Source: Erigeron canadensis (taxonomy: Eukaryota > Streptophyta > Magnoliopsida > Asterales > Asteraceae). Taken from it: a stretch of DNA of 64,000 bases. Position numbers and translations under genes: made by a program. The stretch is taken from NCBI RefSeq assembly GCF_010389155.1, contig NC_057765.1, forward strand, positions 28,336,980-28,400,979. The letters run 5' to 3'. How positions within the stretch are numbered: the first letter of the stretch is position 1; each line of letters starts with the position of its first letter. This document shows, piece after piece, positions 1 through 64,000 of this stretch. The notes under the pieces are model-generated. The model worked only from the letters and a program-made list of their open reading frames with translations, made no database searches and was not told where the DNA came from.

Positions 1-674
1 AGGAATTTACAAGCTAGGGTTTTGGTGATTTTGGGTGGTGGCTGAAAATCAAGAGGAAAAAGGGGAGAAAAAGGAATTGTAGCCTATAGTCTTGATTTAG
101 CTCTTTGAATCTTGAGGTATTGAATTCCCTTAATTTAGTTTTATCTTCCTTTTGAAATTAGGGTTCATGAATGAACCAAATTGGGGGATTTTGCTAGAAA
201 ATGAAGTATGGTTCATTTTCTCCAATTCCTTAGTTAACCTAGTTGTCATTGAGTTATAAGATGTGTTTGATTATAAAATTGATAAGTTCATGTGATGAAT
301 TGAGTTTCTAAGAAAAGATGAATATTACTAGTTATTGTTGTGTGAATGAAAATAGTAGGTTGAACTACCTAATGTTATAGTTAAAGATGAAAGTAACTCA
401 ATGACAAATGGGTTGGGTTTTGGGTTTAGAAAAGGCTAGTGATTGTGAATGGCTAGGTTGAACTAGTCAAGTTGTGAATGTAAGCTTATGCATTTTTTCG
501 ATACGATTTTAGGTTGAAGCTTGCTTGTGCTTGTTGTTAGCGTTATTCTCTTTGTTGCGAAGGAGGTGAGTATTCTTGCATACCTTTATGTATACGTTGG
601 GCCAATTACCATGAGATGTGAATGTTCCAAGCATGGTAATTGGTTCGGCGTTAAGCCCATGGGGGGCATTGTTT

Positions 675-764
675 ATGAGGCCTAAGAACCTCTGGGGCCT
701 AAGAATCCCGATAGTTGATGTGATATGAGGCCTAAGAACCTCCGGGGCCTAAGAATCCCGATAG
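675..764 (+). repeat. Two-copy tandem repeat, 50-bp period
   Basis: A 40-nt block beginning ATGAGGCCTAAGAACCTC and ending AATCCCGATAG occurs at 675-714 and again at 725-764, differing by one base (CTCTGG against CTCCGG). Each block itself contains GGCCTAAGAA twice. It lies inside the LTR-like sequence. Confidence 0.85.
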
Positions 765-1414
765 ATATGATTTGTTATGATCGTTTAGCTTATATGGATC
801 CATATATGTATTGTTTGTGTGCAAGGTGAATATGTAAATGTGACATGACGATGCCATAGGTTACATGTGAAAGCCCTTGTACTATGCCCTCCTTCGTATT
901 CGTAAATGTATGCAAGTATATTCACTAAGCCTTTGCTTATATTTTAGATGTTTACCCTCTTATATAGGTAGTTCCGGAGGAAGGAACTAGTGAGTGTTGT
1001 TTAAAGATAGTTGATTTAGAGTTTGAAGCGATCTTTGGACGTCCTGAAGGTAATTAGGTCATTCCCGGCGAATGACGATGATTTGGTTAGAAACCTAGTT
1101 GTCCCTCTTGACATTGGCTCATGGTACATTTTGGTTGTTATTGGCCATATTTTGATATGTTTTGTAAATGGTCATGTTCATGTCTTTTGTAGTTGATAAG
1201 GATAGTTGGTTTGGTTGTAGCATGTCAAATGGGTAATCGACCCATATGGTTACGTGGTCGATCATGGATCAAACTAATTTGGCAAATATGAATGTTTTCG
1301 GGTTAACTCTCTTACTTTCAATTCTGGAATGTAATTTCTTATAATTTTGGTTGTGGTTCAAAGGTTTTGGTTAAGTCTTAAAGTGGGCAAAGTTTGATGT
1401 TGTTGGGTTGTGGG

Positions 1415-1610
1415 CCACTGCGGCGCAGTGGGAGCGTGCCGAGCCCACTGCGGCGCAGTGGAATCCCACTGCCAAAATTTCTTTTCTTCCCACTGCGGCG
1501 CAGTGGGAGTGTGCCAAGCCCACTGCGACGCAGGGGGGTTCTTCCAGTTTTGGCCTGAGAATTTCCACTGCGGCGCAGTGGGAGTACTCGACCTCACTGC
1601 GGCGCAGTGG
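1415..1610 (+). repeat. Array of a 17-nt near-palindrome
   Basis: The 17-mer CCACTGCGGCGCAGTGG occurs at 1415-1431, 1445-1461, 1490-1506 and 1565-1581, with variants at 1520-1536 and 1594-1610 and a truncated copy at about 1465. Each copy can fold on itself (CCACTGCG opposite CGCAGTGG). The copies are GC-rich in AT-rich surroundings. The open frames through the array on both strands are products of the repeat and not genes. Confidence 0.9.
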
Positions 1611-1672
1611 GGCATATATATATATAAAAAAAAAACTTTTGTGTTTTCGAGTTATCGAGTCGTGTCGTTACA

Positions 1673-2862
1673 GTCGTCTACAATGGTTATCCTCCAACCA
1701 TCATCAGTCAAACGACCGATTAATCTAAAGGGGCACTGACATTTAAGTGTCTTTTTAACGAGCCCGCCTATCCTATCATCCATTTTCCCAGAAAGATTAC
1801 AGACTATCGTCACTTTATTTTTTACACCAACTAAGTTGGAATTTGTTCGTCGTTTGATTAACACATAACCAAGCTGCAATCCTGTACTTTTGGCCCAGTT
1901 GACCAATTCTTCGTGTGAATCGAACACCTAAATTAGTTTTTTTTTTTAAATTATCATTAATTTGTATAACTTATAAATATCTAACATTTTAAATATGCAA
2001 TAAATATAACAACGAAACACAAATTAAATAGTACTAAAATATAAATATTTTAATGATATTTGCCTAAATTAGTTTTTTTTTTTTTAAATTATCATTAATT
2101 TGTATACTTATAAATATCTAACATTTTAAAATTGCAATAAATTTAAGAACGAAACACAAATTAAATAGTACTAAAATATAAATATTTTAATGATATTTGC
2201 ATAAATTAGTTTTTTTAAAAAAAATTATCATTAATTTGTATACTAATAAATATCTAACATTTTAAAATTGCAATATCTAACATTTTAAAATTGCAATAAA
2301 TTTAACAACGAAACACAAATTAAATAGTACTAAAATATAAATATTTTAATGCTATTTGCCTAAATTAGTTTTTTTTAAAAAATTATCATTAATTTGTATA
2401 CTAATAAATATCTAACATTTTAAATATGCAATATCTAACATTTTAAAATTGCAATAAATTTAAGAACGAAACACAAATTAAATAGTACTAAAATATAAAT
2501 ATTTTAATGATATTTGCCTAAATTAGTTTTTTTTTTAAAAAGGCGTCTGGTAACCCGACCACCTTTTTGGTATCCCAAATTATCATTAATTTGTATACTA
2601 ATAAATATCTAACATTTTAAATATGCAATAAATTTAACAACAAAACACAAATTAAATACTACTAAAATATAAACTAATAATGATATTTGCCTAAATTAGT
2701 TTTTTTTAAAGTTAACAAGGATACCTGATCGGTGTGGAAAACCCTAGCGTCGTAGTCAAAATGAGGGGCCGCCTCTGGTATCTCAAATTCTTCATCAGGT
2801 TCTTCTAAGTGAAGCTCAAAACCTTCCGCACCCATTTCGCCCCATATACTTTCAAAATCCAT
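1673..2862 (-). pseudogene. MULE transposase N-terminal fragment
   Basis: Two minus-strand exons are visible: 2862-2725 (start MDFESIWGEMG, acidic) and 1927-1673 (FDSHEELVNWAKSTGLQLGY, then a CPFRLIGR motif), joined in phase across a 797-bp intron with a GT donor at 2724 and AG acceptor at 1929-1928. The second exon matches the N-terminal zinc-binding region of the MULE at 50 kb (FDSFEELTEW, CPFTLIGR). It stops after the WRITIVDD segment, before the expected HNH residues, where the LTR-like sequence begins. The catalytic domain is absent. A TATA-like stretch on the minus strand near 3105-3118 may be its old promoter. Confidence 0.75.
1927..2700. repeat. AT-rich minisatellite filling the MULE intron
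   Basis: Units begin with CCTAAATTAGTTTTTT at 1927, 2063, 2200 (variant CATAAATTAG), 2359, 2517 and 2690, giving periods of 136, 137, 159, 158 and 173 bp. The two units of about 158 bp gained an internal duplication of ATCTAACATTTTAAAATTGCA. The last unit carries about 38 extra bases containing GTAACCCGACCACC. Each unit starts with the reverse complement of the intron acceptor region, so the array duplicated the splice-acceptor end of the intron. Confidence 0.9.
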
Positions 2863-2973
2863 CTGAAATAATGATAAACTATAATAATAATACTAAAGAT
2901 CTATAATTTATAGTATATTGAAAATCTAATGTATATTTATATATCTATATCTATATATATAAATGAAAACAAT

Positions 2974-3004
<31 letters not shown>

Positions 3005-3121
3005 TGAAAACTATAACTATAATAATTATGAGAAAATAGAAAGAACTGAAAAGTGGGAAATAGAAAGAACTGAAAACTATTGTGAGAAAATGACGCTACG
3101 AGTTTCCATATATAGAATCGC

Positions 3122-3199
3122 CCGTACACTGTGGACTTGATGGTCCACAGTGTACGGTTACGTACAATGACTTTTTGCAGCGACCCTCGCTGCAAAAAG
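3122..3199. other. Two adjacent perfect hairpins at the MULE end
   Basis: Hairpin 1 has 15-nt arms CCGTACACTGTGGAC (3122-3136) and their complement at 3143-3157 with a 6-nt loop. Hairpin 2 has 13-nt arms CTTTTTGCAGCGA (3171-3183) and complement 3187-3199 with loop CCC. They are followed by CTGGTCGGGTCACCAGGCGC (3221-3240), whose complement resembles a motif beside the MULE at 48.4 kb. They probably lie in the subterminal region of the element. Confidence 0.8.
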
Positions 3200-3309
3200 T
3201 GTGGTCATTTTACTAAAAAACTGGTCGGGTCACCAGGCGCCTTTTTCTATTTGAATATTGCAATTTGTTTGATTATGTGAAACGTTTAGGATATTTAAAG
3301 ATTGTTTAT

Positions 3310-3678
3310 GTGGGGTGGGTTATTTTAGGACCACCTCCTTATTTTAGACCACTTAGACCATTTTAGGATATGTAGTTTTTGTAACTTACACACCACCATC
3401 ATCATCTACTATGATATACAAGACTTTTTTGTAAAAGCGCTAAGACTTTCGAGTGACGGGCCCACTGAAAAATCATGTGTAAGTTACTTACACATGTGTA
3501 AGTTAACTTACACATGATTTTTCGGCGGGCCCGTCGCCGAAAAATCATGGTGGTGGTTGGAGATGATCATGGTAGTGGTCGGAGATGATCATGGTGGTGT
3601 GTAAGTTACAAAAACTACATGTCCTAAAATGGTCCAAGTGGTCTAAATTAAGAAGGTGGTCCTAAAATAACTTGCACC
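3310..3678. mobile_element. Fold-back MITE with 8-bp target duplication
   Basis: The terminal inverted repeats are long (about 80 nt, from GGGTTATTTTAGGACCACC on the left to the complementary GGTGGTCCTAAAATAACTTG on the right). TTGTTTAT lies directly outside both ends (3302-3309 and 3679-3686). The centre is a second inverted repeat (3456-3532) built from GTGTAAGTTA and GGGCCCG blocks, so nearly the whole element can fold. No coding capacity. An 8-bp duplication fits hAT, or Mutator with one base lost. Confidence 0.85.
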
Positions 3679-3686
3679 TTGTTTAT

Positions 3687-4337
3687 ATTTATATATATGA
3701 TCGGATAAAATTAAGGATTTGTAAAGATTTTTTTACAATAACATGTTATTACTTATTAGATATCATTTAGCATATCACAAACTCTAACCGCCTGACAATT
3801 AGTTTAACTCGATAAATAGTCATCCCATCCTTTCCATGATAGCATTTAAGCTACTGAATGGATGATAAACATATGCTATTATATGACAAAATATAAGGAA
3901 AAAAATCATAAAATAATATGACGAACAATCGATGGGCCCAAACAGCAGCTAAAAACGTGTCCGGGAACCAACAATAGTCCTCGACTATTATTAAAGTGGA
4001 AACAAAACCATGTGGCAAAAAAAAAAAGAAAAAACCAAAACTATTTAGTTCACTTTTTGCATAGGAAGAACATAATATTCTCATATTCAAAAATGACTAT
4101 CAAATTGCATAAAAGGAGTCCACCAACTTTGGTCTGATCTTTGTTTTAGGTGACTATTTGCACTCACAAACGACTCCCCTTAATCACTTGCCATCTAGAA
4201 TTTTGTAATGACTATTTTGAGCCATTTCCTTATATATACCCTTCCTAATGAGTTTTTAATAAAACAGTTCACTGCTGTTTTAATTAATTAGGGATATTAA
4301 CCAAGTTATTTTTTGGCACTCAATTAGCCATTATTAA
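3687..4337. other. Intergenic, no feature seen
   Basis: AT-rich sequence with no convincing exon, repeat or RNA gene on either strand. Confidence 0.5.
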
Positions 4338-4696
4338 GACTGAGCGGAGTGGATGATTTTTCCACCGACTCTCGCCCTTTGTCACTGGGAGTCGCCCCCC
4401 ACGCCACCCCATTGCCCGACTTGTGTTTTGTCCGACCTCCATAGCTCGCCCCATTGTGCACAAAAGTCATCCAAAGTCGCCCCCACACCACCCCCTCTTG
4501 CCGACTTCTCCTAAATTCACCCATTTTCACCTTTTTTACATACAACACTTTCCTACCCCACATGCCACATGGTACAAGTCGCCCTACTCTTCAAAATCCA
4601 CCCATTTTCACCTTTTTTAAGGGGTAACTTTTCTTACACCACATGATACATGGCGCATGTCGCCCCTCTATTCCTTTCTTCTCACTCCTCTTAGTC
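4338..4696. mobile_element. PIF/Harbinger-type MITE, copy 1
   Basis: Ends are GACTGAGCGGAGTGG (4338-4352) and CACTCCTCTTAGTC (4683-4696), imperfect inverted repeats, flanked by TAA at 4335-4337 and 4697-4699. The interior (TCGCCCC blocks, CACCCATTTTCACCTTTTTTA) is shared with the element at 9750-10097, so both are one family. No ORF. Confidence 0.8.
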
Positions 4697-4699
4697 TAA

Positions 4700-5318
4700 G
4701 AGACTATAAAAAAAAGATTTTTGGAAAGGGCGAATTCCATAAAAAGTTAACAAACTTCAACTTAAATTTATTTAGCGTATATAACAAACAAATTTAATTA
4801 GGACAGGAAATATCATCGAAGTCAAATAGTTTCAATCTAAGAAAATGAACTAATATGACCGCGAACCTACTTCTGAAGGCACTCGATTAAAATGAAGAGT
4901 AATATAACAGCTGAATGTAGATATATATAATAATTTAAAAAAGGTTAAAAAATAATATCTTGTCGATCAATTATATAATCTCAACATGTCTCGAAAGTAG
5001 TTCCTGCAAAAGATTCAAGCTCTATTTTTCTAGAGCCGCGGGTAGAACAGTGTGATTGGTATATGCCACAATTCTGCAAAAGGTTCCAACTATAAGGTAT
5101 ATATAACTATGCGTAAGGAAACTAAATCAGGTACAAAAGCAATGAAAAAGCTTATCTTATTTATTTGATAAACACGTTAAGTAAGCTCAGTTGAGCAAGA
5201 ACTTCACCTTTGAGTGATTTCCCAAGCTTATTTTCAGCTCAAACCCGTATTACTCAAAGGAAGATAATGGAATTAAAGAAGAGGGGAATGGAATAAAGAA
5301 AATTGGAATGATTGCTCT
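4700..5318. other. Intergenic, no feature seen
   Basis: AT-rich, no supported gene or repeat. Confidence 0.5.
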
Positions 5319-6170
5319 GTTTGGTATAACTAAAGAATCGTTATTAGAAATAAAGAAGAGAAGCACTTCTCTTATTTGATTAGGTCATTAAGAAGAATGA
5401 AAATGACACTTTTTTAATGCTTACTGACCCTTTTTTTTAATAGAACAAGTTAGTTTTATTTTATGATAAGCGAAAACATGCTCCTAATCAAACCCACAAC
5501 ACAACTATATATGTTACTTACAAACCATAAAATATTGAATAATAAGCAAACTCATCACACGAAATATGGCTAACTCAAAAAGGACACCCAGGTAGCAAAA
5601 ATGACCACTTCAAAAAGTTACAAATATTCAATTCGAGCTGAGATCGATATATATATCCGAATAAACTAGAAGAAAATATTATAAAAGTTCAATAAAACAA
5701 TAAATAAACCTAATAAATTGTCTAATGTTCTAGCTATATTATATAAATAAATCAGGTAAAAGTATATAACTATTAAAAACTCAAACTCATGAAGATAATG
5801 TAAATATGTAGATCAGAGAGCAAGATTGTAGGATGCAGGATGGGGTTTTGGTGGTTGTATTGCTGGTTGTATAGGTGGTGAAGGCCGATGTTGTATGAGG
5901 CGGTAGTGAAGCTTGTTCGGGGTGGTGGTGGTGGTGGTGGTGGTGTTGGTGGCCGCTGGTGGTTCCGGTGTCTATGGCGAGATCTATAGAAGGTGATATT
6001 TATCGCCGTTATCAGAAACGGGTGATGGTTCCCGGAGGTGTAAAGTTCACAAGGAAGGTGATAATGATTTACATTTTTCCAGTCAAAGAATGAATTTGTT
6101 ATGATATTGTTGATTCCTCAGCATTCTTTAGTTTTTCTTTCATTCCCATTTGCATGTACCAAACATTTCC
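5319..6170. mobile_element. Possible hAT-like non-autonomous element
   Basis: The left end TGTTTGGTATAACTAAAGAAT resembles the complement of the right end (ATTCTTTAGTTTTTC through GTACCAAACA). The interior has a GGT trinucleotide run (about 5916-5952) and no coding frame. Target duplications were not found, so the boundaries are approximate. Confidence 0.35.
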
Positions 6171-6758
6171 TTATGCTTTTGGAAATCCAGATTTTTTCTT
6201 TTTCATCAAAACAAATAAGGTTGGGGATGGTTTGTTGATTCACAGTATGACATGTCTTACCAGAAGACCACATATAGATTGTTCTATTATGAATGTGTTG
6301 GCAAACAAAAAAGGTCTTGTTTCAGCGGTAGTATGGTTAAGCGATAGCATAGATTAAAAATTAATTCCTATGTTCCAAGGTCAAAAAAACAAATATGGAT
6401 CAAGTATGTGTCCATATCAATGAAGAAAAAAAATATCAGAGAGAATGTCTACCAAGTATGAACCATAATACAAGCTGTCCATACTCAGTTTCATCATTAT
6501 AAAGTGATACACATAAAACAGGCATAACAGGTCTAAACTCGATCAACACTACAATCATTTTGCATTCTGGGGATCTCAGCACAAACTATGTATTCTTAAC
6601 ATGCCTTTTGAATAAATCATTGCCACCCAAAATTTAGCATATCATAACAAGATGATTTGTGGCGCAACCAAAGACCAAAACAACCAACGATGTGTCCCAT
6701 AAATCGTAGTGAACATCACACCCGAAAACTTCCAATTCGTTTGGCACATTCAAGCTTC
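6171..6758. other. 3' flank of RPT4
   Basis: This stretch lies directly downstream of the minus-strand RPT4 stop codon and would hold its 3' UTR. No other gene or repeat is seen. Confidence 0.5.
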
Positions 6759-11236
<4,478 letters not shown>

Positions 11237-11871
11237 CGGAAAATAGTCTGTGTTGATCAGATATAGATACAGATGTATGTATATATGTGTGTGTATTCTT
11301 ACTTATTGTTCGAGACAAGTTTTGTTTCGATTAATTAAAAACCAAAATTATCTATACCGGCCCTTTTGAAAATTGAAACATTGGTGACTATAATTTTTAT
11401 TGGGCTAACATTTAAGGCCCAAATGTATGGTTTTGGTAGTGTGTATACTGTAGAGCCGTGTGAGAGGTCAATATGTGCTTTGTTTTTGTTAAAAGGGTGT
11501 GTCTGAATTTTAATTTTTTTTTTAAACGGTCGAATAGAACATGTTCTTTCCACTTATTAACACCTACGTCTTTGAAATTTCAAACTCATGGAGGGAAAAA
11601 ACTACCTATTAATCCGTTAAAAGACACACCGATTAATGGGACCATACATATTTCTGACCTCTAATAAATGCTACCTAAATGGTTTTTAGGTGACATATAT
11701 GGTCTGGTGTTCCTTGAATATCGATTTTTGACTGACTATTCAATAAATGTGATGTAAATTGTCGAATATTTTAAACATCTCATTTACGTCACATATAGAT
11801 GTGTATATGACATATAGGAGAGGTTTAGATAGCATTTATTGCAGATAAAAAAACTTATACATCGCCCTCTA
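11237..11871. other. RPT4 5' flank
   Basis: Contains the presumed RPT4 promoter (minus strand, just above 11236). AT-rich; no other gene seen. Confidence 0.5.
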
Positions 11872-13144
11872 GGGGGAGAGATGTAGTGCCAAAAAATTGG
11901 CTAATTGGCAAGTTTGACAAGTTATCGGAGAATCATATATCGCCACGTGTCGTTGCCAAAAACTAGCCAAAACATGCGGTAAAAGTAGCCAATTTGCCAA
12001 TTTCAAAACTAAATAACAATGTAACCGGAAATTAAACGTAATTGCCGAAAAACTAAAAAAAGTGACCGTTTTTTGTAAAAAATTAAACTTGGGCTCAGAA
12101 TTTGGGGGTCGGGATTTCGGAAGTCGGAGACGCCATGGCTGCTAACCCAAGGGTTTACCCCGCCAAGATACACCACGGATCATCCGAGTCCCATTTTTAC
12201 GAACATTTGTTTCATCATCGCCCTTTTTTTCCGGCAACTTAAAAAATTGTTCAACGATATCATCATCGGCTACGAACTACTTTTTCCGGCTACCTATTGC
12301 TTTAATGGAACAAAAGTCGGCAACGCCGCCAAGGAAAAATCCGGCATCGCTACCGTAAAACACTACCAAGGAAAAATCCGGCAATGTAAATATATATATA
12401 TATATACACACACACACATAAATATACATATATAAGCAGGAAGTCTAACCAGAAACCCAAAAAGAGCACGCCGGAAAACATCCCACAGTAGCAGAGCAGC
12501 AGTTAACCAAGAACCCAGAAAGGGATCGCCGGAAAACCACAAGCCGCCATAGCAACAGCAGCAGCAGAAAAGGCTCACCGGAAAACCCAAAAAGGGCTCG
12601 CCGGAGAACCGATGCAACATGCAAGATCACAGGAAGAAGCAACAGGAACCAAATCGGAAAACCGGAAACCCCAAAAAGGGATCGCCGGGAAACCAAAGGA
12701 ACAAGTAATAACATAGCCAACTACACCTCTGTCAAAGCCAAACAAAGATTTGGCCGTAAAAGTGAACGTTTTTGGCCGGTGACGACCGGAAACCCCAAAA
12801 AGGGGTTTCAGATCTCACCGGAGAGGTGATATATCACGTTAGGAGCATCGGCAAGTTTTATCGGCACGTATTCCGGCAATAGAAGCCAAGAAAAACGTAG
12901 ATCGGGCCTCAAAATCGAAAACCCCCCAAAAAAATTTTAGGTTTTCGGCGAGCACAATAACCCAAAAAAAAACGGTCACAAAGTAGACGCTCCCAACGTT
13001 CACAAGGATCAGCCAAAACTAGCCGATATATATAGCCAATACTAACCGATTAAACTTGCCGATGGAGATGCTATAGTGTAGCCGATTAGCCAATGCTTGC
13101 CAATAGTTTTTGCCGATAAAACTAGCCGACTACACTTCTCCCCC
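11872..13144. mobile_element. Unclassified 1.27-kb non-autonomous DNA element
   Basis: The ends GGGGGAGAGATGTAGTG (11872-11888) and, on the other strand, GGGGGAGAAGTGTAGTC (from 13144) are a 17-nt inverted repeat with 14 matches. Both subterminal zones are crowded with GCCAA, GCCGAT and AACTAGCC motifs. The flanking trinucleotides are CTA and TTA, a near match to a PIF/Harbinger duplication but not proof. The centre holds a degenerate CCGGAAAACC repeat. No transposase frame. Confidence 0.55.
12449..12810. repeat. Degenerate CCGGAAAACCCCAAAAAGGG repeat
   Basis: At least five imperfect copies of a block reading roughly CCGGAAACCCCAAAAAGGG followed by TCGCCGG, at irregular spacing of 60-130 bp. 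They lie in the middle of the unclassified element. Open frames over this block in both directions arise from the repeat. Confidence 0.7.
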
Positions 13145-14017
13145 TTATAAAATCCATAAAGTACGGGACTATAAGTAGACATATAGAGCGTTTGCAAAAT
13201 ATGAGTGTGTATATACTATTAGTATGTAGCCTCACCTTTCTACTTAAAAATAGACAATTAAAAGTTTTAGGAGGTATTTGTTTTTAAAGATAAAATATAT
13301 GAAGTTGATGTCTTATTGGTAACATTTTTAATCTTGATGTAATACACTTATATCCAAGGTTCACTTTACATATTTGTGAGAATGAAATATTAGGGGATAA
13401 TTTTAGTCAAATCTAAGTTGACAAAACGCATCAATTAACACCATCATCCCCGTTGTTGTGTGTCATATTTACAGTGTTATTAAATCTCGAATTTTTTGTG
13501 AACTCTCTAAATCAAGATGTATATAGCATAATAGCAATTTTGTAAAGATAATATAATGGTCATATGTCCTAGGTTATTCAATAGGGATAGAATAGACATC
13601 TTGCATCTTAAAAGTTAAGAGTTTTGAGAAATATTGTAAAATCCTAGGTTATAAGTATATTGATTAAAACATATATATATATTGAAAAGACGAGAATGAC
13701 ATTTGTTTAATACATTACCTACTAATTATTAATTACCACTTTTTAACATCAATGATACTCGTATACTATCATATCAAATATGATGATATATACGAGTGCC
13801 TATACATGTATATATCCATTCTAATCCATATGTATATATTTATATATCCAAATCCGTATAGACTATATACTGTTGAAATGATGATTGACATACATGCATG
13901 CAAAAAGGGGAGGAAACACAAAATAACAACATGATCCTTCCCTTTGTCTCACCACCCATTCCTTCCCTTTGGAGGCAAATGGGATAGAGATACATCTACC
14001 TATTTTCCTCCATATCC
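13145..14017 (+). promoter_or_regulatory. Upstream region of the receptor kinase
   Basis: AT-rich upstream region with a short CT-rich leader (13930-14010) immediately before the start codon. No TATA box can be singled out with confidence, and no other gene is visible. Confidence 0.35.
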
Positions 14018-16552
14018 ATGGCGATTTTCCTTCTTCTCTTCTCTATATTCATCATCACCACCACCATCACCTCTAGCTCGGCTGTCATTACAACCAACCC
14101 TGCTAAATCCGATACCTTTAAACCTCCCGATAACTACCTAATTGATTGTGGTTCCTCGTCCCCAACAACTCTTCAAGATAGACGTATATTCATATCGGAT
14201 TCAACTTCCTCACAATATTTGCAATATGATGGTCATGATATCATCGTGGCCGATCAATCTGCTGATGTGCCTCTTCCTATTTACAAAACTGCAAAAGTTT
14301 TTAATGATGAAGCAACATACTCTTTTCATGTCACAAAACCCGGTTGGCATTGGATAAGGCTGCATTTTTATCCTATTGAGAATAAAGAAATTAAATTGAA
14401 GGAGACCAAATTTACTGTTGTTGCAGCCGAGTCTTTGGTCTTGTTACATGAACATTGTCCTAAAGGCGTTGAAATGGAAGAATACCTAATGAATGTGACA
14501 ACTCAACGTTTGAATATCAGGTTTTCAGGTGAGAAGGAAAATCTGGCTTTTGTTAATGCGATTGAGGTAGTTTCTGCACCTGATATAGTAATAACGGACA
14601 CCAGTGACGCTTTGTTTCCTGTGGGGAAAAAGGTTGAAGGAATGACGAAAAATTCCTTTCAAAAGATGTACCGGCTTAACGTTGGAGGGGCTACCATTGG
14701 TCCAGGGAATGATACCTTGGGACGAACATGGGATTCTGATCAGAAGTTTCTTAAGTCTCAATCTGCTGCGAAAAATGTCTCAATTGCACCTAATGTTGTT
14801 ACATATCTTGAAGGTGGTTCGCCGTTGATTGCGCCACCTACTGTTTATGCTTCTGCCATGGAAATGGGGAACGCAAATACAATAGCCCCAAATTTCAATG
14901 TATCGTGGCAATTTGATCTTGATAAATCCTATCCATATCTTGTTCGCCTGCATTTTTGTGACATTGTTAGCAAATCGCTGAATGAGTTGTATTTCAATGT
15001 GTATGTTGGAGGGAAAATGGCGATCTCAGCTCTTGATTTGTCGACGGTGACCAATGGTTTATCAGTAGCTTACTACAAAGATTTCTATGTGGAGCCATCT
15101 GTAGTATCAAGCCCGTTCTTGGTTCAGATTGGCCCGTTGAATGAACCCACAGGAGCCAAGAATGCAATTTTAAATGGTCTGGAAATTTTGAGAATCAACA
15201 ACACGGTTAATAGTTTAGATGGAGAGTTTGGTGCTGACGGAAGGACGGCTGGTGGCCCTAGCCGAGGGACGGTTGCAGCTGTTGGGTTTGCGATGATGTT
15301 TGGTGCTTTTGCCGGGTTAGGTGCAATGGCTGTGAAATGGCAGAAGAGACCTCAAGATTGGCAGAAAAAGAATAGCTTTTCTTCATGGTTACTTCCTCTT
15401 CATGCTGGTGATGCGAGTTTTATTTCATCAAGCAAGACCTCATTGGGTTCAAAAAAGAGTGCTTTTTATTCTTCAACAATGGGTTTGGGTCGATACCTTT
15501 CGTTTGCTGAGTTACAAGAAGCTACAAAAAACTGGGATGCAAAGTCAGTAATAGGTGTGGGTGGTTTCGGGAATGTGTACCTTGGAGTACTTGATGATGG
15601 TACAAAAGTTGCAGTTAAACGTGGAAATCCACAATCTGAACAAGGCATCAATGAGTTCCAAACTGAGTTACAAGTGTTGTCAAAACTTCGCCATCGCCAT
15701 TTGGTGTCATTAATCGGGTATTGTGATGAGAACTCTGAGATGATTTTAGTGTATGAATATATGGAACACGGGCCTTTGAGGGACCACTTATATGGAAAAG
15801 GTTTGCCAACAATCTCATGGAAGCAAAGATTAGAGATTTGCATAGGGGCGGCTCGTGGACTTCACTACCTCCACACAGGGGCAGCCAGTGCCATCATCCA
15901 CCGTGACGTGAAGTCCACCAATATATTGCTAGACGAAAATTTCATTGCAAAGATGGCGGATTTTGGGCTTTCAAAAGATGTAGGTATGGGGGAAGCCCAT
16001 GTAAGTACTGCGGTTAAAGGGAGTTTCGGATACTTAGACCCGGAATACTTCCGTAAACAACAATTGACTGACAAATCTGATGTGTACTCGTTTGGGGTGG
16101 TGTTGTTGGAGGTGTTGTGTGCCAGGCCTGCCATTGACCCTGCCCTACCAAGAGAACAAGTCAACTTAGCAGAGTGGGCCATGCAATGGAAACGGAAAGG
16201 GCTATTGGATAAAATAATTGACCCAAATTTGGTTGGACAAATCAACCCCGACTCGATGAACAAGTTCGCAGAAGCGGCTGAGAAATGCTTGTCAGAATAT
16301 GGGGTTGACAGGCCAACCATGGGGGATGTTTTGTGGAACTTGGAGTATGCATTGCAACTGCAGGACCAGGGGAAAACAGAGGAAGGGAGCACTGGGTCAG
16401 GATCAGCACTAGCAAATGGTGCGCCGCTTGCACCAGCTGTTGATAACAGGCCTGTTACAACATCTGCCCAGTCCAACCAGAATCCAGCTGAAGTTCAAGT
16501 CATCGAGGAGCATTCAGGGACTGCCATGTTTGCAAATCTCAACAGCCGGTAA
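14018..16552 (+). CDS. THE1: THESEUS1-like CrRLK1L receptor kinase
   Basis: CrRLK1L kinases sit in the plasma membrane and sense cell-wall state and RALF peptides; THE1 restrains growth when cellulose is disturbed. This intronless ORF encodes 844 residues (Arabidopsis THE1 has 855). It shows a hydrophobic signal peptide (about 1-22), an extracellular malectin-like region (about 35-400) with several N-glycosylation sequons, one membrane segment (about 416-438) followed by WQKRPQDWQKKNSFSSWLLP, and a Ser/Thr kinase domain: glycine loop GVGGFG (513-518), catalytic Lys534, HRDVKSTN with Asp630, DFG Asp648. The C-terminus EEHSGTAMFANLNSR is the THE1 type. The start ATCCATGGC has a good context. 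The juxtamembrane and C-terminal segments favour THE1 over HERK1 or FERONIA, but assignment within the clade is by eye. Confidence 0.92.
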   Translation: MAIFLLLFSIFIITTTITSSSAVITTNPAKSDTFKPPDNYLIDCGSSSPTTLQDRRIFISDSTSSQYLQYDGHDIIVADQSADVPLPIYKTAKVFNDEATYSFHVTKPGWHWIRLHFYPIENKEIKLKETKFTVVAAESLVLLHEHCPKGVEMEEYLMNVTTQRLNIRFSGEKENLAFVNAIEVVSAPDIVITDTSDALFPVGKKVEGMTKNSFQKMYRLNVGGATIGPGNDTLGRTWDSDQKFLKSQSAAKNVSIAPNVVTYLEGGSPLIAPPTVYASAMEMGNANTIAPNFNVSWQFDLDKSYPYLVRLHFCDIVSKSLNELYFNVYVGGKMAISALDLSTVTNGLSVAYYKDFYVEPSVVSSPFLVQIGPLNEPTGAKNAILNGLEILRINNTVNSLDGEFGADGRTAGGPSRGTVAAVGFAMMFGAFAGLGAMAVKWQKRPQDWQKKNSFSSWLLPLHAGDASFISSSKTSLGSKKSAFYSSTMGLGRYLSFAELQEATKNWDAKSVIGVGGFGNVYLGVLDDGTKVAVKRGNPQSEQGINEFQTELQVLSKLRHRHLVSLIGYCDENSEMILVYEYMEHGPLRDHLYGKGLPTISWKQRLEICIGAARGLHYLHTGAASAIIHRDVKSTNILLDENFIAKMADFGLSKDVGMGEAHVSTAVKGSFGYLDPEYFRKQQLTDKSDVYSFGVVLLEVLCARPAIDPALPREQVNLAEWAMQWKRKGLLDKIIDPNLVGQINPDSMNKFAEAAEKCLSEYGVDRPTMGDVLWNLEYALQLQDQGKTEEGSTGSGSALANGAPLAPAVDNRPVTTSAQSNQNPAEVQVIEEHSGTAMFANLNSR

Positions 16553-17605
16553 ACCCATCAGATAACCAGATCAGACAGAAGATAAGAAGGGACTAAAGGA
16601 CTAAAGGAGACAATTACAATTTCCTTTTTCAATGTTGTTTTTTATGAACAAGATAGTAGGGTACTAGCATGATAGTTATGCAGTCTTTTCCTTCTTAGTT
16701 TAGTTGGTATAATTGTACATATAGCTCTGAGAAAGGACTCTAAGTTGTGCAGTTCAATAGTATAATTACACCAAATTCCGGCCACAATTATTGATAGTTA
16801 CAGCTTTGACTGCAGTTCAATAGGCTCAGTTCTACTAGTTAAATGTCACAACAAATAGTAATCTCTTTCATAACATCAAGCCCTTCTTAAGTTAATGTGT
16901 CTGCAAATCAGTCATTACAATACAAGAATTTACCTGTTAAAAGCTAGTACGATTTTTTGTGGTTGGTATCATCATCCCAGTATTTAGCATTATAGCAACA
17001 TCTCCATCATCCAATATCTTTTGATTCTTTCAAGTACGCAGGAGTCTAATCCTGTTTCCAGCATTTTGTTTTTGCCGGACTTTATGGCCATCAATAAAGA
17101 GCCATTCCCTCTGGTTCTCTTTCATCACGTTCCTTTCTGGAAAATAAACGGAAACAATATTTACACCAGATGTAAACATAAAATATTCATAATTGACTCT
17201 GATACTAAGTGAGTAAACTTAGAAAAGTTAACATGGCACTGGCCCAAATAACACAGATTTCCAGAAAACAGAAAGAGCTCAATCAGACATATTTACAAGA
17301 AGTTATTAGTTTTCCAGACCACAGAATGAATAGCGTATGGATTACGCTAGCACTGATTTCTTAAATGCGCATTAGGTCTTTCTAGATGAATATTTTCCAG
17401 TGTTTTCCTAATATATAAAACAAAAAAGATGAACACTATCTAGTAGAGGATGCAAATTTTACCCGTTCATGGTACAAAGGTCAATTAATACTATATTTTT
17501 TAACTAAACAAACCGGTAAATTTAGAAAGATTGGCAAAAATGAAAATAGTTACATGGGTCAAAAGTTGTCAAAGTGTAACCAAAATGTATCAAACCTTAA
17601 CAAAC
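16553..17605. other. 3' flank of THE1, no gene seen
   Basis: Holds the probable THE1 3' UTR. A short minus-strand open stretch at about 17010-17120 matches nothing I recognise and lacks support as an exon of the neighbouring SCAB relic. Confidence 0.5.
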
Positions 17606-18210
17606 CTGAGTTCCAGAAGCACGGGACATTCTTTCTTGTTCCTGAAGAGCTACTTCCACTCTCTGAACTGCAGAGCTGGCGTTCTCAATCTCAGTCCGTG
17701 CAAAAGCACTTTCTTCACCAACAAGCTTTTTAGCATCTCCTGAAGCCTGTAAGAAGCAAGAGCAAGTGCAAGAATATGACCTTACACAATTTTTTCATGA
17801 AAAACAAATCCGTCCGAAGATACAGAAAATCTACAAGAACCTTGTTTTTATCCTGATACCACACAATAGTAAATTGGGAAATAAGAGCTATTCAGACTTC
17901 CCATCAACAAGTTACAGAGGTTTTAGTGAAGTATATGTATACCACTTTGAATATATGAGTATTTTCCATTATCTAAGATAGAAGCTGCATCACTCCCATA
18001 TAGAAAGGACATCTAAAAAGATATTACTGATAATCTTTACAAACCTGCTGCAGAAAACTTGCTGGTATATCAACCTCAGCCTTTTCTTAAATTAACTCTC
18101 TCACTCTAACAGTGAACAGCTAATGCTTCAACCTATAATGATGGGATGCAGATATGAATATTTAAACAGTACACATCAATTACAGGGAAAGCTACAAAGA
18201 ATCATGAAAC

Positions 18211-18534
18211 TGATGTGTATCAGACCCGAAAGTAGCAACACAATAAGAATAAAACAGAAAATAAGAAAAAGAGAAGACAATCGATAGATAATCTGGATTA
18301 ATGCCCCAGTGGCCCTATCTGGATTAATGCCCCAGCAGCCCTAGTTCCTAAGAACAATAATAATAATCTCCATACCCTAAACAATTGGCTTTCAGCCTTA
18401 TTTAAAGGACAAGTTAAGACCTAACTTGTCCACCAAGACATTACTATAATTAACTAACTAATTATTAAAAACGACACTTAACCCCCCCGACTTTCTTTCT
18501 GCTTTCAATCTGCTGTAACTTATGATCTATATCA
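18211..18534 (-). repeat. 3' LTR of the gag-only element
   Basis: 324 bp. Contains an internal tandem duplication of TCTGGATTAATGCCCCAG (two copies near 18291 and 18319). Confidence 0.93.
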
Positions 18535-18780
18535 TTACTCCCATCCCCAAAAACACCTTGTCCTCAAGGTGTTGCTTTAAAAAATAGCCTTGAGTAATTC
18601 CGGGATCCCATGGGAAGTCAGTATCAAAATGAACTTCTCTTCCACCGCCTTTGCAACAAAATTTCTTTTCTAGTAACTCCTGTTTTTGATCGGTTGCAAT
18701 AGGTTTCTCCTTAAAGGTCTCCGCTGCTGTTGTCTTTGTCCCAAGTAACCAACCCCAAAGCAGTTTATTAGAACACTTTA

Positions 18781-19470
18781 CTACAGAATCATATATCTGT
18801 TCTGCTTTATAGCACTACGATCACAAACATCTACTAGTTTGGCACAGTCTTCACGTATATCTTCCACCACCACCAGTTTAACAGACACCGTGGTTTCTTT
18901 CTCGAGCTCCATACTGATTTCTTGACATGATTTTGTACCTTCAGTGACGTCCACATCTTCAACTCCAGCACTAAAAACAGCCTTGTTCTCTTCTTTTTTT
19001 AAATCAAACTCCGAATCTTCTTTATAAAGAGAAGAAGTAGGATCAAAAGGAGAGAATGAATCTTGCAAACCATGAGAATCAATTTCCAAAGCCAATGACA
19101 TCACATCTTTCAACTTAGAGCAGCTATATTGATGCCATTTAACAAATATCTCCTTGCTTTCAGTATCTAAACCATAGATGAATAGATATATAGCGTAGAT
19201 CTCAGAAATTTCTTCTAGATTTTTAACTTGATCGAATAAGATTTGAAACGAAAGGCAATATTCTTCAACAGTACCCTCTTGGCTAATAGCCATGATCTTT
19301 TCCAAGGCAGATTTCATGTTGCCCGCTGATTTTTCCCCCCGAATGAACAGTAACACGAGGAACAGTAACTTTTCTGGACGAACAGTAACGCGGTGAACAG
19401 TTCGCACGATGAACTGTATTTTTTTTTTTTTTACTACCACAGGTTGCAGGAAAGATTGCTCTGATACCAA
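18781..19470 (-). CDS. Gag-like protein of the short LTR element
   Basis: A frame of 229 codons lies between the primer-binding site and the polypurine tract. The core MKSALEKIMAISQEGTVEEY, then SFQILFDQVKNLEE and LFIYGLDTESKEIFVKW, has the helical look of a retrotransposon gag (capsid-like) domain. The rest is acidic and of low complexity, and no zinc knuckle is seen. The first 60 or so codons overlap the primer-binding site and are probably not translated; the true start is likely the Met of MKSALEK. Confidence 0.7.
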   Translation of the reverse strand: MVSEQSFLQPVVVKKKKIQFIVRTVHRVTVRPEKLLFLVLLFIRGEKSAGNMKSALEKIMAISQEGTVEEYCLSFQILFDQVKNLEEISEIYAIYLFIYGLDTESKEIFVKWHQYSCSKLKDVMSLALEIDSHGLQDSFSPFDPTSSLYKEDSEFDLKKEENKAVFSAGVEDVDVTEGTKSCQEISMELEKETTVSVKLVVVEDIREDCAKLVDVCDRSAIKQNRYMIL

Positions 19471-19471
19471 T

Positions 19472-19798
19472 TGATGTGTATCAGACCCGAAAGTAGCAAC
19501 ACAATAAGAATAAAACAGAAAATAAGAAAAAGAGAAGACAATCGATAGATAATCTGGATTAATGCCCCAGTGGCCCTATCTGGATTAATGCCCCAGCAGC
19601 CCTAGTTCCTAAGAACAATAATAATAATCTCCATACCCTAAACAATTGGCTTTCAGCCTTATTTAAAGAAGGACAAGTTAAGACCTAACTTGTCCACCAA
19701 GACATTACTATAATTAACTAACTAATTATTAAAAACGACACTTAACCCCCCCGACTTTCTTTCTGCTTTCAATCTGCTGTAACTTATGATCTATATCA
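19472..19798 (-). repeat. 5' LTR of the gag-only element
   Basis: 327 bp, starting TGATGTG and ending CTATATCA on the plus strand, followed by the GAAAC target duplication. Confidence 0.93.
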
Positions 19799-20256
19799 GA
19801 AACTAACCACAGAAATAGCCTCCGCTACATCATTTCTGTTTATACCTTCCACACGTCCTCTACTTAATTCGAGTGCATCTGTGGGGTTCTTGATATATAA
19901 CATGTTTCTCCAAACAAGTCACATCCTGGAGTTTAGCCTGTTCCTCATGAGAAAACATTTCCCATTATCTAAAAAATGTGGTTTTCATATTAAAAGATAA
20001 AAATGCACATTAGCATCATGCAAACCTCCAAAGGAGAAAACCATTGTCATGTGATTTAGCAGCAGCAGAATCTAAATATTTCTCAAATTTAGCAGCCAAA
20101 TAACAAACAGAGCAACATTTTTGTTGTTCTAACAGCCGAGCGGTCTTTGGTTATGTGTGTTGCTAACTGCATGCACCACTTGATGTAGTTTTTCATTAGC
20201 AGTTTGGATACAGCCAATATATCATGTAGCCATGTAGGTACACATTTGCATTTTCT

Positions 20257-22830
20257 TCAATAAAAATCTTTGCAGGAGCAGTATCCGTTCTTGAAATGAT
20301 GGAAGCGACTGGTATCCCTCAAAATTATCTCATGATCAATAATTTTAGATATGTACATGATGGCAATGTGACAGTCACCACAAATACGCAAGTTTTTTGT
20401 GATCCTAATGGGTACACCAGGTGCTGTTGTTAATATCCCATAGGCAAGTGCTAACCTTTCGCTGTGTTCTACAAGAAGATCACCTTTCTCTTCATCATCC
20501 ACATCATGGAGCGCAAAACTTGTATCAGGAACATAACCAAGGGCTTTAATCTTATGCATCAACTCATCAAGAAGATTATATATCTCTTCGGTCAATGGGT
20601 GAGTTTTATCTCCAACATAGAATGTTGCAGTGTCTGCTTTCCCCTGAATCCAACTACACCCGGGTCTCTTCCAAACCTCTGTATGTTTCATCAAATACCG
20701 AACTTTAGCTACATCTTTCCAGCGCCTAGCATTGGCATATATGTTTGAAAGAAGTGTGTATGTTCCATCATTCTCACACCCTAATTCTAACAACTTAGTC
20801 GAAGCATATTCCCCTAATTCTACATTGGTATGGACCCTCGCAGAACCAAGTAACGCCACCCACACTACTGGACTGGGTTCCATAGGCATTTCTTTGATGA
20901 CCTCCATAGCTTTCTCTAACTGGCCAGATCGGCCCAGTAGATCCACCATGCAGGCATAATGTTCAACCCCAGGAACAATCCCAAACTCCCGTGTCATAGA
21001 GTCAAAATAGTCCAAACCTTTTTCAACTAAACCAGAGTGACTACAAGCATAAAGTACAACAACAAATGTCACACCATCAATGGGGAGACCTGCCTTTCTC
21101 ATCCCGTCAAAGAGGTCAATAGCCTCTGAGCCACGACCATGCATTCCGTACCCAGTCAATAGAGATGTCCATGATACAGCATTTGTTTGTTTCATATTAT
21201 TAAATACAACACGTGCCACATCAACATCACCCGATTTAACATACATGTCGATAAGACAATTCTCAACAAATAACACATCAGATTTTGCATATCTGTTACG
21301 GAGGACATGAGCATGAATTTGCTTACCAGGTCGTAAAGCAGCAAGACGAGCACATGCCATTAGGGCACAAGATATTGTGAAAGCATTTGGCATAGTGGGT
21401 TTGTTTTGTTTAAACATATCTGAAAACAGTTTCAATGCATCATTGGCATCACCGTGTTGAGAATACCCACCAATCATGGCCGTCCAAGTGACTACATTTC
21501 TATTAATCGGAGCAACAGAATCAAAACACTTACGTGCAAGATCGCCTGCCTTGCATTTGGCATACATGTCAATTAAAGAATTGATCACCATTTGTTCATC
21601 TTCTAAGTCATTCTTTTTTGTATCGAAAATCTTTTTCATGGCATAACAATGAATCTCCTTCCCCTGACTTAGTGTCCCAGCACAAGCACAACCCGATAGT
21701 AATGAAACAAGTGTGACGACATTTGGCTCAGAGCCAGAAACCAACATTTGCCTAAAAATGTTAAGCGCTTCATGTCCATAACCTCTTTGAGCATAACCTG
21801 CAATCACAGCACTCCAGGTTACCACATTTAACTCAATCTTTTCCCCTTTCATTCTCTCAAACAAACAAAGCGCATCTTCAAATCTACCAATTTGTGAGTA
21901 CCCAGTAACCATCGCATTCCAAGAAACAACATCCTTCACTTCCATCCGCTCAAAAACTTTATACGCATCATCCATCATCTCACATTTCGCATACATGTCC
22001 ACCACAGCATTTCCAACAAACAAATCCTCAATAACTCTACTTTTCAACGCGTAAGCATGAACTTCTTTTCCTTTCATAGACGCACGACCTGAAGCCAACA
22101 CGGGAAGAATATTAACAAGGCTTACAGCATCAGCACAAACCCGCTTCCCATTTCCCTCGTCTTCAAACCCCGTCATCTTACAAAACAACCCAACCGCATT
22201 TCTCAAATCCCCACACTGCACACAAGCAGCCACAACAGAATTCCACGACACGACATCTCTAACAAACATTTCATCAAACACCTTACGCGCAAAACCCAAC
22301 TCACCACACCGACCATACATGGCAACAATCGCGTTACAAACAAAAACATTCTCAACATACCCAAGAACCACAACATTCCCATGAACCATCTCGCCGACAT
22401 TCAACAACCTTAACGCGCCACACGCCTTAAAAACATAAGGAAATGTATAACCATCAGGTTTCCAATTAAGCAAATACATATGAAAATAAACATCAAGCGA
22501 GTTTTCGAGCAAACCGAGATGGACGGAACGCCGAATGAGCTTGTTCCAAAAATAGACAGCGGACGAGGATTGGTCGGAACGGGATAAAAGAGAGATAGCG
22601 TGTGATGGAGAGTTGTATGTAATGTATAGACTTATAAGTTTTTGTATGTATATTGAAGATGGGTGTAAATGGCCGTTTATAGTTAAGTGTTGGTGAAGAA
22701 TTTTGACATGGGAGAGTGAACTGCATTGTTGGAATAATGTGGTAGTTGAGTAGAAGAAGAATGGTGTCAGAATGTGGTGGTGGTGGTGCAGGTGATTAAG
22801 TTTTGGGGTTTTGAAAACATGGCGCATCAT
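20257..22830 (-). CDS. DYW-class PPR protein, At5g16860 type
   Basis: PPR-DYW proteins bind organellar RNA and deaminate specific cytidines to uridine in mitochondria or chloroplasts. This single-exon gene encodes 857 residues. The N-terminus is His- and Ser-rich with few acidic residues, as in an organelle transit peptide. It is followed by alternating P, L and S repeats (for example GNAVVDMYAKC, VVSWNAMVTGYSQIGRFEDA, VVTWTAMIGGYSQHGDANDA), E domains, and a DYW deaminase domain. Deaminase and zinc residues are present: HSE (789-791), CGDCH (817-821), HHF (844-846), CSC (851-853). The last three residues are DFY and not the canonical DYW. Order and wording of the repeats match the Arabidopsis At5g16860 group (850 residues). 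The start is the first Met (22830); a second Met follows at once. Confidence 0.93.
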   Translation of the reverse strand: MMRHVFKTPKLNHLHHHHHILTPFFFYSTTTLFQQCSSLSHVKILHQHLTINGHLHPSSIYIQKLISLYITYNSPSHAISLLSRSDQSSSAVYFWNKLIRRSVHLGLLENSLDVYFHMYLLNWKPDGYTFPYVFKACGALRLLNVGEMVHGNVVVLGYVENVFVCNAIVAMYGRCGELGFARKVFDEMFVRDVVSWNSVVAACVQCGDLRNAVGLFCKMTGFEDEGNGKRVCADAVSLVNILPVLASGRASMKGKEVHAYALKSRVIEDLFVGNAVVDMYAKCEMMDDAYKVFERMEVKDVVSWNAMVTGYSQIGRFEDALCLFERMKGEKIELNVVTWSAVIAGYAQRGYGHEALNIFRQMLVSGSEPNVVTLVSLLSGCACAGTLSQGKEIHCYAMKKIFDTKKNDLEDEQMVINSLIDMYAKCKAGDLARKCFDSVAPINRNVVTWTAMIGGYSQHGDANDALKLFSDMFKQNKPTMPNAFTISCALMACARLAALRPGKQIHAHVLRNRYAKSDVLFVENCLIDMYVKSGDVDVARVVFNNMKQTNAVSWTSLLTGYGMHGRGSEAIDLFDGMRKAGLPIDGVTFVVVLYACSHSGLVEKGLDYFDSMTREFGIVPGVEHYACMVDLLGRSGQLEKAMEVIKEMPMEPSPVVWVALLGSARVHTNVELGEYASTKLLELGCENDGTYTLLSNIYANARRWKDVAKVRYLMKHTEVWKRPGCSWIQGKADTATFYVGDKTHPLTEEIYNLLDELMHKIKALGYVPDTSFALHDVDDEEKGDLLVEHSERLALAYGILTTAPGVPIRITKNLRICGDCHIAIMYISKIIDHEIILRDTSRFHHFKNGYCSCKDFY

Positions 22831-24269
22831 TGATTGGTGTGTGTAGACTCGAAATAATTTATATTATATGTATATATACTCTGCAAATTGAGTGATTGTA
22901 TGAGTCGTATAGGTTTGTCAGGGGAAGAAAGTGTTCATCAAGTTCTGCAACATGAATTGACTGGTTTCAATAGAAAGGGTGTTTTAGTAATTTACATTTA
23001 AAAATTGAAAAACAAAAAGGAGTGCATTCACTGAAACCTTTTTTTTTTTTTTTTAATTCAAGTCATGATTCGCTCCAAACAATTAATATTGTTCGTGTGA
23101 GGAAATGCTAAATGAGTTTATGTCCAAACGATGCTTACGGAAGGAAAACTTCTCCAGGTTTTTGGTTTTTGGCTAGAAATAAAGCTATGATCTTCTTCGA
23201 GCAAGCTATTTATTTCATTACCGAACCAAATAGATTATTCTCTTCATTTTATATATCTATCTTTTTGGACACAATATCTTGAATACATGGTTATCACATC
23301 GTACTGGCATATTACGTATGATAATAAAATCGAGCCCTTGTGAATAAGTACAGCTAGGTGCTCTTATTTTATGAAGGTATGAATGATTGTTTCATTGTTG
23401 ACTAAGTCACCAAATTAATCTAAACCAATGGATAGTTTTTTTTAAACTTCCAACAAAGCATTTGGGGTAACAACAATTGCTTCCGTCGACCATCAATTTT
23501 AAATAGTGTTAAGTGATGGTCTGATGGTCATATAAGACATATGACATTCAAGAAAAAAGACTTAAAGACAAAGCCGGTAAATGAATTTTGAAAGGCTTGT
23601 AAGAACAATATAAAGCCTTATAAATACAAATGTATATTAACTCAGTCTCTAAAATTACTACTTTCATATAGATCAATTTCTGTTGATATAGATCAATTTC
23701 TGTTGATGTCGTTAGTATTCATCATCAATCTTTAAATATCACTCATCACATTTTGTACAATATGTAAAGATCCAACAACAAAAAAGGTCATTTTATGATT
23801 GTCACATTTGAGAATGGTTAACAATGATTAGTCATATTTTTCTTTTTAATGCCTCATCAGTTAATTTCAAAAGTTTCATTTCATGTAAATTATTTTTTAA
23901 TATAAATTATACAGGATTTTAAAGGTTGACATCTTAAAAGTTTGATGAATGATGATGTTACATGAATGTACCTATTGAAATTCTAATATCTTTCATTGTT
24001 TAAATGCACAATTTTAAAGAGAAAAAGTCATAGAATATTGATCGATTATCAAACATACATATCGAACGAAAAAGCATTGAGATAAGTATATTATTGCTAT
24101 TGAAAAGATGATATACATCAAATATCCTATGCTTGATCATAAACAAAAGGTATGTTTTAACAGGTTTAGTGTATATTTGATTTTCAATTCCTACAACTAC
24201 CATTATGAGTGAAAAAAGTTTATTAAAGAATGTAAGACATTATTCATATCTATACTTCTATATCTATAT
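22831..24269. other. Intergenic, no gene seen
   Basis: Contains the presumed PPR promoter (minus strand, adjacent to 22830), a poly-T run at 23039-23054, and AT-rich sequence without supported exons. Confidence 0.5.
23668..23707 (+). repeat. 20-bp tandem duplication
   Basis: ATAGATCAATTTCTGTTGAT occurs twice head to tail with no mismatch. Confidence 0.9.
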
Positions 24270-24940
24270 CTATACTATTTTATAAAGCATTTTGCCCTTT
24301 CTTAAAATCTCAAAAGATGATTTGAATTATTTAAATTACCCTCATTCTTTATTTACTACGGAGTACTTTAAACATCTCTACTTAATATACCTATAATACC
24401 CTTAAATCCCAACCACTCATTTTTGTCTCTCTCCTCCATAATTATTTTATTCCTCTAATTTACTCAAAATATTTTATCTCAAAAACCGTATATCGATAAA
24501 TTATAAAAATTGTATGGGTGCTTTTAAAATTTCATGCTCTTTCATTAGAAATGTCATTCGATATACTTTCGACGATTTTTTAAATCCGAGTACGGAGCCC
24601 GTACGGCTAAGGCAATTGACTATCACACTCTACGACTTATCACCTCCTATGACCTATCACCCCACTATCTTACTGTCGCATTACGCGGATACTATGCTCG
24701 TATTTATTAAATGAGCACAATGAGAGCAAAATCAAGTGGCAAACAAAAGTTTAATAATCGATTTAAAAAAGTTCCATATCTATTAAGTATTAATCTCTAC
24801 TTTATATCCTTTAAAAACAAAAGCTGAAAGACTTTTTGTTAATTTTTTACAAGATAAGGATTTAATTACAAAATTAAATATTGTAATGGTAATTGGTAAG
24901 TGTCAGCAATTCACAAAAACAAATAATTAGGGCTTTTTAT
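24270..24940 (+). mobile_element. Helitron-like non-autonomous sequence
   Basis: TCTATACTATTTTATAAAGC near 24270 and TCTCTACTTTATATCC near 24801 both resemble the TC-initiated 5' ends of plant Helitrons. Between them ACGGAGCCCGTACGGCT (24593-24609) is a short palindromic block. No Rep/helicase coding. A 3' CTRR end could not be fixed, so extent and class are tentative. Confidence 0.4.
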
Positions 24941-26189
24941 ACTAAAAAAAAAAGGACAAAAAATTAGCAAACAATTAAACCCTTTCTATTCAAATTAACG
25001 ACCATCCTCTATCCCTCAAATATAAACATTACTATTATGCACGCATCGCTAAATCAACAAGACAACAACAATGTAAGTCACTCATGTGATTAATTAATTA
25101 ATTTAATTCTTCATCCAGTTTTTTTTTTTTTTTTTATTCAGCCCAGATTTTATTTAATGTCTATTTATGATGAATTTTCTTTCGTATTAGTGATTCTTGT
25201 TTTTTTACTTTATCTATTTTTGTCCAATAACTGCTAAATTTCAAGAGAAATTCCTATTTCTTATAAACAAATACATAAATAAATAATTCGTCATTGTAAA
25301 TAATGATAACCCTCTCCTATGACACAACTCATATCAGAAATGAAAAGAAAAAGTAGATCCTATGATATGTTGATTGTTTAGATATAATGTAGGCTTGTAA
25401 CTGAGATACATTTCATGGAATAGTAGTTTGCTCTTTGTCTATAATTAGTAGTTATATGCATGTGAAGTTGGTTCGGAGGTAAAAGAACACAACAAACATG
25501 ACACATATTGATATAAACACCTTGTCAATCTTTAAACCCTTTTGTTGTATCTATGTGTCATACACATATTCTAGTGTATGGAGCAATTTTTTATTTTTTT
25601 TATGCTTTTTTGGGACGATCATATAGAGGAAATATTTTAACTGGGATACTATGTATGAAAAATAGATTTTGGGAAATACAATAGATGCAACATGACCTAT
25701 GTCATGTATATACCGTAGAATTTATAAAATATGTATTGCCTATAATTAAGACTTCAAAAGTATGTTATAGCTAGTCTAGTAGATAATAGGCATCTTCCTA
25801 CAATGAATTACATATCTTCTTTCTCAGTGTTATATTATTATTACATCATATAACACACATCTCACTAGCAAAAATACATTTTTTTTAATTTTTTTTTTAA
25901 ATATTTAAATATTTGGTTTCTCATTTTTATTGGTTGAAAACTCAATGAACCAAACATTAAAGCTGTAATACTTTTCTAGAAGTTAAATTCAGTTAACATC
26001 TTGAATGAATAATGATTAAAAAGAATCAAAAAAAATTATTACAAATAATCATAAGTTATGATTTCGTTTATAAGTGATCAAAGCTGTGTAATTTTTTTTA
26101 AGTTACTATATGTGTATGTGTTTTTCCATAAATATAAGTGAACAGTTTTAAGAAAAGTTGTAATAATAAATTTTGTTTTGATGTTGTAG

Positions 26190-26636
26190 ATGAATAAAAT
26201 AGTTTATTTTGATCTAAATGAAGCTCCTACTAAACAAAATTTCATGAATGTTGATAAGGAAAAATTTGTTATTAATGAAGATTGTCAGAGCAAGATAATT
26301 GATTTTGATGAACCTTTTGTGGGTCAATGTTTTTTCCATGAAGAAGAAGCATTTACCTTCTATCAAAATTATGCGAAAATGAATGGATTTTCGATTCGAA
26401 AAGGAAGATTTGTGAACAAGAAAGGAGAAAGAAAAAGACGTGATTTTTTTGTCACCATCAAGGGAAACCGAAAGCTAAATTAATTGATGTCAAAAAACAA
26501 CAAAGAAACCGAAGTTCTGATAGATGTGATTGCAAAGCTCATGTGCGTATAACGCTGAAAAGAATTCATGATCATTCCCCGAGAAAATGGCAAGTCACTA
26601 CATTCATTCGAGAACATAATCATGACTTGTTTAAGG
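26190..26636 (+). pseudogene. FAR1/FHY3-related protein, truncated and frameshifted
   Basis: FAR1-related sequences are transcription factors derived from MULE transposases. After an AG acceptor (TTGTAG at 26184-26189) the frame begins MNKIVYFDLNEAP and enters a FAR1 DNA-binding domain (FVGQCFFHEEEAFTFYQNYA, then GFSIRKGR). A T run at 26445-26451 has seven T where eight are needed for the family Cys, so the frame ends at 26483; the adjacent frame continues CDCKAHVRITLKR and FIREHNHDLFK, supplying the Cys and the HNH residues. A GT donor follows at 26637, but no downstream transposase-like or SWIM exon is found before DRD1. An upstream noncoding exon ending near 25072 (ACAAT/GTAAGT) is possible. 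Confidence 0.75.
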
Positions 26637-26725
26637 TTCATCTCTTTTCATTTTATTATTATAAAGTAATAATAAAGATAAGAAATCAACTAAATGATAT
26701 TTACAGTTTAATGATACATTATTAA

Positions 26726-27462
26726 GAGATTGTGAAGATTACATCTTATGGTTAATTGGCAAATTATAAATATATTCTAATTTCATGACTTACTACACAA
26801 TAAAAGACATGTCATAACCAATGAAATTACCGTAACCAATGAAATTACTAGTATATTTAATATCCTTATGCTGTCACGGTTTATTAATAATCATATGTTT
26901 TATATTTTGCAATTTTACACCTAAATATTTTTACCATTACACTCAAGTACCCAACCTTTTACTATATTTTCAATTCTCCTAAATTAATGGTTAACATTTA
27001 TCTGGTTTCAATTTTTATTTTTTTTCCAAAATTTTTATGATTAAAATATCCATATAGAACCTAGGTTCCAAACAATACATATTGTTGATTTCTCTTATTT
27101 AATTAACAATTTTTGGGTTTTTTTATTTATTTTATTTAACTTAGTTTTGGTGTTAAATACGATTTTCACGACTTAAAATCCATAACAGACTTTAAAAGGT
27201 TTATATTAATAAAAATAAATAAATAAAATGAAATTGGGACAAATTTATTGATTTATTCCATCATAAAAAATAAAAAATATATATAAAAAAAAAAAGTCAC
27301 CTACTTGATTTGAGCTGAGTTCAGTCTCCCCCGTGCTCTTCTAAACTAGTACTTTATAAAATCCTCCCTTGAAAGTAATAAAAATAAAAATAAAGATAAA
27401 TAATAATAATATTGTTACACTCGCAAACAACTGAGCGAGAATCTTCTTCTTCTAAACTAACA
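26726..27462 (+). promoter_or_regulatory. Upstream region of DRD1
   Basis: AT-rich sequence with a CTTCTTCTTCT leader just before the first DRD1 exon. The core promoter cannot be pinpointed. Confidence 0.3.
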
Positions 27463-30400
27463 ATGCATGTAAGTCCTCAATCACACTTTCTAGGGTTTTG
27501 AAATTAATTGTAAATTATAATAATTTAATTTTGTTTAATCTAATTGTATACTCTCGATCATTAATTATAATTTCGTTTAATTTTATTGTAATTTTTTAAA
27601 TTAATTAATGCAGTCAATGGACGCTAAAGACCTCAAGAAGAAGAAGAAGAAGAAGAATACGCATTATACCTCAAATCCTACACACACTGGTAAATTTTAA
27701 TTTATTTTTTCATTATAATAATAATAATTATATATATACGGAGTAATATAAAATAATTATATATGTATGTAGATGTATGTATGTACGTAGTTTGTTAGAG
27801 AGCTAATGCATATGATGACAAAGTAAAAAATTGGAGCTACAATTTTACATGCATTTTGTTATTATATATTTTAATTAAGCTGTAAAATTATGAGTGTATT
27901 GCGTCGAGATGTAATGAACTGGCGTAAATTGTCATCGTATGTTATGATTATGATTCTATGAATTTGGAACTAACTGATTAGTAGGTTTTTACTGTACATT
28001 AGGGATGAGCAAGATTACCGAAACATATAAATTGTGGTCCAAGTGACAAAGCTTTTAGATTTTTCGTAGGGGGAGGGGGGCTTAATACATATAAGTTGTT
28101 CGAATGAATTACAGATAAAACTACACTGCTGAGTGAAAAAAGGGGAGGGGCCAGGGGGCCAACTAAGCTTCGCCCTTGGGTCAAATTGTGTATACGTATT
28201 GGTGATTGGTTGATCTAGTAGTGTCGACATGATCGACTTTTTTTTAATTATTATTACTGTTACTTCATTTACGTAGTTGATATTTGTTGGAACTAACTAC
28301 GTAGAATCAAAATGATTTATTATCCCATAGTTCTCAAAAGCGAAATGATTTATTATCCCATAGTTCTCAAAAGCGAAGGCGACCTCAAAGCGCAAAGACC
28401 CCAAATAGGGCGAAGGTGAGAGGCGCAAGAAAAGCGCACGCCCGGAAAAAAAGGCACACTAAGTAAACAAATATAAAATATGTATATATAGTGAAAAATA
28501 ATAGTAAAAAAAATCAGATGTGAGTTATAAAACCAAATATCATTCAAAAAAATATAAACTTTTCAACCAAAAACTTCAAATTATTATAAACATATATAAA
28601 CAATATCATAATTTTTCTTCCCCCCATTTTATATTTTCACTCTCTTCTTTTATCTTCTTAAATGACTATGGTTACTCAGTTTGGTTGGATCTTGAATGAT
28701 TTGGTCGAATCTTGACCCATTTGACCATTTTGACCGCCGTTGAAAACCACAGTTGACCGTCGTTGACCGCCTTTTTCATGGTTGACTTAGGCCTAGGGTT
28801 TCAGGCGTTGGAGGTGGGCCTCGCCCGCCTTTTGCTCCTAGGCGCAAGAGGCGCTCGCCTTTGACAACACTGATTTATCCAATACAAAACAAAAAGAACT
28901 TTTTTTTATATATTAATTAATTTTATAGAAGGGTACCTGCGCGATGCAGTGGAGTAATGGTGGTGGCGTGGTGACGGTGACGGGTGGTGGTGGCGTGCAG
29001 TGGAGGTGGCGGTGTAATGGCGGCGGCGGCAATTGGCGGTGGTGGTGGTGGCGGCGAGTAGTGTAGGTAATTGATGTAATGTGATTTTGATAAGTTGTTG
29101 AAACTTAAAATTCAAACATAATGTAGCTTGCTTTATAATATAGTATACATATAGATTTGGAATATAATAAAAAAAAAAGTTTATATGGCCTCAAGTATGA
29201 TGAACACAAAGACACAAATCAGTTACATATCAATATGTTTCTAGTTATTTTTTTTATAGTAAATGGTGACAGACTAAGGATTGGGAGTTTGTAATATTAG
29301 ATGGTTAGTATTGAAACTCATTACACACAATGATAATTTGTTTTTAAGTACCTCTAAAAATTTGTAACCTAAGTAATGTTGGTAACCTTGATCAATACTT
29401 TCTCTGTATTAGATGGTTAGAAACTTCTTTTTGGGCTCGTCCTAGGCCCAAAATTCTTTAGAGCTGCTGGATGCAAATAAATGTCTGGATGCTTAAAACC
29501 CTTTTGTGTTTATCTGCCTTGGATTCATAAGAGGTTTTCAACATGCAACTTGGTCTCTTCTAATTCATATGGCTCATTAAGTAGATATGCAGTTTTAAGT
29601 AAAAAATCCCTAATCCCCCCCTAATTTGTTTTTTTTAGCATATATGATACTTGAATTTTGGTGCCTAATACTTTAATCTTGTCTAATCTGTTAGTAGTAA
29701 ATTGCATGATATGGATGACGTGGACTTGTGGTAGGTAAAGAGTTCTAGGATTTGCGATCTTTGATCACGATGTTCTTTTATTCTCTCTCTCTTTATATAC
29801 ACACACACACACATACACATGTTTGTGGCTTGAATCCAACTCAAAATATAAGAAGTGTTTTTTCATTATTTTGATTAGCATTCTCTTTCTAGCTAGTAGT
29901 TATAGGCTGTCAAGTAGGAATGTAGGATGTTATTGAAGAGTGAAGAAACCTAAATCATTTTGCAAGTCCGATCTGTTCATTTCTTGTGTCACGAGCAATC
30001 AAGATGACTTCTGGAGTTTTGTCCTTTCTCTCATATTTTATTGTGTTATTAAGAGTTTCATGCAATAAAGAACTTGGATTTTGGAAAGTTTTAGAGATTA
30101 CTTTGGTTCAAGATGATAGATAGGACGGAATACTTCGATTTCTAGGAGCAATTTTGTAAGATACACACCTTATATGAGACCGTTGAGTGGTGAGCAATGA
30201 GAATGAGTGAAACAGAAGGAAAGAAAAGAAGAAAACTGAGGGGTGAGAGGGTGAGAGTTGGTATCTGATACTAAAGAAGAGAAAAGCTGTTTGAAACACA
30301 AAGTATGTATATGTCAAAATTCAATCCCTTGCTTTTGCAGAGAGTTCCTTTACAACATTTTATACCCCTTTTATAAGACTATAAACCAACTTCATGTTTC

Positions 30401-33400
30401 TATGTATTGTTTAGACTTCTGTGATAATAGAAATGTTTCCAGCACGGTTTTCTTCATTGTTTATCATTCTTGAAAACCTCAATGGTACATGGGACGTTTA
30501 ACCATATATTACTGACTTTAGGCGTTTAGCTGTTTGGTGTTGTGAATAAGGACCATCTTGTACAGGAAAAAGAAATTATACCCTTGTGAGTTGGTATTCT
30601 GGTGTCCAGTTGTAGAAGTGTTAATCAGATTCTATTATGTAAGTGCAAAACCATCCCAAATGGTGTCCAGATGCATCCCTTAACTGCTGTCTCAGTGTAG
30701 AATATCTCACCGTGTGTGGTTTGTGTTTTAATGTTTGTTTCAGAAATGTTCATGGGACAAAAAGTCAATGGGGAAGAAAGTGTATCTCCAAGCCCACTGT
30801 ACGCTGCATACACACTTGATGCAAACAAGACCAACAAAACTGTGGATCACACAAATCCATTTAATATTAGAAACTTGATTCAAGAGATTGATTCATCCAA
30901 ATATGGGTCTGTTACAAAAGATATAGAAGACCTTCTTTTGCTAAGAAAACAAATGTTGATGCCTTGTTTAAGAAGATTCCCCTCACTTCGGGCTGATATA
31001 ATGGAGACAAATCATGTGAAGGACGTTTCCAATGCAAATCCTATGAGGGATGTAGTTATGTTTGATGCTGGCAATGGTCATGATATGAAAGCACCGGATA
31101 ATGTTGTTAATATCGACTCAGATGATGATGATGAACCCAAATTTGGGAGGCCTTTTCAACCGTATCGAGACATAGTCCTAAATAAATCTGAAGGGCAGTT
31201 TTCAATGAAACAATTTTTGGTAAGATGTTCTACCTTTTTGTTCTTCATTTTTATGGTGCAAACTTGCATGGCTCAAAAATTATATGTTGTGTATTTATAC
31301 TGCCAGATGTCTATGTATTTCATTCATTCTACAAATTAAGTTTACCATATTTACTAGTCCATAAAAGATCTGATTTCAGTGAATGCATGTTTTATTTGTC
31401 TGATATTTCTCTTTCATACCATGCAGGAGGGAGATTATGCTCCGAGCCAATCTTCAGCTGCTAAAGGTGGAGGAGTAGGTGCTGCTGCTGCAGCAGGAGT
31501 GGGAGGAAGAGGAAGAGGGGGTGTGAAAGGGAAAGGGAAAGGTGGAAGAGAAAAAGAAGGAGAAGGAGGACAGACTAAAAATACAATCGACTCCAAAGGT
31601 GTAGACAACAAAGACGCTGATAGTGACGTAGAAGATGAAAAAAAGCTTAGTAAAGGGGAATATGTTGGAAGCCATTCCGATTCAGATATGGATGATAATG
31701 ATGATGTTAACTTTGACGGGCTAGCTGATATATGGAAAGAAATGAATGTTGGATTAGAGTCCTCAAAGGTATTTGATTTTTTTATTTGTTCTCTGCATGG
31801 TCACATGCCAAAGCAATAAAGAGGTAAATGAAGTTCATAGAAAGTATATGGGGATACATTGTGCTCGGGTAAGTTTGCATAACGAAGGCAAAGAAAACTT
31901 TGGGCAGGTTTCCGTTTTAGGTGACCGGCATCTTTTATGCCACAAAAAAACCATCAGTTTTTCTAAAAATTGATTTATGGCAACCAACTATCAATAAATG
32001 TTATTCAAGTTATCAAGAGAGGGTAACTGATAAAAAAATATGGCAACTGTTGACCATGTTGCTTATTATAATGAAGTGGCGTTTTGAAAATTAGGTATCT
32101 TTTGAAATTGCTTTGCTTTAATCTCTTTTGAAAGTTTGACGGGTTTTTTTTGGTCTAGAAGATAGTCATTTCAAAACAGAACTCATACCAAAGTTTGTAA
32201 CCTTTTTATGTAAAAGTATCTATATAGAAGTGAAGTGATCAAGTGAGAACCAAAATAATGGTGAGAACTGTGAGAACCATTAAAAAACCATCTCTAAGGG
32301 CTACACCCGTACCGTATCCAATCGCCACCATCTCTTGGATCGCCGCCCATCAAATCCATACCATTCCCATATGCGTCCGGTGACAACCCCTTTAGAACGG
32401 ATAAGGGCAATGCCCATACCGTATCCATACATTTTCAACACGTAACCCATATGATTTAAAAAAAAAAGTTATGGAATGGGTTTTTATTAAAAGAAAATAT
32501 AAAAATTAAAAAAATTAAAAATTAAAAAACCACACCAAAAAAGAGAGTGAGGGAGAGAAACTAATGGTTCTCACAGTTCTCACACATGTTTTGGTTCTCA
32601 CATTAACCCTACCCCTATATGGAGTACACAACTTAATTAAACAGTTCTTTAAAGTCTATACATCCCTACTAAGTTATGTACGGTGTTTTCTCATCCTCAT
32701 ATGAAATTGGACATCCTGTTGTATCACCTAGATCCCCAAGCAGTCCGTTGAGATTTGATAGCAGGAGAACTGTCAAGTCATTCAGCTTTTGAAAAAACAT
32801 TTTGAGCAAGACCTTTGAAATTTACCTGATGCGTTTGAAGTATTTCTGTTTTCTGACATCAGAATTTATTTTTGACAATCTAATGCTTTATCTTCTTCAA
32901 AGTTACTTCTAATATAACTTCCAAACTGTGTTGTATTTTATTTATCTCAGGATGCCGCTATGGATATTTCATTAGACGAATATGAAAACGAAGTTGAAGA
33001 AGTATGCGATCATTCTTTTATATTGAAAGACGATATTGGCTATGTTTGCCGTGTCTGCGGAGTTGTTCAAAAGAGCATTGAATCCATAATTGAGTTTCAG
33101 CGTCCCAAGGTCTGGTTCTTAATTACCCCAGAATTATTTATCTATAATTTTTTTATATAGTTCATTTGATATGTTGAGACTTATTCCTTCCCTTGGATAG
33201 ATAATACATGTGCTTAATGCATGGCATTGCATGTGACAGTCAACTTAGCAACTTATGAGATTTTGTTATTGTATTTCATTTAAATTCAGACCTCAAAGAG
33301 TACGAGAACATATTATTATGAAGGCCGACCGGATAAATCAGCTGATGCAAGTGATGCTGTTCTTGATGGAGTTAAATTACCCGGACTAGACTTCTCGGTG

Positions 33401-35128
33401 CAAGACATAGCTGCTCATCCGAGACATCAAAAGCAAATGAAACCCCATCAAATCGAGGGTTTCAATTTCTTACTCAGTAACTTGGTTACTGAAAATCCGG
33501 GTGGCTGCATTCTGGCCCATGCTCCTGGATCTGGGAAGACGTTTATGCTTATCAGTTTCATACAAAGTTTTATGGCTAAATACCCTGACTCTAGACCATT
33601 AGTGGTTCTACCTAGAGGTATTCTAGAGACTTGGAAAAAAGAGTTTTCCAGGTGGCAAGTTGAAGACATTCCGTTGTACGACTTTTACTCCCGAAAAGCT
33701 GATAACCGGGCTCAACAGTTGGAAGTGCTCAAACAGTGGGCTAACCAGAGGAGCATTCTGTTTCTTGGGTACCAACAGTTCTCAGCCATAGTGTGCGACA
33801 ATGATAGGAGCTCGGTTGCAGTCAGCTGTCAGGAGATACTATTGAGATGCCCTTCACTTTTAATCTTAGATGAAGGTCATACTCCAAGAAACAAAGAAAC
33901 TGATATGGTTACCTCTCTTGGGAAGGTTCAGACACCAAGAAAGGTCGTGCTTTCTGGGACTCTTTACCAAAATCACGTTAAGGAAGTCTTCACTATTTTG
34001 AATCTCGTTCGGCCGAAGTTTTTGAGAATGGAGGAACCCAAAATGATAAAACGACGTATATTGAGTAAAGTATCATTTGAATCTCGAAAAAACTTTTCCA
34101 AAAAATGCTCAGATGAAGAGTTTTCTGACTTGGTAGAACAAACGTTACTCGGAGATGACATTTTGAAAAGGAAGGTGAAAGTTATTGAAGATTTACGAGA
34201 AATGACAAGCAAAGTTCTGCACTACTATAAAGGGGATTTCTTGGATGAACTACCTGGGCTTATGGACTTTTCAGTCTTTTTAAACCTTAGCCCCAAGCAA
34301 AAACGTCAAGTTCCCGAGTTGAAACAATATACGAGAAGATTTAAACAAGTCTCCGTTGGTAGTGCGGTCTATTTGCATCCGGATTTAAAGGTTCTTGCTC
34401 AAACCATTCCAGATAGAAATGATGTCGATGTGAACAAAATGATCGATGAACTATTGGAGAAATTGGATGAGAGAGAGGGGGTGAAGACTAAATTTTTTCT
34501 CCATCTACTTCGTTTATGTGAATCCAGTGGGGAAAAGCTTTTAGTTTTTAGCAATTATCTACTCCCTTTGAAATTTTTGCTCAGATTGACCATGAAAGTC
34601 AAAGGCTGGGTTATGGGCAAGCAAATTTTTATGATAACTGGAGATGATGACAATGATTCGCGTGAGGTATCAATGGATAGCTTCAATAACTCATCTGATG
34701 CTAAAGTCTTTTTTGGGTCAATAAAGGCTTGTTCGGAGGGTATTTCACTAGTTGGGGCCTCTAGGATTATAATACTGGACGTGCATTTAAACCCTTCTGT
34801 CACCCGCCAAGCATTAGGTCGTGCTTTTCGACCTGGTCAGGTAAGGAAAGTATATACTTATCGATTAATTGCTGCTAATACCCTTGAAGAAGAAGATCAT
34901 ACCACATGCTTCAGGAAGGAGTCTATTGCGAAGATGTGGTTTGAGTGGGATGAGTACTGTGGTCGTCATGAATTTGAGATGAAGACGGTAGATGTTAAAA
35001 GTTGTGGTGATGAATTTCTAGAAAATTCGTGGTTGAATCAAGATGTAACTGCATTAAGTCAAAGGTTAGTAAATTTATTTCTCTCCAGAAGTGGCAAACA
35101 GACAGGACAGGCTGGGTGGGTTGGGTAG
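27463..35128 (+). CDS. DRD1: DRD1-type SNF2 chromatin remodeller of RdDM
   Basis: DRD1 works in the nucleus with DMS3 and RDM1 (the DDR complex) to let RNA polymerase V transcribe loci undergoing RNA-directed DNA methylation. Six exons: 27463-27468, 27614-27689, 30744-31219, 31427-31768, 32951-33109 and 33290-35128. All borders are GT-AG and all phases agree, giving 965 residues (Arabidopsis DRD1 has 888). Exon 3 starts with a segment amplified in the gene at 52-61 kb. Exon 4 is a Gly/Ala/Lys/Arg-rich then acidic linker. Exon 5 has a Cys cluster (Cys319, Cys333, Cys336). Exon 6 carries the SNF2 motor: APGSGKT (431-437), DEGH (547-550), [26 protein letters not shown] and [11 protein letters not shown] (about 860-870). 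The first coding exon has only six nucleotides (Met-His); Met at 27617 is an alternative start. Introns carry two MITEs. Confidence 0.93.
28311..28376 (+). repeat. 33-bp tandem duplication at a MITE junction
   Basis: AATGATTTATTATCCCATAG plus TTCTCAAAAGCGA is present twice, at 28311-28343 and 28344-28376. The unit joins flanking DNA to the first bases of the MITE. Confidence 0.9.
28359..28870. mobile_element. MITE in DRD1 intron 2
   Basis: The left end (CATAGTTCTCAAAAGCGAAG) and, on the other strand, the right end (GTGTTGTCAAAGGCGAGCGC) are imperfect inverted repeats rich in AGGCG. TGATTTATTATCC before and TGATTTATCC after are probably a degenerated target duplication. About 0.5 kb, no ORF; superfamily unresolved. 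Confidence 0.65.
28937..29056. repeat. GGT/GGC-rich simple sequence
   Basis: GGTGG and GGCGG trinucleotide runs within DRD1 intron 2; the antisense frame over it is His/Thr-rich low complexity and not a gene. Confidence 0.8.
32243..32601. mobile_element. MITE in DRD1 intron 4
   Basis: The ends are inverted repeats of about 40 nt: GTGAGAACCAAAA with GTGAGAACTGTGAGAACCAT on the left (from 32243) and their complement on the right (to 32601). Each arm contains GTGAGAACY three times. A target duplication is not obvious. No ORF. Confidence 0.75.
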
Positions 35129-36690
35129 TCGAGACAAGTTTTGGCTAAAATGATAGTTTCTACAGTACGGGTCAGGTTGTGCTGCCCTGTCTTACGTTTT
35201 CTTGAATTTTACAAATATTTAATCTTTTGAGCAAAGAAGATAGTTCTATTACACTGATAATCTTGTTTCAAATTCAAAACCATTTAGGAGGTTGGATGCA
35301 TTTGAGATCACTTTGGGTGCCTTTTGAGCTATGATATCTAATTTTGCTTTCTCCGTTACTTTTTGTAGATAACGATGGCAAGCCACGATGACATTAGGAG
35401 CTAGATTTTGTGGTTGGTACAAATCTCTCTTATTATCTGGTAGTTAGTAGTGATGGTTAACCAAGACGTCATATTCCTGCACTGGACAGTGATTTGTGAT
35501 TTCCTTTTAGTCGTTTATATAGTATCTTAGTGCTCTGCAATGTACTTGCTAGGCAGAAATCGTTTCGTTTTCTTTGGTAACTTATGACACTGTGCTTGCA
35601 TGCCTGCTAACTATGAAATCACAAGATGCCGATATGTGGTGTGATAAACAAAAAAAAAAAAAACTGGCCTTTGCCTTTTGGCACTCTTTTTGTATATTGT
35701 ATGTAATTCAGTGTGGTTGGATATAGTAAAAGTCATCAGTTAGCGCTTGATGTCAAGTTTTGGAAAAGAGAACATTACACTTTGGAAAAGAGAATATATG
35801 ATGGGTATTAAGAAACCAGAATATCAGATATCTATAATCTACTAACAAACAATTAAACATATACTCCATTAAAATTAATAAGGCTTTGTTTATCGAACGC
35901 CGAACACTATATGATGTGTTTTACTTGCTGGAAACATATTTGCTCTTGGAGTCAATGGTCGGGGTTAGCCATTTCACTTTAGCCATATCATGCTATATGA
36001 TGTACTATTTTCCAGAAATACATATTGATATGTATATCTATTACACTTTACATTATCCAAATATCCAACCACAATTATTTTACCGTTTGAGTCACCAACC
36101 TCCACTAAAAACCCATCTCAAAGCTGCCAATGAATCGGATGTTAGCCATTGTGGCTTTCACTTGCAGGATATTGTTATCCCTTATGTTTATTCCATGTAG
36201 TGATTGAAAAGGCAGGTCTATAATAGTTGATCATGTTAAATACTTACAAATCTTTGGCAACAATAAAGCTACCGTTTTCAGGAGGAATAAAAGTCTTGTC
36301 AATCTTTGAGAACAATAAAGGTTCGTTTCATGCGTGATTTTCATGACAATAAGAGGTAACATATACAACCCACATTACACTATAACAGGATAACCGGTAA
36401 CATGAAATGCCAACATTCTAGATCAATACGAACGCTGCATAACCAAAATCAAGAGTTTCATTAATGTAGCATATATTTCATCATTGGCATATGCAACAAT
36501 CTTTCATACCGCATAATATGAGGAAAATACAGAAACTGCAAAATCATATATAAGTTTCATTAATCATGGTACTAATGTTAATGATATAAACTAAAGAAAA
36601 TAAAAAAATTATCTTCAAGAACCGGGAAAAGTGAAATGAATATATTCTTGCAGGCTATCTCCAATATTTAGAAACAACTTTATACTTGCA
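35129..36690. other. Convergent intergenic region DRD1/COG6
   Basis: DRD1 (plus) and COG6 (minus) converge here, so the region holds both 3' UTRs. An A run lies at 35648-35662. No further gene is supported. Confidence 0.5.
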
Positions 36691-39600
36691 CTAAATCCCC
36701 AAAATGGTCCGAATCTGATCTGGTGGGTGCCTTGCTAGTGACTTAGGATCGGAATAATTATTCTTCGGGTCCAATATCGCCTTGTAGATAACATCATAAG
36801 CTTCTGCCAGAGATCTCGCCACCTGGACACCAGCTTCAGACCGCAGCCCTGGAAGCTGCATCTGTTCAAATTCAGGCAGCGAGCTGTCACTTCCTAAAAC
36901 GAGCCCAAAGAATGCTTTAAGACACTCTGACAGAGAATCATGTGATGTCTCTTCCATCTGAGCTAATGGTGCATCAGCAATAGAGTTAAGAGAGTTGTGG
37001 AAAAGAGACATCTTGCTTGATAAATTACATCTTGTTAGAATGGCAGTTACTTCTTTCTCCACTAAGTTGTGCAGGTGATTGTCAATCATTGTGCCAAGTT
37101 TCTTCACATATTCTGAAGCAACATCGTGCCTCAGTAATGGTTGTTGAATGGCACATAAGCAATTGATGATAAAAATCTTTGACGGCGTTTCGTTATTCTG
37201 CATTAAATCAAATAAGTCATAATTAACGAACAACTTCGAGAAATCTATAAATATTGTAACCAAACACATCATACAAAATACGAGAGATAGATGACAAATT
37301 GTGAGAAACAGTACCTTAGATGGAACCACTTGGCTATTGCTTGCCAAGATAGCATCAACAGATGATCTCCGTGACTGACTTGCTTCAAGCCTTGTTCTGC
37401 TTCTTCTAGATGAATCGCTGGACCCTTTAGACTTGTGTGCTTCCATTGCTAGCTCACAGATCTAAAAATAATTACATACACGAATATGAAACCTTGATAA
37501 GAAATCAACAAAATGCAATAAAATAACAGTGCACGCAGACACAGGTTGGATCAATCAACTTGATGTACCAGCCTGGCTTTGACAAAATAGTAATAAGTGA
37601 AGGTCTACAACATTTAGGTTGTGATTTCATGTCTCTAAAGACGGGGTTTGTGCAGGTTTTATTTAGTGAAGTTATTATAGATTACGTCATGGGACAAACA
37701 ATGTTGGCCCTTTCATCATTAAGGTTAGAAGAGAAGTAAAAGTAGCAAAAAGCTCTATTAATTCAAAGATAATCTACTTTTGTGGAAAACTGATTTAGGA
37801 TGTTCTATGCACTACAGATAAAATTTGCATAAACAGGGTTTAATTTGAGGCGAACTTTACAGAGAAGGAGAGTTGTCAACAAGTACTGTGGTATGATGGT
37901 TGTATATAAACTTTGTTGGTGTTCCAGAAAGCTTGTCTGGAAACTGATCATATCACCTAAGCTTGGTTTTCAATAGCCCATTTCCAATATTAGAAAGTGA
38001 ACCCATGTTGCTAGCCTAACATTGTAATAATGTCTATTTCCACAGAGTGAAACCAACAGACAGGAGAATTGAGAAGAAAAAAAACATAAAACAATATTTA
38101 CCTAGAGAAAAATATTCATTAATAATCATAATCTTTCAAGAGCTATTAGTCAGAGAGCATCAGATGTTTATTACCTGTATTATAGGGTCAAGCAAAGCAG
38201 ATATTACGGGATCAAATGGTGGCTTTTTCCCCGATGCAGGAACCATCATGCTGTCATGAATTCCAATTAGTTCAAGCAATAATGAGACGCCTTCCCTTAC
38301 TGCTGGTGGCGGGGAAAGATCAACAGAAACTAGTGGGGGATATCGCAAAAGCTTCTCCCCTCGAGTCTTCAAAATGTCAAAAAAGGTTTTTTGAGCAGCA
38401 TCCTTAAGAGCCCAAAGTGTATTACAAAGAGCTGTTTCTCTTCCAAGCAGATCAGACACCTATCAGAACTTAAACAGTTTAGATGCAAACAATTCAAAAA
38501 TCAGCATGTTTGTGCAGAGTCATTATCAGAAAAGCCAAAATGGGCAGGTCAGGCAGGACAGGTAATGGATCAGAAGGAATTGAGTTAAAACAGGTAGCAT
38601 TAAGGTGCAGGTAAAAACAGCGTGCAAAATCCGTACCAGAACAAATTTTTTACACTGTACATATTGTCATGTTATAGAAAAAAGTACATGTCAGATATAA
38701 CTTAAAAAGTTATCTTACTTCAATAACCAGTCTTTTGAATAAGGCGATTCACAAGATTTAATACATTACAAATACAATTATAGCGGCTTTTGACCCATTC
38801 GGCCCATTTCACCAATTTTTTCTTAGCTGTATTTTTTCACCCATTTGAGGCATTCAAAGGCTAACCATAACCACAATTGACCCCAGTGAAAAATAATAGT
38901 ATGACATGCCTTTGCAAATGACATTATGCTTTTAACTCACAGTGTGGCTGTAGAACTCAAGGGTATTGCTAAGCTTATATGAGATTATGAGATTTGGTTG
39001 AGACTGCAACACTTGTTCGACTCTGACTTTAAAAGGCCGGCAAACGCCCTCAAATATCCTATCTAAAACAAATGTCAAGTCAGGCTCTGCCTTCTCTTCA
39101 TTAGTCTCGGAACTTTTGGAGAATCGACGGGCAGTTGGTCCAGTATCCACCACTGCATCTGGATCAAGAAGCACAAATACAAGTTCTCTTTCAGACGCAA
39201 GGGCCTACAATAGCAAAAAGTATTATCTTAACTAATATAATACATAAACAAAAAGATATATTCAACTTTGAAAAAAGGGTGAAAAAGTGAAAATAGAAGC
39301 GATGTAATTCACACCTGATGCAGCCAACCGAGCATGTCACCTACATAACGAAGTGGATCATGAGCATGTACTTCTATCGGCCGCGGCATTCCCCCAGGCC
39401 CTCCACGTGTAAGAGCGCTTATAAATCTCCTAAACAGTGCGTTGTGCCTCATATTTGCTACCTACAGGTTATGAAATGGTTGATTAATGTAGCCCTACAT
39501 CAAATGCAAAGGTGGGCAATGGGAAGGTTGAGCAAATTAAGTCACAGAGTCAAAAAGGGTTAGTTTAAAATGGGTCAAAACCAGATCACTTGGGCGATGC

Positions 39601-42571
39601 CTAGATTGTACACTCTTTTTTTCCGTCTTTTCTTATATTGGAATTTATAAGCTAATACAATAATACATACAGAAAAAAAAACAATGATAAACAAATTTTC
39701 ATATGAAGCAGCTTAGAAGTAATATACATTGAATATAATTTGGGTAACACTAGACCCGTTCTTCAGCTGTCCCCAGTCAGCTTATTTTCATTTTATCAAG
39801 TTTTTTAAGTTTACCCATTTAAACCTTTAGAGACAAAAAAAATAAACCATATTGACCAGTTTATCCATTATTGACCTCAAATTACACCTCGAATCAAAAG
39901 TATTATAGCAACTAAAGGTGGTTATTTACGTATATTTACCTCTTCAGCACAATACTTGAACAGGACAGGTCTTTCTTTGAGACAGCGAACTGCCATTTTC
40001 AGAAGTTCACTAACTTCAGGATTATCAGTGTCACCCAATCTCTTGCACTCAGTCTGAACCCACCTGCAGGAAGGACAGATCAGCCACAGTCTCATGCAGG
40101 GAAGAAACGATGAAAACAAGAACCTATTTAATACTATAGTTCATTCATGATCAGAAGGGACAGCTCAACAATCTCAGAAAAAAGTGAGAACATGGCCTTT
40201 GGCACAAATTGCAAGCATCTGAGATTACTACTCAAAAGTTCACTAAAACTAAAGTTTAAGGTTTTAAAAAAGATGTGGTTAGTTGAAGCACGATTACCAT
40301 GCATCAAATGGTATTTGTGTAGGGAAATCAATTCTACATTTTGTAGCTTTTATTCAGTTTTTGTCTAGAGTATGTGTAGGTCATGATGACATTTTCAGAG
40401 TAGAAAAATCTAAAAGATCCACACCTGCTTTACACAAAAACCGAATGTGTGAGAAAATGGAAAATATTGTCAATAAACGCAAACCTAACTTTGTTATTAT
40501 GCAGCTATAATCAATAAAACATGAACTTACACCAGCTATAATGTCAAACATGGCTAAGGAACTTGTTCTAAAGAAGAAGAATACTACACTCAATTTTCAC
40601 CATCTCCTTTGTTTTGCATCTTCATTTGATGGTCCCAGTTAACCACAGAATAGATCGACATATGAAATGTAGAATGTAACAGATGAAAGAAGCTGACATG
40701 AAATTTTCACAAAACAGAAACTTTTCTAATAATATAAATTGGCTGATAATCCTAGCAAGTGTAGTAAAAAACAGAGCTGTGCAGGTGTTTTAATTGGCTG
40801 ATTAATGTTAACTTAAAATGATATATAGTAAAGTAAGCATAATGTAAAAGAAAAGATCCTGCAAGTTATGGAATTTGATTAACTATTTCACCTGCACAGG
40901 CGCTCATATGCACCTTCTTGATAGACAGCCATCATATCCATGAGTTCCAAACCTGCACGCTGTGAAGTTCAAGAGCTGAGATGCCGTTTAAATAAACATA
41001 TCCAAGAATTGAAAGGTTTTTGTCAATAGTACAGCAATCGTATGATGCTGCATATCAATATACATGATATTTGACAAACAGATAATCAAACAACAGGACA
41101 GGATATGAGAAATTTTAATGTAGAAAAACAACTAAAGGGGAAAAAGAGGGGTTTGTATTACCTGATGATGTGTCCTAAGAAGGAGTTTACAATTAGCATG
41201 GATAGTTTGTACATGAGTCAAGGCCTTGAAAAAGTTGTCATTCAATTCTTCATCCCTAAGTGCATTTATCTAATACTCCATAATACAAAAACAGCACGTA
41301 AGTTAGTTTGTGATGCATATGCGAATTAGGATTCGGGATAGATAATAGTTATAAAATGTATGAATGACCTCTTCGGTGGAAAGTTGATAATCTCGGAGAA
41401 AGCAAGATGCAATTTCTTGCCTCTGAGTAGTTACTTCCAATTCTTGTTTTAGTCTTTCTGTAGTAGTAATAATATCTCCCGTAGTTGCATTACAGTCACT
41501 CAACGATTTACCAATTCTGCAACAAACACTCACTTTTGTTATTATCCATCAGACTCTATCCATCCCATCTCTAAGACTATATATCAATTAAAAGTTTCAA
41601 ACTTTATATGGGTATGCTCGCTCTAACCGGGATGGTATGCCAGAAAAAGTCTCTGAAATCTGGTTAAAACTACCATATATGTATATCGGTTGGATATACA
41701 CCTAGTAAGTACTTAAACCCATTATATATTAGGTATGATTATGGATATGAATAGAATGAATCTATGCATGACATAAACTGTTCACTATATTAATAATGAT
41801 AACTCAAAACAACTACATTTAGTCGAGAAATAAGTGATTGGAGACCTATATTGTATTTGGCTTTAAGTCCAATAATAATCACTTTACACAATAGTCTTGG
41901 TCTTCGAAAATGTAGTAACATTTTTGCTAATATTTGCTATGATCTACTTTTGTTTTTTTTTTTTTTATATATATACTTAGATATAAATGAGTATTTCCAA
42001 GGGGGGCGTGATCCCGAGTTCAAATCCGGACATTGACGTTTAATTACAAACTTGGGGAAAACTAACTACTAAACCTAACATTTTCCGTTCAACAAAAAAT
42101 GTGTATTCAATTAAATTCTATGAGTTTCATTGGTGAACAATTTACAAATTAAACCCTATTATATAGTAACTAGTAGCAAGTATGCAATAAAACAAAAAGT
42201 AACACCTGTCGCAGCATTCAGCAAGGGAATTAACCTCTTCTTCAACCCGATCCAATGCCTATATATTGAGATATTGATATTATATTAAATATATATAATA
42301 TATAGATATATATTATAGGTATAGATAGACATAAAATGATGATGATGACCTGTTGAGCGGCATGGGAAGCGGCAAGGAAATCATAATTGATGGAAAGAGA
42401 GCGTCTTTCGATGGTGGATCGAAGGTTGCGACGAGAGGCTAAGGAATTATCTGTATAGAATGTAGAGAGAGTGTTGAGAGAAGCCAACAGATCTGGATTA
42501 TCTGTTCTTGTTTCCAACACTTTCTTCAGCTTTCTTGACAGTCCTGGTGCCAGGCCCCCAGTCGCCCCCAT
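36691..42571 (-). CDS. COG6: Conserved oligomeric Golgi complex subunit 6
   Basis: COG6 belongs to lobe B of the eight-subunit COG tether, which captures retrograde vesicles at Golgi cisternae. Eleven minus-strand exons: 42571-42350, 42258-42206, 41516-41369, 41269-41162, 40959-40892, 40063-39940, 39461-39315, 39204-38941, 38459-38175, 37461-37315 and 37197-36691. All borders are GT-AG and every phase joins, giving 690 residues (Arabidopsis 680). Characteristic stretches are [20 protein letters not shown] at the N-terminus, the coiled-coil [69 protein letters not shown] and the end [12 protein letters not shown]. No catalytic residues are expected. The gene appears intact; introns are free of recognisable large insertions. 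Confidence 0.95.
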
Positions 42572-42854
42572 TCTTTCTTTCTTTCTTCTATATGTTTGAC
42601 ACCAAACTATATACGGAGTACTAAACTAAAACCAAACCAAGCTTCTATTTATGTTTCTATCTCTATGTCACCTTGTCAAAGTAACTACCAGTACCACCAC
42701 GTCGTAGTGGTTTAAAATTAGATATCCTAAGTTTTGGATACGATTCAACATTCGGATTATCTAGACAGAGATTATGTATTGCAAAATAAATATTAACGTA
42801 AAATAAATAAAACAAGATTTTGATTTTTAGATTATAGTTAAATTGATGCACGAA

Positions 42855-43833
42855 CAGTTGCGGACCCAGGATTTCAAATGACCCGTAACACAATTTATCT
42901 AACATAATATATATTATAAATAAAAGATAAACAATAATAGCTTGCCTCATAGAAGTTGTCATCTACGGTCTTGCATATAATATCATACAATCACATTCTT
43001 AGTTAGAATGTTATCAAGTACCTCTCATTATATACCACAAATCAGACAACCATTTATAACATTCATCACCCATTCGATTACATAGATCTGACTCCGCAAG
43101 CTTCATTGCTGAAAAACATCTTTTAAAGTTGCGGTTGCAATGAGCAAAACTAAAGTTAGCTTTAGTAACCAATAAACCAAAGGAGAAGAACCATGTTTGT
43201 TTGTTTGCACCAGCATACGAGCAAGGTCAGTTATTCCCTTTAAGTTAGCAAATTTAACATGTTGTTGCATATTGTGATAATAGATCGTGAGTTGACCTGG
43301 AAGATTTTTTCTATGTGTATCATCAAAATAATTTGGATACATCTCACTAAGTTTCACTAACTTTGACGTGTCAAACCGTGTTAAAATTTTAACCTCAAAA
43401 CGATGTCGATTGGTAATCTTAGTTGTTCGATTTCTTGAGTTAACATAGAAGTCAGTTATTTCCAACATTTGAATATCATGTTTTTGCCAAAACAATGAAA
43501 TTATCTTCAAAAAACACCAAAGCCCTTTGCCCATAAAGTTTTTAACGCTCACTTTGTGCCATTTATCAATGACACCGCTTCCAAAATATTTGATCTTTCT
43601 TTTGAAGACGTCGAGACAAAGTATTTACAATTAAAAAGTTACAATTAAATTAGCGGGTATCTATTTCCACCTCTTTTCCTAAACGATGTATAAAAATGTA
43701 ATTGGTTTTTTATTGAACGGGTATCCTATTTTTTTTGACCCGTAGCACCAACACATAACATAAAAAAAAAATTTAAAATTTTTACTCTTCACAAACAAAA
43801 CGGACCCCTAAGTTATATGTAGGTCCGCCCCTA
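42855..43833 (-). mobile_element. Internally deleted hAT element with 8-bp TSD
   Basis: Terminal inverted repeats CAGTTGCGGACC (42855-42866) and, on the other strand, TAGGGGCGGACC (43833-43822). TGCACGAA flanks both ends exactly (42847-42854 and 43834-43841), an 8-bp duplication typical of hAT insertion. At 979 bp it is far shorter than an autonomous hAT and retains only the transposase C-terminus. Confidence 0.93.
43014..43552 (-). pseudogene. hAT transposase C-terminal remnant (zf-MYM1 type)
   Basis: The reading frame includes YPNYFDDTHRKNLPGQL, LKGITDLARMLVQTNKHGSS and PLVYWLLKLTLVLLIATATL, the hAT C-terminal dimerisation region as found in zinc-finger MYM-type-1-like plant elements. A one-base shift then moves the frame to CFSAMKLAESDLCNRMGDE, ending at a stop at 43014. 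The N-terminal zinc finger and the catalytic DDE segment are missing, so it cannot be active. Confidence 0.82.
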
Positions 43834-43960
43834 TGCACGAAGATTCACAAAACAATTAATTCACGATGATTTTCATGATGTACGGTGATTTTCAATAAAG
43901 AGAAACCTATTGTTTTATTTATTTTACTTTGATACTTGTTTTATTTTACATAAAACCTAT

Positions 43961-44341
43961 CTAGATATTCGAAATTTTGAATATGATCGTTTCTCTACCT
44001 GTTGGATTTTGCATTGCCGAGCCATCATTAGTTGGGGTTTTGAATAGGAACAACTTTTTTGTCTTGATCTTTTCTATATAAATATTTTTGTTCATTTCAG
44101 AAGGTCGAAAATGTATTATGTCACGATCTGTGTAAATCTCACTTTGGGTGTTTACACATAACTTCGTAAAATACAATAAATTAGTTGAAAATGCCCCCAT
44201 CATTTGCTTCATAAAGTTTTTAGTTTCAACATCCTTTAAGCTCATACCATTTTTTTTTAACGATATGTAAAAACCCACTTTTGGGCATTTCGTTAACTCT
44301 CTAAAAACAACCTCTAATTTGTTCTTCACATCTCTTACCAA
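43961..44341 (-). CDS. Unrecognised ORF, 126 codons
   Basis: An uninterrupted minus-strand frame starting MVRDVKNKLEVVFRELTKCP. I recognise no domain. It lies just outside the hAT element in AT-rich DNA, is Lys- and Asn-rich, and may be a chance frame or a relic of another insertion. Confidence 0.2.
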   Translation of the reverse strand: MVRDVKNKLEVVFRELTKCPKVGFYISLKKNGMSLKDVETKNFMKQMMGAFSTNLLYFTKLCVNTQSEIYTDRDIIHFRPSEMNKNIYIEKIKTKKLFLFKTPTNDGSAMQNPTGRETIIFKISNI

Positions 44342-44649
44342 TTTTGGTGGATTTTTCAGCCTGAGTTACATCATACAATCTTTTTACTCGTATCACAAAA
44401 AACAATTCATGAGGTGTAACTACTTTGTTGGTCATCATTTACTTTATTTAATACGAGTACTATTATTCACTTTTTGACTTACCAACCGCCTAATTTATGT
44501 ACGGATGGAGATGGTCTTAACAATTTTTTATTTTTTATTTTGTTAGAAAATGCTTAGGTTTGCATTCAAGGAGATTAAGAAAAATTATACTTTTCATATC
44601 TAAAAGTCACCCTTAGATTTTATGGTTAATATACAATTATATATATATT

Positions 44650-44892
44650 TTTTTTAGATGTGGATCGAATATCACAACGGGGGAACAAGACTATGTTACC
44701 TTAATCGGGTCCATGTTACAGAGCCCCTCACCCAATACATAGTAGGTGGAAAACCCTATATTAATAATTTAATATGCTCAAAGGTACGAAATTTAATAGA
44801 AGTAAACATTACTCTCTCACTACTCGAACTCACGACTCCCTGAATCCAAGTCTTCATTGGAAGGACTTTCCTTTACAACTAGGCTATTAACC
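44650..44892 (-). mobile_element. SINE-like sequence
   Basis: On the minus strand the sequence begins GGGTTAATAGCCTAGTTG (A-box-like, about 44890-44870) and has GTCGTGAGTTCGAGTA (B-box-like, 44836-44821) at tRNA-like spacing. Both boxes deviate from consensus, so it is an old copy if a SINE at all. Confidence 0.45.
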
Positions 44893-45338
44893 CAACAGCA
44901 AGTATACAATTACTGATATGCTTTTAACTATAAATATATTCTTTTAAATGGCATATTTTATTAACATCAACACCAATACATCCATCAATTGATAACCAAT
45001 AGCAACCTATTAATATTCACTTAATAACATTTTCTTAGGGGTGGGGGGTGGGGGTAAATTAAATACATATAAGTAAAAACCATATAAACATAAAACATAA
45101 TTCTATTAAAATTTAAAAAACACAATACATAAATAACACTAAAATACACATAATAAAAACAAAACACATAATAAGTAGTAAAAAAACATAAATAATACTA
45201 AAAAACACATAATAAAAACATTTCATAAAATACTAAAATAGATAACTAACACTTGGAATAGTCCGAATCCACAGTATTGCCACCGTCGTTGTGGTCAATG
45301 TAGCGGTAGGGCTCAAGAGACCCAGCCGCGTCGCCGGT
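44893..45338. other. Intergenic, no feature seen
   Basis: A-rich sequence with one short G run (45039-45053); no gene. Confidence 0.5.
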
Positions 45339-45656
45339 TTAAGGAGATACGTACTCTTCACCCGGGTCAGAGTAATAATCAACATCCTGGCCACCACCGA
45401 CACTGCCTTGCGAGAATAACCCGTGGTCTAGCGTCGTAGAGGCGACGATAAGCTGAAAAATAACTTGATCTAGCCAATCGATCTTCTGTCGAAGATATAG
45501 AAGATACTCACTTTCCACGGTGTTACGAGAATAACCCGGGGCGATAAGTCGGTTGATTTTTGCTTGGTAAGCCACTTTGTAGTTAGAAACGCCTCGAATG
45601 ACGTTATTCACTTCAGAGCGGTGTTTGGAGTCATTATTCAAGTTTTGGATCGCCAT
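45339..45656 (-). CDS. Unknown small protein, 105 residues
   Basis: A complete minus-strand frame from MAIQNLNNDSKHRSEVNN to DPGEEYVSP. It is hydrophilic, with a predicted helical middle (NTVESEYLLYLRQKIDWLDQ) and an acidic tail. Base composition is richer in GC than its surroundings, and the upstream sequence (minus strand, 45660-45836) looks like a leader. A solo LTR is inserted about 180 bp upstream. I do not recognise the family; it could belong to a decayed transposon. Confidence 0.35.
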   Translation of the reverse strand: MAIQNLNNDSKHRSEVNNVIRGVSNYKVAYQAKINRLIAPGYSRNTVESEYLLYLRQKIDWLDQVIFQLIVASTTLDHGLFSQGSVGGGQDVDYYSDPGEEYVSP

Positions 45657-45836
45657 TTTACAGAAGGTTCATTGTAGTGAATAAAAGTGTGTGTGAAAGG
45701 AGGTTGTGGTGTAAAAATATTGAAGAATATGTGAAAGAAGAAAGAAGATGGTAATTTTATGTTGTGTGTGAAATAAGGACGAGATTGTGTAAATAGGGGG
45801 TAAAAAGTTTTTTTTTTTATAAAAATGAAGCATAGC

Positions 45837-48030
45837 TGTCACACCCCACCTTAGGCGGAATCGTAGGATATGACGAAAAGAAATAACATAGCACATGGAA
45901 TTTATAATAGCGTTATACTAAATGAAATCCAAATAAATGTGATTCCCACAAGCGGGATAAGTCTAGGCAACACGCCTCAAATAGCAAAAGAAGTGACAAA
46001 TAGTATTGAATGTTCAAATGCAATCTAGGAGTCCATGAAGGATCTCTTTACTGGTCTTCCTAAAGTCCTTATACTCAGTCTCCATAAGCATTGTTATTAC
46101 CTGAAAATGAATGCTCGAAAATGTCAACATAATGTTGGTGAGTTCGTAGGTTTAAAGGAATACAAATGAATTTGTTGTGCATGATATATAAGGTTTGGAC
46201 AATAGTGTAAATATAAACATGTAGCAGCCTGTATGCAATCCAAATACTGGTCAATGCTATCATAGTTATCCAACAACACAATCCCCATCACTCCTGCCAA
46301 CAACTCAATCACATCACTTGCCAACAACTCAATCACACATTGTAATACCAACAACTACCAGCTGGAGTATATAGTTGGTCGATAGATTTCAAATAGTCTT
46401 CAATAGATATCAACAGACATCTATTGCATCTTAGAATCAACACAAACAAGCTAGCATACACATTTCATAATTACACGTATTTGTCCAAGAAAACAAACAA
46501 GTTTTGGCACAACTAGTAAAGAAATGAAAAGTGTTTTGAGCATCATTTTCCCCCAGATAAATAAAATAAAAAGGGGCCATGAAACTCACCTCAATCAGCA
46601 AGCAGTTGTGCAAAGTCCAAAAGATCACTAGAATCTACAAAACATATACATGTACAAGTTACAATTATGGACATGGTCAATAACCGTCCATTGTAACCCG
46701 CATTTCATGATATACATATATGGATACTTTCAAAATATTCATAATTGATTTTGTCATGTATTATTAAGTTACAAGTCACATAACTTAATATAGTGTATTT
46801 GTTTTAATGATGTACCATTGGTTTTTACAAGTTCATATTCACTAAAATTTTTGGCAACTTTATCTATTTTTTATTAGGATGAAACGAACAATTCAAGTTT
46901 TCAAATCTTAACTACTGTAACCTTAGAGTGTTATAAACTTACATGAATTTTTACTTAATTTATTCCGCACGTTAAATATTTTTAAAAATTCCATAATCAC
47001 ATACTAGTTAGAAAATTCACTGTTTGCGCGCAGAAAAGTTTTATAAAAGTTAAGGGCCTTCAGAGCTTCAAAAAAAATCCAAATTTTTACAGTACACTCT
47101 TAACATCTTAAAAATGTTTCTGGAAAAAATAATCTCCCAGTTCATAAAATCGACCAAGATATGACTATTTGAAATCGACCTAAATCTGTTCGGAAAACTC
47201 AGCTTTGCGCAGTTTTTCATTTGATAACCTTAAACTTCATATTTTTACACGAAACCAATTCCACCAGAAATTAGACTTCCTGAATTTAATTTTAGACACC
47301 AAAAACGTGACTTAACCATCTTCCATGACCAAGATACGACCTTTCAAAGGTAACAAATCGAATTTGTCCAGATTCTGAAATAACTCAAACTTAGTGTTTT
47401 AAAGACTACTATAACTAATATACATATATAAACTTTCAAATCTTTCCAACACCTATTTACATCTGTTATTATGATTTTCATGCCTTCATAATTGAATTTC
47501 TTTAATTACATTAATTATTATGCTAAAATAAATACGTAAACTTTTAACATTAATATGATTTATACTTCAAGCTTTTGACTTAACCCTAAAAAAAAAACCC
47601 CCCTTTCATTCATTATTATAAATTTATCATAATATATATTCATCAAATAGGCTACTTATAATAAAAGATCAATAAAAAAAATATAGTTATATATATGAAA
47701 AGAAAAGATAAGTAATTTACCCCAAGATTGAAGATCACTCCTTAGATACTAAATATCCAAGAAATCTTTAGGATGTAGGCTTAAATATATGATTTATAAA
47801 ATTTTGGTTTAGGTGATGTATTCCACGGCAGAGAGCAAAAATTACAATTGTGGTTTAATTTTTTTTTTTAAGATATTCACTTTATATTTATTATGGAGAT
47901 AAGTGTTTTGGAGTTTGAATATAATTAGGATACAATAGTATATAATCTATCAAGAGTTCTAATAGGATTATGATTTCTAATACAAGTTAGAGACTATTAT
48001 AAAATAATGATTTTGGTGACGGATGTCACA
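45837..48030. mobile_element. Solo LTR, 2.2 kb, with 5-bp TSD
   Basis: Begins TGTCACACCCCACCTTAGGC at 45837 and ends GGATGTCACA at 48030 (TG...CA, terminal TGT...ACA). ATAGC flanks both sides (45832-45836 and 48031-48035). There is no internal coding region or second LTR, so this is a single LTR left by recombination between two LTRs of a Ty3-type element. Minus-strand frames inside it are short and not protein-like. Confidence 0.85.
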
Positions 48031-48035
48031 ATAGC

Positions 48036-48262
48036 CGTTTGGGATGGGGGGTCCACAAGCCCCAACGTTAAAAAATCCTTACCCGCTCTTCGGCTTCACT
48101 AATCAAAATGGTACATGATTCAACTACCCATGCCTTACCCAATTGCTTGAAATGGTGTAAACGATCGGGTTCAAGTTACCCGATGCTTATCCGACGGGGT
48201 ACTCCTTCCCCCCGATGTTTTACAAAAATAATTATCTAGTAATAATTAAGGGGATAACTTGG
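48036..48262. other. Short intergenic stretch
   Basis: No gene seen. Before the solo LTR inserted, this was contiguous with the sequence upstream of the small ORF at 45339-45656. Confidence 0.45.
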
Positions 48263-48403
48263 ATGATGTTAACATTATTTTGGTTGGATGATGTTGCTCT
48301 CACAAACCATTAAAATCATGGGTTTTTTTTGACATGTGTAGAAATTGATTTAAGTAAGTTTGTGAGAGCAACATCATCCAACAAAGATGATGTTAACATC
48401 ATA
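48263..48403. mobile_element. Small fold-back MITE
   Basis: ATGATGTTAACATTATTTTG on the left pairs with CAAAGATGATGTTAACATCAT on the right, and an inner GTTGCTCTCACAAAC pairs with GTTTGTGAGAGCAAC. About 46-nt arms around a 50-nt centre, 141 bp in all. No target duplication could be assigned. Confidence 0.75.
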
Positions 48404-50305
48404 AATCATCGAAGCGCGTAACCCGACCAGGCGAAAAGCAGTAACCCGACCACCCACTATTAGCGGCGACGTCGCCGTAAATAGTGGGCCCCCTCTGTCA
48501 GTCAACACCTGCCACAGCCTGCCCCTTTTTAACCGTTTCACGTTGTGGTGGTCCCCACTATTTGCGGCGACGTCGCCGCTAATAGTGGGCCCCCCACTGC
48601 ATTCTGCCGTTACAAACCACGCTATTTCTTCTTCTCCTCTTCTCTTCTCCGTATTATTACAAACCCTGCATTTTTTTACATGTCTTTTAAGGACTTTGTC
48701 TAAGCGTACGATTTCATCAGCCATGATGTCCAAAGCTTTAAGTGAAACCTTTCCCAATAGGTCCTTCATACAGTTGTAATTATGTTTCCCCTTCCGGGTC
48801 CCGTTGCTATACCCTAGTTGGCCCCTTATTTCTGTTTCTTGAGCGATCAGGACAGAATCAACACATTGCAGGATTCTAGTAAATGTGCATTTCCCCCTCA
48901 ATTCTTCCTTCAGTAGGTGGTGTTCGGCCTCGACTCTGTTTGTGGTGTGGTTTTGGTAGTTGAGGTGTTCATCGACCCAACAGGACACAAACTGCTCTCG
49001 GTATGGGGACAACCAATTATCGGTCAGGTACTTGTAGACGCCTGGGAAACCTGCAAGTTTTTTCTTTAACTCCTTTTCGTTAGACTTAAACTCGTCAAAA
49101 GTCCGAGATTGATAGACTTTTTTTCACCAGTCGTTAAGCCTGTCAATGTTAACATCTTTCTTCATCTGCAATGCCGGTTCGCAGTGCTTCATTATGTTTT
49201 GCCATATATGGTACCTACACAGTAGTTGTTTCGCTTCCGGCATAACAACCTTCAAAGCTCTCATCAAGGCCAGCTCCCTGTCAGTAAGAACGACACGAAC
49301 GACAAAGCTATCAGCAAGGGTGGACTTGAGACATCGTAACACCCATTGATAATTCGCCTCCCGTTTGTTTACGATAAACGCATACGCTAAACTGAAGGTC
49401 TTCCCCGTTGAAGTCACGTCGACGATCTCAACTAGCGGCATGTTATAGATGTTGGTTTTGTACGTGGAGTCTATTTCAATAACCTAGGGGAATGCGCGCC
49501 ATAGGGTCATTGATGTTGGATGAATGAAAAACAGGTTCTCCAAGCGTCCATTTTTGTTATTTGTGATGAACTGGTAAAAGTACCTTTTCTCCTGCAACAG
49601 TGAGAACATTACCTGCGAAAAGTGACCAAGGTAAAGTAAATAAGTCAATTCCAACAACGTAGTACAATATAATATTTAATGTTTGTACCTGCATTGGAGT
49701 ACGCCCTGCTTGGCCGGACCTCCATCTCGCTTTCAGGAAGTTGGTAATGTCTCCTTTCCGAGTCAGGTTTCCTGGAAATTCAAGTTTGAGGTTTACCGGG
49801 ATCTAATGTGGGTACAAACCGCGATCCGATTGGGTCCCCACATATTCCTTTTCTTCATCCGTCATCCGTCTAGCGTATGCATTCCCTTGCAGATCGGTAG
49901 TTGGATCATGATTGTGTCTCCAATCCTTGACGGTTAACCTCCAACCACCATCACGCCCAGGGCGGCCTATTAAAGTGAAGGGACAACCTATCTTACTGGA
50001 CCGTTTGGGTGGGCCAATTAACCTTGCATCGCGCGCTCCACCGTGGTGACATATAAGTGTCACTTTATTGACCACCTCTTTTGAGTTTTTGTTCGTTCGG
50101 CGTAAGACTAGAACATAACCCAAATCCATTGCTGTTCTTTGAGCCCACTCCGTTAATTCTTCAAAGGAATCGAAGACCTCGTCAGTTTCGAAGTCCCCAG
50201 CTTCGCATTCATATTCACCGTCTACATCAGGTTGCTCAAACACATTATCCGACACTTAATACGTACGTTTTCTGGGTTTGCCCAAATATCCTCCAAACTA
50301 TCCAT
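48374..50305 (-). pseudogene. MULE transposase gene with three in-frame stops
   Basis: MULE transposases cut and paste Mutator-like elements in the nucleus. The minus-strand frame opens at 50305 (MDSLEDIW) and includes an N-terminal zinc-binding region (FDSFEELTEWAQRTAMDLGY, CPFTLIGRPGRDGGWRLTV, WRHNHDP). A region like LEFPGNLTRKGDITNFLKAR follows, then the catalytic core IEIDSTYKTN, VLTDRELALM, CRYHIWQN and NRVEAEHHLLKEEL, consistent with a DDE triad. In-frame stops lie at 49805-49803 (TAG), 49486-49484 (TAG) and 49126-49124 (TGA), and a shift near the start separates MDSLEDIW from the acidic segment. The frame runs into subterminal palindromes at the 3' side. It is inactive. Confidence 0.85.
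48453..48589. other. Two 36-bp near-perfect palindromes
   Basis: Palindrome 1 is 48453-48488 and palindrome 2 is 48554-48589. Both read CCCACTATT, one spacer base, GCGGCGACGTCGCC near the centre, then AATAGTGGG. Copy 2 has a single mismatched pair (T opposite T). They lie in the subterminal zone of the MULE, next to two copies of TAACCCGACCA (48419-48429 and 48442-48452). Confidence 0.85.
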
Positions 50306-51324
50306 CTGAAACAATTCAAGTAAACATCAACCACATTAACTATTAATGGTGTCCATACTATATATATATGTATATATATTTACACATACGTATAATATCT
50401 ATATCTATATTCATAATACATATATATATATATATATATATATAAACACTAAGATTGAAAAGGAAAAGATACACAATACCAGTAACTACAAATATGTAAT
50501 GAAAACGATGATTCCTATGTTTGAAATTTTTTTTCGAAATACACAATAATTCAGTATGAAAACCACGACTTTAGGGTATTGAATATCTTATTACTTGCTG
50601 TTTTTTCAAGTATACAATATGTAGTTGGACATTCCATACATATATAGTTTTGAAATCGATGATTCCTATGCACTAACATCTTTTGATCCCATTGAACTAC
50701 GTCAAAATCGATGATTCCTATGCACTAACATCTTTTGACCCTATTGAACTATGTCAAAGAACCATTCCCGATACCTAAATCATTTTCCCAATGATTAAAT
50801 TGGAGTACATCGTAAATCGATAATCATAACGGTCCATTTGATTTTACCTAGGAAAATTAAAATGGACAGGCTTTATTGAAAACGGACATATTTACCCGGC
50901 TTCCCATCAAACTTCACTTCTCAGCTCATAAATATTTTCGAGTTAAAAACCTCTTTCTTTCATTTCCCCCCTTTTTTCTGAATAAAATTATAACAATTCA
51001 AATTTCTTAATCACCACCCATCTTCTGCTATATCAACAAATGTAAGTAATTTATTTTGCTATTAATATATGTTTAGGGTTTCCATTTCTTCTTATCATTT
51101 ATTTAAATATTTATTTTCCATGATCATTATGATTATATGCTATTGAAGTTAAGCTCTTTTACCCCTTGCTCACTAGTTAATTATTTGTATATTAACATTG
51201 TTTGTGATATTGGAGTATATTGTATATATCTTTTTTACTGAATGTAAAACCCAACCACCCTAGGTAATACTGTTATCAGAAAAAAAAAATGCAAAATACA
51301 AAATTGAAGTAACACATTTTAGGA
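50306..51324. other. Intergenic with AT microsatellites and a tandem repeat
   Basis: An AT-rich simple repeat covers about 50354-50446. A unit of about 52 bp containing GATGATTCCTATGCACTAAC is duplicated at about 50652-50703 and 50704-50755, with a partial relative near 50496. CAACAAAT followed by GTAAGT at 51036-51049 could be a noncoding first exon and donor for the gene starting at 51645. Confidence 0.6.
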
Positions 51325-51482
51325 TTTAACGACCGAGGTAGTCTAGTGGTCAGTCGTCACTCACAAGTGTCGGAACCTTCCCAAGTAAATATCTTTGGAG
51401 GTCGGTGATCAGGGTAACGGTCTCTAGGATACTCCGGTTAGGACACGTACATCTGAGTCACAGACTCACCCTTTCCGGGTAA
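51325..51482 (+). mobile_element. Possible SINE relic
   Basis: GAGGTAGTCTAGTGGTC resembles a pol III A box. The B box is degenerate, and no poly-A or target duplication is evident. It lies between the putative first exon and the first coding exon of the chimeric gene. Confidence 0.35.
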
Positions 51483-51644
51483 TTTGAACATGGAAAACCT
51501 ACTTTGTTTACTCTTTACAATTGGCGGTTTTAAAATTTCAAAATTTTGCGATAAGGGCATTGCTATTTTTACCCTTTTTTGTTATGTTTTATTTTTTAGT
51601 AACCCACCACTTCATTTGCAATCAGTATCATCTATCTTCTTACA

Positions 51645-54600
51645 ATGGCAAGTTTTGACACAAATAAGCCGACCAGATGCGATGAACGTGGAGGAAGTTT
51701 TGCTGCTGAAGGTATATCGGAATTTTCCACCGATAAGGTACAATGTTAAGATATGTTACTGTACATTCATCTTGTTAATAATCGAGTGATGTTACTGTTT
51801 TCTAATAAAAAGAAGTCAATTTCAGGTGTTTAAGTCTCATCAAGATTTAACGGATTGGGTGCAAAATATGGGACGTTCTCTTGGTTACGTTATTGTTATT
51901 AAAAGAACAAATGCACGACCTTGTGGGTATGTATATAAAATTAGACTTATGTGTGATCGTAGTGGTGTATACAAAAATAAAAGTCTGGTTGCAAATCCTA
52001 CGAGCAAAAAGACTAACTGCCCGTTCGAATTGGAAGGAAACTATTCGTGCAAGTACGATTGTTGGAAGTTAAGGGTGATATGTGAAAAACACAACCACGA
52101 ACCTGCACTAAATATGAAGGGTCATCCATATGCAATGCGTTTGTCTAAAGATGAAGCTCGTTTGGTGCTAGATTTGTCAAAGAAGAATATGAAACCGCAA
52201 GCAATTCTAGCAATACTGAAGAAGCAAAATGCAAATAATATGTCCACGATGAGTACCATTTATAATGCACTTACTAAGTTTCGGAAGAGTGGGCTGCTAG
52301 GTATAACTCATTTACGAGTTCTTGTGTCATTTTCAGACGAGAAGGTTATAGCTGTTTCATTAACACGCCAGTAGAACTCAAATACCGTTTCTGATTTTGG
52401 TTTTTGTATACTTCGTTACAGAAAAATCTAAGGGACAACCCACCACCGGTGAAGAAATTGCATCTATGAGCTCACACACAGTTGATGGAAACAAGTCCAA
52501 AAGAGCTGTTAATCGCTCTTATCAGTTTGGATTATCAAACACATGCAAAAATAGTATGGTTAATATTTTCAGTTCAAATGCAGTCTAGACTCTAGAGGTA
52601 TAAAATCTCACTATCTGTTGGCTTTTATCTGATTGTTGCAGAAACTTTTATGGAACAACCGATCAATGGTGTAAAAAGTTATGTGAACCCCATGTGCCCT
52701 GCACATACATTTGATGCGAACAAGTCGAAGAGAAGTATTGATCATTCGGATCAATTTGCAGACCCAGACACTTTTGAAACAAGTAAGGTTTAACATTTTA
52801 GTCTAAATGCAGAATTCTCGCCATCTGATTATATTTTATTTTACAATGTTAGATACAGAAACATTCACAGAAAAAGCAATCAACCATGAAGACAGTGCAT
52901 CTCCGAACCAAATGTACCCTGGATATGTATTTGATGCAAACAAGTCAACAAGAACCATTGATTACATTGATCCATTTTCAGTTCATAACAGCTGTGAAAC
53001 AAGTAGGGGTAGGGCATCAGCGCAAAATTTAGTCTAGATGCAGAATTTTTCTTACCATAAGTTTTTGGTCTTTGTATGTTTGTTTCAGAAGTATTCATGG
53101 GACAGCCAATCAAGCGTGAAGAAGATGCATCCCAGAGCCCTGTATACGCTGCATACACATTTGATGCAGACAAGTCGAAGAGACCTATAGATCATATGGA
53201 TCCGTTTGTTATTGAAAACTGGGTGCAAGAGCTTGATTCAGCTAAATTTGGTGCTGTTAAACAAGATATAGAAGATCATATGCCAAGAGAACAGATGATT
53301 CCTTCGTTTAGAAGGGTTCCCTCACCTCAGATCGATTTGATGGAGACATTTCCAGTGAGAAATATTTCCATTGCAAATGTTGTGAGGGATGTGTTTATGT
53401 GTACTGATGGCAAGGGTCATGATACAAGTGCACCAGATGCTAATCTCATAGCCTTCCCGGATAATGAACCCACATTTGCGAGGCCTTTTCAACCATATCG
53501 AGACATGGTCTTAAGTAAGCCTGATAGGCAGTTTTTGATGAAACAGTTTTTGGTAAGCTGTCCCAACTTTTTTGGTCATATTAAATGAAGTAATGATGTA
53601 ACCATCCTTGTCTATTTGATGCAAAATATCGCGGATCAAAAAGCTTGACATGTATACCGGTAGAGGTAACAAGTTGGGTGGTCGTAAAACATATGAATAC
53701 GGCCACTGCCCTCTTCTATCCATTTTTCTAGTTTATAAACAATAGTTTTGTTCAATTTGACTGAAAATACTATACACGTAAAATAGTTATCTTTGTAATG
53801 CACTTTCATAGGTTGGAAGCATTGACACTTTTTAGGCGACTAACATTACTACATTTTTTACTCATTTGACATGTCCTACTTTATGCTAAGTTTATGTAGA
53901 TTACCCATTCGACCAATTAGAGATAAAATGCAACCCAAATTTCGTTTTTGGTAAATTGAAGGAAATGGCCACCTCAACTTACTGGTTTGCATACCACTTA
54001 CAGATCATACCTACTTTGATAGTGACAGTCTGGCCACTGGTGTGATTGAATACCTGAAAGGTCTTAAGTTAACTTAAATCATTCATATGTATAGGTTATA
54101 TATGAAAAACTAGCTGTATGTGAAAGCTGATTGTGTAGGGCCCTTTGTTGATAACATTCTCCCTTAGCATACTAATAACTAAATATATAGATAAATGTTA
54201 AAAAGATAGTGGCATCTGGATGTACCACATTTAAATGGTGCATCAGCCATCAGGTTCTTTATTATATCACATAGAGTTTTGACTTTAATCACCATGCAGG
54301 AGGAAGATAATGCACATGGGCAATCTTCAAGGGGTAATAGCGGAGAAGTAGACGACGGTGCAGAAGAATATCGGACGAATACAGCTGTTGAGCCAATAGA
54401 TGAAGAAGACAAAGACATGAATGTTGATAGTGATGTTGAGGTTGAAAAGAAGTACGATAAAGGTGTTCAATTTGATTCGAAACTTGTGGCGAGTTCTCAC
54501 CCAAAAAAATCAACCCGAGGTGATGAAAATGAAAGAAATTTGGAAGTGGAAGGCACATCAGGATTCTCTACTAACATGGTATGACAGTTAACTTTATTGA

Positions 54601-55145
54601 TATACATGTATATTGTTAAATCATCCATTAACATTACTGGTTTCTAACAATACAAATTTCATTTCAGATGTTTAAGTCTTGTCAAGATTTAATAGATTGG
54701 GTGCAAAATGTGGGTCATTCTCTTGGTTACTTTATTGTCACTAAAAGATCCAATGCACAACCTAGTGGGGATGTATATAAGGTTAGCCTTATGTGTGATC
54801 GTGGTGGTATATTCAAAAGTAAAAGCTCCATTAGAAAAAATACCCGGAGCAAAAAGACCAACTGCCCATTTGAATTGGAAGGAAAAAAGTCGAGGAGGCA
54901 TGGTTCTTGGACATTAAGGGTGATGTGTGAAGACCATAATCATGAACCTGCACTACATATGGAGAATCATCCATTTGCAAAGCGCTTGTCTGAAGATGAA
55001 ATTCGTTTGGTGCTAGATTTGTCAAAGAAAAATGTAAGCCCACTAGAAATCCTATCAACGCTGAAGGCACAAAACAAAAATAATTTTTCCACGCTTAGCA
55101 CCATCTACAATTTACGGCAGAAGTTTCGGAGGACCAACAATGCAG
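51645..55145 (+). CDS. Chimeric FAR1-domain / DRD1 N-terminus gene, module 1
   Basis: Function unknown. Eight exons join in phase with GT-AG borders: a 51645-51737, b 51826-52300, c 52422-52553, d 52642-52782, e 52853-53002, f 53089-53552, g 54300-54578, h 54668-55145. The product so far is 737 residues plus one base. Exons b and h encode FAR1/MULE-type zinc domains (FKSHQDLTDWVQNMGRSLGY, LMCDR, TNCPFELEG, HNHEPAL) followed by RLSKDEARLVLDLSKKN. Exons c, d, e and the start of f repeat the first segment of DRD1 exon 3; the rest of f ([20 protein letters not shown]) and g match DRD1 exons 3 and 4. No Walker A or DEGH motif occurs. If exon h is not spliced onward, translation stops at 55219. Start: Met at 51645 after an in-phase leader. 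The absence of stops in all eight exons argues for recent or present selection. A DNA-binding competitor or targeting partner in RNA-directed DNA methylation is conceivable but only a guess. Confidence 0.7.
52422..53220 (+). repeat. Tandem exon-intron repeat, period 211-236 bp
   Basis: Four exon starts (52422, 52642, 52853, 53089) follow at spacings of 220, 211 and 236 bp. Each encodes variants of FMGQPIxxEE, then AYTFDANKSKRxIDHxDPF. The intron between copies also carries shared text (CATCTG, then TTTGT...TTTCAG), so the duplicated unit is exon plus intron. The source segment is the start of DRD1 exon 3 (30744 onward, [20 protein letters not shown]). Confidence 0.9.
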
Positions 55146-55702
55146 GTATTACTTATATGAGGGTTGCTATATCTTCTTTACTACAAAAGGGCTATATAGG
55201 ATTATTTGATTTATATTAGTATTATATATGAAGACACTGGTTAATATAATTATGTAGACAGTAATAGATTAATAGTTAATGACATATAACAATAATGATA
55301 ATGGAAAATATAGATAACTAGCTAGTCTGAAAAAGTATAAGTAAATTTTTCTTTTTTTTAGAACGGTGTGTTAGTTGGTTAGTGGTTCGAACCCTAGCAG
55401 TGACATCTAAGCGGATAGTATGCTAGCGGTTGGAACCCAAAGGCACCCGTGGAGACCAAGGGTCTGATAACACGGCCCGCATGTGTCCGAAGAGGTAAAT
55501 GCCCGAGACCATGGGGAATTGAGATTTGATCCCTGGACACAAAGCCAACATCCCATCCCCTAGAACCCCCAAAGAAGGCAATATAAATGATATTATGATA
55601 ATATAAATAAACATCTTATAACAAAAACTTAAGTAGCAGTTAGAAAAATAAAATAATAAAATCAGTAAAAGTATCATATAAGCTGTTAAGGGGGTGTTTG
55701 GG

Positions 55703-55847
55703 CAATAAACACCGTAACAGAATTGTAATTGTATATTGTGATTAAACCAATATTACAAGGGATATATATAAGAAACATAATTACACTTTATAATCCTATA
55801 CTATAGGCAAATACTATAACTAAAGTATAACTCAATCTCGTCTAATA
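55703..55847 (-). repeat. 3' LTR of the copia element
   Basis: 145 bp, CAATAAACACCG to CTCGTCTAATA on the plus strand, preceded by TTGGG. Confidence 0.92.
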
Positions 55848-55854
55848 TTCCCCC

Positions 55855-58650
55855 TCAAGCTAAGGTCGAGAAACGACTTGTAGCTTGGACCGTATAGAGA
55901 AAACGTTGTGACAACAACGGCTTAGTAAAGATATCTGCTATTTGATCATTGGTTGAGATAATCTGGACCGACAATTGGCGGCTAGCAACCCGTTCACGAA
56001 CAAAGTGAAAATCAACCTCTACATGCTTTGTACGTGCATGAAAAACAGGATTTGATGATAAATATGTTGCTCCCAAATTGTCGCACCATAAATTAGGCAC
56101 GAATTTTAAAGGAATACGAAGCTCACGCAGCAATGTTTGAAGCCACGTGAGTTCGGCAACAGTGTCTGCTAAGGCCTTGTATTTAGCCTCTGTGGATGAC
56201 CGAGATACAGTTTGCTGCTTACGAGCAGACCATGATACAAGATTAGAACGAAGATAGATGGCATATCCCCCGGTGGATCGACGGTCATTTGGACAACCGG
56301 CCCAGTCAGCAACAGAAAAGGCATTGACCATCTTAGGTTTAAAGGTGCTATCAGTATAAGCATGAAGAATTGTACTAGAATCATGTTTGAAACAAAGACC
56401 AAAAGTAACTGTCCCTTGTAAGTACCGCAAGATGCGTTTAACCGCGGACTAGTGACTCTCCGTAGGAGAATGCATAAATTGACAAACCTTATTAACAGCA
56501 AACGTGAGATCAGGGCATGACAAAAGAACGTACTGAAGAGCACCAACGACCTGTCGATATTTCACCGGATCAGAACATGGGGGACTATCTCCAAGGGCAA
56601 GATTAGCCGTAGTAGTAATAGGTGTTGGAACAGGTTTAGCCTTAGAAAGACCAGCACGGTCAAGCAACTCAAGGATATACTTCTTTTGGGACAAAATAAC
56701 ATCTTTTCTCGTATGTATAACCTCAACACCCAAAAAATAAGATAAGGATCCAAGATCTTGAATCGCAAAGCACCGGCTAAGACGTTGTACTACTAAGTCT
56801 ATAGCTTTAGAGTTGTTGCCGGTCAGACAGATTTTAGTTTTGTTTTAAACTGTCGTTCAACCATGACAACAAACGGTTTAAAAGTAACATACACATCAGA
56901 TTTTAAAGCTAAAGGGTAAATCCACATGAACTTAGAATAATGATCAACACATAGAAGAAAATAACGATGACCATTAAAAGAGGTAACGGGAGCCGGACCC
57001 CAAACATCACAAAATACCAAATCCAAAATATTTGAACTTTTAAAAGAAGATGGCAAAAGATGAAGTTTTGATGATTTGCCAACCGAACATGAATCACAAA
57101 AGGAGTCGATACATTTATTTAATAAAGGTAATTTATATTTAAATAACATGGATTTCAAAAGTTGAGGATGAGGATGTCCCAATCTTTGATGCCATGTTGT
57201 GGAAGAGACCCGAGCAGTTGAAAAAGCAACTTTTGGAATAGCTTGTATTCGCGGAAGGTGGAAGGAATAAAGACCATGTTCACTTCGACCTGTGAGGAGG
57301 ATGGTGCGTGTAGACGTGTCCTTCACACAAAAGAAAGTCGAGTGAATTCAAAGAATACGTTATTGTCATGGCAAAATTTTTGAACGGAAAGAAGGTTACG
57401 TTTAATTTCTGGAACATGAAGTATATTTTGAAGAGAAAAGGTTTTGTTTGGGGAATAAAATTTAGAGGAACCAATACGAAGAATGGGTAAACCCTTACCA
57501 TTGCCAACATGAAGATTGTCTTCGCCATAATAAGTTTCAGAATTGTCAAAGTTGGAGAGATTAGGGCTCACATGCTGATTAGACCCGGTGTCAGGAAGCC
57601 ATGAGGAAGAAGCTTGAGATCTGTAGTCAGCATAGTTTGCAGATGGCTGTGAACGTGTCCTTATATTTGTCAGGTCATGGTTGGGACATTGAGAGGGAAC
57701 ATGGGCTATTCCACACCTGTTACATGTACCATAAACAATATGCTAATTAGTTGCCCAACTAAATGGACTGCGATTACCTCCTTGGTTACGGTTGGTGAAG
57801 TTCCCTCGTCCACGATTTTGGCGGTTGTTGGAGCCACGATATGTATTAGTGCTTGATCTATTTGTATAATAAGCCTGTGATGGTGATGAAGTAGAAGGCT
57901 GAAGTGTCAAATCGAGCTGATTGGCAAGCTGTTGTATGGCTCGAAGAGCTTCAGATTGATTTAGCGATTGACCAGTTGAGAAGGGGGTACTTTGAGTAGT
58001 ACTGGCGAAGGCTTGAGTAGTAGCAGCAACGTGAAGGCTTGTGCAGGTGATACATCAGTAGCCTTTTTGATCATGTAATCATAATCAGACAACAAACCTT
58101 AGAAGCTCATTAAAAGCAGTCGGATTTTGACGAGCTAAAAGGGTGGACTTGAGTCCATTGTATTCATCACGTAAACCTGAGATAACTAACATAATAAGAT
58201 CCTTTTCTTTCATTGGCTCACCAATGTTAGCAAGAGCATCGGAGTATTCAGTAGCACGAGTCAAATAATCAGAAGATGACTCATCTCCCTTCATAGTGAG
58301 TTTCAACAGTTGAGTCTTAAGAGTGTACTCCCTGGAGGAAGTATGAGGAGCATAGGCACGTTCCAGGGGATAACCACAAGTCTTGTGAGGTCATCCCCTG
58401 TACATGCTGGAAAGAGCTTTCAGAGATATTAGACAATATAAGCATGCGAACATGGGCATCATTAATTAGGGTTTGGCTGAGAGGTTGTTGCAGCTGCCTT
58501 GTCTTTGTCAGGAGGAGAGCTCTCGGTTTGTATAATGGTTGATGGGCACGAGATAGTGCCATCAACATAACCCCAGAGGTTGTTAGTGACCAAAAAAGGA
58601 TGAATCATGGCTTTCCAGTAGCCATAGTTTGTAGGGGTGAGAGTGAATCC
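55855..58650 (-). pseudogene. Copia polyprotein remnant
   Basis: Minus-strand pieces in order: gag (about 58570-58085, SDYLTRATEYSDALANIGEP); a CxxC knuckle-like zone near 57710; protease-flank and GAG-pre-integrase (57571-57180, ILHVPEIKRNLLSVQKF and TWHQRLGHPHPQLL); integrase start (to 56823, FCDVWGPAPVTSFNGHRYF). A junction follows near 56830 where the frame jumps to the end of reverse transcriptase (SYFLGVEVIHTRKDVILSQK, to about 56450) and RNase H (56430-55855, [34 protein letters not shown]). The reverse transcriptase catalytic motif region is absent and several stops and shifts occur, so it is inactive. Confidence 0.88.
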
Positions 58651-58779
58651 GAACTTGTGTGAGTTATGAGTTGTTTTTTCTTTTTGATCGAAAGTTGCTG
58701 CTTGGGTTAGGGTTTTTTTTTTTTAATTATACGGCAGTATTGTTACTGCAAGGGTTAGGGTTATTGTGCTCTGATACCA

Positions 58780-58926
58780 CAATAAACACCGTAACAGAAT
58801 TGTAATTGTATATTGTAGTTAAACCAATATTACAAGGGATATATATAAGAAACATAATTACACTTTATAACCCTATACTATAGGCAAATACTATATAACT
58901 AAAGTATAACTCAATCTCGTCTAATA
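58780..58926 (-). repeat. 5' LTR of the copia element
   Basis: 147 bp, same ends as the 3' LTR, followed by TTGGG; next to the Met-tRNA primer-binding site. Confidence 0.92.
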
Positions 58927-59720
58927 TTGGGTGAGCTTATTTTTGAAGCTTATTGCTTGAGCTTATAAAGTATAAACTAATAAAGTGTTTGGGTAAAGCT
59001 TCTTTTTACAAGCTTATGGCTTCTTATGAAGAAATAAGCCCCATAAGCATACACCAAAATTTTGAAGCTTATGGCTTTTTATGAATAGCCAAATAGGCCA
59101 ACAAGCATAAGAAAAATAAGCTCACCCAAACACTTGTGAAATAAGTAGTGCTGATATCATTGTGAGTCTAAATGTAAAAGTTCTTACCATCTGTTGGTTT
59201 TGTATCCTTGTCACAGAAATATCCATGGGACTGCCCATTGATAGTGAAGGAAGTGCATCTGCAACTCGAGAGTACACCGCATACACATTTGATGCAAACA
59301 AGTCGGAAAGCACTATTGGTCACACAGATCCATCTCGTAAACTAGATACATCATACATGTGTTTTAAGTATGATTAATATTTTCAGTTTGAATGCCGTCT
59401 ATATTCAGAATATCTAAGCATCTGTTGACATTTGCATGTCTGTTTCAGAAGCATTTATGGAACAATCAATCAATAATGTAAACTGTGCATCTACAAATTC
59501 AATGTGCTCTGCAAAGGCATTTGATGCAAGCAAGTCAAACAAAACTGTGGATCAAACGGATCCGTTTGAAATCCCAAACACATGTGAAATAAGTAGGGGT
59601 TTACATGTTTAGTCGAAATGCAGTCTAGTCTAGATACAGAAAACCTGACCATCTAAGTTAATTTTTTTTTATGTTTGCATCAGATACATTCATGGAACAA
59701 CCAATCAACAATGAAGAAAG

Positions 59721-60298
59721 TGTTGGATTAGGTGTTTAAGCCATAACTAAAATTGATGGAAGCACAGTCCTTTTGGGTTGCCCTCGAGGCTCAAAATGAA
59801 TAGAAGTGATAAAGGAGAATAAAATTCCCATGGAAAGTTTGTCCCACATCGGTGGAATAGAAAAACATGGAGGCTATCCAAAGCTATATATAGGGCCTTA
59901 GGGATTCATTCTTTTTGCACATTCTTGGCTTGTGTATTCGCCTCCTTCTTTCTCCTCTTGGAAGAACTCTTCTATAGTTCATCCACACTTAGTTATTTTT
60001 TTTTGAGTCGTCGGGTGTGATTCCATTAGAGGCACGACACTTGTGGTGCTTGCTTCCAAGAGATTTGGAGGGATAGTTTTAGTTGTTTACTACAACAACT
60101 AAAAGGTATGTAATCTTATTTATTTATTTGTTTATTTATTTATTTATTTCCTTTAGTAAGTTTAGATTATTTACTAGAGTATTAGGGTTATTATCTTATA
60201 TTCATAGTTATAGGTTCAATAGTGAAAACATAGATCCTGTTTTAGGTTGCATGCTCCCTTAAAAGTTTAAGTTAGTTTGTAATGCCTAAATCCTATCA
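59721..60298. mobile_element. Solo LTR inside a repeat exon
   Basis: Starts TGTTGGATTAGG and ends CCTAAATCCTATCA, 578 bp. GAAAG is duplicated on both sides (59716-59720, 60299-60303). It contains CTATATATAGG (about 59890) as a TATA candidate in plus orientation and a TTTA microsatellite near 60120-60148. No internal domain, so it arose by LTR-LTR recombination. It splits exon k of the chimeric gene. Confidence 0.92.
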
Positions 60299-60391
60299 GA
60301 AAGTGCATTTGTGAACTCAATGTACACTGCTAATGCAGTTGGTGCAAACAAGTTGACCATAAGTATCGAATACATGGATCCTTTTGAAATC

Positions 60392-60481
60392 TCTAAAAGC
60401 TGTCAAATAAGTAGGGCTTAACATTATCAGTTCAGATCCGGTCCAGAGTCTAAAAGCTGTTAAATAAGTAAGGCTTAACAT
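60392..60481 (+). repeat. Duplicated exon end and splice donor
   Basis: A 33-nt block (TCTAAAAGCTGTCAAATAAG through GGCTTAACAT) at 60392-60424 recurs at 60449-60481 with two substitutions, 57-bp period. The first copy holds the GT donor of exon k; the second is an extra donor-like site downstream. Confidence 0.85.
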
Positions 60482-60504
60482 TCTATTCTACTTCTATTCC
60501 TAAA

Positions 60505-60640
60505 TTACACGTATGCCTGGAAACCAGGACTCTCGAAAAACCCCTATTAATCCACCCTTACAAATGTGAGAAGTGGGACTCGAACCCAGGTGGATCCTCC
60601 CAAGGTCAAAGACCTTACCAATGGGCCACCAACCCCATTG
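60505..60640 (-). mobile_element. tRNA-derived SINE
   Basis: Read on the minus strand it starts GGGGTTGGTGGCCCATTGG. It has an A box TGGCCCATTGGTAAGG (60628-60613) and a B box GGGTTCGAGTCCC (60587-60575), both close to pol III consensus at tRNA-like spacing. A target duplication was not identified. It lies in the intron before the last repeat exon and accounts for most of that intron's extra length. Confidence 0.75.
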
Positions 60641-61137
60641 GCAGTATTTCTCATCATCTATTGTTGGAATTTTTATGTTTGTTTCAAAAACATTTCTAGG
60701 AGCCTCGATAAAGCGTGAAGAAGGCGCATCTCCGAGCCCAACGTACACTGCGTACGGATTTCATTACATGGATTCAGTTGCTAATGAAAACTGGGTGAAA
60801 GATCTTGATTCAGCCAAATATATGTCCGTCTTAAAAGATATACAAGAGCATTTGCAAGGAAATAGATGTTGATGCCTTCTTTTAGATGGTTGCTCTCACT
60901 AGAAGTATCAAATGGAAACAATTTCCAGTGAAAAATACTCCCATTGAAAATGTTGTGAGGGATGCAGTTATGAATTGGAATGGTAATGATACTAGTGCAC
61001 TAAGTACCGATCTCAGAGCTGTCTCAGTCTTGTATGATAAGTGAAGCCACTTTTGCAGGCTTTCAACCATGTCAAGACATAATCAAGACATAATCTTAAA
61101 TAAGCGTGGAGAGCAGTTTTTTATGAGGCAATTTCTG

Positions 61138-64000
61138 GTAAGCTGACCTAAATTTTAGTAACTTTTAATGAAGATCTTAATTAAAAGGTTTGACAACCTT
61201 AGAAGTAAAGGTGGCAAAATGGGTGGGTGTGTAACGTCAATCATATGATTGAGAAGCTTTGTTTTAAAGTAGTAATTAGTGATCCATATTTGTAATTTCA
61301 TGAAGTATTTGACTGATAAAACTATACCATGAAACATAGCTTTCTAATGAGGTGTTATTGGAGTTCGTAGCAATTAATAGTATCTTTAAGCGACTTACAA
61401 CATATTTGACCCATTTAATACTTTTAGCTAAATTTATGGAGATCGTCGGACCACGGTTACCGAGTATCCTTAACTCCCATAGATCACCTTTTAGCTTGAT
61501 ACTATTGATGTAATGGCTTATAAGATGATCATGCCTGTAACTGTAAGGCTGTAAATATAGATCGCGTGGCACTCTTTTGTATCGATAATATTCTCTTGGA
61601 AAAAAAAAACTAGTTAATTGAATGTTATCTACATATCTAGATAAAATAATGTTAGTATCAAAATATGGAACACTTATTTATACATAAAACTTAAATGTGT
61701 AATAATTTTTTTTGGAAAATTTAGGAAAGAGACTAGTGAATCCACGTGTCAAATTCTTAAGGTTTTAGGTTGATTTTTTAGGCATATGAGTTTTAGGTTG
61801 ATGTAATGCCCCGATTTTTAAATGGTAATATTTTAACTATGATATTATATTTTATAGTTAGTAAGGATAAACGAGTCATTTCCTTATAAAGATGTTAGTG
61901 CCTAAATAAAATATTAGATAAACAATAGAGGATAAAATATAACTAATAGTACTAAATATCCTTAATTTAGTTAAAATTACAATTACATTAGAAACCTCCT
62001 GGAAGTTCTTATGTGTGTCTGGTCGAGAGTGTTGCACCGCCAAAAAGAAAAAGAAACAACGAGCAAGTGAAGATTTGATCTTATTACTTACTAATTTATC
62101 TTTTCTTCCCATCATAATTAAATCTCTAATTCTTAACAACAATAATAATAATATACCTTTGATTGATTTTGGGTGAAGTATGGAAGATTTTATTTAGGGT
62201 TTATCATAAGAGATTGGGGATTTCAAGTGTAGCCGGTATCTATAGTTAATTCAAGTGAAGGTAATTTTATTGATAAGTGTTAATATTAATATGTTTAACA
62301 CATGATGATAATTTATTATCATCATTCTTTTAAGAGTTTTCATGAAAACCCATATTAACACGGGGCTTACGATATTATTAATATTAGATATTCATACATT
62401 TAAATCATAAAAGCTTATAATTTTGGTGATATACGATTCAAGTGTTATACTTTAAAAATTGTGGTACAATAATCACAGGTTTGTCACTGTCATTATTAGC
62501 GGAGACATTGATAAAATTGTTTGTCGTAGTCATTGTACAAGACACATGGTACAATAACTCCTTTATTATAGAACTTTTTGAAACCAGTTGTACTCATAAT
62601 GTGATATTATTATATATGATAAATAAGAATTAAAATATAAACATACCAAGTATATGTCTTTAATCATGATGTGAGCTCATAACATGAAGAAGTTTATTTT
62701 CAATCATTTGTCCTTTGATAATTAGATAACAATTAGAATTTTTTTCATATTTTTTGATAACAATTAGGATTCATAATTTGAGTGATAATTGTAACTTTAA
62801 ACATTAATACGCAAAACTAATATAATACGCAAAACTAATATATAAAAAGAGAGAAAATTTTGTAACTTTTTTATTGAGAGATAGAATGAATCTAGAATGG
62901 AGTTCATATTAATTTAGATTTAGTATTCAAGTAACAATCTGTTGTAAACCGTGCTTTGTTGATCGTCCCATGTTCTGTGATCCTTATTGTGTTCAAGATA
63001 AGGATGTTGCATTTCGTTATCTGTTATTGTGTTTGGGATAAATATCTAAAGTTCATATTGTGTTTATATTAAATATTAAATTAATCTTAATATTTATAAT
63101 TTATAAAAATGTAATCTAATATATTATTAAATTGGACGACATTATCAATATTGTATTGGATACCAATGTACCACATTTACAGGCATCAATTTATAATATT
63201 TTCTTATAAGTAATATTTATCTTTAGTCATGTAGTCGATATTGATATTTATATGTGTAAATCTATATATATTTTTATATAATAAAAAGTCAAGAAAAGTC
63301 AAAATTGAGAATTTTAAGAAAATCGAGAGATGTGATTACGTATATTGTTTATAACATTTTATAGGTAAGATAAATTAAAAAATTAAAAAATTTAAATGTA
63401 AAAAATACAAGTAAAAGCAAGTTTAAAAGAATATACTTCTAAAACATTGAACACATATGTTGTATTTTATCTTTTGAAATAATTTGTTGTAGATGATATT
63501 TCATATGTTAGAAATTTTTTAAATTAATTATATGATTAAAAATTTTAAAAAAATCTTCTCAAGTTGATAGCTAAAAAAAAATATCTTAAATATTCAAGGT
63601 TGAAAAGTGTAAGTTATTGATGGAAAACAAAAAAGTGTAAATTTAAATGATTATTTTTTTTTTAAAAGCTTCTCAAGTTGATAGCTAAAAATAAATATAA
63701 ATTAGGTATTCAGGGGTAAAAAAATGTAAATTGTTGATGGAAAATAAAAAAGTATAAGTTAATGAGAATTTTTTTACAAATACTAATATAATAATATATT
63801 TGGATAATGATTATTAGAATTTTTAATTTATAATTAAATTAAATGATGACATAAGCGAAATTCAATTTGATAAAATTAAGCGATTTGATTGGTTAATAAA
63901 TCATTAGTTCAACTGTCTTATAGTATATATTAAGATTAAGATTAAGATTGTTGTTGTTTGGCTAACTAGAATTGAAATTGAGATTTGAAATAACAAAGAA
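61138..64000. other. AT-rich terminal region, no gene seen
   Basis: No supported exon on either strand. TGTAATGCCCCGATTTTTAA at 61801-61820 resembles the start of plant Ty3-type LTRs (compare TGTCACACCCC at 45837), but no matching end was found before the window closes. TTCTCAAGTTGATAGCTAAAAA occurs twice (about 63557 and 63671), part of a roughly 114-bp duplication. Confidence 0.4.

Follow-up and report, generated by a model that had tools for sequence, protein, structure and literature searches.

RNA-directed DNA methylation (RdDM) is guided by siRNAs. The DDR complex, to which the remodeler DRD1/CHR35 belongs, is placed downstream of methylation readers (PMC6718625). Neither the readers nor the siRNAs read DNA sequence. 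The domesticated Harbinger-type proteins ALP1/ALP2 and HDP1/HDP2 are separate subunits of plant chromatin complexes, and the primate fusion protein CSB-PGBD3 lacks a motor. In CSB-PGBD3, exons 1–5 of CSB, a gene of the SWI/SNF family, are spliced to a piggyBac transposase (PMC2268245, PMC3459987). Among the open-access papers listed by full-text searches on DRD1, FAR1, SNF2, and transposase fusions in plants, none gave an account of a transposase-DRD1 fusion in its title or abstract opening. The terms SNF2, FAR1, and MULE do not occur in the body of a paper reporting a screen for transposon-domain fusions (PMC12062965). Here, we analyze such a fusion in a 64,000-nucleotide stretch of Erigeron canadensis DNA (the window). 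Coordinates are those of the window, on the + strand unless stated.

Structure of the Chimeric Gene

The initial annotation had proposed that eight exons (a–h) at 51645–55145 join without a stop. They do so in a single frame with GT-AG introns, but the gene does not end at 55145: beyond a Copia-type insertion follows exon i (59217–59377), the final exon of the database protein. The product of the nine-exon model (51645–55145 plus 59217–59377) is identical to LOC122601496 (P0001) in uniref and nr over 792 of 792 residues; all eight introns of that model are GT-AG, and the frame is kept across every one. An independent annotation thus gives the same protein, and both of its parts, transposase-like and DRD1-like, also occur together in proteins of eight other species. 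For these two reasons, the chimera exceeds chance. Across species, the predicted proteins carry both parts in one spliced frame. As proposed, transposase-type DNA-binding domains are joined to the noncatalytic part of DRD1, and domain and protein searches of LOC122601496 found no SNF2 motor.

Transposase-Like Exons

Two exons had been assigned a FAR1/MULE-type domain, and Pfam profile searches match both AFT and FAR1 in exons b (51826–52300) and h (54668–55145). AFT (PF08731) lies above the cut-off in each (2.4e-11 in b and 1.3e-8 in h). FAR1 (PF03101) lies above it in exon h (1.6e-8) and in the whole protein and below it in exon b (1.7e-5); exons f–g gave no Pfam match up to E 1. The zinc domain of exon b is of the AFT/FAR1 (WRKY-GCM1) type and is followed by a predicted helix-turn-helix, and exon h encodes a second AFT/FAR1 zinc domain with a predicted helix-turn-helix. 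The C-C-H-H zinc ligands are complete in both LOC122601496 domains and in all 19 fusion domains that cover at least 100 profile positions, the sample also used for the FAR1 tree. This threshold leaves out the truncated domains of P0003, P0006, P0007, P0009, and P0017, and the P0006 domain lacks three of the four ligands. A fold model of exon h reached moderate confidence (pLDDT 69, pTM 0.43). Judged from domain and fold matches, the b and h modules may be sequence-specific DNA binders.

Exon a (51645–51737) supplies the start codon and a transposase-type N-terminal linker, and the second half of exon g (54300–54578) encodes the same linker. When compared by eye, a similar linker lies directly ahead of the AFT/FAR1 domain in Centaurea P0008 and P0136, and therefore a plus b, and the second half of g plus h, look like 5′ exons of a transposase. 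Tagetes P0030 and Helianthus P0031 have a start and linker like exon a. The catalytic MULE domain (PF10551) is absent from P0001–P0007 (7 of 7) and from P0014, and P0008 and P0012 have one. Exons a, b, h, and the second half of g thus resemble in sequence the 5′ end of a MULE transposase without its catalytic domain. Two further fragments lie on the − strand of the window: a fragmented MULE-type transposase just upstream of the chimera (48374–50255), whose AFT/FAR1-like N terminus is 32% identical to exon h, and a FAR1/MULE-like fragment (1712–1927) in which 74 residues align to exon h with 31% identity.

DRD1-Derived Exons and a Putative Docking Segment

The canonical DRD1 gene of the window (CHROMATIN REMODELING 35-like, 27463–35128) is matched by P0019 and has exons at 27463–27468, 27614–27689, 30744–31219, 31427–31768, 32951–33109, and 33290 to about 35065. 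The P0019 match to the last exon stops at about 35065 and the open frame runs on to 35128, which leaves the 3′ end unsettled. The initial annotation had ascribed the remaining exons of the chimera to DRD1 exons 3 and 4, numbers that fit once the 6-base first exon is counted. For exon f (53089–53552) the ascription is sound: it is a full copy of exon 3 (30744–31219), with a whole-length match (53% at the amino acid level) and the same entry phase, and at the DNA level the similarity, 75% across 511 positions, continues into the introns on either side. Exons d (52642–52782) and e (52853–53008) correspond to the 5′ part of exon 3 only, exon c (52422–52553) is a weak partial copy of that part (E 0.001 to exon f), and exon i is one more copy restricted to that 5′ part. 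The start of exon g resembles exon 4 weakly, in 47 bp spanning the splice acceptor (81%) and, beyond these, in 15 residues (E 1.2); its second half, like exon a, looks transposase-derived.

Within exon f, a diverged segment (53205–53282) aligns to peptide 7 of DRD1, which binds DMS3-RDM1 (6OIT chain G), with an E value of 0.58 compared with 3e-5 for DRD1 exon 3. The docking motif GSVTK(D/E)IE is intact in all nine aligned DRD1 proteins and altered in 13 of 13 aligned fusion-type rows, an alignment of fusion units covering at least 80 positions plus two manually included Rutidosis stretches. The segment carries internal deletions in Rutidosis, Artemisia, and Tanacetum. It is no better conserved (24 of 39 sites) than the remainder of exon f (48 of 78), and the idea that the fusions conserve DMS3-RDM1 docking as their core was not supported by this test. 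Judged from these alignments, docking through exon f is possible but weakened.

The Tandem Array

DRD1, the chimera (chimera 1, LOC122601496), and a second chimera (chimera 2, LOC122598879, P0002) form a tandem array in one orientation over about 53 kb of contig C5. Chimera 2 has two FAR1 modules and no copy of the first module (a–b), and an early stop cuts short its last DRD1 copy. Behind it lie two broken SNF2 helicase C pieces with stops. An intact motor behind the Erigeron chimeras was sought and rejected, as there are broken pieces only, all behind chimera 2 and none between chimeras 1 and 2. Both fossil helicase C copies fall at L022:7199-7757, beyond the window, and are similar to each other, which suggests that the motor end itself was probably doubled before it decayed.

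Further copies of DRD1 exon 3 lie downstream of exon i: an open partial copy outside the database protein (59451–59588), a weak and truncated one (60299–60406), and a decayed full-length copy of exon f that is interrupted by stops and changes frame (60690–61137). The intron between exons h and i contains a Copia-type LTR retrotransposon on the − strand (55703–58928) that is split over several open frames; its LTRs (55703–55849 and 58780–58928) are 96.6% identical over 149 columns.

When the genome was searched with exon f, 12 matches had E ≤ 0.01 (17 candidates scored), 11 of them in the C5 array and one on C4. Exon h retrieved the four array exons first (65%–100% identity) and then matches of at most 55% among the 150 of 492 candidates scored; one of these lower matches (L029) lies beside MULE-transposase-like frames. 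The C4 locus (G000:C4:35654686-35655102; L014, L024) is a second DRD1-like gene without FAR1 modules, probably P0038, and P0038 retains the docking motif as GSVTKDIE. We also considered whether small RNAs made by the array might silence DRD1; with a DNA identity of only about 75% between the chimera and DRD1, this is unlikely.

A Family of Predicted Fusions in Asteroideae

Two profiles of our own, run against 142 proteins, identified at least 12 predicted proteins from nine species with both FAR1-type and exon-3-type units. Exon-3-type matches were reported for a preselected set of 13 proteins, which makes 12 a minimum for the 142; of the three protein searches feeding that larger set, one scored the best 7989 candidates by shared words and another listed 120 of 174 matches. 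The 12 are P0001 and P0002 (Erigeron), P0003 and P0004 (Rutidosis), P0005 (Bidens), P0006 (Artemisia), P0007 and P0017 (Tanacetum coccineum), P0009 (T. cinerariifolium, labeled as a receptor kinase, with unrelated sequence at its start), P0027 (Mikania), P0030 (Tagetes), and P0031 (Helianthus, eight member sequences). Among the 120 of 174 matches listed, P0027, P0030, and P0031 carry precomputed SNF2 and helicase C domains as well as GSGKT, DEGH, and RAFRPGQ motifs; P0005 has the helicase C domain only and none of the three motifs. In the predicted Helianthus, Tagetes, and Mikania fusions, two or three transposase-DRD1 units stand ahead of the SNF2 motor. Smallanthus P0028, outside the 12, has DRD1 copies and a motor and no FAR1 domain by our profile. 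The linker joint in Mikania and Tagetes is unlike that of Erigeron and Helianthus. The repeat unit of P0027 and P0030 also holds copies of DRD1 exon 5 and of the start of exon 6, so that the transposase linker is joined right before motor sequence.

Erigeron, Rutidosis, Mikania, and Artemisia represent four tribes of Asteroideae, the subfamily to which the remaining fusion-bearing genera also belong; Centaurea belongs to Carduoideae. In searches of limited reach, Centaurea, Lactuca, Taraxacum, and Cynara yielded MULE proteins, AFT/FAR1-type proteins, or DRD1s, all without the fusion. The Erigeron chimera is therefore not a one-off; it belongs to a family that these searches met in Asteroideae alone. 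The Rutidosis DRD1 (P0022) and both Rutidosis chimeras, whose contigs are equal in length, probably share one chromosome. Because Helianthus, Tagetes, and Mikania have fusions with motors and motor fossils lie behind chimera 2, the absence of the motor in Erigeron is probably secondary.

Selection and Phylogeny

Chimeras 1 and 2 differ with a Nei-Gojobori dN/dS of 0.52 (0.40–0.70; 522 codons; 0 of 1000 bootstraps ≥1), pooled over exons d–h and a portion of i; the value averages two copies, one of which could be unconstrained. By exon, dN/dS is 1.02 for d, 0.70 for e, 0.54 for f, 0.44 for g, 0.46 for h, and 0.42 for i (37 codons). The six pairs of the four FAR1 exons give 0.34–0.56 with every upper bound below 1, including the youngest pair, h2a/h2b (0.34, 0.17–0.68; dS 0.20), and exon f against DRD1 exon 3 gives 0.62 (0.40–0.97). 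Judged between copies of one genome, purifying selection has thus acted since the fusion, except on exon d. In neutral simulations, the chance of staying open was 0.05–0.16 per exon and about 5e-7 for six, a figure that overstates the case, as the exons were picked for being open. The initial annotation had set a fossil against a gene; dN/dS below 1 within the Erigeron genome and relatives in other species weaken the fossil alternative, and exon d, at about 1, goes the other way.

In a tree of exon-3 units covering at least 85 profile positions, those of the Erigeron, Rutidosis, and Heliantheae-alliance fusions form one clade (94/89) apart from nine DRD1s; its 10 rows include two from Smallanthus P0028. 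Three Anthemideae rows fall outside this clade. Of the bootstrap trees, 2% unite all 13 fusion rows, a grouping that the AU test does not reject (p 0.37), and a single clade that includes the Anthemideae is neither shown nor rejected. The 19 fusion FAR1 modules lie on one side of a weak branch (39/0; 38% of bootstrap trees), a topology that offers weak support for a single origin of the modules. In the SNF2 tree, the fusion motors fall within the Heliantheae-alliance DRD1s without forming a single clade: the Helianthus fusion motor is sister to a Helianthus debilis DRD1 (100/99), and starred branches force two changes on the five fusion-type rows, which include P0028 and a short P0005. The SNF2 tree thus argues against inheritance of the whole fusion, motor included, as one piece, and the motors would have been exchanged with, or taken from, neighboring DRD1 genes. 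By the exon-3, FAR1, and SNF2 trees together, the N-terminal array probably predates the split of these tribes.

Discussion

Most likely, the gene encodes a domesticated DNA-binding protein whose origin lies in a transposase-remodeler fusion. We put a probability of about 0.55 on LOC122601496 being a protein-coding chimeric gene of transposase-type DNA-binding units and DRD1 exon copies that serves in Erigeron as a motorless scaffold. By sequence comparison, exons like the 5′ end of a MULE transposase gene (linker, AFT/FAR1 zinc domain, helix-turn-helix) stand together with copies of DRD1 exon 3 and of the first part of exon 4 in a unit that recurs. The modules may bind DNA sequence-specifically, initially at the termini or promoters of the MULE family to which they belonged. 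A fusion with a motor would be a DRD1-like remodeler aimed by transposase modules; the Erigeron protein would be a DNA-binding scaffold occupying those sites, where it might either keep silencing away or tether the remaining contacts of the DRD1 N-terminal part. Any link to silencing, including the proposal in the initial annotation that the protein guides or competes with the silencing machinery, is inference. The altered docking motif and motors that are not one clade count against a role in silencing. These two points, the ordinary conservation of the docking segment, the weak support for one origin of the FAR1 modules and for a common grouping of the exon-3 units, the dN/dS of about 1 for exon d, the decayed 3′ copies, the truncated FAR1 domains in some relatives, and the moderate confidence of the fold model all weigh against the reading as a whole.

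Several of these points would suit a decaying relic, in which the ancestral full fusion was functional and the motorless Erigeron copies are now being lost: motor fossils behind chimera 2, the decayed copy at 60690–61137, the early stop in the last DRD1 copy of chimera 2, the Copia insertion in chimera 1, the exon d ratio, and the altered docking motif. Such decay sits poorly with a dN/dS below 1 even for h2a/h2b (0.34, 0.17–0.68; dS 0.20), with open exons a–h and GT-AG introns, and with the simulated odds of six open exons (about 5e-7, overstated for exons chosen as open), and we hold it to be possible though unlikely. That predictors chained adjacent transposase and DRD1 fragments, so that no single protein exists, is improbable, given the similar order of parts and similar linker in several genera, constraint on both halves in the reading frame of the model, and a frame held over eight introns. 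This artefact would nevertheless account for models and joints that vary by species (Mikania and Tagetes versus Helianthus and Erigeron) and for the receptor kinase name and unrelated start of Tanacetum P0009; motor and array could be two neighboring genes merged by predictors, and the chimera is itself a predicted gene model.

MULEs can capture other genomic sequence (PMC4858842), and the transposase half resembles MULE proteins; a mobile Pack-MULE that picked up DRD1 exons could combine the two. The chimera stands next to DRD1 in the same orientation, and 11 of the 12 exon f matches are in the C5 array with the other in a single C4 gene, a distribution that rules against dispersed copies and makes a Pack-MULE highly improbable. 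A larger proposal, which we regard as rather unlikely, is that Asteroideae possess a branch of RdDM in which a DRD1-like remodeler with arrays of MULE DNA-binding modules directs silencing to MULE families and the motorless Erigeron versions are antagonists.

An RdDM remodeler with transposon-derived DNA-binding modules would offer a directly testable route to sequence-specific targeting. It would be a plant counterpart of CSB-PGBD3 and a silencing factor rebuilt using parts of the elements under its silencing.

Four known systems bear comparison. The FHY3/FAR1 and FRS/FRF proteins (PMC6000157) are likewise transposase-derived FAR1-type proteins in host use, whereas the chimera lacks the MULE domain and has a repeated AFT-type module alongside DRD1 exons. 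In DRD1/CHR35 of the DDR complex (PMC6718625), exon 3 is homologous to exon f, including the docking-peptide segment, and exon 4 is like the start of exon g; the Erigeron chimera differs in lacking the motor, in its altered docking motif, and in its added DNA-binding modules. In ALP1/ALP2 and HDP1/HDP2, transposase-derived parts also work with chromatin or methylation machinery, whereas the chimera is a single chain with a remodeler part. Among the papers listed, CSB-PGBD3 is the nearest idea: the N-terminal part of an SNF2-family remodeler combined with transposase sequence and long kept. Unlike CSB-PGBD3, the chimera has only the DNA-binding part of a transposase, MULE-derived, repeated, and present at the N terminus as well; it is found in plants, involves a silencing remodeler, and has relatives that retain the motor.
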